NCBI GenBank assembly: GCA_037833965.1
Contig: AP031352.1
Span: 11,388,501 to 11,452,500, forward strand
Direction: 5' to 3'
Length of the DNA: 64,000 nucleotides
Origin: Marchantia polymorpha subsp. ruderalis
Lineage: Eukaryota; Streptophyta; Marchantiopsida; Marchantiales; Marchantiaceae
The notes beneath the pieces are model-generated. The model had not been told where the DNA came from. It saw only the letters and a program-made list of their open reading frames with translations, and did no database searches. Positions 1 to 64,000 of the stretch are shown in pieces (position 1 is the first letter of the stretch; every line of letters starts with the position of its first letter). A program made the translations under genes and the position numbers.

Positions 1-3000
1 GAATTGCGTCTTCATCTGCTGCGCTTACGGACGCAACCAGCCGATCCGGGTCGATTCGCAAGGGCGAGTCTCGTGCGGCCACATCGAGAGCGGCGAGCCC
101 CGGTTCAAGGATCTCTGCGCCGACGTGAGAATCGTGGATCCCGTGACCTGCGATGAAGTCAGCGAGGGCATTGAAGGCGAAATCTGGCTCAGCAGTCCGA
201 GCAATGGCAAAGGATACTGGGGCTTGGAGGAGCTGAGCAGAGAAATGTTCTACGCTCATGTTCGCAATGCCGCACCCGAAGATTGCACCAAATCGTTCGT
301 TCGATCCGGCGACCTTGGCCGAAAGATCGATGGGAACCTCTTTGTCACCGGTCGAATCAAAGACCTGATCATCGTCGGAGGCCGAAACCATTATCCGTCT
401 GACATCGAAAAGACTGTCGAGAGCTGCTCCAACATGCTCAAACCAGGTACCTTGAATCCTCTCCGAGCCCGAGGAATCTGAAATTGTGTCTGTATGTTAA
501 TCTGGATTCTTACCTTGATGAAATGCCGATTCGATTGTTTGGAAATATATCCTGTGTGGAATTTTATCCTGTGCGCTTACGAACTGAGCTCGATGAGCTG
601 ATATTGCTGAGCCCGCCTGCTGTGAAATGTCAGGGTGTTCGGCAGCGTTCAGTGTCTCGGCCAAGGTCCTGCGATCGAGAGGAGTGAGCCTGGCAGACGA
701 GGCAGATGGAATTGTGGTGGTTGCGGAAGTGAGGGACGAGAAGCAAGCGGATCTGACTGTCATTTCGAAGATAAAATCCGCCGTTGCTCAGGTACATGGA
801 CTGCAAGTATCATTCGTCAGTCTGCTCAGACCTCATACCATCCCGAAGACAACCAGCGGCAAGATCCGGAGACGTGAGTGTGCCAAACGATTCGCCGAAC
901 AAACTCTGGCGTCTGTGAGAATAGCAAACCTGTCCGTAGCTCAAGCTCGCCTTCGACGCAGTGCTCCCAAGGCTGCAGGTCTCGAGGCACAAGGGACGCA
1001 TCAGAGGCGACCTACGAAGGGCAAGAAGGAGATTTCTGATTTCCTCGTCTCGCTGGTAGCTGAGGTCTCAGGCATGCCAGAATCGAAAATCAGCTCGACG
1101 GAGAGCTTTGAGAGTTACAGTATTGACTCACATGGGGCGGTATCGGCGGCTTCCAAGCTCTCAGAATTCATCGGCACGCACATTTCGGCCATTCAAATCT
1201 ACACCACAGGTTGCATCTCTGAATTGGCGGACCTTTCTGTCGAAGTGATGAGGAAATCAAAGGCAGCATCTGCTGGCATTCCTCCCTTGCGTGAGGACGA
1301 AAGCGCAGTGCAACAAAAATTTGATCTCTCAAGGCCTGAGAGCGTCAATGAAGCACTCTCGGAAGCAGAGCTCGCAGAAGCTTTGGAGCCTACAAACAAA
1401 CGAAAGCTCTTCATTACCTCTCTCCAGGTACACTCGACACTCTAGATTCGAAATTCACTCCACAATTCATAGATCCGAGGTCCAATTTGACGTCAGCGAA
1501 AGTAGCTTGGTGGAGAAACTAATTTTTTTAGAAAACGGCATCTGACACTCCCTCCTATAACTGCAATTCTGACTTTTAATGCATTGCGATCCAGATCCTG
1601 GGAGTTCTGTACATGGGATTGATGCTCTTCTCACCAGCACTTTACATCTACAAGAAGCTGATATGGGCGATGAGCGCCGAGGAGTACAACACCTTCGGTC
1701 ACGTATTGCAGTCCACCGCTCTGGTGCCCCTGGGGTGGATGATATACACGGCCTCAGTCGGATTGATGCTTTCGATGCTCGGAGCGCGCATGCTGCTTCC
1801 GATGAACCACCAGTTAGTAACGATGACGATACCACTCTGGTCCGTGGAGTACGTGCGATGGTGGACTCTGTACAGGCTGCAAGATTTCGCTTCCAGCTCC
1901 ATGGCTGCGCAGTTAAGGGGAACAGGCATGCTCGGCTTATGGTATCGCTTGCTCGGAGCCGACATTGAAGACGGCGTTTTCCTCGACACTATTGACATCA
2001 CTGATCCGTGGCTCGTCTCCATCGGCAGAGACTCTTGTATAGGAGAAGGGGCGACCATCCAGTGCCATGAAGTCAATGCAGGAGTCGTTCGGTTCCAGAG
2101 TGTGAGTGTTGGTCGAGCTTGCGCTGTGGGTCCATATGCCGTTCTTCAGAGGGGCAGCACTTTGGAAGCTGGTTCGAGCGTCGGTGCATTGTGCAAAACT
2201 GAAGTCGGAGAGCATGTTCGGTCCACAGGAAACACTGAGGTACACATATTACAATTGAGAGCTCGATATAGAATCCTTGCTATGACAATATATGTGTCTT
2301 TCCAAGAGTTTCTAGCGTCAATTTCGTCTTCTGGCCAGATACTTTGGAAAGTCGAGTGTATGTCCGCCATCCAATCGCTGACTCGAAGTAATTGATCAAT
2401 CTTCTTCATTGATGGCAATCCACCAGATTACTTGTAAGTCCTTCATTTGGCCACTGTGACAGTGGTGAGCATTGAGTTGCTTCCCAATCGAATTGCTTCC
2501 CCTGTTATTGAGTTTTGCCTTGAATCAAACTGTGCACAGATGAGCTCAAAGGGATCGAAGCATGCATCGAACTGGTCACTAGAGATCGCTGCAAAGCAAC
2601 TTCTCGGGCTCTACTCGGTGGGTCTGGTGTCGAGCCTGGCTGCATTGGCAGCATATATCGTTCTCACAGAAAGTGGATCTTACTTCGGAGTGCTCAGTGA
2701 TGGCACATGTAAGGCCATAGGCAGAGAAGCTTCGAACCATGGCTACCTCCTGCTTTCTCTGACTTTGACGTTCCCCAAATATCTCATGATATTTCCGCCA
2801 CTTCTGATATTTCCACAACATCCTGGCCTCCTACTCGAGCTCTTGAAAGATGTGGCTAATCAGGGCAAGGTCGTAGCAGCTCTGACTGCATTTGGGGCTG
2901 GATACCTCGCTTACGGAGTCACGCTAGCCGCACTCACTTGTGCTCTCAAATGGAGCGTCATCGGCAGCATGCAGGAAGGAACCAGCAGCCGTAATTCTTA

Positions 3001-6000
3001 CCGAAGGTGGTTCGTACATGCCTTACTGCGAGCCACACATGATAGGTTCATGAGCTTGCTGCAAGGAACCGAGGCCCTGTGCATCTACCTTCGCATGTTG
3101 GGTGCTGACATCGGCCAGCGTGTGTCCATTCGAAAGATTAATGCCGTCATAGACCCGGATCTCATCAAACTTGGAGATGACTGCCACTTGGGGGATTTTT
3201 GCAAGATTATAACCACGGAAACTGTCCAAGGTGATAATATTAGAAAATCGGAATTTTCACCCCTCCGAGTTCGAAGAAGCAATTAGAGTTTCTCAGAACT
3301 CCATTTCTTTGTGCTCGAATCCTTTTCCCGGTTGCTCTTTGAGTTATGCATCGTACTTAAAACTGTAGTTTTCTGTGGTGTAGGTGGGGTGATGTCATCG
3401 GCCTCTGTAAGCATCGGACGTCGTTGTGTTGTTGGAGCTCAGAGCGTTGTTATGCCTGGATCCACGCTTGAAGATAGGTCCGTTCTCGGGGCTATGTCTG
3501 TCGCACCCAGAGGGGCAACACTCGAGACGGACGGTGTATATGTGGGAGCCCCGATTCCCGTTCGAGTGAAAGGCACACAGCCCAGTCACAAGACTGACAG
3601 AGCTAAACCAGCCAAGGTGACTGCACTAAAAATGTCACATAGTCGCTGATGCTGATCAAATGTATCTCGAAGTTAGAAAAATTAGACTGCACTTAGTAAA
3701 AATCAATCGATAGAAATGAGTAGTGGGAAATAGTAGTGATTGGATATACTGTGAAACGTATACTTGGCAAGCAGTTATGATTCTCATACTGTACGACTAA
3801 AGATTTGTGTCTATGCAATACATGCTTGCCTTATATATGCATCACAATCTGATTCTGCGAGTGAAAATTGAACATTTGATACTGCAGATCGAACCTCAGA
3901 TCGGAACCCCCGAAAGCTTCGTGGCTTTCAATGAATGCCCGCTTGCATTCAACATGGATCCACGCTTCCGGCAGATTGTTGGAACCTGTGCAGGAGAGTT
4001 TGCCAGGAAAACTGCCAAGGGACACCACCGCTACATCCACTCCCTCGGAGCCTCTGGCAAAGGAACTCTGCGCGTGCTTAAAAATGTTCCAAATCTTCCT
4101 CCTCATGATATATTCACACCAGGATCTACGTATCCTGTTTTGATCAGATACAGCACCGGGAACTCCAAAGATGACGACAGGTATGGCATTTCGTACCTTG
4201 CTCCTGCAAATTCCTTTGAGTGTTATGATGAAAATTGGAGCACGAGGTGTCAGAAGTAGTTCCTCGAAGCAATCAGAAGACTTTCCAGATTCAAAGCTGA
4301 GATTTTGGCCATGGACAACAGGCGCGCCGAAGTGAGAGGAGCGACCATGCGTCTTCTCCACAAGGACTCGCCGGACGACCTTGAGAATCCTCTGCTCGAC
4401 CTTTTAATGAAGACGGGAACAATTTTCCACGCACAGAACATGGTCGACTTCATGGGCTATTACATCATGACTGAAGAGGAGCGAGTGCAGAAAATCAAAG
4501 AGTTTCCTCCTCTCGGTGAATCTCAGTGGTTGAACATCCGGAGACCGAATTCATGGGCCGACCTCCATTACTATGGCTGTACTTCTCGCTACTTTGTCAC
4601 GAAGCCGCAAGAAGGAGACCCAGAGGTATTTTATGTCCGATTTAAGATCCGCCCTGCCGATCCTCGAATTGGAGATGACATAGTAAATGTGCAGCGACAG
4701 GAAGACTTTCCACCTTTCGATGGGATGCTGCCAGTACTCCCTGATGACACCAGACCGAAGACCTGCTTGAGGGATGAGCTGAAAGCTAGGCTCGAATCCG
4801 CGGAGGGCGTGAAGTGCATCCTGCAAATGCAGCTACATCCGATTCCAACTTCCGTCGAAGAGCAAGAGAAAGTTCAAGACCCCACAACACTCTGGGATGA
4901 GACAGTCTGCCCATACATCGATGTTGCCGAGATATTCCTGGCTGAGAATTTAGATGATACGCTCTTGGACCACTCGAATTTCAATCCGAGATTCGCACCG
5001 CCCAGTCTTGCGATGATCACTGCTACCAGCGCTACGCAAAGTGCTTCCATCGACACAGCCAGAGCTCTCCTCCATGATCTCCTCACCTACATCAGAGCCG
5101 GCATCCCTCTTCCACCGCTTTGGTATGACCTTCTGAAGAAATCTCACTCCGATGTGCTAACCAGCAAACCGGACGACTCCCTTGTCGTAGCGAATGGCTG
5201 TCCCTTCTCAGGCGGTGTGGTAGCTTCGCAGGGCCACGACCATGAAGAGATGCGCAAAGGGGAAGCCGATGTCCAAATGAATGGTGGTCACCTTGAACAT
5301 GAAGTGGAGAAGAGTAAGTCAGTCGCCGGTGCAAGGAAAGATAGTATGCACTTGTCTGTGGGGCTAAAACTCATGCTTCTCGTGCAACCCATTGTTCAAT
5401 TGGGGCTTCCCATGCTCGTCTCGCTGCTGGCGGCCTGTCCAATTGTACTGACCCTCTTGTGGGTGGGCGCTGTGGCTGGAAACGACTGGATGCTTGGCTT
5501 ACTGCCAGTCGCGTTCCTTTGCTGGGGACTGATGTTTGCTGCTCTCGCCATAGTGTGCAAGTGGGTTGGTGTCTGGCGAGTCAGAGACGGAAGCACGAGC
5601 GATTTGTGGAGCCGCCGGACCTTTCTGCTGACGGTCTGGGAGTGCATCAACCAAACACTCGGAACGAGTTTTCTGGAGCTCGGCAAGGGCTCCGTGCTAA
5701 TCACACTGTACCTTCGATTCCTCGGTGCGTCGGTCAAGACGACAGGCATCTACATCGACACTCTGTATGCTCTGAACCCCGATCAGCTCAAGGTTGGATA
5801 CCGCAGTGCCATTGGGCGCAGTGCGCTTCTCTTTGGCCATCTTTACGAAGGAGAAAAAGTCGGATTCAAGTCGTGCGTCATGGAGGATGACACTTTCATA
5901 GGATCTAGAGCTCTGGTGCTTCCTGGATTCAGAATGGAAGATGGTGCCGAGCTTCAAGCGCTTGGATTGGGTATGAAGGATGAAGTCATTAAAGCTGCCT

Positions 6001-6008
6001 ACACGTAG
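1..6008 (+). CDS. Giant fusion: fatty-acyl-AMP ligase (C-terminal part), carrier domain, three membrane/beta-helix modules and catalase-like domain; 5' partial
   Basis: Seven exons in constant phase: 2-446, 634-1427, 1595-2239, 2540-3230, 3384-3616, 3888-4180, 4289-6008 (1606 residues, stop TAG). The gene enters from the left edge. Residues 1-240 are the end of an adenylate-forming enzyme of the fatty-acyl-AMP ligase type, with RSGDLG, GRIKDLIIVGGRNHYP and the A10 lysine in TTSGKIRR. A carrier domain follows with the phosphopantetheine serine in YSIDSHGAV (about residue 313). Then come hydrophobic segments alternating with left-handed beta-helix (hexapeptide) domains, near residues 415-625, 630-935 and 1380-1606. 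This resembles the C-terminal half of bacterial epsilon-poly-lysine synthetase (NRPS terminal domain TIGR02353). Between modules 2 and 3 lies a catalase-fold heme-type domain (PVLIRYSTGNS, RGATMRLL, HYYGCTSRYF). I infer a membrane enzyme that activates an acyl group, carries it as a thioester and modifies or transfers it. The product is unknown. Confidence 0.85.
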
Positions 6009-7538
6009 ATCAGAGAATTAGTTGCAGCATCAGTAGCTCCACCTCGGTATTCCACTAGGCACCCGCGCAGTTTTCTTAGATCCGCCATTATGTATCTGGT
6101 GCCTGGTGCCTGGTGACAACGAACTCGAAGATACCGCGGTTTTATTCTCTCTAGATACTTGAAGACGAACAAAAATCGTCGGCGGTAGAATTTGTAAATC
6201 TCATAGATGCCATAGGTACTGCAATTCATGTATCAATGTCTCACGATACATAAATTATTCATTATCAGGATGGGACTTAAATGGACTCGTGACTGTCTTT
6301 TTGAAAAATCAGTAGGATTGATCTTTCGACTTTTATATCGACACTTCTTCGGGAACATACATACAACTCATCATTAAATTCAGGAAAGCTCAACGCTCTA
6401 CATTGTGCCGTGTTGGGCATGAGGGTTAAAGCCGGTCTCACAATGTACAGGAGTGATGATTCACTTCGTCGCATTTCCAGTTTGGGCTCTTAAATTGTTC
6501 ACAATAGTGACAGGTCAGCTGATGATGAACCCCCATCTCGAGCCTGACTTGCATGTCAGGCTCGAGATGGAGGTTTGTACTAAAAGATCTTAAAGCGCAC
6601 TTAGCTTGGTGATCCCAGTCGTCCAGTGCCGAGATTTTCCATAAATTCTTAGTTCCTTCACTTTCTCTGTCTTGCGATCCCCTCATTTTTACTTCAACAA
6701 GTGGATCTGGAGCTACTGCTATCTTCAATATATTCAACTCCCTGCACTGCCCTGGAAACCAGTTCTCCAGTATACCAATCTTCCGAGGCACCTAGACTCT
6801 TTCCATCAGTCCGATGGAAAGAGTTCGCAGGTTTTTCGAGATCAAGATTTATAGTTTCAGGAAAAGGGGGAAGCCTAAATCCTACTTCCGCCATTCACTA
6901 ATGTTAAGCATTTCGATCCTCCCACCATCGGAGATTTCCTTAATCAATGGTATTCAGTTGCTTTCTGTAGTGAATGCCACACAGGACATTGTGCATACGA
7001 CATCCCAGGTGAGAATAAGGATGAGACTGAGCGGGACAGTTCTATGATAAACTCTGGACGGCAGTAATGTTGAGATTTGGCACGCTGAAACCTCGTCACC
7101 GAAACTGAAGAGCTTTAGCGTTTGATTCTGTCTGTCTCTGACGCTGGTTACAGTTGTAAGATTATCCAATTTACATGTCCAACGCAGCCTCTTTTCATCT
7201 CCGTAGATCACCGTGAGTTGCTCCAGGCACACACGAGACTCCCAAGCATTCCAAGCGTGCTGGCTGTAAATGCGAACCACCTCTGTCAAGGACACGACAG
7301 GTTCGAGAGTTCTGCAACTATTGCAATCTTCCGTCACTCAGATTCGACAGACTCATCGTCTACAGGTGAGGAAGTTTGAGATCTGTGTACTCTAAGGCGA
7401 ATGTCACTGTGGAAACCCACGACGCGCTTATCCTCTAACGATATACTTGAAGGTGGTGCATGTCGTGCACACAAGAGCACGAACGAGCCCCGCTACCGCT
7501 GACAACAGCGAAATACCATCAGAAGCCCACCTCAACAC
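6009..7538. other. Intergenic region, no gene recognised
   Basis: This holds the 3' flank of the acyl-ligase fusion and about 1.5 kb without a recognisable gene. Short open frames on both strands show no family motif. It contains two small inverted repeats. One is at 6533-6570. The other, near 6790-6820, has 12-base arms (ACTCTTTCCATC and its complement) around a 5-base loop. Confidence 0.5.
6533..6570. repeat. Perfect inverted repeat, 16-bp arms
   Basis: The arm CCATCTCGAGCCTGAC at 6533-6548 is followed by a 6-base loop and its exact reverse complement at 6555-6570. It lies 0.5 kb downstream of the acyl-ligase fusion. It could fold as a hairpin in a read-through transcript on either strand. 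No T-tract follows it. Confidence 0.8.
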
Positions 7539-7765
7539 TAGAGTTGGAGTCACAACCTTAAAGGCATGCCCCCGGGCGAGGGCACGCCTTTTTCTATACA
7601 AGGCAAGCTCGCAAGTATGAACAAATATATACGTATTTCTAGAGCATTTCAACAATTTTTCTTCTAAGAATGTTTTATTTCCACATAAATATATTTTCTG
7701 ATACGTAAAATGCCCTTATTTTGATACTGGCATGCCTGGAAGAATTTTGTTGTGTATCTTTGCAT
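7539..7765. mobile_element. Degenerate relative of the hAT-type MITE at 10940-11203
   Basis: This stretch shares the same order of blocks as the intact element at 10940-11203: a TAGAGTTGGAG-like start, the GGCATGCCC...GGGCGAGGGCA block, TTCAACAATTTTTCTTCTAA, ATGTTTTATT and a GGCATGCCT block near the right end. The left terminus is recognisable but mutated. The right terminus is lost and replaced by the hairpin at 7737-7796. No target duplication is visible, so the right boundary is approximate. Confidence 0.55.
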
Positions 7766-7796
7766 CACAGCAAGGATACACAACAAAATTCTTCCA
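7737..7796. repeat. Long inverted repeat (25-bp arms, one mismatch)
   Basis: The left arm 7737-7761 (TGGAAGAATTTTGTTGTGTA and five more bases) and the right arm 7772-7796 are reverse complements with one mismatch around a 10-base loop. It coincides with the right end of the decayed MITE, as if the terminal part had been duplicated head to head. Confidence 0.8.
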
Positions 7797-8834
7797 ATTG
7801 AAACCATATTTGGTTAGTAAGTTTCAAATTATATTTTATAGAAATTTGTCTATATTGAATTTTTAGGGAAAAAATCAAATTTTTAGGAAAATTTTTTTCC
7901 TAAATCTCATTTTATTAAAATATTTTAAATCAGGCACTTAAATAAATATTCCAGCAATTATATCACTTATGGATGTCTTGCATATTTTACAAAAATATCT
8001 AACATTTAAGAGAAGTATATCTCTGCATAGATGGAAGATTCATCATTGAACAAAAATATGATATTATAAAAATCCCGAAAAAGTAAGTTGAATAAAAATT
8101 TTATTATCTCGTTTTTTATTTTAATAAATTGGTTGTGCAAAGAGGTTAAGAATAAAAATCAGATTGCAGGGATAAATATATTATCATATTTTTTTATTAA
8201 TAGATATATATTGATGCTTTTAGTTCTAAATTTTTTAAGAAAAAACTCTCATTCTTCTCTCTTTTCATAAATATCAGTATGTAAATTTGAGAAAAAGAAG
8301 AATCATTTTTTACTTCAAACAACTTACAATTATGCATACTTGTTGTGTAGAAAATAAAATTAATTTTTTTCCAATTATGAGCTTAAAGTGATTGATTACA
8401 ATATTAAATCAAATCTGATATTTCAATTTCTGAATAATTTGAAAGATATTACTGATTATTATTTAGTTCATATGTAATGAAAAATATTCCCAAAAAAACA
8501 TAAAATTTCTATGGATTAGTTACTTGCATTTAGTTATGCAAAGTATAAATCACAATATAGGCATTCAGATTTTGTCAATACAATCAAAATATAATTCTTT
8601 TGGCTGATACTTGTGTTTAGAGATTTGGGAAGAAGACTTACGTAAAATAATAAGTTAATTTACATTTTTATTATCACATATGTATTGAGGGTTTGAAATT
8701 GGGCATATATAAAAAAAAATTGTAGATATGCATATTGGTGCATCTTTCCAAATTTTAAAAAATGGGTGGATGATATTCATCTCAATGAAAATTTTTTCAT
8801 TTAATACTTATTTTTCGTGTTCAAAACTTAGTAT
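7797..8834. other. AT-rich non-coding stretch
   Basis: This is strongly AT-rich, with poly-A and poly-T runs and no credible coding region. It is probably decayed repeat DNA; no element boundaries could be drawn. Confidence 0.5.
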
Positions 8835-8913
8835 AAATTAAGGGAGCGGCTAGTTATTTCTGAGTTTAGGCTAATTATCATTCACTTTACTATACTTTAC
8901 AAAAGAGAGGTTT

Positions 8914-9195
8914 GTGATTAGTCAAAGGTCAGACAAAGTTATGAGACGGAGATATAGTTTTCGCAGGAACAAGGAAAGGAGTAGAATCAAAAAAAGTGCA
9001 GTTTTATGGAATCGGCTAGACAGTTCTCACGCTATTGTAAACAGAGTACTGGAGTATATGCACGAACATTGTGTCCCTCTAGTTGTACGAAGAGACCTGA
9101 AAGTATCCAACATTCTACTCGACGAAAATTTAACACCAAGGTAATGTCATCGTATACGGATTTCGCCATCTCGTTGCTCATCAACCACATTGTGT
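8914..9195 (+). pseudogene. Receptor-like kinase fragment captured in a TIR element
   Basis: One frame of about 76 codons ends with LEYMHEHCVPLVVRRDLKVS followed by NILLDENLTPR. This matches kinase subdomain VIb of plant receptor-like kinases (consensus LEYLHE...HRDLK.SNILLD). The stop is followed in a shifted frame by KVMSSYTDFAIS, resembling the next block (KVSDFGIS). The histidine of the HRD motif is an arginine, and no ATP-binding lobe or remaining C-lobe is present. It is a non-functional gene fragment lying wholly inside the transposable element at 8841-9733. Confidence 0.65.
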
Positions 9196-9210
9196 AACCC
9201 AGGCCAGCCT

Positions 9211-9332
9211 TACAATTGACTCAGAAGTTTGGATAAGCAATAGCTGAAAAAATTGTCATGAGAGGGAAATTTACAATTGATTCAGACGTTTGGATAGGCA
9301 ATAGCTAAAAAAATTATCTCGAGAGGGAAATT
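9211..9332. repeat. 61-bp tandem duplication
   Basis: Two diverged copies start at 9211 and 9272 (TACAATTGACTCAGAAGTTT and TACAATTGATTCAGACGTTT) and both end with GAGAGGGAAATTT. It is internal to the TIR element at 8841-9733. Confidence 0.8.
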
Positions 9333-9739
9333 TGCAAACAGCAATCATCGCAAACCATAGACATGATCAGAAGCAAGAAAGCCTTGTAGCGAAAACCGGA
9401 GTATCTTCAGCTTACAAGAAGAAAAACAGAAGAGGATGTACTCCAGTGCGTCCGCTAAACATGCGTTTCATGTAACCAATTACATGTTCAAGAGTCACTG
9501 AAATATTTGCTCGTAACAAACATTATTCAGTTTCATGAGAATGGGCTGGCCGGTTCTTTTGTCAAAACAATCCATGATGTTACCAACTTCTGATTCTCCC
9601 CCTTTCCATGTGCATGCAGAAATACCCGTCCCATCCTTGTCCTTGCATCTGACCAATCATAGATCTATCATCTGTACAGTATAAAAGGGTGAGGGACAAT
9701 TAGTCTGAACTAAGGAATAACTAGCCGCTCCCTAAATTA

Positions 9740-10931
9740 AAATAAATAAACAACAAATCACACATACGTATTCCAATCATATCATAATGAGGATAAATTA
9801 CATGAACATTTAAAAAAATGTTCTAAAGGATCATTTAGATCATGTTCAAGAATAATGACCTAAAATAAAGATATTCAAAACTGAAAACTTATATTATACC
9901 AAGCATAAATTTCATCAACTAAGTAATGAATATGCAATGATATATTACAACTTATATCATTGTTTGTAAGGTGTAGAGTATCAAATTTTAATACGAAGAC
10001 AACGGTGTAAAGGTATTTTCCGCCAAAGTATGACTAGGCAATATAAGGATAACACGTGCTAGCACTAAATTCACTACACTATCTAAAGAGTGAAGCAAAG
10101 TGTAAATAATCTCTTTTGCTTCAAATCTTAAATACGGAGAAAGAGATTTCAGGAGAATTTGAAGATGAAGTCGTCTTGGTATAGAAGGTTAGCATCATAC
10201 GTGATCCTGTTAATTCTCCAGTATCTTTCAACGATGATACTGAACTCTTTTCAACAAAGTTCTTGACAATGTTCTTTTCCGTTACATTTTATTGTTCTTA
10301 CAAAGCAAGAGGACATGATCGACTAAGTGTAAGTGATTGACGAAGCATGAATAGTTTCTTGTTTTCATGGAGAATTGAAATTAAATTTGTACATAACAAT
10401 TGCAGGACCTACATGATGTGTAACTCTAAAATTGAATAACTTATAACTAATGTGGAATTTCTATTACTCAAGTGAAAATTAACTAGAATAATTGATTCTA
10501 ATCTCTTTTTAATATCTCTCACACCATGACTTCAGAAAAGAAAAAAATAAACAGTTGTAATGCAATCCGAGTTGGTACCAGTAACTCAAGAATTTTTCAA
10601 TTATAAAATATAGTTTTGATATTGAAATCTTTACTAAATTAAGAGTATAATTTACAATTTTCTTTCGTAACTTTGAGACTAGAATGGTAAAAATGATTTC
10701 TGAACCAAAAAATGACACTGTCTATATATGACTATTACCATCGGTAACATGTATTTACCATTGGTGATACTAAATAACTAGTTCTCAAATAATGATGTCT
10801 TTATTTATAGGAAGATAAAATCTATCAGATTTAGTTGTAAGATTAATTTACAATAAATAATAATGTATATATTCATGTTACAACACCATAATCTCCTTGC
10901 ATGATGTTTACTGAGAGTACATCTTGAGTGT
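9740..10931. other. AT-rich non-coding stretch
   Basis: AT-rich sequence with short open frames only and no recognised gene or RNA. It separates two transposable elements. Confidence 0.45.
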
Positions 10932-10939
10932 CTCGTCAC

Positions 10940-11203
10940 TAGGGTTGGAGGCACAGCCTCAAGGGGCATGCCCTTGGGCGAGGGCACAGGGGCATGCCTC
11001 GTTCGAGTTCTTCCATACAGGCATGCCTGTATGTACAAAGAAATTAATTCGTAATTTCTGGAATTTTTCAACAGTTTTACTTCTAAAAATGTTTTATTCT
11101 CATATATGTACATGTTCAAATACGTCAAATGTACGTATTTCAATATGACCGTGAAATGGGGCATAGGCATGCCTCAAAATATTTTGCTGTGCCTCCAACC
11201 CTA
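10940..11203. mobile_element. hAT-type MITE, 264 bp, with 8-bp target duplication
   Basis: It begins TAGGGTTGGAGGCACAGC at 10940 and ends with the exact reverse complement at 11203 (18-bp perfect terminal inverted repeats). Both sides carry the identical 8-mer CTCGTCAC (10932-10939 and 11204-11211). An 8-bp duplication and a TAGGG terminus are typical of the hAT superfamily. There is no coding capacity, so it depended on a transposase supplied elsewhere. Intact termini and flanks suggest a fairly recent insertion. Confidence 0.9.
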
Positions 11204-11211
11204 CTCGTCAC

Positions 11212-13728
11212 AGTTGAGAATCATCGATGCAATTATGCAGGTTTCACTGCATCATGGGCAAAACTGGTGGGTATCACGTATATATAAAATTCTGATGAGT
11301 TGGATACCTATGCCTTATTGACTTATAGTTCTCCCCTTCCCTTCTTTTATAATTGAGATCTTATATGGAATAGAGGAGAGTGAGTGAGTGTCTGATCACC
11401 TGCAATAATACGCCACCTTCATCCTCCTTCATCTTGCTCCAAAGACAATCATGCTGAAATTTCCTTAGAGTTCAAATTTGGCGCAAATAGGAAACTGTCG
11501 AGATAAATACAAGCATAGTCAACAAAGGAGGTGGATGCTATGTACTCCACTGGCATCAAGAGTCGTAGGGAAAAATCAAATTAATTTGATGTCAAATTGA
11601 TTTCTCCCTAATTTACCACGTGGTAAATTCCTCAGAAAAACCTGTAATTACTTAGGTACATGAATCGTTGCTCATGTCATCTGTAATCAATCGACTCAAA
11701 GGATCCACTAGAACAAGCCTCCCTATTTAGACACAATAAGATTTTGATTTTACTCTTTAACTTCTATTTCGATATATCGCATTGCTCGATTCGTTTATCA
11801 TTTCTGCTGTACGTAAAGGTACACGACTTTGAGAATCCTCTAAGTTTAGGGACACACATGCTCCGATCAGAGACCGGGATGCGTGCATAGAACAGTGATT
11901 ACGAGGTGTCGAATTGCGCATGGCCTGAGCCTGAACCTCAGCAATTGTCTACGCTTGACACGACAGAGAACACTGACTGGGATTCTGGAGCTCACTTGAC
12001 GGCCACGTAAAACGAGCGAGGTCCTAGTTCACAGGACCTTGCTCGCAAACGGCGGTACAGGACATACGAATCATGCAATACATACTATTCCCAGGTCCAG
12101 CGTACCATGCGACTGATGCCAGTCATAAGCATCCAACATTGACAACAGTGTGCGAGTTTGAACGTGCATTGTCGAACTGCAGCCTTCATTCGTCCAGAAA
12201 CGAGAATCATGTCAGCCCGGTACCATTCTCCAACCGCTTGCCGCTACCACCATCACTTGCACCAGAACTGTTGTAGCTGCCCGATCAATCTGGGACCTGC
12301 AGATTCCACAACTGCAGCAGAGTAGTTCGTATCTAGCGCGTCTCGATGTCTGAAGCATAAATTTTGCATCTCTCACTGGAACTAAACTGCTCTGAACTTG
12401 TGCTGGTACTTGCTTCCAGTCCTAAAATCTACAGACTATCTTCTTCTCTGCTTTTAAAAGCTACCCAAATAAATATTTATAAATATATATGCTCTGAGAT
12501 CTAGTCCATGGTCCCCACAGCATCCGATTCACTTTTATACTGCGCGTTCATTGACCTCTCAAAGCACTGTCCACGTACACTGATTGCGGCTCGCAATAAC
12601 AGGCGACTGAGTACTCAAGATGCCAGTAATCACCGAATTAGATCGAACCGCGTCATGTACTTCACAATTTTACATCTCGTGGTCTTGCACGTATGTCGGC
12701 AAACACCGACATGTGAAAGAACTGGGCTTACAAGAAAAACTTTCGAGGCAGTATACTACCACCCGACTACTATACCTGCAATTATCATTATTCGTCCCGA
12801 AGACTTTCACTTGTACTCTGTCTGGATTCACAGGCTCTTAACTGGAGCAAGTGAAATGTTATTACATGGATGATCAAATTCATTTGTGTAACCACAATAA
12901 GGGAACCGGACAATAAGATGACAATGTTCGGGGTTTAGAACAGCTGTGTCCATTCCATAGCGACTGGCTCGTGAAGTGTGGAAACAAGGTCGCTTTTTGG
13001 TCAATCTCTGTTCAGGGAACCAAAGATAACATTATTATAACCTACGTCTAGTCCGATGGACAGGTGGATTGAAATGACCATTGAGCGAAAGATTCGATTT
13101 TCTGAACTTATACAGAACGTTTCGCAGATCAGCTGAACACGTGCGCAGAGTGTATTCCCACTCTCTGGGCATCACTCCCTCCAGTAGATCTAGAGTCTGG
13201 CAAGAAAAACAATATCAAGGTAAATCAGATCGCCGAAATTTCACTGCTTTCTAATAAGCCCGCTTGGTGCTTATCCTCTTCCCATCCACCTGCACTGCTG
13301 ATGAAGGCCGCAAGAGAAGAAATGCCAAGTGGAAGGGATCTAATGAAACACGCAATTTTGCAGTACAAGTCGTGATTGCTTCATGAAATGTACAGGCGGT
13401 TCATAGAACATCGATGAAAGCCGCCACGTCCGAACAGAAGACGAGAGCTGGCCCGTACTGGATGTAGCTTAGTCTTACTGTCGGCTCCGTGGGGGTGCTC
13501 CTGCAATGATCACTCAACAATTCTTCGTTGACTTCCGAAGCTTGAGCCTCTCGAGGGCTCAAATCTAGTCTAAACTCCTGCTGATCGCATTTGTAGCATT
13601 TTAAAGATAGGAGATCGACGTATACTTTAAGACCAGCTGCCTTCTGGGAATGAGTTCAGTCTTACTTACCCAGTGCACGTGTGGTCAGCTACTTTGGGAT
13701 CAGGTCCTCAGTTTGTTTTTCTGCAGAC
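11212..13728. other. Intergenic region upstream of the P450
   Basis: This holds 2.5 kb without a recognised gene. The short open frames here (for example 12508-12873) show no family motif. The last few hundred bases presumably contain the P450 promoter, but I could not mark a convincing TATA box. Confidence 0.4.
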
Positions 13729-16694
13729 ATGGCTGCGATTGTTCTCATAATCTGGACTCTTCTGATTTTGCTCATCACAACGGCTGTAAGAAAATTCAAC
13801 AACTGGTGGTATGAGCCGAATGAAAAGTCTCTTGCTGCTCCCCTTCCACCAGGTGATCTAGGCTGGCCAATATTTGGTCACATGTACAGCTTCTTGCGGG
13901 CATACACATCTTCCAATCCTAATGCGTTTACAGATTCCTACCTTGAGAAGTGAGATGCTTAACTCTATCTCCTCTATCTCTATTGCATGAAAGACTGGCA
14001 TTTAAGACATTTCACGTTTTATCATGCCAGAAAGAGATCGTTTTGGGGATCTGTGCAATGTTACTTAGTTTCATATCCTCATAAGTTCTGACATGCTTAA
14101 AATTTGCTCTCCTTGCTCAGATACGGAAAGTTGGGATTGTACAAAACACACCTCTTCAGCCAGCCAACGATATTGACGACGTCAAGCGATGCATACAAAT
14201 GGGTCACTGCCCACGGAGACCATTTTCTTCCAGGCTGGCCAGATTCCTTCAATATGCTATTCGGTTGTAACTCAATTTCACTTTTGGCTGGGGACAAGCA
14301 CAAGCGTATGAAGAGGCTTACGGGTCCATCTTTGCAAGGAACTGACACGCTAGCAAGGTTTGCACTGCAAATAGCCGAAGAAGACGTCAGAGAGCTTGAG
14401 ACCTGGGCCCGCGAGAAGGTGATCAACACCTATGATGCCGTAACCAAGGTGACATCAACTTCTGCTTCTCGTAATCTCTGAGGGTCCATCACTGTTAGTT
14501 TAAGGCACTTAGCTATTGCATTGGCCTTTCCTACTAGACCAAAAACCCCAGGAGCCGTTCGTACAAGTGGATTTAGAATGTGACTTTCGATCTTTTGAGC
14601 CACGCCCTGAATGGATTGTAGACAAGGAATATTTTTTAAAGCTACTGCATTTCCCTAAGCTTACGTGTAGGATTGAGCTGTCTTGATGTTCTCTTTGTCT
14701 TTGGATCCGGTTAAACCCTCAAGCTTGATCGAACTATCTGTATTGGATTCGCAGTTGATATTTGACAGGATGATGAAGATTCTAATCAGTTGCGAAGAAC
14801 GATCTGAGCTGGACGAAATTGCCAGGATTTTTTCCAAGTTTATACTCGCAGTACGAGCTATCCCGATTAATCTTCCGGGAACTGCACATCACAAAGGCCT
14901 CAAGGTAACTGCTGTACTTTATATTTTCAAAGTCATCTGATTTGAATTGGTTTCAGAGGCCTTTGAAAATGTACTGTCGCAATAGAATGCTTCGCTTGAA
15001 CAGTTTGGGATTGCCATGCGTCCAAACAAATGAAAATATGTCAGCACATTCACATAGATTCTTCTGAGAGATGTTTAGGAGTGGAACTTAACGATTCAAT
15101 TTCTGAACGACAGTCTTTTGAATGCTTGTTCTTAATTTGGCTAAGGTTATATTTCCAGGCACGGCAGAGGCTACGTGAGAAGCTGACACCAGTCATTTCT
15201 CGAAGACGAGCAGGTGAGCGTAAAGATGATGTTCTGCAACTGTGGATGGATCAATCTGATGACGATGGACAACCGATGACCGATGAAGAACTCCTGGATA
15301 TGATCGGAGGCTATATGATTGCTGGGCACACGGGCTCTGCTCTCAGTCTTACATGGTTCATGATTTTTATGAATGAGCATCCAGAAGTGCTCGAGAAAGT
15401 TCGGGTACAACATATAAACTCACTACTACTTGATGGTTTGTCTGCAATCAGTAAAGCTAGAGAACTAAGAAAGCAGCGGATCTTTCAGTGACACCTGTCT
15501 TAAGTTGTGATCAGTTCTGAAGTTGTGAAGTTGTGATCTCGTTAGGAGTTGATGAAAGCCTGGATTCACTCTAAATTTCTTTAATTTATGTGCAGGTGGA
15601 AGCTCAAGAAGTCCGGAACACAAAACCCCCCGGAGAACCGCTGAGCTATTTCGACACCCGGAGGTTGAAGTATCTTCGTCATGTAAAGCTCCACCATCTT
15701 GCCTTGTCGGTTGATTTGCCATCTCGATCTCTCTTGATGCCAACTAGGGTGATATAGGAATCCTAGAGAAATCATCCCGACAACTAGAATCAAACGCAAT
15801 CTGGAACTCGCACATGTCTCCTTTAGATCAGACAAATATGCCGGCCAACCTCCGAAATGAATGTCTTCGGTTGAACTGAGTATCGTCTGCCTAAAGGGGT
15901 GTAGGTACATGACGAAATTCTGCGCATTGTGAATATTGCACCTTTCACCTTCCGAAAGGTGAAAGAAACGAGCACTATCAATGGCAAGTCTCTTACCTCG
16001 TCCGTTCATAGTCGGAACAAAATCGATGAGAACTGAAACTGATGGATGGAGAGATCATTGCAACTTCGAGCGATCTCATCAGTTACGTGAGTTGTGAATC
16101 TACAAAGTTCCTTAACAGCTAATTCGGCCACAGGTTTCACCATCCCGAAAGGTTGGAGAGTGCAGCTGATGTCTCGAGCTATTCATTACGACCCCGACAT
16201 TTACGCCAATCCATATGTCTTCAAACCAGATCGATGGATTGTGAGCCCCAAACTGAAGCACTCTAGCTCTTCTTATTCTGTGCATTCCTTAGAGCGGCGA
16301 ATTGCCAACAGCAATGTCAGGGTCATCATCAGTATCCACTGTCGTTGCATTGCAGGGTCGACTTCTCAAGCCAGGACAGTTCGCTGCTTTCGGTGAAGGT
16401 CAGAGGGCATGTCCTGGCCAGCAGTTCGCAAGACTCAACGTTGTTATCATTGCCTACTACTTAGCTTTGGATTACAAGTGAGCCTGTCTACTCTCTCGAA
16501 CCCCGAATATCTATCTCCTTCTGAATTTCCATTCATCAGTGTTCCATCAGAGAGATCTCAGGAGCTCATTTTCGGTGTCAAATTTCTGTCACAGGTGGGA
16601 GCCTCTCAAATCAACGTACAAAACCAAATTTCTCCCCCATCCGCATCCGACATGCGGGTACCCTGTAAAATTCACTCGTCGTGTGTGCAGCTAA
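13729..16694 (+). CDS. Cytochrome P450, CYP85 clan, CYP88 / ent-kaurenoic acid oxidase-like
   Basis: Nine exons in phase: 13729-13949, 14121-14448, 14755-14904, 15159-15404, 15596-15682, 15905-15983, 16134-16240, 16356-16477, 16595-16694 (479 residues). An N-terminal membrane anchor (IVLIIWTLLILLITTAV) precedes a proline hinge, LPPGDLGWPIFGHMYSFLRA, a run characteristic of CYP88. The K-helix ExxR is EILR in exon 6, the PERF-type block is FKPDRW, and the heme loop is FGEGQRACPG with the cysteine thiolate. Exon 6 ends with the non-canonical donor GCAAGT; the resulting GC-AG intron restores INGFTIPKGW. The I-helix reads AGHTGS where the family has an acid-alcohol pair (AGHES or AGxDT), so normal oxygen activation is in doubt. 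Known relatives oxidise ent-kaurenoic acid at the ER. Substrate here is inferred from similarity only. Confidence 0.9.
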
Positions 16695-19342
16695 ATTCAA
16701 TGTCATGCACTTCCTTCTAGAAGTAGATAGAAATCTTAGAAAGCTTCTTCGCTGCATAGTGGACAAGCTTGATATCCTGTGGATAGAGTCTACGTGTACA
16801 TTAGTCAGTCTTAGGTGGCGTGTCACTGATTATCTTCTCCTAAGAGCCCTTGGTGAATGATGTTTTGCGGGCTTCCAGACGACTATAATCTAGCGGTGTG
16901 TGATGTATTTCGGTACATTGACAAAGTTCTCGTACTAGGTACCATCTCTCCTTCGTCGATTGTTGTCAGGTTTCCTGACTTACAAGTGCTCTATGATTCA
17001 TTTCCCGATTCATTTTAAGTGTCTGCCATCGAGAATGACAGTCAAGTGTTTATATATAATCTTCTTTCTAAGACTCACAAAAAGCTCTTGCCACGTGTTT
17101 CTTTGGTACGTTTGCTGCTAGCATGGTGAAGAACGTTCGCCTATTTGTGGCTTACAAAATAACCAGAACATCTCAGTACATGTCTCCAAGATTTTTAAAT
17201 TTGAACATTATATGTCTGAATATGTTGTGACATTAGAGGAAAGAGGAGTAGCTGAATATCGATCTTGTTGCGCGTGCTTCGTTCCTATGCCTTCAGATGT
17301 GCACAGCTCCAAATTTTCACAATAGTTTAGCGTACTATCGGAGGAAATGTTAGTTCAAAAATTCAGCACTCATGCAAACAACCGACGGCCAGTGAATAAA
17401 ATGTTCTAAATTTCTGATTAATTCTCCAAAGTTTAACATTTCAAATTTCTCAAAGATTTGATATATGAACAACTGATTCATATCTGCATTGTTTGACATA
17501 AATAATAAATTATTAGCCTTAAAAATATTTGTAGGGATCTGAATCCCAATCACTTACAGAAAATCACAGTCCACACACCATACAAACACAAGCATTTGTT
17601 GGCGAGATTTAGGTTAAAAGCCTACTCCTCGCGAATTCCTCAATTAAATCAGTTCGAGTATGTATATCCAAGATCAGACCTTCAGACTTGAACTTCCTAC
17701 CGTCATTACAAGGTTTCAGTCATCGAGAACTACACATAGAAAAATCACTCCTGTTCCCGAGCAAGACTACCACTTCCTCACTGATGATTCCCACTCTCTA
17801 TGTGTTTTTCCGTTTTCACTCTCTACCATTCTTGAAATCCTTATCACTGTAATGCACTGCCTTAATTAGCTAACTGACCTTATATCATCCTTGACTTATA
17901 ACGTTAATAAATCAAAATGAATCAAAGCCATCAATTCCTAGGCAGTCCATAAGATATTGAGTCATCACCAAACTATTATTACATTACAAATACTCTAAAA
18001 GAGAAAATGACATGCAACGGAACCTAATATCTCACAATATTCATTCCCATATCATATTTCTTTATGACTTTAATACAAATGGTAGTCGTCCGTGCACGAC
18101 ACAATCCACTGTACTTTTGAAGAACTAGTGACTTCTTCTGGAATGTATCCAGCTGTAAAACTCTTAACTTGATCCTGCTACAAGATTCCACAGCAGAAGG
18201 AGCGCCGAATGAATAGACACAACGGAAACATAGGAGAGCTTTAAACAGTGACGATGGGATTTGTTTCCAGGTGTTTTTCGGATGGCAAAGAAGCAAACGG
18301 GATCACCTTGAGTGCTTTAGCTGGGGGTTTGACTTCACCATGCATGCGACATCCGACAGATTTCCATTATCTATTAGGCGAAGAGAGTTCCAGGACTTTG
18401 CCCAAAATTTAAGGCTCTGAGGCATGTGAGAGAATACCATCTGCTTGTTGGATGCAAACTTAGTTCTCTCATTCCAGAAATATTGTAGAGTGTGAGATCT
18501 TTGGGCCATGCCCTTTGTGAAACCGATGATCGCAATCAGAACCGATTACTAAGACATGTCATGATTGCAATCTGCTGGCATTCTCATACTCTTGCTTGAT
18601 ATATATTATCGATATGCATGGGTCGAGAAACTGTACGTTCATGTGCTTCGCCATCTGCTGAGCTCTGAAAGGAATGGTCAACAGCAAAGTGTGTCAACAG
18701 ATGGGATTGACAGAAAACTGAGGTATCCGATCTTAGCTGAGCTCAACTGTCCCATATTCCGTAACAACAAAATCAAAATCTTCGTCATGCTTTTGAACTT
18801 CTCAGGAAGTTTCCGTTGTCGTCGAGGTCCTTCATAGGACTAGGTATGAGAAAGTGACCCATTTGGGCCGATCAACAATTAAGTGAATCATGGTTTTCAA
18901 ACACTAGTCAATGTTGACTGTACTGTTTGATGTCACAAAAAATACACCATTGGGGAACAACATCTGCTTGATGTAATTAAACACAATTGAACACTGAATT
19001 GAATTTTTTAAAGACAGATAAGAATAGCCCTGTTTAAAATCGATCGAAGCATGTGAGTCCAAATGAAAGCATCTTAGCTAATATCCCTCTGTGTCTGCCC
19101 AAGGGCAACCCACTGTGCTTCACAATTTGATCCAAAGACAGATGCATTGAAAACATCCAATTTGATCTCAACACAGCGTTACCAGACACTCAGATCTGTA
19201 AATCAGGATGTCAAAACGGCTGAAGCAACTCATTCTGGCTGAGATATCTTTCAGCAATAGCATCTCAGACTCCGATCTCTATTCTTTGTCACATCTCTTG
19301 GGACTGATTTGCGTCAATATATCGTAAAATTTGATAAACAGC
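16695..19342. other. Intergenic region, no gene recognised
   Basis: This lies between the P450 and the thaumatin-like gene. Short open frames on both strands lack recognisable motifs, and no RNA gene was seen. Confidence 0.4.
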
Positions 19343-20645
19343 ATGGCCACTTCAAGCTTAGCACTAAGATTTTTCTTTCTCCATATGATATACGGAGGAA
19401 TCGTCAACGGTGAGATTGCCATCAAGACCCTCTTCCTTTTCCTTCAGATCATCGTGTATGTGTGTACAATCAGTGAGAGTGCCCAAGACTTGGCATACCG
19501 CAGATGCATACGGCTCTTTGGCAGGGAATTGAACTGCGAATGACGTCCCCAGTAACATCCACGGCGTGACTCATTTTGCCCATGCAGGTTGTGTGATCAC
19601 AATCGGTAACAACTGCAACGATAGCGTCACAGCATGTTCTCAAAGCGGACAACAAGACATTATTCAATTCAATCTGAGCGCGGGAACCTCACAATTTATC
19701 GATCTGGGCACGGTTTGTAGCTGGCCATCTGCTGTTGTGTATGCCTCCGTCACGGGACAGTGTGCAGTTACAGGGACTCCTAACGCGGCCACGGATAGAA
19801 ACTTAGCCAACTTAGCTGAGTTCACAATCCCTGGCACTAGCAATCAAGACTTTTACGACCTGAGCAACGTTGTGAGTATTTCTTTCCTTTCCGATAGGCT
19901 GGATCGCGTTGGATTGAGTTCTTAGTTCTTTAGATCTTCCGATGGGGATGAATATCGGAAACAACTATAATGCATCTGAATTTGCATATGTGATAAGGTT
20001 CGATGGCAGTGCAGTCATCTCTTGTTCTCATCAGTGCGGATCTCTTTTTGTATGAGTATATGAGCCATGTGAACAGATCTACATAGAACTGAATTCTGTG
20101 CCGCAATCTCAGAAACTTGAATCTACTGTCATTCAACGAGAAACAGAAGCTAAATGCATACATCAAAACTTCTTATCACTGATCGTATTCATCATTTGTT
20201 GCTTGAACTCCCTGCAGAATGCTTATACCATACCCATGTCTATCCGTGCACCCACAGGCTGTCCTTCCATAAACTGTTCCATCAGCGACATCAGGTAAAC
20301 TCGTATCTTTTGATCAATCTCAAAGTTCCAGAACATGCTGAAGTGCATAGCTCATTCAGCAACCGGCTTGTTGGTACAATCACGACAACTATTCTTTTGA
20401 ATCATGGAACTTACTGTTTTTTAAAAAACAGATCTTTCTGTCAGCCCAACAACGTTCTACACACTGAAGTCAATGGTGCCCTCTCTTGCGTCAACACCGA
20501 TGGAACTGCCGGACTGGGACCTACAAATGGCACAATGCAGTTCAAAACTGCATGTCCTGAAGCTTACAGCTACAACTTTGATGATGCAAACTCTACCTTC
20601 ACATGTCCAACAGGCTCCGACTATGAAGTCGTCTTTTGTCCCTGA
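19343..20645 (+). CDS. Thaumatin-like protein (PR-5 family), secreted
   Basis: Four exons in phase: 19343-19409, 19588-19871, 20218-20294, 20432-20645 (213 residues). Exon 1 encodes almost exactly a signal peptide ([19 protein letters not shown]). The mature part carries the family blocks in order: an EFTIPG-like strand, [16 protein letters not shown] (family YDxSxVxGxNxP), a cysteine-rich middle, and the diagnostic C-terminus [15 protein letters not shown] followed by [16 protein letters not shown]. The mature protein has about 12 cysteines rather than the usual 16, and the normal N-terminal NxCxxTVWPG strand is replaced by [13 protein letters not shown]. Plant relatives are apoplastic and antifungal, and some bind or cleave beta-1,3-glucan. 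Function here is inferred. Confidence 0.85.
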
Positions 20646-21464
20646 CACTTGTTGAGCTTTGCACTCTACTGTTTTGAAATCTGTACATTTGTGTGAAAAG
20701 GTGAGATTGAATACCATATTTGTTCTTGCATATATGAGGGCAGGTGAGTTTTCTTAAGTGTAGTGGTCAGAGAGACTGGAATAAATTTTTGCAGAAGTAT
20801 TTTCAACGATTATACAACCTGTCGGACGTGATTTCTATCCATCGAGTGTGCACAACTGATGTCATGGCCGGTGATGATTAAGATCACGATGCAGAGTGTG
20901 ATCTTGGTATCTTCATAGCGTGAGGACGAGGTGAGCGTCTGTTACAGACAGTTTATTTCAGGTCATCTGAAAACAATTGCATTGGCTAGTATGGGCTGGA
21001 TTTGACATCTGTATCCTTGTACCGAATTGACTCCCACTTGAGAATCTAGGACCTACGCCAATTCCGAATTCACTCGAGGTTTTATGCTTCCTTAATTACT
21101 CTGCACTGATATGTCCGCATGGCGCACCGTATGAAAACATGAAAACAGAGATAAATACAAACGAAAGTGAATGGATGAAAGATTAGATGGTAAATGTTCT
21201 CATTTCATTCTTCCTAATGACAAGATGCGTAGAGTCCCACTGTCATCCCGACTACTCAGGGAATGCCATAAAATTAATTTCAGGAGGAGAAAATCCAATC
21301 TAGAAAACGTATAGAAAAATCATTACCTTTTCTACATATTGTTCCGGTTATTGCACAACATGAAGTTACAATACACTATACGTTAAAGAACAATAATCAC
21401 ATAGGTAAAGAAACAAGTTCTCACTTGTATGTTATGGCGTTGTCTTAAAATCTAAAATCAACTG

Positions 21465-21930
21465 TCCAATCTTCCAGATGCAGGAATGCCAAAGTGCCCA
21501 AACATCAAAGAGACCAAGCGAGGGATGTCAAACTGATTAACACTCGAAGTGACCAAGGAGAAAAATATCCAAGACGCCCAAGTGTTGAAGAGACAAATCA
21601 CGAAAGTGCCGAAATACCAAAGTGCTTCCTGAAATGCCAAGCACGTGGAGGTGCTAAAAAGCCAAAGTGTTGAAGAGTAGAAATGTGAGACGCCGAATTG
21701 CCGAGACTCCAAAGTGTTGAAGCGCCAAAACATGAAAGTGCAGAGCTGCAGAAGAACGATGACAGCTGACACGCTGAAGAGCCAAAGCACCGAAATAATC
21801 AAATGCCACTACTAATGTGGAAACTGCAAGAGATCAAGGAGCCAAAATGTCGAAGTACAAAGGAACATATGCTGCGGAAGCAATGAAGAACATAAACTGC
21901 CGAAGCACCGATCAGCCGAAACGCAGAGTA
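21465..21930. repeat. Degenerate short-period repeat (GCCAAAGTG-like)
   Basis: Variants of GCCAAAGTG, GCCGAAGTG and GTTGAAGAG recur every 9 to 20 bases across roughly 450 bp, for example TGCCAAAGTGCCC, AGTGCCGAAATACCAAAGTG and GAGCCAAAGCACCGAAA. No single unit length holds, so this is a decayed minisatellite or an expanded simple motif. The opposite strand gives an apparent 114-codon frame rich in leucine, phenylalanine and tryptophan, which is an artefact of the repeat. Confidence 0.6.
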
Positions 21931-24452
21931 TGAGGAAGATCTCCAATTGTAAACGGTGGTAGTCACAAGAGAGATGTTGAATTATAGAAAGTAGCAGTTA
22001 GAAGAGTGGTGGCGGTACAGTACATACAGATTTTCAAGGGAGAAAACAGGTGCGAGCTATCAGGGGGAGAGCCTGCGTCACGGATTGCAGTGGAGAGAGA
22101 GAAGTTGGAGCCAATTCGGAAGGAATAAATTGCTGAACGAGGGGTGAGTTGAATTCATCGTTGAGAGTAGGAACAGCTTTTCAACACGAAGATGAGTCTA
22201 GTAGAAGTGGGTCTTCGGTTCATGACACAGTTTGGAAGATAATCAACGAGGTAGTTTACACCACAAAGTTGGATCTTAATAATTTTAAACGTTCTAAGCA
22301 GAAGAGTAAAATTTGAATAAAAAATCTTGGTTTCAATATGTTGTGACATTTTTAAAAAGCGTATATAATCATGTTTATATACCCAATTTATTTCTATATT
22401 AACTTCTAAGATAATTTTCAACTGCAATATGATGATCAAACTCAACCCCTTACGCTTGTTGGAAGAACACCATTGATTTAGCTCAATCTACCTCTCAAAG
22501 ATTCGGAACGCCTGTCTTGATCATCCGTGTAATCCTTGCCTCTGAATGCAAAATAGCAACTCAGGCATAAGAAATACCTTTCGAATCTATCATATTTTTT
22601 GTTTACCACACACATCTTCACAAACCTTAGAATACACGTAATTTCATCTTCAATCATGAAACAAACCTTCATTTGGCTCTAATTTTCTTACGTAATAAGT
22701 TTTCTAATCTGATTTCAAAAGTAAGCAAAGATTCATACCTGTACGAACTTGCTGACCTTTGAGGGGATATATTTTGCATGAATGTAGAGATGAAAGCTAA
22801 ATGAGTTTTTCGAAAGTAGAAAGGATAGTGTATGAATCTGAAGTTCTTGTTCATACATACGTAGGGATATAATTATATGTATATGTATATATATGTCCTC
22901 AAGGAAATTATCAACAAGAAGGAATGCTTCTTGCACAAGAAATAGAAGAAACGAATGTTAAAGGTATGAGTAGTGATCTACTAAGAATCAAGGTTGATCT
23001 AGGAATAAAAGTTAACTAATAAACAAGCTTTCAAGTCAATGGACAATGCAAGCGATTCCTAAGATTATCAGAAACAAATATTCAAGACTAAAAAATGCAG
23101 AGAGCCCATGCCTGCACATTGACGAGAAATTGTGCTTGACATCAAGGAGATGCAGCTAAGATTTGACGCTTTTGGAAGAGGGAGATTGAGCTGCAATCAA
23201 ATGTTCATCATGATAATCCTCGGATAGGGCGATCTGTGAAGGCAACAGTAAGAGAATCAAAAATAACATTATCATATTCTCTTAGCTGACGGTTGGTGGT
23301 AGGAATCAGCATCGGAATGCTGTTAAGATATGTAATTAATAGACCACCTAAAGCATGATTTGCTGCACTGGGGAGGACTTGGGAGGACTTTGGAGGACCT
23401 ACTGGCAAATAAGCTCAACGGACTCAGAGAATGGAGATACCATCTCTCACTCTTTGTATGATTAAGTGTATCATTTATTCTGTTTGGCATTGAATGTGAG
23501 TTATACGTTCCAAGTTGAATTTGTGTCTGATAAAGACCAGGAACCAATCTGTGTGCTCTAAGATTAAAATAAAGTCCATGGACGAATTATAAAGATTCAG
23601 ATGTAGACTCCTCTATATAAGTTGTACATTAAAATATAATAACCCAAATTACTACTTGCCAGAGAAGTGGTCTCTATCTGTCTGTCAAGCTATACTTTCT
23701 TATTTTGTGATGTGGCTGATGAATCTAGTCCTTGGTGTGCAAGATTAAAAACAACTTTCCAATATCTTCCAGCATCGCGTTATCTATGGGGCCATAAGAA
23801 GATCAAACACAGTGGACACTTTGCAGTTCTTTCACCTGCCAGAGTCGTAGGCGAAACCCAAGAAATGAAAGATTCGATTGGAAGAAATCTGCTTGTCAAA
23901 TGACTCTCTCCTCTAGCTCGTTACCCAGCAGCATCAAACGTTTATTACAGTTCAGTTAGACGTGGATACAAGAGGTTATAAGCTTCGATGATTCACTCTT
24001 CTAACTCCGATGTTATTCCCACCATATCTTGACATCACTGAAGTAGCTGGACACGGTGATATCATAGCCGATCTGAAAGCTGAAAGATATTCGATGCACA
24101 TTTAAAATTTAAGACGCAAAATCTTCAACCGTGACCTCTATTTTAAATGCCCGCATGTCAATAGATGATTTTTTGAAGTGTCCCAAGTTTCAAATGTCTC
24201 ATAAGTTTGCCTGGTTAAGAACTCTTGTGAGCACAACTGACAAGTTTTCTTCCCCACCTTCTGCCTTCTTACATAACGCTGGTGTCGATCAGGTCTTCTT
24301 TCAGCGTCCCTCGCCCAGCAGGTGTAGAACTTCTTCAAACCATGTCTTACTTGTGATTCATACGACTATTGAAGTGTAACGAGATGCAGGCAGCGGGTGC
24401 TTTTATGCTCTAAATCTTCAAAGGATTAGACGTGGCGTGGTTGATCTCAAAG

Positions 24453-24486
24453 ATTATTATACTTGACCAAGGTCAAGTATAATAAT
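24453..24486. repeat. 34-bp palindrome with paired W-box cores
   Basis: ATTATTATACTTGACC is followed by AA and its exact reverse complement. Each arm contains TTGACC, a plant WRKY-type W-box core (TTGAC[C/T]), in inverted orientation. It lies in a gene-poor stretch, so a regulatory role is speculative. Confidence 0.75.
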
Positions 24487-26023
24487 GTGGTTGCGGTGTG
24501 AATAAAAAGAGAACGTCACATTGAAACTCCACGATCGTAGTGTGCTTTATCAAAAACTAAAGAAGTTTTGCCGCTAGTATATGTGTCCATTTGGTGGAGC
24601 AATACTTAGCGAATCAGATTTAAAGTTTACAGCCGTTATCTACTTTCTGGTAAGCGTATGATGAGGCCAAGGACGAGCAACTCTTCTCATAATTGTACGT
24701 TAAGTAAAGATCTCGAACTTTGGCAAAGATCGTGGTAGTCCTTTTTAATTTCTTTGAATGGATGAACGAGTTTAAAGGCCACGTCTCACGTCCAAAAAGA
24801 CCTGTACGTCCACTCCGCTATTCTCAAAACGTTTTAAGTCGACGTATTGTACATGCCAGAATACTGATGAAATTTTAATATCATGCATTGGAGGAAAACA
24901 AGATCAAAATAAGAGCTTTGTGTAGTTTTCCACCATGGTCACGGATGCAGTGGTTGCTAAACAATGTTCACATGGCTGCAAAAAATTTCACTTATTTGTA
25001 ACTCTGATCACACCTTGATACACAATTATGATACTCGAGAGATTATGTTTGCGTCTTGATGATAATTTGAAGTTTGATGAAGGAATAGCAGTATCAAGTT
25101 GCGTACGGTAGGTTCAACTTCTAAAATTCATTGAACTTGAGGATGAGACAATCTCGAAACGAAACTGATGGTAGTTACGAGTTCTCTCGTCAGGCAAGCC
25201 TTGAATAAGTTACGAAATACAACTAATATATATACAACTGTCAATCACATACTTTTCGCCATTCATCAAATAGTTTAGGAGAGTGGACCAGAAGCTGAAA
25301 ACTTGGAGAGGATACTCATAATCACGCGAGCGAACGAGATATGCAACTTTTTGCTTTCTGTAAACTTCTGCCAATTTGTTCGGTAATGTCGATCGTTCCT
25401 GCAGTTCATAGGCCTCTTAGATATATGTACTTCTCCCCTTTCTATGGATACTCTCCCAAGTTTGTGAATTTCATCCTTGGATTTTCTCACAGGGACAGAG
25501 TATATCTACAGTTCGAATGCTCTGAGTAAGAGAAATCGTAGCTTACCATTTTCTCATCATGGATCCCTGTAGTATGGTGTATAGCTGCGAGCCCGCTCGG
25601 TCCATGATTATAGATATCGTTATAAGGTTATTCATTACAAGCTTGTGTATTCGACCGGAAGTTCCATCTAACTCTTTTCAGAAGAAAATAGGTATTCATA
25701 GTACAAATGGATCATGATGAGTGAGCCAATCTAGTACATAAAGTAAAATGTGAATGATAGCTTCCGTTGTGGTGGTTGGATCCGTTAGGTAGACAGCAAG
25801 ACCGACTGGAGCACAAACACAATATGTGAGAAGCGTGATGTGCGAGGCTTTTTTGAACCATACGACCATAACTAGGTCATGTACAATGAGCACCTGTTAG
25901 CTTCACCTGGTTTGGGCATCTAGTGCACAATTCTCTCTGAGTGTCTCGTTTCAATGGTTTTGCACGTCGTTAAGCATTCAACTCATCATCTCTAAGAACA
26001 CCACATCCATTTGCTTTCGAGGC

Positions 26024-26452
26024 ATGGCTACGAACGTCACTCAAAGTACTCTGCAGCTGATTTTCCTCAACTCATGTGTTGCTCTCTGCATAACACCCAC
26101 ACTAACGGCTGGATTTGGTGTCCAGATTCAGAACGAAGTGTCGGGGCCGATAAATTTACGTTGTCATGATAAGACGGGCGCAGTCAAGGAGAAAGTTCTT
26201 CCTGAAATGAAATGTGAAACTTGGGAATTCACTGAACCCGAAATTTGGACTTGTGATTTTCTGTGGAGGTTTTCGATGAGGCAGCTGAGGCAGTGTTTTC
26301 AGGTTTTTAAGCACGATAATTTCACTCCTTATCTGTTCTGCAATATGTGCATATGGCGAGTAAGGATGCAGGGCTTTGAAATTAAACTATCAGATGGCAC
26401 CTTCTTGCATGTCTTTGACTGGCAGGCGGTTGTCGACTCCAGGCAGCTCTAA
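26024..26452 (+). CDS. Probable S-protein homologue (SPH, plant self-incompatibility S1 family), secreted
   Basis: A single exon encodes 142 residues. A hydrophobic N-terminus (about residues 9-31) acts as a signal peptide. The mature part begins FGVQIQNEVSGPINLRCHDK, matching the family pattern of a V-x-I-x-N strand followed by a conserved cysteine near H/D. It continues with WEFTEPEIWTCDFLW and ends with LFCNMCIWRV, matching the C-x-x-C-x-W block of S-protein homologues. Family members are small secreted beta-sandwich proteins; the founding member is the pollen self-incompatibility determinant of poppy stigma. The span RFSMRQLRQCFQ could instead be a tiny intron. Role here is unknown. Confidence 0.6.
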   Translation: MATNVTQSTLQLIFLNSCVALCITPTLTAGFGVQIQNEVSGPINLRCHDKTGAVKEKVLPEMKCETWEFTEPEIWTCDFLWRFSMRQLRQCFQVFKHDNFTPYLFCNMCIWRVRMQGFEIKLSDGTFLHVFDWQAVVDSRQL

Positions 26453-28546
26453 TGTTCTTGCTCTGAGGGATTTCAGCCTCTCTATGAGTCCCTGTTCCTA
26501 CTTTGAGATTCTTTTGGTAGAAACTTCAACTCAGCCAGGACGGAGCAGCGCTTGGAGATCACAGGTTCGCCCCCACAGCTTCGACACGGAAACATAACAC
26601 GGCGAGAGTTAGACTGTCCAGAATTGGAGCTCTGACGTTATAGACTGAACTACTTTTCTTGTATCTCATCTGCTCTGTTCGGTGAAAGCTTGTACTTCTG
26701 ATTGTCCAACCTTGGCTCCTGGGCCGCTGGTAAGCTACAAATTTTTCAAATGGTTGTGTTTGTTTGCCTATATTACGTATGGACCTAGCCACATTTGACT
26801 CGTTCTTTGCTGTTGAAAATCATTCGTGATGTGCTACACAGACATGTTCGACATCCACCAGTTTTTGTGAAAAATATTGTCAAACTCTGTTTGGGCCCAT
26901 CAATGTCAAGTAAACTGAAATCAAGACTCCAATTCAACGCAAGCTTCATTAAACAACAGCCCTTGAATGAATGCTTAAGTCCAACCAATTAAGGTCGACG
27001 AGCTCTATGTATCTCAATGGTAATCTATGCTTGTATGAAGTCAACGGCGAATTTCATGACCAATTGTGAACTGTTTGCAGAGTCATCATTGATGCAGACT
27101 TTCAATGCATTCTATTCCTTCAATCTGCCGCTTGCACGACATTAGCTTTCAGGAAAGTTCTCGAATCAGTCGCTCTTGTAAGAATCGAATTTTCGAAGAC
27201 GATAAATTTCGGATCTGAGCACTGATCTCAGGCTTACGTGTTCAATGATTGAAATTTAATCTTGGAAAAAAGTGCGTGCATCGTCGATGTACTGCGGTAC
27301 TTCTGCAGCTTTCCTTTGTTAAGCTGAATGCATTAGTTCCCTGCATGTTATGTCAGTCCACATCTGATCTTCATGTCTTCCAGATCACTCTGTTTTGCGT
27401 TAGCACTTCCCAGCGCAACCACGACCACTCTTTGCCGTTGGCCAGTCTATGAAGGAACCCTCAAGTGGAGTGGCATGTGTCCGAACTCGTCTCTGCCAAT
27501 TACCAAAGTTTGAAGAATCAGTGAAACGTCACACACGTAAAACGGTGAAGGCTCTCATGATTTGATAATACAATTGGAACTGAGTCCTGTCCGATTCTGG
27601 GTGCTCATCTGTGTCCTCGAAGTCTTCTGTGAATGGAGGGAGAGAAGATTATTCGATTTCATTCTCAGCCCATAATTTGAATATTGGAAGAGAACTGAGA
27701 TCAAATATTACAGGTCTAGGCTGAGCAATCTTATATTACCATACCGGGACATGATTACGAACCGAACGCACGAATTGGAAAAGCTTACACAAGCTCTGAC
27801 CTCCTCCATGACCCTGGCATTTCCATATTCTGCTCTGATTTTGTGTCGGCAGATTCTATAATGGAGATATCACGCAGGAAAGCTGCCCGTGTCACGACGA
27901 ACGAACTGCTCCAAGAATAAAGCACAGTGCACCAAACTGGAATCTACATCGCTCCGGGTTGGACATAATAAAAACACCGTACAAACAGCAAACTGCCTGG
28001 TTGTAAGCCGAACGAATTTACAGTCTTTGCCTTGGGTCTGATCTCAACAGGCTCTAACCTTCATGATGTTTGGGAGGCCGGAAGTGTCAACGCTTTTAGA
28101 ACTTAAATAAACTCTTCGATTTGGCAATCCATTCACTCAAGAGAACTCCCTCCAATGCCAAGCACGCTAGAGAATATTCACCAGTGACTAGAAACAGGGG
28201 AAACTGAGACATGGCGGTGTACACGAGATGAAATGAGATGGCTGATATCGGAACGACGAATCCGCCCTTGAGTCTGCCTGTTGTAGTACGTGTGGTCTGA
28301 AACTGGATGCCGATCAAGATATTTGTGTGTGTCGAGCAGGGACAGCTTTGACTGAAGCTTGTGCCTGGGCTTACATAAATGCTTCCATTCCAACTGTCAC
28401 AAAACGCACATTTAGTTCCTGTGTCTTCACCATGTTCTCGCTTCTGCTTTCATCACCATGATCTAATCATGAGCAAGAATCCAAGCTTGACAGAGTTTTG
28501 TATTAATTCTCTGCATGTGATAGTGTATCAATCATAATTGAGGGCA
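26453..28546. other. Intergenic region, no gene recognised
   Basis: Two kilobases with only short open frames. No repeats or RNA genes were noticed. Confidence 0.4.
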
Positions 28547-29053
28547 ATGAGCTGCGGGTTTTACCTTTTAGCTCTGTGTCTCGTATTTCTCGGAAGCGTA
28601 CTCTTACCCGTACATGGATGGAGACTTCGCTTTGGTCAGTCAGTCAGAAGGTTGTCCAATTGAGCCACAGAAGCTTGCCACCCCCAGCTTACAGACCCTG
28701 TGTTCCACGCTGGAGATCCGAATCGACCAGAATATCCCCCGGATGGACAAATGCTCCAATCCGTTGCAGCTTCTTTCTTCAGTGGATCTTCGCTATTGCA
28801 GTTTCGACCTATTACAGGCAGTATCATCTTTCCTCTCCATCGAGTTGTCCAGAGAACTGTGAGCCTTTCTCCAGCCCGAAAGTCCCGAAAATTCGACGAG
28901 ACAGAAACGAGACTGGCTCTCGGGAAGAGAGCTTGTGACTGCGAAGGACTCACGATTTCGGATTCGGATCTTGGTCTGGATGAGTTGCACCTGCTAAAGA
29001 AACAGACGAACAGTGATGGTCAGGAAGAAGGAACTGTAACGATGACAATATAG
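28547..29053 (+). CDS. Hypothetical small secreted protein, possibly with a 60-nt intron
   Basis: An ATG at 28547 opens a strong signal peptide, MSCGFYLLALCLVFLGSVLL followed by PVHG. The frame meets TGA at 28661 and then continues open in the same frame to 29053, with protein-like composition (DPVFHAGDPNRPEYPPDGQM, then a serine/arginine-rich and acidic tail). Removing a 60-nt segment at 28635-28694 that starts GTCAGT and ends TTACAG deletes the stop and keeps the frame, giving about 148 residues. No family was recognised. Alternatives are a pseudogene broken by the TGA, or a 38-residue secreted peptide gene. The three overlapping open frames on this strand lower confidence. Confidence 0.35.
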
Positions 29054-30230
29054 ACCCGCACGGCCTCTGATGTCATGTTCCCGTTCACCCTGTACTCTGA
29101 ACTGAGTCGTAGACGGAGATCCAGGAAGCGCACAGTTACACTCGAGATTAATCTGATGAACATTGTTTACTTCCTCGCTGGCTGTGATTGATGTACAAAA
29201 CCATAGCATCAGGGCTAACAAGGTATTGATACTCTGAAAATGAAGTCAGAAGGGAAATGCTCTCTTAAACATCAAGCTCAAATCAAACCCTCATTATACA
29301 CCTCCATTACCTGCGAACATGTTATGTCTGAAACCTGGAGAGAAGACGCTTTCCTGGAGAGCTTGACGGCTAGGTCAAACATCATATCCCAGTGAACATC
29401 AATCAGGCTTTTCATGATCAGTTTAGAATAGGGAATCCAGGACGACTCCAAATAATAGAGTTGGCCCTTGAGTTCTACTATCCTGGAATCCAAGGAGTCA
29501 CTTTTGCATGCTGATATTGGATCTGGCTAGAAGTGCCGGAAGCTTAGACACCAAGCCAAGCACAGACAGATTCGCATTGCGATGGTGAGAGATGTTGTTG
29601 CAGCGAACAGTTTAACCCACCAGTACATGTCGCCCTGACGGTTTGATCCAGTTATGGATGAGATGCTTTCGTCTACCCTAAGCTCGGCGATGGCAATGGT
29701 TTAGATTCGTCGAGGAGACTTGGACGTGACCACTGGTTGCGGGCTGAAGTTGGTTATACATATAGCAATGCGCCCACCGGCACCTACCAACAGGAGAAGT
29801 GGCATTTGAGAGGCCAACAGTGATGGACAGCTTGACATTTACAACCGACTCATGATCTCCCGGAAACAGCTCCAGGAAGAGGGAGTGTGCGCCCGAAATA
29901 GGCTCGATGGTGCTTCTCTCCCAACAGAGATATGGGAGATACGGGCCGGCTGGCTGGCTGGCTGGCTGGCTGTGAGTGAAGGAAAAAGGTGCTGCCGATC
30001 ATTCTGAATTGTCGACGATTCGTTTAAAGTTCTAGATGTTATGCATTGCGACCTTCTCTGCACAAACTTGCGGGTGCTGTCCTGGTGTTGTGTCCACGAA
30101 TCGGATGGGGTTGAATTCTTCAGGTTGTCGACACGGGCATGAAGTCGAAAACGCACACTCATGAGTTAGACAACGGCGTGGGCGATCAACTCTCTGGTAT
30201 TGATCGAAATCGAGCTGTCAGAGGATATTG
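29054..30230. other. Intergenic region with GGCT microsatellite
   Basis: No gene is recognised. A GGCT run lies at 29947-29972. A minus-strand frame at 29278-29493 looks helical (ELKGQLYYLESSWIPYSK) but has no identifiable family, and no flanking exon could be joined with confidence. Confidence 0.35.
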
Positions 30231-33117
30231 ATGGAACCAGTAAGCTTGACCGTTTCGCTCGCTCAAACTCTGCTCCAGACGGTGACTCGTGCGATTACAT
30301 GGTGGAATCAGACGGAAAACGCCGAGGTAGCCGAGGAGCTCAGCTTGTTTGCCAAGAATCTCAAGCATAACATTGGCGTGCTGAGCTGGAGAAAAGTGGC
30401 CAAAAACACCACCTCAACTTACGCAATTGGTACATTAACCCCTCGACCCCCCACGATCCAAACACCTCCGAGTGCAAGGCTTCGAGATGAAACAGATTTC
30501 CACAATTTCCACTTGACCGGAGAAACTCAGAAACGAGCGGAGAAAGAGCTGTCGAGAGAAGCAATCGAGACGATCGTGAGGTCTTAGTGGTTGAAAGTGC
30601 AAATGGAGTTGGTGGAGTTCTTGGCCAGTGTATGCGCACAAGCTGAATAATCAATCGGTGGCGTTACATTGTTTTGTAGAGGCTCTACAGGGGGATCTTC
30701 GGCGAGGGCAGAAGGATGCAGAGAGAATTTTGATGGAAAATGTCGTCGAGTCCTTATGGCACGCCACGAAAACGATGTCCGAGCTCTTGCTGATCCACCA
30801 GCGAGTTATAACCTCGTTCCAAATCCAGCTTTTGCTCATCATCGTCGATGTATGCTTCTGATCCACTGTCGGATTCCCTTTTTTTCTCCTTGACCTGCCT
30901 GCATCATGATGATGATGATGATGATGATGGCCTGCAGCGTGAGTGCATAATTCCATACTGACAGAACCGGATCGCTGACGACTTCTTGGTGTGATTCGAC
31001 TTTCTTCGACTTTTGACAAATTCGTATAACAGTATCGTCAATTGAGAGCAAGCGCATATAGATCTACCATTCCAAAAGCTCGAGGCCTCAAACTGCACGT
31101 CTGGCTCGACAACGAGTTCTGCATGGGAGAGTTTTGGTAGCACCAGGAGAGCAGTGGAAAACATCGGAGAGCGGAGCGTTGTAACATACGAGGGTGCTCT
31201 GTGTGAATGCTTGTCTGTGTGATCGAGCAGGTGACTCTCGACAACAAGGAGATGCAGAAGTTCCATGCTGCAGTGGACCGCATGCAAGCGGAGTTAGTCA
31301 CAGCGTACGCGACCACGAACGCCGCCTCGACCCGGAAGGAGCTCAAGGCTCATATGCGCAAGGACTTGCAAGAGATGTTCGTCCCGCTGCTGGCGGCGAT
31401 GCGATCTCACGGCCAAAGCATCGAGGAAGTGATCTGTATCATCAAAGGAGACGAGCGGCAAGCTCAGACGGATGATTTGGAGAAAATCTTTGCCGATGTA
31501 AGAAGCCCGTGACGCTCCAGATTGTACATCCCTCCATGATCGTGAATTGAGAGAGAAATTTCGCATCGCATCGCATCGCATCGCATCTGATTTCGGCCTC
31601 CAGGTACAGATCTACAGATCTATCTTCCTAGGCCATAGATCACAGTGGGGACGAGCGCTGGTGCCGGAGAGTGACTCCTTGACATGGTGCTTGTCTCTGC
31701 AGCTGGTGGCGGCGGCTCATGAAAGGGACGGCCCCGGCAGCAGCAGCAGCAGCAGGAGGGACAAGACGACGGCGATGGAGCCAGTGTCGAGCTCGGGATT
31801 TTACAAGTCCAACACGCTCAAGTGGTATCACGACCCCATCACGTGGGAGGTCATGTGCGATCCGGTGAAAGCCAGCGATCGGAGAACGTACGACAGATGG
31901 ACACTGATTCACCATGCCAGCAGTATGAAACTGAGCCCATTCGACAGGAGCCCGCATCTGCAGATCATCTTCGATGACATCGACGTGAGGAGTCGATTGT
32001 TTCAGAAGTACCCCGAGCAGGAGGAGATTTATCGGACCCTGCGCAGTCGGTACCGGCAGCAAGCTCTGGAGAAAGCCAACGGGGAGGATTGCAATCCCGA
32101 CGAGGTGCTCGTCATGCTCAACCACGTGCTGGCCTGGGCGGAAAACGACGACGAGTGTCGTGCCAAGCGCGATGAAATGCTCATGCGCGTTTCCCGATCC
32201 AACAACGACGACATGCTCTCGTCTTCGAGCTCCGGTTCCGTCTCCAACAACCCGATGCAAATCTCATCTTCAAGTATGTATGGCGGCATCATCAGCACCA
32301 CCATTTACAGTGCTCGATATATGTCTTCGCGTGCACCTGCACCGCATCGAGCCCACTCGTTTGATACATGGCTTTGAATGCTCCTCATCCTTCATCTTCT
32401 TCACTTTCATGGCACATGTAAGGAAGGCATCAGGGAAGGACATTCATTCGATTCATCTTGATCCGAAATTTCAGTCCATTTGCTCGCAACTCTGTCACGG
32501 ACATGTTTTGGAAAGAGTTCTGGTACAGATTTCAATCCAAGCCTCAGAATCACGGCCCGAGATCGAGTCACTGAATAGATAACGGATGTTCGTGAACGTG
32601 GCTGGCTGCTGCAGATTCGAGCATAGACTCTCCGGAATTTCCCCAACTCATGTCATGGCTGGAACGAGCGTATGCGGAGAAGACCAAAGGAGACGCGGCA
32701 TTCTCGGAAGGGAACTACGGAGAGGCCGTGGAGTACTTCACTTCGGCCATCTTTCTTGCACCCCTGAGCGAGTCTCTCTACTCGAAACGTTCTGCATCGA
32801 ACGCGTTCCTGCACAATTACCAAGAAGCTCTGGAGGACGCGAAAATCGCCTTGGAGTTGAATCCCGACTGGGCTGAGGGCTACTTGAGATTGGCGACGGC
32901 CTATCAGGGAATGAAAAATCATCGGGAAGCCATCGCTGCGTACAAGAAGGGGCTCGAGTCCGATCCCACCAATGAAGCGATAAAATCAGGGCTTGCAGCA
33001 GCGCAGGGGGCGCATTGGAAAGAGAAGGGGTTCAAATTCATCTGCTCGCAAAGTCATCTGCTCTATCTCGTTATATCATTCCTGACCCTCCGAGTCCTCC
33101 AGAAGATATCTCCATAA
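30231..33117 (+). CDS. Helical-bundle / U-box / TPR protein, probable E3 ubiquitin ligase or co-chaperone
   Basis: Five exons in phase: 30231-30429, 30680-30849, 31231-31497, 31703-32273, 32615-33117 (569 residues). Residues 1-215 are alpha-helical and resemble the N-terminal four-helix bundles of plant U-box and MLKL/MCA-type proteins. A serine/arginine linker leads to a U-box around residues 235-310 (YHDPITWEVMCDPV, then RRTYDRW and SPFDRSP; family DPI..E.M.DPV....TY.R). Residues about 410-530 form three TPRs of the HOP/STI1 type (AYAEKTKGDAAFSEGNYGEA, AIFLAPLSESLYSKRSASNA, ALELNPDWAEGYLRLATAYQ). Such TPRs dock the EEVD tail of Hsp70/Hsp90, and a U-box recruits E2 enzymes. The order U-box then TPR is the reverse of CHIP. 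The last 40 codons after WKEKG are unlike the domain and may reflect a missed intron. Confidence 0.8.
30903..30929. repeat. ATG/CAT trinucleotide microsatellite
   Basis: An uninterrupted GAT/ATG run in intron 2 of the U-box/TPR gene. It creates a poly-histidine stretch on the minus strand that is not a real protein. Confidence 0.85.
31561..31587. repeat. Pentanucleotide microsatellite (TCGCA)n
   Basis: About five copies of TCGCA lie in intron 3 of the U-box/TPR gene. Confidence 0.85.
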
Positions 33118-33133
33118 TCGATGATTTTCTTTC

Positions 33134-33165
<32 letters not shown>
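33134..33165. repeat. AGAC tetranucleotide microsatellite
   Basis: About seven AGAC units lie 17 bases after the proposed stop of the U-box/TPR gene, so probably in its 3' UTR. If the alternative frame of the last exon is used, it would encode a TDRQ repeat. Confidence 0.85.
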
Positions 33166-34101
33166 CCACGGTATGTATGGATTGTGTTGAAGCTTCTCAC
33201 GATTCGTTGGTAACAAGCGTGTAACTGTATAGATGTACATTACAGTGTATTTGCTACGGGAAATTGAGAACCTATGCGGACAAACGACACTTTTGCTTGC
33301 CTCTTTTCTTAAGAGACATCCAAGGCCTGCAAATTTCGATGTGGCAAAGAACTACCGGCTTTCTATGTGACCTTCCACTCGAATTCTCATTTGTTCAGTG
33401 AAACTCAAATGTCCGACTCAGATGCTTATCACTCCACATATGTTCCTCATTCCTCATCTGACGTCCGTTGTTTACACCTTTCACGGTGCTGTTGTGGCTG
33501 CCATCATCCTTGAACTTGTGGATCAGACTGTATTGAAACTTCAAAACGAACAGATCAATTCACAGCAAAGGCTTTCACGAATTTCATTGACTAAAGCGTG
33601 AGTTGATTAACGCTGTCTTCGTGTCGAAAGGAATTCCCTGTCAGTGTCTAACTTACTGTGGCTTGAGTTCCACGCATCAAGAAGAAAGAGAGAGTGGACG
33701 AGCCAATTGTGACGAGAATGAGATCAGCTTCGTTCTTGACCGAACGCGCCTAGAAGGTGAAACAACGACTGGACATTCTATCCTGTTGTAATTTGAGCAG
33801 ACTGCAAAATTTGGTGATTTATTATCTTCCCATTGCTTCCTTCTGTAAACGAGCTTCAAAGATCAAAGAGCTTAATCTTTGAACCTTGAATTTTCTCCGA
33901 TGCCCGTTTTTCTTTTGCTTGCACTTTGGTCAGTGCAGAATTTATGACTAAATTTGGAATCGTATTTCTGATTAGTTCCGGAACATGACGGATGACGAAT
34001 GCCGTATTACTGCTCTTTCAACACTACCCGGCCTGGCATTTCTCTTTGAAGTCGTGTTTCGATACAAAATGAAAATTACATAATTCAACAAATTTAGATA
34101 A
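33166..34101. other. Intergenic region, no gene recognised
   Basis: The 3' flank of the U-box/TPR gene grades into AT-rich sequence. Only short open frames without motifs occur. Confidence 0.4.
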
Positions 34102-34373
34102 GAGGAAATTATAATCATTACATACTCATATTTAACTATTTATAAATCAAGAGTTTAAGGTAAGCTCAGGTTAAATGTGGAAATTGAAAATGAGGAAATT
34201 ATAATCATTATATACTCATATTTAACTAATTTATAAATCAAGAGTTTAAGGTAAGCTCAGGTTAAATGTGGAAATTGAAAATGAGGAAATTATAATCATT
34301 ATATACTCATATTTAACTAATTTATAAATCAAGAGTTTAAGGTAAGCTCAGGTTAAATGTGGAAATTGAAAAT
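34102..34373. repeat. Tandem repeat, three copies of a 90-91 bp unit
   Basis: Units start at 34102, 34192 and 34283 with GAGGAAATTATAATCATTA and end with TTAAATGTGGAAATTGAAAA. Copies differ by one or two bases and one single-base indel, so the array is young. Confidence 0.95.
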
Positions 34374-34591
34374 AAATAATAATATTTAATCATATGAGTT
34401 CACAAAGTAAAAGATCTTACAAGAGTTCTGGATCACCCTATTAGATTAATGGACTTCGTCCCCTTGTCCCTTTTGAATAATAAACAGATATGAGACAGCT
34501 TTCGCCATTCACACTACACCAAACTCCAACGCAGTATGAAGAGTTGCACTGCAAGATGCCATTAACACAAACTGATATGTCATCTGGAAAG

Positions 34592-34618
34592 CTAGAGGAG
34601 GTTGCCACCCTCCTCTAG
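34592..34618. repeat. Short perfect hairpin
   Basis: CTAGAGGAGG, a 7-base loop and CCTCCTCTAG. It lies just upstream of the LTR-like region and may belong to the same element. Confidence 0.7.
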
Positions 34619-35166
34619 GTACTGTACATATATAGAGACGACAGTTCGGAGCATGGTTCCATTGCAGGCAGGGATTCACAAGTATATGGATTATTGTATT
34701 TTTTCTTGAGGAACGTAGTGACTTTTTGTCACTTTATATCTATAACTTTTATATGCATAGTAAGTAGTAGGCTTGCAAACTATCTTGTAATCATATGCAT
34801 ATGAACCTCAGAGACATTTTTGTAACTATGATCACTAACCTAATGTTAAACCGTGAAAGTCAAGTTGCATACTAATCTAAAACAAAATGAAAATTATACT
34901 TGCTCTTTCATGGATTATCGTCAAGTATTGATGGATGTCATGAATAATAAGGTTTTTAAAATGATTGCAATTATAGTCAAATTGAGCTCAATATTGATTC
35001 AAACCCATCAAAGAGTCAAGACTAGTCAAAGTGAATGAATGTTTAAACTAAAACTATGCTGTCCATCAATATAATTAAGTATTTTTCATAGTTTCATCGA
35101 AAAATATAACTAGATATTTTCTAATTTATGCCATGTTTCATAGAATATTATTTTGATAGATGCAAT

Positions 35167-35540
35167 TATATATTCTTGGAGACGAGTCTCATTTCGCCTT
35201 TGAAACTTTGTAACTTCATAATGTACAATGAGTTTCCCGTGGGCTTAGCTCTTGACTTTGGGGTTAATCATGTACTTGTTGCCACTATATATTCTTGGAG
35301 GCGAGTCTCATTTCACCTTTGTAACTTCTTAGTATACAATGAGTTTCCCGTGGGCGTAGCCCCTGACTTGGGGTGAATCACGGACCTGTTGCGTTGTGTC
35401 CTCTTTTTCATTCTCGAGATTTATCTGTGAAAGCTAGTTTGATTTTGGTTTGTTAGACTAGTTAGCTTAGATTATATAAGAGAGCTTTTGAAAATATTAA
35501 TTTCTTACATCACTGAAGATGTTCAATAAGACATTAATTC
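35167..35540 (+). mobile_element. Copia-type LTR remnant with an internal 119-bp tandem duplication
   Basis: Two diverged copies begin TATATATTCTTGGAG at 35167 and 35286. Each contains ACAATGAGTTTCCCGTGGGC followed by a TAGC..TGACTT.GGGGT block and AATCA. This is followed by GTTGCGTTGTGTCCTCTTTT, the usual layout near the 3' end of plant Copia LTRs (GTGG.GTAG..., GGTGAA.CACG, GTTGTGT, TTCATT). No primer-binding site or coding domain is visible, so this is a solo or broken LTR with uncertain limits. Confidence 0.5.
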
Positions 35541-37860
35541 AATTCTCAGTTTTGTATATTTCGAATGTACTCTAAATAGGGTTAAGAAATATTTTTTTGT
35601 ATATTCTGTTGGAAAAGTTTGTCCTTATGAAAATTCAACAAACACTATGTTCAAATTTTATGTATCATAGTAATTTTGTCGTCTAATTGATCTGTAGAGA
35701 TGAAAGTAGTTAAATTTTAGCTTTATATAAGTTTTAAAAATTTGTATATAAAACACACAAAATTTAAGAAATATTTTTTTAAAACCTTGAATAACAAGTC
35801 CTCGAATTTTCAATTTTTTCAGTCTAACATTGAACTCATGAGTATCTTCTTACTCTTTTTTATGTGAAATAATTTATGAAATATCAAAATAATAATATTG
35901 GTTTTTAATTGTTCCTGCATGTAGAATATAAAGAACTGCATTAAACTGTATCTCACGTAAAAAAAAATTATGTTAGATTAGTATGTGTGATATGTTTATT
36001 GTGAGATATACAAATATTTATTTTATATTTTATGTGATAAAATCATTGCTAACGCTGAAAATTTCTATTATCAATTATCGCCGGACATGAAACAGTAGCA
36101 TTTAAAATAACCCACATTATTAGATGAGATAAAATTGTGAATTGTTTTCTATGTTTGTCTAACACATATATAAGATCTAGTAAGATTTATTGATGCAAAG
36201 GTATGCAAAAATTTAGCTGGAATTTTATGAATAACAATGCAAAATATCCAAAAACATATACATAATTATCAATATCGTTTGTGATTTTTATTTCTACACA
36301 TAAGTATATTTTAATATTCATATTATTATATGTGTGAGTAAATGAAATGCAGGAAATATGTGTGTGATATGATATGAATGTATGGAGTCTTTGAAAATCT
36401 CACGACAAGAATATATAATCCAATCACTTTTTTATAGATAGATGTTGATAGAAACTTGACCAGGAAGAAAGTGAAAGGTTGGAAAGACTCCAAAACCAAG
36501 ATGTATGGCAATTAAACATGATTTTGAGGAAGTTATAAATCTACTATAATCAATGTGTATAAAAAATCAAAAAAAAATAAAAAAAAATTTAGTAAAGTAA
36601 AATTCATGATAATATTTTCCCTAATGTAATATAAAATTTCTCCAGAAAATTAAATTCATTAAATTTTAAATTTATAAATATAAAATATAAATATAATTCT
36701 ATTTTATTTTTATAAAAATAATTAAAATTTTAAGAACTTAATTGAAGAAATTGTTAAATTTTTTCCCAAATTTTTTTAAAAATGAAGATTCAATTACCGA
36801 TTTTGTTAAATTACAAATCTTGGAATTTTTTTTCGAATGATAATGATATTTTAATCAAGAAGTAAGTATATAAAAACATAAGATATTTTTGTGATTTTTT
36901 TATGTCCAACAAATATTTGGATAGAACAAATTTTTAAAAAATGTTCAAATAAGGCTTAAAAAATAAACTGAGAAAATAGTTGATGATAATTTTTCAGCTT
37001 ATATATAAATATCAATTACAATTGTTCAATACATCAAAAGTATCTATGGCATCAACATGTTGAATCATAAGCAATATTCAAGATTCATTTTATTATAATC
37101 CACTGAAATAAAGTATTCTTTTATGTAGAAATGTAATTGTATCATCATAGAAAATTTCAACAATTTTTAGGAAGAAAAATTGTCGCATATCAATTAAAAA
37201 ATTTCCAGACATTCATACCGTTAATATAGTGTCTCCAATGGTAATATCACACATCAAGTTCAATTCTTTTTTTGCACCTCGTAAAGCCCCTAAAAGTTTT
37301 TGCACATCTTAAAATTGTGTTATATTCAAGATCAATTACACCTTGAATTGATGATGGTATGATACATATAGTGTACTAGGTCTCAAAATTACTTACACTT
37401 TCTAGCAAACAACTTAACTACATATTCAATCAATCACTTACATATCTCCTAGAAATGTTTCTCATGATGAACACTTTGACCACTATATGGTGTAATATCA
37501 TTGGTGTACATCGCCACGGAATCAAGTGTGTCTAAACTCCATCCAAAAATTCTCAGTAAATCACTACAAAATGAGTACGAAGCTTTTTTTAGATAGGACA
37601 CATCTTTGTCATATTAAGCGATTGCTCAAAAGTTTTGGCCTTATTCTTGTCTAAAATCGTAAACGGATGAAATTTTGCTTGCAAATCCATTCTCCTAGAA
37701 AGCCTGTAAGCCCAACCTCTGTCTTTTGAATGATTCATGTGATTTTTAACAAATTCAGAGCATAAGTTTCCAACATTTAAATCGTCACCTAAAGCCATCA
37801 ATATGAGATGCAAAAACAAAAAAAACCTGAAGTCAGGAATTTGATCAATAGTTATGCGGA
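35541..37860. other. Very AT-rich non-coding stretch
   Basis: Sequence dominated by A and T, with long homopolymer-like runs (for example 36560-36780) and no credible gene. It is probably old repeat DNA. Confidence 0.5.
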
Positions 37861-38473
37861 TGACTTATTGTAATTGGTAAGGTTTGGATTCCGACGAGGG
37901 GAAGCTATGCGTTGTAGTATACACATTTGGAGTCAATGCGTCTCATATTGGTTTCGCAAGTGTGCTCAGTGATTCTGCAAGAGCTGAAAGGTCGCCATTG
38001 TTAAAAAAACTAAACTGAGAATAAGTCGTTGATAAAAGCTTCTTTTGGGAATGATATTGTACGTTAGTCGTTCGTTTGTAGGTGCATGCAATATGGATTC
38101 TTGTGTTACAGTATCTTAGTGCCCCGATATGGTGCGTTGGAATTATATCTGGCGATGAATGTTGGACTCGACCCGTAGCCAGCGTGTGGACAATGATGAC
38201 CTGGACATGTCCATGTCACACTGTCCAGGAGCACTGTGAGGCCATCGTCCTTCTGCTAACGAATCAGGAACTGGACCGACAAGAGAGGAAACTTGGCGCA
38301 GAACATGTGGCAGGGAGTTGGAAAAAGCTCGTACAAAGCTACAAAGGCAGGCTTCGAAGGGAAGGGTGCGGAGAGCGAGCTTTTGGGCCAGAGTGTGAAA
38401 TCGATCCAATCGAGAGAGCATTAATCCAGAGTTGTAAACCTGGTTCAAGACCGAGAAGAAGAGAAGATCAGAA
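37861..38473. promoter_or_regulatory. Upstream region of the peroxiredoxin gene
   Basis: Base composition returns to average here, and the 5' UTR and promoter of the peroxiredoxin gene are expected within it. The open frame at 38082-38480 runs into the start of that gene in another frame and shows no family motif. Confidence 0.3.
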
Positions 38474-41111
38474 ATGTTGAGGACGGCCATCAACAAGAGC
38501 AGATTGGTGGGCGCCAGAGGCATCTGGGCTCAAGGAAGGCAATTGCAAGCTTTCAGCTCCTCTGCAACTCATTTGGATTTGGATGGCGAGATTTCGCTGC
38601 AAGCAGCACGTACTTGGGATGAGGGCGTCAAGTCCAAGTTTGCTACCACTCCTCTGAAGGACATCTTCAAGGTACTGGTTGAAGATGTTCCATTGCCCTT
38701 TACCATGTGCATAGTGAATTCTAGGGTTTATCCAGATGAGTTTGAGTTGTCTCTGGGGTTTGGCCTCTCTGACAACAATTTTGGTGACATGGTGAGATCG
38801 GATCGTGCTGGATTTCGATATGCATCATGGAAGTTGGGTTTATAAGGAGAAGTAGGCTTGAATGTGACTACTCTGATCATGAAAATGATTCCACCATGGC
38901 GTCCTAATGGGTGCTGTTTCTTAAGAGCTTTAATGTCGCAGATCTCGAAGGTGTAAAACTTGGGATGATGGCACTCTTTGTGGTGTTTTGGTCTTTGCGT
39001 TTGATTGGAGTTAGTTTGTACAAAGAGATTCAAATGTCCTCGATGGAGGTTCAGATTCAGCAAGCAACTTCTTCATCTGAGATTCTTAAGTAACTGATTT
39101 AGATCATTGTAAGGAGCAATAGGTTCAAAGACCTAATTGCATGCCATCTGTCGTACAGTTGTTGTTAGTGGAAAGATGAGTAGAATACTCTGCCTGCATT
39201 GAGGGTGCTTGAATTGATCTATCTTATGAATACTAACTGTTTTCGGTTTGATCGTGTGCAAAATCTCCTGAAGAACAAGAAAGTGGTGATATTTGGGCTT
39301 CCTGTGAGTATTCTCTACTGCTGGACTTTTACATGGCATTGAGAATCCTCTCTCTCTCTCTGATTTTAAGTTTTGAATCCTACTTTCACAAAACTTTGGA
39401 GATGCTAGAACGCTCTTGACCAATTTCCTTCAGAGTCAAGCATTTTGATGAGACCTGGGTAGAAATCAATTGCAGTCGCGCCTAGCTCTATTGTGGCCAG
39501 TTTTGTATTTACGGCTAGAGCACCTGCGTATTTAGTATATTCACGGTTCATGCTGAAGTCAATTTGATTGATGCAGGGAGCATACACTGGAGTCTGTACA
39601 ACTCAACATGTACCCAGCTACATCAACAATGCAGAAAAGTTGAAAGCAAAGGGTGTTGACACAATAATCTGTGTAGCAGTTAATGATCCATATGTCATGA
39701 ATGGGTGGGCCGAGAAGCTCAATGCGAAGGATAAGGTTAGCACCTGAGATAAAGCATATTGAAGGTTATTCAGTTGTTCAGATGTCGAATAACTTATCTA
39801 TAGTCGTTGCAGATTGTTTTTTGTGATGGATCTTAGATATTGTTTTATATTTTGTAAGTAGATATCAGCTTTCGCCACAGTAGTAGCTGTCCTCACCGCC
39901 ATAGGTCAATGGGCTGCATTCATCGAGAAGGGGCAGAAGATGATGTTTAATATAAGTTTTCGAACTGCAGTTGGATTTCTTCGGGGACTTCGATGGAAGT
40001 TTCCACAAAAGTCTCGGCCTCGATTTCAACTTGTCGTTTGCCTTGTTGGGTCATCGATCTCAAAGGTATGTTCGCATCGTCTCGTACAAGCCTGACGATC
40101 CTTATTGTGGGTCTTGTGTTAAATCGCCTTAGAGTCAGTCAAGGTGAGTGCGAAGGAGCGTGGGAACGCATGAGAGGAAAGACGGGCGGCCACTTCGAAC
40201 AGAGGGGTTTGTGCTTAAAATTGGCACTGGAAATCGCTGAATTTGATTCCCAGTAGTTTAAAATCACCATGGTTTGAAATTCCCACTACTTAATTTACTC
40301 GGGGAATAACTAGTAATCACTCTTGTTCAAGCAATCCTATAATTAGCAGACGCTTGTCATCTTTGATCCAGGGTTGCGTGAACTGACATTTACCTTCGGT
40401 CATTTTCATGTCTCAAGCCTACTCTTTATTTTCATACTTAGATATTCGGTGCAGAGGATCCAAGAGAAAGTACCTTGTAAAGTTTCACTACCCAATCTTG
40501 TAGATGTACATCCCTGTCAACAATAGAAACTTACAGACTGGAAGTTGCATTTAACCTGTGCCCCCACTTTGTCAAGGCAGTGCCTCGATGTCTGCTCGGG
40601 AGTTGAGGATTTGAATGTTCACCTTTGGTGTTACTTCTTTTGAGGTCGAAGGAAGACTTAAATTTCTGTTTAAGGTCTTTCCTCTCAGGGTGACCAACTT
40701 TCGGAGATAAGACATGCTGACTTGTTGAGTACAGGAGAAGCCAATGTGTATTTGGCACATCTTTAATAAATGTGCCATGAGGAATCCGCTCTGTTCTTCC
40801 AAGCGGCACAGTTACTGTCTCATAATGATTTGAAGAGGGTTTTATGAAAGAGGGTTTTAAGCGGAGAAGGAAGTGAGTGTGTACAGAGTAAGATCTGAAC
40901 CTAGTCTGGAGGAGGCTTGGCGAGTTATATCAGACCGGATACAAAACCCTCGCTCATTCCTGCGGTAGAGAGTTGTTGACACGGAACCTTGAACGTGTTT
41001 TGCAGGTGGGCCGCGTTCGTCGATGATGGAAAGATCAAAGTGCTCAATGTGGAGACTGCGCCGTCCGAATTCAAGGTGTCAGACGCGGAAACAATTTTGA
41101 AGAGCATTTAG
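38474..41111 (+). CDS. PRXIIF: Type II peroxiredoxin, mitochondrial (PRXIIF)
   Basis: Five exons in phase: 38474-38671, 39274-39303, 39577-39735, 39971-40065, 41006-41111 (195 residues). An arginine/serine-rich presequence (MLRTAINKSRLVGARGIWAQ) fits mitochondrial import. The conserved entry SLQAARTWDEGVKSKFATTP is diagnostic of the IIF clade. KKVVIFGLP and GAYTGVCTTQHVPSY carry the peroxidatic cysteine. The resolving cysteine is in DTIICVAVNDPYVMNGWAEK. The enzyme reduces hydrogen peroxide and alkyl hydroperoxides using thiol donors (glutaredoxin or thioredoxin) in the matrix. Exon 2 is only 30 nt. Length and exon boundaries agree with the plant family. The acceptor of exon 2 (CTGAAG) is weak. 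Confidence 0.93.
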
Positions 41112-41860
41112 AAACGAGGTGATGATTGATCTGTAGAAACACTGTAATCCTTGACACCGTGCTCGTCTAGCAGTGTCAATATATATGCCTATTATCAAAA
41201 GATTCGGGTTTTAGCATCTCGACTCGTATCAGTTTTAGCATCTCGACTCGCTATCTGCAGTGGTTGCTATTGGTGGGCAGAGTATGGGATGCATGTGAGC
41301 ATGTGTGGACTTGTGCCCAAGTAGACAGGACATGAGCTCCAATAACTCAACGAAGGCTGGAAAGACATCAGAATGAACACCAAGCGAAACTGTGCTCCGA
41401 TTGATCGGAACTCAAATATATCCTATGGAAGGTGCACAATCATCTGCTCTTGTTCGAAGCAACCGTAGTACGAGCAGAAAGGTCCGCACAAGTGCTAGCT
41501 ACAAAAGCGTGAAGAGAGCATGAGCACATATTGCTCACATGTATACGCACATGTATGTCGACATGATATTATCCTCGAAAGCGAGAGGGCACTTAATCAA
41601 GGTCCACAAATCTTGCCGGCACGAGTGTGATCTTCAATGAACTACCCCATCCCTGCCCACATACAATATGGTCGTGGGGTCACTGTCCTGCACGTGTACG
41701 CCCTGCTTTCGTCACGTGCGCGCATCTCTTTCCGTTCGTGACCTAGCCCGGGTGTGGAATCTTCCTCGAAAGTGAAAGTCAAATGGACGATGCCTTCCAG
41801 AACACATGGAAGAAACGCAAGCTCGGGCTTAGAGCAGGAACATCGGCGCTATCCCTTCAC
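41112..41860. other. 3' flank of the peroxiredoxin gene
   Basis: No gene recognised. It holds a direct repeat, TTAGCATCTCGACTCG, near 41211 and 41233. Confidence 0.4.
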
Positions 41861-44800
41861 GAAAAGCTAGTTCCTCGACCGATTGACTGATTGTGTTAAT
41901 CTGTACCAGCTAGCTGTGACTTGTTGTGTAAATCTGACGGGGAGGAACTTCCGAAGCAGAGTTGCGGACGAATCAAGCTGCTTGCTACTGAACTTGGTCT
42001 CGTTGAGGTGCAGCCACAGGCCGAAGGCCAAATCTAGCCGATCAGATGCGCCGCATTGTTCCGTTAACTCGTGGTTCCAACATCTATGGACGAAAGGCGG
42101 GCCAAACGAGACCCGAGGTCTCGGGTCAAAACCCCATAGTTTCTGCCGGCACGAGGAGCTGCTGCACAGGAAGGAGGAAGAGCTGGGAGAGTCAGGAGAG
42201 GAGGCGGTGCCTCGCTTCTGACGAGTAGTTAGTGCGGAAGGAGCTCGCTCGTCTGCGATCTGCATTTATTGGCACCGCAACACGCGGACGTGTTTCCGTG
42301 TGTCAGGCAGGCAGCGGCCGCTTTCGATTTCGACAAACGAGCAACTTGAGCCCATTCGGAAGCAAGCAAGCGAGCGGCGCCTCGGCAGTCTTATGGGCCC
42401 GGTGGGCGTAGACTCCACAATGATCGGGCTGGCACTCTGACAATCTCCGCGAGATTGGAGACGGCAGAAATTTTACCACTTCTGGGAGGGAGGGAGGGAG
42501 AGAGGGAGGGCGGCATTCTGAGAATTCTGAACACGATTCGATACATGCCGCGAACTGGTCGCGAGCAGAGCGGTGGAGGTAGAATCTGATTCGGCAATTA
42601 TGATCTCGACCAGAGAAGGAAACGTCAGCGATGGAAAATTCCAGTCACTAGACGGGGAGAGATCGGAACTCCGGACGGCGGGTCGAGGGATTGCTAAACT
42701 GAGCTGCCTGCTTGACTGACTGACTGCCAGGCAGGCCATAAATCATCTGTCAGCTGCAATGCCTGTTCGCAGTGTCTGAAAACAATTATTGCCTGCGGAC
42801 GAGGCTGTCAGGCCTCAGGGCTGACGGGATTATCTCCTTGAACAGGCCAGCCGAGCTTGGGAAAAGACCGCGGCGGAGATGGGGATGGCGATGGCGATGG
42901 CGATGAGGTGTCCCATGCGGGTCCCCTTATCTTTGCAGATGGCAAACCGCTCTCCCGGCGTCTGCCGACGACTGCAGCACACGGTTCTGACACCGAAAGA
43001 AATCGAGGGCGATTCGAGATTCGAATTAGCAATTCGCTCGAGGGTTGAGGGTTGATGATGATGGTGCAGGCAGGCGAGAGTCGAGTGAGTCGGGTCGGGT
43101 CGGGATTCGGGACTCGGCATGGCAGGGTGGAGCTTGGCCAGTCCGTAGGGCTCATGCGATGGAAGAGCTTCGAGAATGAAACTGTGTGCAGATGCTGTCC
43201 TTCCCGGCTGCTACCGCCCGCCACTCCACAGCTCTGCTCTGCTAGACTGTACTCATGGAGATTCGGTGGTGGGGTTGGCACTACACAATGCGTTCCACGG
43301 TTTGACTTGCGCAACTGTTTCCGTGGATGTGATTGGACTTCTTCCAGCCTTTCCTGCCACTCGCAGCATATTCCGAATCCTGGCATATCGACCCCGTGGG
43401 CAAATCTCTCCATCGCGGTCTTCTCTTTCGTACGAGTTCTTCTCATCTCGTTGTTGACAATTGCGACGGGCTGTCCACGAGAGCTGCAGCTGCAGCATCC
43501 TCCCGACATACTTTTCCTTCGATCCAGTTCCTGTTCCACTGGCCTCTGGCTTCGATGCGACGACGATCTCACCGAAATTCCTCTCCGGATCGGTGCATCT
43601 CCATCTTCCGCGCTCACGTTTCGCCTGACTTGGAACACTATTGACTTTCCGTCCCATCGCCAGGATAAGACACGGCATCTATGGTCTTTAAGCGCTCACA
43701 TTTCCTCGTGTCCTGATTTAGAGAAATCTGAGCTCCCTTTCGGGGAGATAGGATTTGGAACATGTCAAACGCTTAGGATGTGGAAGATGTCAAACGCAGA
43801 TCCACACGAAACTCAATCGGATGCTTTGTCTTTGACCTATCCAGAGCATTATGTACACGTCCAGTCGGTCCACGATCCTCACCGTTCATGCAGATGCTGT
43901 CGCCCGAAGGTAAGGTGTGGGCGATCAGCACAGGGCACAGTGCACCGAGAGCCGGAGACATTGCAGAGAAATTTATTATTTCTGGATGAAAGGGGTGACG
44001 GACGTGTCATGATGAAGGTGAGTGACGAGTGTGTTACTGTCGATGGCATGCATTGTCTGCAGAAACGATCTGTGACGAACCCAACTGTCCACCAAGCTAC
44101 AGAGCGATGGAGATGGAGCAGAAGGGAAGGGAACGCTTTCTCACCGCCTCCCGCGTCCTCTCTCGCTGCCAGTCACGAGAACCGCACCGGCCAGAGCTGA
44201 CTTTCAGACAAGCCGCGAGCCCAAATGTGCGCAGACAGTGGGATTGCACTCCCTCCCTCCCTCCCTCCCTCCCTCCTCGGAATAAGTCAATCCGATCGCG
44301 TCCGCTGGCGGGCAATTTCTCACGTTTTTTGACCTAATTACGAATTCCTGTCAACACTCACTCGCTCGCTCCATCCTCCTGGAGCGCAACAATCTAAACT
44401 GCTGCGCGATCGCAGATTTCCTTACACAATGCAGACGTAAGAATTGGGCCCTCTTAAAGACGCGGACATCCTCAGCGAAAGGGAACTACCGAGCAAAGAC
44501 TTAAATGAGAGGCAGGGTGAAATACAAATCCCCAGGATTCCCCCGGGCTAAATCACTTTCCGCGAGCTCCATGGCTGCTTCGATGCGATCACCCACTCAT
44601 TCCGCTTGATGCCATCAGACCTGAATCTTGATGAAGCCAGGCCCCGAAGACCGAGTCGTAGCAGCGGCTGCAGCTGCAGCAGTTGAGCCCCACCACGGCT
44701 TGTCCCCCATAGAGCCAATGAGTGCCGATTCTCACAGCCCATCTCCATGTCCATCTGCCCCTCGAGATCTGGGCCTGCTCCGCGAGCGATTTGCATCGTC

Positions 44801-47150
44801 CCGAATCCTGATACGCACAGTGCTGGCGATAACGCAAGCAGCTCGGCCGAGCTCAGAGCGCAGCAGACGAGACGAGACGAGAGAGAGTGATCGAGGCCCT
44901 GCGATGGTGACCGAGAGCCACGTCCGCGTCGCAGGAACGACACGGCTGCGCAATGTCAGCGGATTGATGGCGATCGATCGCCGTCGATGCCAGGCGACGA
45001 GGGGACCTGGCGGGCACGAGCTGATCTGGAGGGAGTCTGGGCCCCTCGGGACCTCGTCTGCGGGCAGACGGGGCACGGGGGTTTATCTGTCCGCGTGGCA
45101 CTGGGCCAGGTAGTCAAAGCTGCGCCTTGAAAGTCGACCAGAGGAGGAAGCGGCTGGCTGGGCGGCCCTCCCTCGCTGCGGCCGAGTCCGTCCGTCCGTC
45201 CGACTGTCCGTCCGTCTGTCCGTCTGTCCGGACGGAGGGAATTAGTCAAAGCCCGCCCGGTCGCAGCCACGCAGCGACCGACCGAGCGTCGAGGAAAGTA
45301 TCCCGAAGGACTGCTCACTGGTTCCCCCCTGCGATCGCGCTGGGATCCGTGTACAAAGGGACGTTGGCTGCAGTACAGCCACCTCGGCTACTCTGCTGCC
45401 TGTACATTCAGAATCGGGGCTAAACTGGAATAGGAAAGTCAAAATTGCCGAGGAATTTCGGCCCTCGGGGAATTCCGAGCTGGGGAGGAAGAGGAGGGCG
45501 ATACTGTGTCCGTTTCTGAATCGGCCTTGTGAGCAGGCTGAGCTGGGCCGGTGGTGTCTGATGCGCCACTGATGGAGCGAGCGCGAGACCGAGAGTGAGA
45601 GAGGAGTGTCAAATCGGCACAGCGAAGTTTTCGTCTCCCATGGCTCACTCGTGACCTGCTGCTCGGACGAGGAGGGAGTGTGTGCCATGGCGAGAGACGG
45701 AGCAGCAGCAGCAGCAGCAGCTCGGGATGTACGTAGGATGGTGATGGATGGTCGGTTTGCCCCTGTAGGACCTCCTCCTCGCTTCCGTCTGCCAAAGGTC
45801 CAACGGAGCGCACAAGCAGACGAGGCGAACCATGAGCATCAGCAGCGAGTCGGACTGGTCAGAGCGTAGCAACACCCTGCCTCCCTCTCCTTCTCTCCTT
45901 CTCTCTCTCTATCATCCGAGTCGGGTCGAGTCGAGATCAGTGTGTAGCTCTCGCTAGTGTACTGGCTGGCTTGCTTTCTTTAGCGAACTTCCCTCCCTGG
46001 GGCCTGGGCCTTGGGTCTCCTGGGTCTGGGCCGCAGGGCAAGGAGAGCAAGTTACGAGTGTCATTCTCTGCTGCTCTTGCTGCGTTTTTCCGTTTTACAG
46101 TATCTCAGTGAGTGAGTAGAAATACGTGCACGGGAGCAGCAGCAGCAGCTTGGCTTGAGGGGAGGTTGAGGGGGGAGGGATGTGGGGGTCTGGGGCTCGG
46201 GCATGGGCGGCATGGGCATGGGCATGAGCAGTGGTTCGCTCTGTCCAAGTTCCAACTCGAGGGAAACGCGCTCGAGCCTGACTGAAGTGAAGAGGATTGA
46301 GATGAAACAAAACAGAACAAAGCTCAGCTCCGTCTGAAGCGTCTGTTTGTCGGTCAGTGAGTCAGTCGGTCAGTCCTGTCTGTCTGTCTGTCTTGCCTTG
46401 CCTTGCCTGGCCTGGCCTGGGCTTGCCTAGCCTCGCGTGCCTCTTTCGAGCTCGAGGACTTGTCCCGTTGTCGCGTTCGTTGCTTGGGAAGCGAGAGAAC
46501 CGTTGACCCTGGGCCAGATTTCTTCTGGCTGGGCTGGGCTCTGGGCCGAGTTCGTATCTCGTCATTGGCATTTGGTTTGGTTTGGTCTGGTCTGGTGTGG
46601 ATGGTGCGGTGGTGAGAGAGAGAGCTAGCGAGCGAGTGAATGAATGAATGCCTTGTGAGCTTCACTTCACTTCGGTGAGGAATCGCCGACGGTTGACAAA
46701 CCGGGACACGAAGTCGGCTGCGAGGTCCGTGCTGGTTCGTTGGCATCCGGCCAGTCCCGAGGATTGACTCACGGAGTGAGCGACGTATCAATGCTGGTAT
46801 GCAATCTGCTGCCCCGGCTTGCTGTGCTGTGCTCTCTCTGCTCTGCTCTGCTCTGCTCTGCCCTTTGCTCGTGTGCAGTCCCCCGGTCTCCCTCTGGTCA
46901 AGACTGTTGGCGCCCAGGGCGGGCCGAATTGAAGGTCTCTCAGATGCAGATTGATTGACTGATTTATTGCCCGGATCAGAGAGTCGGGAGCTAGCGCAAA
47001 CACAAGCGCAAGTGTAGAGCTGTTTTGTGTACCGAAGCTAGTGTAACTGCTCAGCTTCTCTGCAGGAGTTGAGGCCTGTCATCGTCGTCGTCCTCTTGTT
47101 CGTAGTCATCCTCGTCGCGAATGAGTGAATGACTTAACTGGTCGACAAGA
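41861..47150. other. GC-rich, microsatellite-rich region without convincing gene
   Basis: A GC-rich island with many simple repeats: GGGA near 42481-42508, CTCC at 44249-44277, GTCC/GTCT at 45186-45231, CAG at 45700-45720 and 46136-46151, GTCT/TTGCC at 46371-46430, and TCTGC at 46831-46863. Long open frames occur on both strands (for example 43052-44200 plus, 42808-43638 minus) but are low in stops only because the DNA is GC-rich. They show no domain and overlap each other. It may be a promoter or long 5' leader region of the G-alpha gene or of an unseen transcript. Confidence 0.45.
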
Positions 47151-48189
47151 GCTTACCGCCCGCGAGGATGACGCCTGAAGTAAGTTCGCTTGAACTTACT
47201 TAACTGTATAACCGAAGCACATGAAGGACCGTGAGATGATTGAGGGAGAGCTCGCAGTCATCGTCCACCAAGCCGACGCCATCTGTTGTAGATTCTCCCT
47301 CAAGCAGTCACGTCACTGTGTTTTGACAGTTCTCGAGACGTGAATTGACCGACGGTCAAATGGTTTTTATTGGGAGCTCTAAGAGCGTTGCTACTGTGAA
47401 TGAATCTCAAAATTGAATCTTCCGGATTCGTCAGCGATGCGCGATGCATTCGCTCCTCGCTCTCTGCCGGATTGAGTAGAGCAGAAATTTCTAGTACTGG
47501 TCTTTGAATGATCGCTCAATGTGTAGGACATCCATGTCCTCGGTGCTCATGTCCTAGTGAGTCTAAGTTACTCCGATTCGGACGGATCTTGAGTGGAAAA
47601 TGCTATTTGGCCGGGACACAGTCAAAGAGGGATGGGATCCAGCAGTGAGATTGGCCATGGAAGCTGCAATATGACTGGCGACTGCTTTGACAACGCCAGT
47701 TATATTCCATTGACAACGAAGCCGGACAAACGACGATGTCTGTTTCGGCCAAAACCTACCGCTGTGCACATCTGCCCATGATCGAGCTCAGACGATTTAT
47801 CCTCAGATTTTAGCATCTGAAGCCTTAGAGAGGATAATGTACCCGAGAGGAGGTTTATGTGCTTAGTTTTAATTGAGGATTCCTTGGCGCTCTTAAGATG
47901 ACTTCATTTGTTGACGCGTACTTACAGGAGAAATTGTTGTTACGCTTTGTTCCTGAACTGTACCAGGTTTAGGAAGAATGACGGCCCATAGGCAGCTGCA
48001 TGCGTCGCAAGTTCGAGATTCAAGATAACAGTCAAATGCACGGAGAATACAGGAACGAAGTATCGGTAATATGAGGAGTTGCTATCAACGGGAGTTGGCA
48101 GTCATGTGCTGGGGCTTTTCTACCATACCTTTCGGATATTCATCTATTTCGTGAATTGCTCTGCCCTTTCTGAGGAAGATCTAAAGGAG
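47151..48189. promoter_or_regulatory. Upstream region of the G-alpha gene
   Basis: About 1 kb of moderate composition before the G-alpha ATG. A 5' UTR is expected here. A possible upstream acceptor (TTTCTGAG, 48168-48175) precedes the start by 14 bases, so an intron in the leader is possible. Confidence 0.3.
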
Positions 48190-51100
48190 ATGGGTTCCGT
48201 TTGCGGCAAGGACCAGCAGGTTTCTCCTAGAGAACTGGAAGAAAGGGTTCAGGTGCCCAATACTTTTTATTGCTTATCGTTCGAATTTGCCCCAAAAATC
48301 TTTCATCATGGTTTTTTTTATTATCCTACAGGATCCTACAGTCTCATTGCAATTAGAGAGACTCTCATCGTTTACTTCATTCAGTGGAGATTAGTACATG
48401 TTCGGTATGATAGATTTGCATAATTAAAGTTGCAATATTTATCAAACAGGTTGTCTTACTTCTGGCTGATGCAATTTAGGCTGAAAGAATTGATCAAAGA
48501 ATACGGAGGGAAACTAAAGCAGATAAGGACGTACCCAAGAAGCTGCTGCTCCTAGGTATGAATCTCCAGGCTCATTTTCCTTCTTCAACTGAAAGTCTTC
48601 TGATAGCTCAAAGCACGTTGGGAAATTGACCGATTCCATGGTCTTGGTCTACATTTCGAAGTAATCCAGGAAATCGTGGACAAGGCCATAAATTTTGCAG
48701 TGGTCAATGGGGCGATTTTATGTAATGGTGATGATGAGAGTAGGCAGATTGTAGATTCAAAATCAATTTCTTCCTTTCGTAGTGTGAGCATTTGGTTGTA
48801 TTTGGCAACAGTTTAAGAAGTCATAGCTTTCAAAGTCTTATGTCGAGCAAAGTGAGTCTCACGATATCATCTTGCTGAGTACATACCTTGAATAGATTAG
48901 ATACCTGGGATGTAGAAGCCCCTCGTATGATGTCTGAAATTTACATGGTAACTGGCTAACAGAACACGCCTTGTTACTGTTGTGATATATATCTATGTCG
49001 TTGTACATCTCTTCAAGTAAACCCTTGAACAACCACCGTCTGTACTCAGGTCATTTCATTAAAAGTACCATCATACACTTGTCGAATGTCAACCAATAGT
49101 AAGCTAGTGGCTGAGAAGTGTCGCCAAAATATGAACTGTATCAGGTTGCTTAAGTAAATACTATTCACTCTTCACGGGTAAAGGTATTTCTAGAATCTGA
49201 CGATGTTTAGAATTTGGCTTTAAACAGGAGCTGGAGAATCAGGAAAATCTACCATTTTTAAGCAGGTATTACTAAACCCGCAGTAAGGTCTGTTTGAGTA
49301 TCGCTGCGCTGTGATGCTTCTTTGTAGATTATGGTTCTTCCCTTAGATCTAATCCCATAATTCCACTCCAGGTTGGATAAATCTCTTGAACCTTGTTGTC
49401 TATCAATCCTAATGGACTCCTACATTATCATATGTCCTCCTCAAAGGGGATGTAATGGCCTTGGTTATTCACAACTATGATCATCTTCTACCTAAACTGG
49501 TAGACTGACTGTTGGTGGTACAACTGCCGCTTACAATCTCCCATAGAAAACGTCGCCTCTAACTGTAATTCCTGTATGCAGATCAAAGTTCTGTTTCAAG
49601 AAGGCTTCGCTGATGGAGAGCGAATTAATTACAAGACTGTAATATACGCGAATGTGTTTCAGTCAATGAAAGTGAGTTTGAAAGCTTGTGGCCTTTAACT
49701 GTTCTTTTTCTAGCCAAAGATTCTATAATGATAGTGGAATGAGGCGATTTGTTGAAAGCGAGTGGATTAACGTTGTGAGTTTCTTGTCACATGGCAGATC
49801 CTTCTTGATGGCCTTCAAGAGTTCGCACAGTCGGATCAGGAGAAGTATACATTGAAGGCTTCAAATAAGGTAGTGAGCTCATCATAAAGATTCCTATTTT
49901 TTGCCACATCGTTGTATTCTGAAGCTTCATTGAAGATTTTAAATGTCAGAGACTCAAAGATTGTACAACCCTGTTATTGTTTTGTTGATGAGCTAGTGTT
50001 CACGTGTTGGAAGGTACAAGTGGGTGAATCACTACGGGTGAAAACAAGAGAGTTGGGTAAAGGCCAAGGAATGGTGGTAAATTAACATTAAGTGTTTCTA
50101 ATCACATTATGTCATGGCTCTTTTCATCAAAGGTCCTCATTATTTTCTTAAATTGAAATGCCAGGCGATTGGGGAAGAACTTGCTGAAGTTGGAGGTAGA
50201 TCAGAGCTTCCATTGCTAACGCAGGATTATGCGAAGAAACTGGAACTACTATGGAAAGATCCTGCTGTTCAGGTATGACTTGTGTACTGAATTGCACCTC
50301 GTGTTCAGCAATGGTGTGTGGGAGAAAGGCATTTATCTCGGTGCTTCATTTGGTACATTTCAGGCAGCCTATGCAAGGGGAAGTGAGCTACAACTACCAA
50401 CTTGTACAGAGTACTTTTGTAATAATTTGCAACGACTTTCACAAATTGATTATGTGCCCTCTCAGGTATGTATATGTTCATTTCTTGTTTATCAATCTTT
50501 TGTTTGACAGTACACATATTTTATGATTTAATGTCCTAATTAAGGCCAGATTGTGCGGATAGGTTCAAATATTGTGATTGGAGTAGTTTAAGATTCATTC
50601 ATGCGTGATATTCTTGGCAGGTTGCAACTTTTCTTAATACATCAAGAACATCCGAAGCAAAAATGCCATTATGTATTTCCTTTCGAAGTAGGACGAAGTC
50701 GCTAGGAATGTGTTTGATGTTCTGAAGGAAAAATACTGGCTGTTTTGTACAATACATCCATATCAGGATGTATTGTACAAACATCGGTCCTTACTGCGTT
50801 GTGCTTGAATAGTTGATTGAGAGGAACATAAAAAATCCTAGAATATTTTTTATCTCATGCATTCATCATTTGATTCACCAGGAAGATGTTCTTTTTGCAC
50901 GAGTGAGGACTTCTGGAATTGTCGAAACAACCTTCAGGTAAGCCTGTTTAATTGTTTCTATTCTTGAGCTCTTTCAGGAATTTGACATTGAAGTCCTCTT
51001 GCTTGAGTGTCTGATTGTGAACAGAATGTATCATCCTGAGGTAAGCTGTTATTGCATGAACCCTTGGTTTCAAGTGGGTGTACAGGAATCCTGATAAATT

Positions 51101-52944
51101 ATAGGTTTCAACTGTAAAAAAGTAGGAGGATTTCTGGATAACCTACATTTTAAGAAATAATAAATTTTTGAATACCTGCATCTACTAGAAATACCTTTTT
51201 GGATATCATGACAGTTGTACAAAACTTGTTAATCCGGTCGGCAGATGACTAGGTACCCCTTTTCTAAAGCCTCTGCAGTTTCTATAAATCTTGAGTGGAC
51301 GTTTCCATAGAATATTTTTTATCATATCTATTTTACTATTTCTGTAATTTTCTATTCAAATGGTATGTGATCAATTGGTAAAATCATAAGACGCGAAGGT
51401 CTTGTCTGTGAGATTTTAACCCTGTTTAAGATGTCTAGTATTGCATTGAATCTTAATAAGTGGTTCGAATTTCATTTCAGGCCAGGCAGATCTGATTTGT
51501 ACAAGCTTTATGACGTTGGAGGTCAACGGAATGAAAGAAAGAAGTGGATACATCTTTTTGAGGGTGTAACAGCTGTCATATTTTGTGCTGCACTTAGTGA
51601 GTAAGCACCAAGAGCCTCGAAATCCCCGCGTGCAACTTTTTTAAGCTCAATTAAGGTTATTGATCAGAATGTTTTTCACGGGAACCTTAAGAATTTTTCA
51701 TCTTTGCTAGCTGTGAGTTTTAGTCATTGATTTTTAGTAGACTTCTCACCCTGAAGCTGTGGCATTCTCCACAGATACGATCAGACGCTTTCTGAGGATG
51801 AAAATACCAACCGTATGGTGGAAGCGAGAGATTTGTTTGATTGGGTGTTAAAGCAGTCATGTTTTAAGGTCCGATCTAATACACCTACACTGTTAAAACT
51901 TTAGGGTCAATGTTATTAATATCTGTATCATAGTGGCTCTTAGAAATATATGAGGTGTAATGGAAAGCATATAGGAGAAAGAATGTCGTAAGTATGCGAT
52001 TCAGTTGGATTTTCTCCTCTTTTTGCTAAAATGGGACTGAATGTCGAAGATTTTTTTTCGTGGTATCGGGTGCAGGAAACCTCGTTCTTACTTTTTCTGA
52101 ACAAGTTCGACTTATTTGAACAAAAGATTCACAAGGTACATATATCATCGTTTATCGTGATCAATATGCCATTCAACACTTAACCATGTGATATCAAGAG
52201 ACTGTACTCAAGTTAATGATCGATTTCCATTTACAGTTATTTTATTAATCTAGAACAGTAATTGGGGCGTGAGCTCAGAATTGTCAATTCGTACTTGCTC
52301 ATGCTCATTTCTCATTTCTATATTTTCGTGGTATTTTGCTGGGAAGCAGAACTTCAACAATACATACATGATCATCGAAGACACTAACCGCAGTATTGTC
52401 AATTGCTCAGGTGCCTTTGAGTGTTTGTGAATGGTTTAGTGATTATAAACCCGTCTCGACAGGACGAGCTGAGGTCTCACATGCCTATCAGTAAGTTGAA
52501 GAGCCTAAATTGGTTGCATGATGGATTCTTGCTGATGTTGTCATTTCCTTGTGGACTGCTATGCTTTTTCAGTGTCGTGGTAGGCTTACGATGCAAATGA
52601 GATGCTTGCTTGTAAGTAGATATTTCGATCTCAATCTCACACTTGAAGAAGTGGCTCTGTGAAAAGCATACTCTGAAACTATTGCTAGCAGTAGAAGTGC
52701 AATCAATTTACTCTACTGAGAATGGGTTCCAATCCACTTTCCGCTTTCGTTGATCGTATTATTCAGGTACGTTGAGAAAAAGTTCAGGGAGGTATTTCAC
52801 AAGAACACGAATGCTGGAAATGTAAGGAGGGTGTTCCAAGTGTACAGAACTACTGCCGTTGACAAAACGCTGGTTGAAAAGACGTTCAACTTGGTAGATG
52901 AAGCGCTCACTCGAGAGCTACTGAGCAGAGGTGGTTTCATTTGA
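48190..52944 (+). CDS. GPA1: Canonical heterotrimeric G-protein alpha subunit (GPA1-type)
   Basis: Thirteen exons, all in phase: 48190-48252, 48480-48555, 49228-49265, 49582-49671, 49798-49869, 50165-50272, 50364-50465, 50882-50937, 51481-51600, 51775-51868, 52076-52135, 52411-52490, 52767-52944 (378 residues; plant GPA1 is about 383). The start MGSVC offers N-myristoylation at Gly2 and palmitoylation at Cys5. All guanine-nucleotide elements are intact: P-loop GAGESGKST, switch [13 protein letters not shown] with its GTPase arginine, switch [14 protein letters not shown] with the catalytic glutamine, NKFD, and the TCAT-like YRTTAVD. The helical domain lies at residues about 75-185. The protein acts at the plasma membrane with G-beta-gamma. 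The C-terminus ends GGFI where angiosperms have AGLL-like ends. Confidence 0.96.
50744..50781. repeat. Inverted repeat in G-alpha intron 7
   Basis: TTTGTACAATACATCC, a 6-base spacer and the exact reverse complement. It lies in the 416-base intron between exons 7 and 8. Confidence 0.8.
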
Positions 52945-55900
52945 TTCGCGACATCGTCCAACACTTTTGGATCCACTGCTTCTGGGAAGACTTGGACTGC
53001 TCTGCTTTCAACGATTGATTGGATTCAGGATGATTTTCTTCGAAGAAGGCATCTCTTTTCCAGCCTGCTACTCTGCATCCGCCGGTTGTACATCTGATCC
53101 ACTGGAGGATAATCTAGTGTCTCAGGCTGGTTGTGAAGTCGTTTGAGAATTGGAGATGGAACCACACAGCAACAGCATGTAGATTGCGAATGTGGAGATG
53201 GTTCACCCATATTGTAAACTGGCACTACACCTGACGCCACTTGTAACTAGATGATACGGGGTCATTCGAAGGTGATGCGAGTGATATTTGACTGTAGAAG
53301 AAATATGCCTCAGCAGATCCTACAATGCAATTTAAAAATGTAAGAAGTCTCCCAGATATTGCGAGCTTCTGTAACGTGGTAGGACCATTCCTCAAGGATA
53401 AGGCTTGTCATCCTACACTGCATAGAACTCTCTAGACTCTTGCCTTCTGTAGTCAAGAGTGGTATCAAGAGCAGTTGATTGGTTTCTTTACGTCTTTTCC
53501 CATAGGAAGGACGAAATTGTTGTGGGCTTACACTTGCTTGTCGTAAAACTTTCTGGTCATCCAACCAGATTCCTTCTGCGGATTTTAGGTTGTGTAGACT
53601 AAGGACTTCGAGCGACAGGACTGCTCCAACCTAACGTGAACGTGAACAAGGATTGAGTGCATGGTTACGACTGTCACTGACAGCCAAATGTCGGGGTCCA
53701 GAGAAGGAAGACTGAGAAACCAGACACGTCAAGTGCATGCAATCGAAACAGGAGGTTCTTCGTCGACCACGAACTGAATTCTAGAGTGGAGATATGGCAA
53801 TTTCACCCTTGCCCACGTTGAGTTTGTTACATTGTGAAGTCTGCCATAATCTCGCATTTTGGTCTTTAGAACCCTGTGGGGAAGATAATCTCTTCGGAAA
53901 TTTGATCACTTCAAAATTCGCCTTAGCTCCAGGATGATTTTTCGAGTTTTTCACTTGATATCCGCGACCTCTCAGTTCATTACCTGTGCTAAATACATTG
54001 CATCCAAGCTCGGCAGGGTGGAGCCGTCTCGAGAGAACTAGTGAACAACCTTAGGTGCGACGAGCGGATCCCACCATGCCCCACATCTACCCGACATCAT
54101 TATGCAACGTCGTGGAGGGTTTGACACTTATCAAGTGGTAGACATTGTTAGGGACTTTGCCTTGAGACCAGACGTAGAGAGCTGACGAGACAGAGAAGAC
54201 ATCAAACATCAGTGTAGATTTACGAGGGCTTGAAAAATGAGAGCAGATTTTGATCCCAGTTAGGTGTTCTCTTTTAATCAGGAAATACTGCCAGGAAAGC
54301 AATGCCTGGCAAGATAGTGGTGAAATCAGGCCTCAGTCAGTCACCAAATGCCTTTTGATACGAATCGTACCTCAGTCATGATGGACCATTGTGCACGACC
54401 AGCATCCATCTAGCTTTACACGCTTCCATCATGCGTGTTATGCTCTCGGCCGATGAATGTTGTCTCACCTGAGTGACATACAGAAGGAGTGTGGTCCTGC
54501 GCTGCTGGCACCGTACAAAGTTGCAAGCGACGTCTGCAGAGCTATGTAGGCATGAATGACGAAACCAAGAAGAAGTGACGATGGCCTCAGACTGAACCAT
54601 GGAAAAGTGAAGTTGCCTATGGAAGTGTGCCAAACTAGTGCATTGCGGCTTTTACGCCTCATGTGGTTCCTCAGCAACGAACTACTCGTTAAGTGGTCCA
54701 GTCATCACCGTGAGAGTTCGCTATGATGATTGGACCTTGACGTTGACTGGGGCTTGAAAAATGTGCACCGGACCTTTGTTAACGTGGATGCCATCGTATG
54801 ATGCCCATGGATCAATTGTACGTCTGTCATTTCCTACTGCATGCATGCTACAATCATTTTCCACAGCCACCCTTCTTGATTATCTGATACACGAAAGTAC
54901 AGTAAAAATCATTGGAAGCTTGTGAGGGAAAAGTGGCCCCAACTCTCCACTCTTCCAAAAGAATGAGGGAGAGAAACAATCCTGGCAAATCCGTATTTTC
55001 AGGCTGTCTGGAACTTATGATTCAAACGCGTTTGAACGAAACGAATCATATCCTTACCTTTTGCTGTAGGTCCAAAGTCCTACGTTGCCTAACAACACTT
55101 GGAAGCTTTTGCAGTTCCATCCATGTAGGCTCACCTGTGCAAGGTGGGGACAATGATGCTCAATTGTGTCGTGGAAGGTGAATGTTAGCCTGGGAATTTC
55201 CCAGGGCTTCCACTTCTCTTCTGGGTATACTGTCAAGGGTCTGTGTATACCCTTTTAACTGTTTGTTCTTCCCAGTTTTGGTCAGATTGCTACTTTCCAA
55301 GTTGACTTGGTCTCACACCATGGCACTGGGTTCTCAGAAGCAACCACTTATAATTACAGTGGGTCTCTCGAAACACTGGAGGAACTACAATAATTGCTGG
55401 CGGGTAGGAACCGTAACGATATGGAGGGGGGCTTTTACACAACAAAGTGACAGTAGTCTTGAGTCCATAGAGGCGAGAACACTTGTATGCCTACCTAGTG
55501 CCTGTACGACTGGTCAGAACTAAATCTCTTTTGCAAATTCTGCATCCCACGCCATTTAGTAGTTCCTCTTACTGAATCTGGGTTCAGGAAGTGCTGCGAG
55601 GGAATATAGTTTCGTACATACAGTCACTCACACACACTTCCTGTGTGAATTATAATTGGCGGCTGGAATCGCGACATTGTCATTGGCTTCCCTCTCAGAA
55701 AACCTTCGTACCCATCTCAGTCGAGAGGAAACAGCGAGGTGAGGTTCTGATCTCCATCCTTATCATTTTTTAATCTATGATATGGCTCTCGACTTTCAAC
55801 AGCCGGCTTCTGAAGACTGCTGCCCCCATAAGTAGGAACAGAAATCGTCACAGTTATCACAAGATGGGATTCTATTCATTTGGTTCTCTAGTAAGACTCC

Positions 55901-58900
55901 TCTTATCTTGGACACAACAGTCCACGCAGCTCCAGGGATGCCAGGCATGTCCATCTGGGACGACTTTAATTACAACAGAGGAGCTTTAAGGCTGACTGAT
56001 GGCACTTTTACGCGATCTGTGATGATTGGGTAATCTGCACTGGTTGGTGGAAGAGCCAGTGCTGTATGCACAGTGCATGCTGCCGAATGTGAAGGCAATT
56101 TCAGCTTTTCAGTGGAAGTCTGTCCACTGAGCCTCGGATCTGCAATTGAGGCAAATAAAAGCCAAAAGCAATAATTGCAATGTAAAAATAATGGGTGGGA
56201 CGAGAACAATCGAAGTTGGAGCAAGAGTGACAAATGACTGGAGGAACACGCCCTTTCATTATAGCTACACAGACCTTTAGGATATCTCACAGTTCAGTAC
56301 TACCAAACAGTGTACAGCATTTCACTGGAGCGAGATTATTTGACGCTGGACTTCATCTACTTGCCCGCTGTGCATGCCCATCCGGATTCTGTACGTGACG
56401 TTTTCGTCAAATTCCAAGCCTCATCCAAAAAGCCGGAGATGGACCTCGGCTAAAGGAAATGACCGAACGGCATGAGCTCGATCGAGCTTTGCTTGATGAG
56501 CATTTCACGACCGGCAGCCCCATCGCCTGCTCAAATAATATAGTATAGCAGTATGCTCGTAGCAAATAATAAAGCAGTAGATATAAAAAATATTCGTTCT
56601 TGATTCTGGTCATAAAGAGGACGTTTGTGACAGGTACAAGGAAGAGAAACAGTTTCATAGGTACGCAACATATTTCGCTGTAGACGGATTTATGAGAGCA
56701 CACTGAAATGACCTCGAGAGGGGCATCGAAGGAAATAATCCATGATATAATGGACTGCAATGGAGTACGTTCGAAAATTACTCATTTCAAATAAACCGGG
56801 CTTGCTACCATAAGTTTTGCACGGTTGATATGAGCAGGTGGATGGAAAACATAATGGGTTGATATGGAAGAAAGTTTCAACAAGAGCTCTCTTGAAAGAG
56901 CCAAGAAAATCGTTTTTTCATTTTAATTTTCAAGACCAAAACTGTGGAGGAAATGGTAGATAGCCGAAAGAAAAGGTGAATTTTTCAGGAACCGTAAGTG
57001 GTGCTCCTGTTATAGATACAAATATTTTACTTGATTGTCGTAGAAATGTCACGAAATGGGCCCACTGTGAAATCCACTAATCTATACTGTGCATTGCACG
57101 AATCGTTAGCTCCATGGCATGGCATGGTATCCACTGAGGCGTCACAGAATGTATGACCTTGCAATACTGCGGAGAACAAGAGCGCCAACAACGGGCAGAA
57201 GAGGATTCTGGACACTGACGCAGCTACTGTAAGGCATGACAACGATGAATGATCGTTGTTCATGGCGATCGTGATTCTGGCTTATGAATCGTATCTGCTA
57301 TGACTGCACTGCACGCGAGAAGCATCTAGCACCAAGATGTTGAGTGGGTCATCAATTGGCTTGCTCTGGTCCTTAAATTCCCGTATTTAGTTCTGGAATC
57401 CGGGCAACGAGTAGCCAACATTGCGAGACGCTGACCATTTCGATGTTGAGATTGGAATTATTGGAGCCGAGAAGCAAGTCACATGACAGTCGTCTCTCTA
57501 AGAGTGCAGCAAGCCCGGGGGAAAACCCGAGAAAATTGCAAATCTCGTCAACTGCAATAAACTCCAGATAACTTTATATAAGCAATTGTTCATTATGCAC
57601 ATGCCGGGCAACCAGTAGTTGGTAAATTGCAGACTCTGCAAACCATGGTTCATTGTCCTTATTTCGATTCTTAGGATGATTACTAAAAATCCCACGATCC
57701 GGATTTTGAATTTTCCACAAATTCAAGTTGAAAGTCTCTTGGAAAGGCCAACCTAGACACGAGTAGTTTGACGATAATGATGGATAAATCAGGAGGTTAA
57801 GATGGGACAGAGCCCCAGAGGGCAAATGATTTATATGTTAAATGCGCGTCCGAAAAATCATCACTAGCATGAATTCTAATAAGAATATACAATTTGACTC
57901 AATTTCGCCAACGAGAATGATACCCTGTGTAGGCTACTAAAGTATAATACTACTACTTATATCGAAGTAACAAAGAGTGCACCTTCTCAATAATCATTTA
58001 CTTTGAAATTTTGCTATGGTGTTTTGTGTCCACTAAGGTTTGATTGCAACTATAAAACCTATCGCTAACAAATAACGTCCGTACGTCTAACAAAGGGAGC
58101 TACTCCCACGTTACAATAAGAGAGTAGACTGTAGTTCCAGTCTCAAGTTCCTGATTTTTGCAAGCGTGATCATGCACAACACAGTTCAAAGATCGAACGA
58201 GCTTTTATTTTTAATCATTTGGGTTTTGGATCTTGCATCGTGTACCATCCCTCTGATTGGACGGATCTCAGTCTGGACCTGGTCACCTCGAATGCTTTCA
58301 TAGTTACACTCGGTGTCCACCATTTTTAGGTGGACTATTTCCTGGATAACCACAGCCATATCCTCTATATACACAATTGCGGATGTGATTGCATCGCAGT
58401 CTGGTAGAATGAACCCTGAGTCAAATAATGCTTTGTGATCATGCTCCCCAAGATGTTGAAGAAGATGAAATCAGTAGGACTCATAAATGGAGCCATCAAA
58501 TATGTTACACATACGCTCTTTTGACTTCTCGAATCTCACGGTGATCTACATCTGTCAGAAATACAAGTTCACTACATCGTGTAAGATTTTTGTCCGATTT
58601 TCTACACTGGATGGCATCGAGCACTGTATCCGGGCGGGCAGTGGTGAAAGACATAAGTAGCACCAGTGACATGAAAGAGCTGATAACTCGATGTGACATG
58701 AAAAGTATTTGCCCCCAGGGGCCATGCGTAACTGTCTATAATAGCAAGACATGATCTATCACAGTTAAATTGGGCATACTGAATGTGACACAGATTCACG
58801 TTCGTCTCTAATTCAGGGAGTTGTATAAATTCAGTCATGAGTCAAAAGAGGAGCCCATGCGTGATTAAGTTGAAGGAGATGGGGACGAAAAACAACTTTC

Positions 58901-59002
58901 TGGTCTAAAGAAATAGGTTTAGTGGTCTTTATGGTAAGTCTTGTGACATTCGGATTAGAAAGGAGGGCAGCACAACATATAACAAATAATGTAGCAAAAT
59001 GA
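52945..59002. other. Six-kilobase region without recognised genes
   Basis: It starts with the 3' UTR of the G-alpha gene. The rest contains short open frames on both strands, none with a family motif and none that could be joined into a gene. No transposon termini or RNA genes were identified. A lowly conserved gene could still be hidden here. Confidence 0.4.
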
Positions 59003-59118
59003 TGTTGACATTGCTAGTGTTAACCACTATCAAGTGTAATCGCCGTGAGTCACATCTATCTAACACCATGATGTTGGATTTTTTATTCACATTTAATGCA
59101 TTGATGTAAATCCCAACA
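59003..59118 (+). mobile_element. Short LTR (116 bp) of a TRIM/Copia-like retrotransposon
   Basis: It begins TGTTG and ends CAACA, the canonical inverted LTR ends. It is followed after two bases by TGGTATCAGAGC (59121-59132), the primer-binding site complementary to initiator tRNA-Met used by plant Copia and TRIM elements. The small size favours a TRIM. No matching 3' LTR was found in the window. Confidence 0.65.
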
Positions 59119-59161
59119 ATTGGTATCAGAGCAATGAAAATTTCATTGCTTTGATACCAAT
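59119..59161. repeat. 43-bp palindrome containing a retrotransposon primer-binding site
   Basis: The arms 59119-59139 (ATTGGTATCAGAGCAATGAA and one more base) and 59141-59161 are reverse complements with one mismatch and a 1-base centre. Each arm holds a version of the tRNA-Met primer-binding site, one per strand. Confidence 0.85.
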
Positions 59162-59311
59162 GGTTGAGAATTGCATCCACACTTGTTCATGTCGTTGCTT
59201 CTCTCTTGCCGTCGAAAGTTGATCAAGCAGAAATTTGAATCAAGGATAGTCCGTGAAAATCATCGAGTTATCATGATTAACCGAAACACAACAATCAAGG
59301 GCCTTGGTTCA

Positions 59312-59331
59312 TGTATTAGCTCTAGAATTAC
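59312..59331 (-). other. Short antisense match to a conserved 18S rRNA segment
   Basis: TGTATTAGCTCTAGAATTAC is the reverse complement of the universally conserved 18S block GTAATTCTAGAGCTAATACA. The flanks do not match 18S, so only about 20 bases are shared. It lies 150 bases after the retrotransposon primer-binding site. It is not a functional rRNA. Confidence 0.4.
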
Positions 59332-59339
59332 CCTGTTGC

Positions 59340-60050
59340 TGTCGTTGCCGGCGGTGATGACCATGTTTTGTGCCTCGGAAATTCTGTCGGGCCGTCAGGA
59401 GTTCGGAGTGCCAAGATTCGGATTTCGGAGCCTGAAGGAGTTCCACTCGGGTCGACCGAGAAGTAGTACAGGTAGTCGAAGTCAAAACGGATGCCCTCGG
59501 CTTTGTGTTCGGCTCGCCGAATCAATGTTGCAGCGACGAGGCGCCCTGCATTCGCTTCAGGCACTGCGTGGTGAGGAGGAAAAAATCCTCGCTGGAGCTC
59601 GAGCCATCGCTGTGCTGCAATCGGTGATCTCGTCGAAGCTCATGTACGAGCTCACGAAGGCGTGCGAGTGAGCGACACGCACCGCAGTTCCGAACCTCTG
59701 CCACGCCTCCAGGTTGCTCGAGGCGTCGAAGTCTCCCAAGTAGCAGTACTCGGACCCGCTGATTCCTCCATCGCATCCCTCAACCATGTGCAGGCTAAAC
59801 TCCAGCAGCTGCACGACCAAAATCGACGGATGGAGCGAGCAAACACGCTCGCTCGTCGTCCCCTGCACCATTCCAGCACTCAATCCCGACAGTGAGAGCA
59901 AGAATTACCTCCGGAAGTAGTAGCCCCATCGTTCGAAACCCTTCAGCTCCACCCAAAACCCCATCAGCTCAGCCCGATTCGACGAGGCGGAATGGCAATC
60001 TTCCCGGCCCTAGAAATTCCGCACCCCGCGTTGGCATAGCTGCATCCCGA
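59340..60050 (+). other. GC-rich coding-like island, unrecognised, probably a broken gene
   Basis: This island stands out from AT-rich surroundings. One frame reads LQALRGEEEKILAGARAIAV and on to YELTKACE before a stop at 59669-59671. A second frame, overlapping that end, continues SSIASLNHVQAKLQQLHDQN with coiled-coil character to 59895. A single frameshift near 59665 would join them. No family was recognised. An overlapping minus-strand frame (59557-59901) is an alternative. It may be a retro-copied or captured gene fragment. Confidence 0.3.
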
Positions 60051-60071
60051 TTGATTGCCGGAGGTATCTAT

Positions 60072-60329
60072 GGGCACGGCTCGGCTAGCCGGCTAATATT
60101 TTTTGTTAGCCGATAAATATTGCCACCTCTATCCGAGGCCGAAAGTTAATCCTAAATTAGGATTGAATTCCCGTTTTCGACCGATTATTTACTCAAAATT
60201 ATCCAATAAATGTTTATTTTAGCCGAAAATTTCGGTTGATTGCATTTTCGGGCTATTGCCGAAAAATTAGAGGCCCTGGCCGGCAAACCGCTTGTATCGG
60301 CTAGCCGAAAGTTAGCCGGCTACGTGCCC
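60072..60329. mobile_element. Fold-back (MITE-like) element, about 258 bp
   Basis: The left module 60072-60131 runs from GGGCACGG through TAGCCGGCTAA to GCCACCTCTA. The right module 60268-60329 is an imperfect reverse complement, from TAGAGGCC through TTAGCCGGCTA to CGTGCCC. The centre also contains GCCGAAA repeats. GCCACCTCTA is reminiscent of hAT termini. No target duplication was found. Confidence 0.5.
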
Positions 60330-60980
60330 TTCCCGAGCCGGAGGCGGGGACGTTGGAAGAAAAACGCTACTGGAGACCAACAGTCTGGATCATCTGGAAT
60401 CGAAGATGAGTACCGTTAGATGAAGACATTTGACCGTTTGACCCCGAACATTTTTTCATTCAACCAGTTCTAATTATAATTTCAAGTGTTTGTATTAATG
60501 AGATTGCGGTCACTAAATTTAGGGGAACAAGGTGATCAAACTAAATCTAGGGGAACATAGTAGGACATAGGTAAATTGATGGAAATGATGACAATCTATT
60601 TTGGGAAAGACACAAGTGAAGAAAACTTCAAGGCCGAAACCACCACATTCATAGACGATTAGAAAAATATCCAGAAATATACAGTGAGTATAATCATATT
60701 TCATTTGGTCGGCTGTTCCGTGTTAATTAAATATTGTTATGAATGTCTTTTACATTTATTGTCGTGTAACATTAGAAGATTAAATCCATTGCATTAGCGG
60801 GAAACATCTCCAAGCTTTGTCCTCCAACCTGACTGTTACTGCTCTTTCGACTTTTTAATGTACTAGAGTCTGCCGAAGAGAAAAGTTATATGTTGCTTCA
60901 ATGATACTTGTGGTTATATCGTGAAGCCGTTCAAGCTCTTCAGCCCGTCCAAGTTGCTGGACATTCTATTGCATCACTCC

Positions 60981-61689
60981 AGACCTCCTTAAAAGTGGCA
61001 TTTTGTTAAAAATTGCCACTTTTGCCACAATTCAAATTGGGTCGATGTCACCATGAAGACTTTGAGCCCTCTTTAGTGTCAGTGTTTTTTAGCCGTGTTA
61101 TTGAGCCGCTTGCGGATGGAAATCGAAATAACGCATGGTCACCTCATGGATGTAATTTTAGAAGAAATAATATCACATATACCATGAAAATTTTCTAAAA
61201 TTTTAATGCCAGAATTCTGGGTATAAAACCGAATTTCTCTCCTGTCCTAGATTAAAGACACGTGATGTCACTCATCTTCACCTCAGGTTTTGAGGAGATA
61301 TGTTCCGTCTCGTGGATTTTGGAAGTTGGCACTATTCAACTGAAAATTAATATCCTCATGAACTTCGAACTCATTTTTTCTCATGACTAGGGCTCTGTGC
61401 TTTTGGTGTCCTCACGGTGAATAATCATGCGGCCTGTTCATGGGCTCTTCTAAATTCTCTTTAAATATCGATGGCTTTAGGTGTCCGGTGAACATAACAT
61501 GAGTGTGGAACCTAAGTTAGCCACAACCGAGAAACAACCCTGCCTGACGCTCTCGTGAAATAAGCTCAATCTCTTATGGTTTCAAGACTCACAACAGTTT
61601 GTCAATACAAATGCCACTTTTCAAAAATGTTGGATACACAATTAACGAAAAGGTGGCAAAAATGGCAAATGCCACTTTTAAGGAGGTCT
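60981..61689. mobile_element. Non-autonomous TIR DNA element, 709 bp
   Basis: The left end, AGACCTCCTTAAAAGTGGCA plus TTT, is repeated exactly in inverted orientation at 61667-61689 (23-bp perfect TIRs). Subterminal TTGCCACTTTTGCCAC and GTGGCAAAAATGGC motifs are also inverted copies. No transposase and no clear target-site duplication were found, so the superfamily is open. Confidence 0.75.
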
Positions 61690-62225
61690 AATCTACTCCC
61701 GTAAATGACGTTAAAGCTAAGAACGACTAGAGACAGAAATATACAAAGCCCTGAACGTGTCCATTGTAACTAAATGAAATTCTAGTCTCAAACGGGAAAA
61801 AAACAGTTTTTCACGTGTATGAAAACAACTGCTATCTCGCTTGGGACTTGTGGCTCGTCAGGGATTCACCATAATACATTGAAATCAAAAATGTTGCTGG
61901 ATTTTCCAGCAGGTTACAGATATGAAGGCAACAAGCTTATTTGCTTGATTTGCTTTCGGAGACCTTCTAAAACAACCAGTATTGCAGATCAATGTGATCA
62001 AGCAACACTCCACTGAAAGAAGTCTGTAACTGGAACTCAAGTGACAGAGGACGATTCCTGCCTACAATTGTCCTATGCCTAAATCCTCCACAAGTGCTGA
62101 CTTGGGTTTTTCGGCAGACAGGTGGTGCATCTGCAGCCACACTTGAACGGTACAAAGTTCCAAGATCACGCTGAGCTAAGTCAAGAGTTTCACTTCAAAG
62201 AAACCGACGTTCAAGCGTAGTGAGC
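61690..62225. other. 3' flank of the phosphoserine phosphatase gene
   Basis: This is the likely 3' UTR and downstream region of the minus-strand phosphatase gene. No other gene is recognised. Confidence 0.4.
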
Positions 62226-63734
62226 TTAGAGTGTGTTGATAAGGTCCGTAAAGGTAGTGACAAACACGTCTGATCCTTCAACCACCTTAGGACGGACTGC
62301 TACTCCTCCATAGCAAATGAACATATCTGCTCCTCCTGGCCTCCTTGCCTGAGATCCACACGTCTTAAGGTCATCTCCTATTCAGAACAAGGTCTGCACC
62401 TTTTTCCGAGACAAGAACAGACAACATGCTTGCTGACATTCATCATACGGGACAAACATTGGCGTGATGTACACAAATGGAAATCGAGATTCAAAGTAAA
62501 CATCTATAAGCTGGTCCAGATTAACTAGGCTCACCTCCAAGTCTGTAGCTCCATCACCAATCATTATCAGTTTTGTGTAGCCAAACTCCTGAAGGAAACA
62601 AAGAGTATGAATGTGAATAACTTGTTCTCGTCAATACGTTCTTTTCGAGTTTGTACCTTGTATCTATAACATCATTGTGATAAAGTGCTAAGAATTTCAA
62701 GATTCGTAAGGGGCAAAAACCATTTCATATGAACTCTTGTCGGAATTCAAAGGCATACTACTCCTTAGTTCGCGTTAAGTGTAAATTTCGATATCATTTT
62801 GACATGTACTTGTTGCCTACAGAGCAGAGAGACAAGTTAAAGTTCACTCCAATGGGAGTAAAATCCACTGCAAAAGTATTCTGCTGTATACGGAATAACG
62901 AAAACTGGATCATGTACTCACAGCCTTGATTTTCTCAATAACCTTCGCTTTGCCCCCGCTTCGAGAGGTGGGTTCGGTAGCATCAAACCCTGTAAACTCT
63001 CCATTTTCTCCGAACAGAAGATTGTTGGCATAGATTCTGTCTTTGGAAATATTTAAGAGCTCAGCTGCTGGCTGCAGATAGATAAAAAACCATATACTGA
63101 TCTTAAGAGGAAGAATCAATGATGGAACCAGATCATAGATTGTAACGAAGGGATAGAACGAGCAAAAGGAACTATATGTATAAGGAACATCTACCAGAGA
63201 ACAAAGAGTCCCTCCACTGGTATAAACTTTTGGCTACGATAATGTAATCATCCTGTGTACGTTGACTCATTAGCCTATCCACAAACCTCGATCATCTGCC
63301 GGAATCCTCCAGATACGAGGTATACATGAGTGCCCTTGCTATGAAGTTTGTTAACAAGGTCTTTTATACCGGTGCTAAGTCTGCATCACCCCATCTTTCT
63401 CAGCATCAGCTGACAGCACGCATCCTGTCAGCAGGTTGGCTGACACCATTACTTACAGCAAAAGTGGACATATTTTGCAAATTTTACTTACTAAACTTGG
63501 CAATTGGATTACTTCAGGAAAGTCCTATTCTTTTGCCGGCTTCAGCTCTACTGTCTTCGAGTCACAAGAGGTTTCACATTACAAGTCAATATTTGACAAA
63601 CTGATATCACTTCAAAATCCAGTCACCTTGGTGGCTTGCTAGCCAATAGTTTTGCAACATCTGACGCAGAAGGTTTGAAAAGATCCAACCTAGCAGCAAG
63701 GGCTACCTCAAAAGGCACAGATCCGCCCATGGCT
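62226..63734 (-). CDS. PSP: Phosphoserine phosphatase (PSP), C-terminal exons, 5' partial
   Basis: Five exons read on the minus strand in phase: 63734-63627, 63380-63287, 63071-62922, 62588-62535, 62348-62226 (stop TAA). Conserved blocks in order are AMGGSVPFEVALAARL, KPPRLSTGIKDLVNKL, VYLVSGGFRQMIE, RIYANNLLFGENGEFTGFD, EPTSRSGGKAK, MIGDGATDLE and ADMFICYGGVAVR. These are the cap, the SGG phosphate-binding motif, the GGK lysine and the GDGxxD magnesium motif of the HAD phosphatase that makes serine from 3-phosphoserine, plastidic in plants. The exon with the catalytic DxDST aspartates is not visible and should lie left of the gene start, beyond position 64000. Confidence 0.92.
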
Positions 63735-64000
63735 CTGTACAAACAACCAAATTATGAATTATTATTGATCCGGTCAATCTGTCTCAGTAGAATCTTCAGC
63801 ATACGCAACAGGTGTGCATCATCCCAAACTAACCATCTTTGTGAATAACAGTTCGGCCCACAGCATTCTGTAAAACGTTTCACAAAACCAGAGAGCTGCT
63901 CACACGTTCAAGACCCCACCCACTACTTCATTACGATAGCCGAAGACACTGAGATCAGATAAATCTGTACGAAAAGTCTCAGACATCGATCATAGCAAAT
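63735..64000 (-). other. Upstream intron(s) of the phosphatase gene
   Basis: This should hold intron sequence leading to the missing 5' exons. A minus-strand segment at about 63838-63872 is bounded by TTTTACAG and GTTAGT and reads NAVGRTVIHKD. It sits where AVAEWTAK-like residues are expected, but its phase does not fit the next exon. Confidence 0.3.

Follow-up and report, generated by a model that had tools for sequence, protein, structure and literature searches.

A predicted plant multi-domain protein joining isomerase-like, fatty-acyl-AMP ligase, carrier and catalase-fold domains with Pls-like membrane modules

The analyzed window of 64,000 bases corresponds to C3:11388501-11452500 of a plant genome of 241 Mb in 9 contigs, C3 being a contig of 32.6 Mb. 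The window opens inside a large multi-domain gene that is cut by its edge and starts 4.5 kb upstream, and the gene model was built with 19.5 kb of DNA extending upstream of the window (L006 positions given below refer to this fetched segment). The refined model has a start ATG at C3:11383952 and consists of 14 exons and 13 introns of 106-649 bases, with 7.4 kb of coding sequence for 2465 amino acids and no internal stops. The segment upstream of the window (C3:11383952-11388500) contains seven further exons as well as the 5' part of exon 8, and includes an FAD domain. The exon pieces and domains within the window are the following:

1-446, + strand: 3' part of exon 8, which begins 543 bases before window base 1; fatty-acyl-AMP ligase (FAAL, adenylate-forming) domain, based on the in-phase model, PF00501, and FAAL structures as best matches
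634-1427, + strand: exon 9; FAAL C-terminal domain with IPKTTSGKIRR, carrier, linker, and start of the first predicted transmembrane (TM) helix
1041-1235, + strand: phosphopantetheine carrier domain, amino acids 1155-1219 (1187-1251 in the numbering of the first model); PF00550, 4.1e-6
1595-2239, + strand: exon 10; TM/left-handed beta-helix module 1, amino acids 1284-1498; TIGR02353, 8.0e-22, and alignment
2540-3230, + strand: exon 11; initial portion of module 2, comprising two predicted TM helices and the N-terminal section of its helix domain
3384-3616, + strand: exon 12; remainder of the helix domain of module 2, followed by a linker; module 2 lacks the motif His
3888-4180, + strand: exon 13; N-terminal part of the catalase-fold (allene-oxide-synthase-like) domain, distal His1857 retained; 1u5u, 1e-17, and residue map
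4322-6008, + strand: exon 14; C-terminal portion of the catalase-fold domain, ending near 5120, then linker, module 3, and the TAG stop codon
5316-6005, + strand: TM/left-handed beta-helix module 3, amino acids 2236-2465, with the motif GHLYEGE beside HLYEDR of Pls C3; TIGR02353, 6.6e-13

Six GT-AG introns link the seven exon pieces of the window in phase, and the first stop encountered is the TAG at 6006-6008. The first-pass annotation had described a gene of seven exons in perfect phase. The phase and the pieces are borne out, but the gene is longer by the seven exons and the start of exon 8 that lie upstream; premature stops on joining the exons, which would have spoken against that description, were looked for and are absent from the 14-exon model. 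Twelve of the 13 introns are of the GT-AG type; the exception is a GC-AG intron (AAG|GCAAGT) that separates the FAD part from the FAAL part. Both alternative frames hold stops in every one of the 14 exons. The junction of exons 9 and 10 falls within a predicted TM helix (LFITSLQ|ILGVLYMGLMLF), which supports this join. The last acceptor was moved from 4277 to window position 4322, a placement with which allene oxide synthases align without a gap at that point, and the acceptor of exon 4, outside the window, was set at L006:6146 (formerly 6050). Both appear to be the better placements, since moving them removed insert-like stretches relative to related proteins, and the first splice model of 2512 amino acids was replaced for this reason. 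This first model was the query for the Pfam, TIGR02353/PRK05850, plasmid, and whole-collection searches, and was also used for the structure matches to 2b9w and 1u5u and for the alignments of the FAD and catalase-fold domains. The predicted protein carries in one reading frame, and in this order, the FAD domain, the FAAL, the carrier, modules 1 and 2, the catalase-fold domain, and module 3.

Bacterial contamination was considered as source of the gene and rejected on account of the spliceosomal introns and the 32.6-Mb contig. SBP-box genes are plant-specific, and SBP-box factors match in the genome carrying the gene and in none of the 14 control genomes; taken together, these observations make contamination very unlikely. 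The earlier view of a resident nuclear gene is thus supported by the introns and by the contig of a plant genome on which it resides.

The FAD domain (residues about 20-467) is of the amine-oxidase type (PF01593, 8.4e-20). Its nearest solved structure is 2b9w (5.7e-30; runner-up 4.1e-9), which has the PDB title 'putative aminooxidase' and which we take to be the polyunsaturated fatty acid (PUFA) isomerase of P. acnes. The FAD-binding N-terminal motif and the stretch YFPHVSS-D---G-Y-K-EG-QG are common to both. With the motif and the family similarity present, the plant domain can be described as isomerase-like on the basis of its sequence; it differs from the P. acnes enzyme in being fused to a FAAL.

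The adjoining ligase domain (residues about 470-1105) matches PF00501 (2e-65) and PRK05850 (6.3e-102, yet under that model's own cut-off of 775 bits), and its best solved match is 7r7e (2.6e-96). Among the matches listed are eighteen solved sequences, seven of them titled FadD23, FadD28, FadD32 or adenylate ligase, three 'polyketide synthase', and four 'acyl-CoA synthase'; the remainder are one 'saframycin Mx1 synthetase B', one McyG, and two amino-acid adenylation entries, the last three ranking lowest and the two adenylation entries at the very end. Several of the differently titled ligases presumably are FAALs as well. According to the solved matches and PRK05850, the domain has its closest affinity to FAALs, ahead of CoA ligases and A domains. 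A reading of the ligase as part of an amino-acid NRPS was ruled out, since the FAAL model scores higher than the amino-acid adenylation model (341.7 versus 123.2 bits) and FAAL structures are the best matches. Compared with the A regions of eight bacterial Pls, the plant ligase has 21-33% identity in the aligned pieces. In the carrier, Ser1184 (codon 1128-1130), presumably the phosphopantetheine attachment residue, is retained in SYSIDS. The FAAL C-terminus and the carrier named in the first-pass annotation are therefore both present, and the domain search that it had recommended returned matches for FAAL, PP-binding, and TIGR02353, the last below its cut-off.

The C-terminal half of the first model matched TIGR02353 in three stretches (8.5e-61) with 206.2 bits against a curated cut-off of 423.1, and modules 1, 2, and 3 each match this family by exon. 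Since TIGR02353 also matches in 13 of the 14 control genomes, in one of them over the cut-off, E-values below the cut-off are not in themselves specific for Pls; weak matches may reflect the helix fold only, and a direct comparison with eight bacterial Pls from plasmids carries more weight. In four of these eight (Sphingomonas, Azospirillum, and two Rhizobium), C1-C2 is matched by modules 1-2 in a single continuous alignment, but modules 1-2 also align to C2-C3, and module 3 has its best match in C3 of four Pls and in C1 of the other four, so that the module register is not fixed. The alignment of the His motif took in seven Pls, leaving out one from Rhizobium. In these, the His of HLFEDR occurs in C3 of all seven, in C1 of one, and in C2 of none; the plant protein keeps the His of the Pls C3 motif in modules 1 (CHEVNA) and 3 and lacks it in module 2. 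A simple hydropathy scan detected seven hydrophobic segments. Six are in the scaffold, with one, two, and three in or near modules 1, 2, and 3, respectively, and the seventh is inside the FAAL and probably is no membrane helix. Against solved structures, modules 1-2 produced 17 weak matches, mostly to helix-fold transferases and carbonic-anhydrase-like proteins (best 3.1e-5).

The plant protein thus resembles the Pls/PosA synthetases, such as epsilon-poly-lysine synthetase, in having a carrier followed by three tandem TM/left-handed-helix C modules. Unlike them it possesses a FAAL, a catalase-fold insert between modules 2 and 3, and an FAD domain in front; the adenylation domain of Pls is described as lysine type in a section of PMC7179176. 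Because the TIGR02353 score falls short of the cut-off and a FAAL takes the place of the amino-acid adenylation domain, the protein as predicted cannot be filed as a Pls member. Of the Pls-like (TIGR02353) scaffold proposed earlier, the resemblance of the three modules stands, but the family assignment does not.

The catalase-fold domain between modules 2 and 3 comprises about 365 amino acids and was not mentioned in the first-pass annotation. Its match to Pfam Catalase is weak and under the cut-off (0.0097), and its nearest solved structure is the coral allene oxide synthase 1u5u (1e-17). A map of the heme site covered eight positions in six sequences, the plant protein and five relatives. 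The distal H67 and the arginines R64, R102, R349, and R360 are retained in all six. The proximal heme ligand Y353 is Tyr in all five relatives and His2155 in the plant (codon 5073-5075), T66 is Thr in all five relatives and Ile1856 in the plant, and N137, which is Asn in three relatives and Ser in two, is replaced by Lys1934. The residue roles, R349 excepted, follow a part of PMC5617202, where Asn137 is also stated to be dispensable for catalysis. Of the features of an allene oxide synthase, the plant domain therefore has the distal His and the heme-site Arg, and on the eight-position map it lacks the proximal Tyr and the distal Thr and Asn. The heme pocket looks kept and its ligand changed. 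Given the substitutions Tyr353 to His, Thr66 to Ile, and Asn137 to Lys, allene-oxide chemistry possibly has been lost, and the heme part could be modified or inactive.

The catalase-fold query matched in 3 of 292 Cyanobacteriota genomes (best 34% identity, 2.1e-47), in none of 296 Actinomycetota genomes, and with two weak matches in 299 Pseudomonadota genomes, and the alignment of this domain as query matched in none of seven further genomes. The cyanobacterial proteins closest to the plant domain (34 and 33% identity) are two ORFs that also contain a lipoxygenase domain (4.3e-8 and 3.6e-11, respectively):

L048 9879-12350, + strand: allene-oxide-synthase-like and lipoxygenase domain, 823 amino acids
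L049 9627-12095, + strand: allene-oxide-synthase-like and lipoxygenase domain, 822 amino acids

The coral enzyme and these cyanobacterial catalase-lipoxygenase fusions share the catalase fold, the distal His, and the heme-site Arg with the plant protein, which differs from them by the absence of a lipoxygenase part, by the His at the position of the heme-ligand Tyr, and by being embedded in a FAAL/Pls-like protein. As a side observation, pNGR234a (L009 about 5940-6900, + strand) contains an allene-oxide-synthase-like reading beneath two annotated CDS ('catalase' and 'hypothetical protein'); the frame has stops further upstream, and annotation and reading seem at odds.

The occurrence of the architecture elsewhere was assessed in bacterial samples that are small relative to 97,973 species and whose phylum labels are inferred, the present genome being the only eukaryote searched. 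In these small samples, no bacterial protein with the same domain order was found. Among 72,556 plasmid records, matches numbered 54 for the C half and 1152 for the N half, with none covering at least 80% of either half; the FAD domain alone was matched by two records and the catalase-fold domain alone by one. The full-length protein gave seven stretches on genome contigs, none of them confirmed. A scan of bacteria with the FAD alignment yielded 103 stretches in 26 loci. When these loci were inspected with flanks of up to 10 kb a side, a weakly matching ligase (22% identity, 4e-7) was present in one, and neither the modules nor the catalase-fold domain were matched at 1e-5 in any. A query of FAAL, carrier, and modules matched in 201 of 299 Pseudomonadota genomes, with no row spanning both FAAL and modules among the matches listed. 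With carrier and modules as query, 3 of 194 Cyanobacteriota and 2 of 148 Bacteroidota genomes matched at 1e-8, in ORFs of 1320-1342 amino acids (ordinary Pls length) with one exception of 266. Absence elsewhere is not shown by these searches, and a restriction of the order to plants is not claimed. In the plant genome itself, a search with the N half (to amino acid 1019) found no second FAD/FAAL locus of the same kind among the best candidates scored. Eight of the 14 rows were the gene's own exons, and the other six (8e-9 or weaker) comprised five ligase-core matches and one nucleotide-binding match. TIGR02353 matched the genome in four stretches at the gene and in one short stretch on contig C2.

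A section of PMC8460268 (2021) describes an uncharacterized plant protein in which FAAL-like domains are flanked by HemY domains on one side and by catalase or amino acid oxidase domains on the other, that is, FAD oxidase-type, FAAL-like, and catalase domains in one chain as observed here. Judged solely by domain order, the present protein very likely is of the same family, and the fusion itself therefore is no discovery. The architecture had been regarded as atypical of plants in the first-pass annotation; the HemY-FAAL-catalase fusion of plants, however, was already on record in that section. The section names neither Pls-like modules nor affinities to isomerases or allene oxide synthases, and the Pls-like scaffold, these affinities, and the change of the heme ligand are new as far as the literature search goes. 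No other paper was seen to mention the architecture, none was found on the function of the present protein, and the portions of PMC12890914 and PMC9342972 consulted for this point contain nothing on it.

Sequence affinities give an even chance that the product of this one plant gene is a multi-enzyme of about 2465 amino acids, anchored in the membrane, that handles polyunsaturated fatty acids and passes the acyl group to an acceptor. The closest families of the FAD, FAAL, and catalase-fold parts act on fatty acids, and that of the scaffold couples carrier thioesters to free amines at a membrane, which points to a synthase of modified-PUFA amides or esters. In such an enzyme, the FAD domain would rearrange PUFA double bonds, and the FAAL would adenylate the fatty acid and transfer it to the carrier in thioester linkage. 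A peroxidized form would be processed by the catalase-fold domain, unless this domain is a remodeled one that binds heme or lipid. In Pls, such modules couple a thioester with a free amine at the membrane; here, the Pls-like modules would transfer the acyl group to an amine or hydroxyl acceptor, so that a modified PUFA would be released as its fatty amide or ester. An assembly-line enzyme for a lipid or lipopeptide-like product had been suggested before. The lipid line fits and is strengthened by the two additional domains, but the lipopeptide-like NRPS is not retained, as the FAD and catalase-fold domains move the reading to PUFA/oxylipin chemistry. The most specific form of the proposal, a single-chain membrane line of a land plant in which a PUFA is isomerized, oxidized, loaded on a carrier without CoA, and joined in the manner of Pls, with a catalase-fold heme domain whose Tyr ligand was exchanged for His, is a tentative one and has a minor chance of being correct as a whole.

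In plants, modified fatty acids are known as products of separate enzymes, and the textbook picture is not known to include such assembly lines. One plant protein that unites a domain resembling PUFA isomerases with a CoA-independent ligase, a carrier, a heme domain of the oxylipin type, and a scaffold like that of Pls would point to a new lipid class. The single-chain line proposed above, if true, would provide plants with a further route to oxylipin-type signals or defense lipids beside the CYP74 route. The Tyr-to-His exchange at a catalase-fold heme site poses a separate and sharp biochemical question.

The weakest join of the model is that between the FAD domain and the FAAL, from C3:11386346 to 11386996, where two adjacent genes are a possible alternative: the first, from C3:11383952 to about 11386376, would encode an FAD isomerase-like protein on its own, and the second, beginning at the in-frame ATG (MQRLVEY) immediately upstream of the exon 6 acceptor, would encode the FAAL, the carrier, the scaffold, and the catalase part. 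Such a division would accord not only with this ATG but also with the stop at the tenth codon past the GC donor (L006:6876) and with the match to the solved isomerase, which extends almost to the end of the isomerase chain and stops about 11 residues short of the end of exon 5. However, the GC donor and the acceptor are both phase 0, and plant FAAL-like domains with an N-terminal HemY fusion are described in the cited section of PMC8460268; we consider two genes unlikely.

Within the single chain, the main rival to the reading as a PUFA synthase is that the catalase-fold domain has moved past allene-oxide chemistry. The domain could be inactive or without heme, and the protein would then act chiefly as an acyl-amide or acyl-ester synthase of the FAAL-Pls type that has a redox partner, a serious possibility although on the doubtful side. 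Three of the eight mapped positions are altered in the direction that this would predict, including the Tyr and Thr kept in all five relatives, whereas the conservation of the distal His and four Arg in all six sequences is unexpected for a drifting domain, and histidine is able to ligate heme in other proteins. The odd heme-site residues and the finding of a single locus would also suit a degenerate or silent acquired gene that is functionless in the host species, but 14 open exons with 7.4 kb of coding sequence and stops in both other frames of each, together with the retained FAAL and carrier motifs, argue against it, and we regard it as highly improbable.

Outside the multi-domain gene, the following features were observed in the window:

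About 6531-6571: short-loop inverted repeat with almost perfectly matching arms (CCATCTCGAGCCTGAC), lying some 530 bases past the stop codon, spotted by eye
13654-16393, + strand: stretch some 8 kb downstream that probably contains exons of a cytochrome P450 gene, its extent judged by eye
19533-19922, + strand: weak thaumatin-like match (0.0034, under the Pfam cut-off)
31502-33114, + strand: adjoining ORFs with a U-box domain and TPR repeats, possibly one gene
34102-34373: 91-base AT-rich tandem unit in three copies that are 98% alike

The P450 gene is not assigned to the multi-domain gene. Of two pieces searched, 14101-14478 has no family match and 15000-15488 matches PF00067 (3.4e-10).
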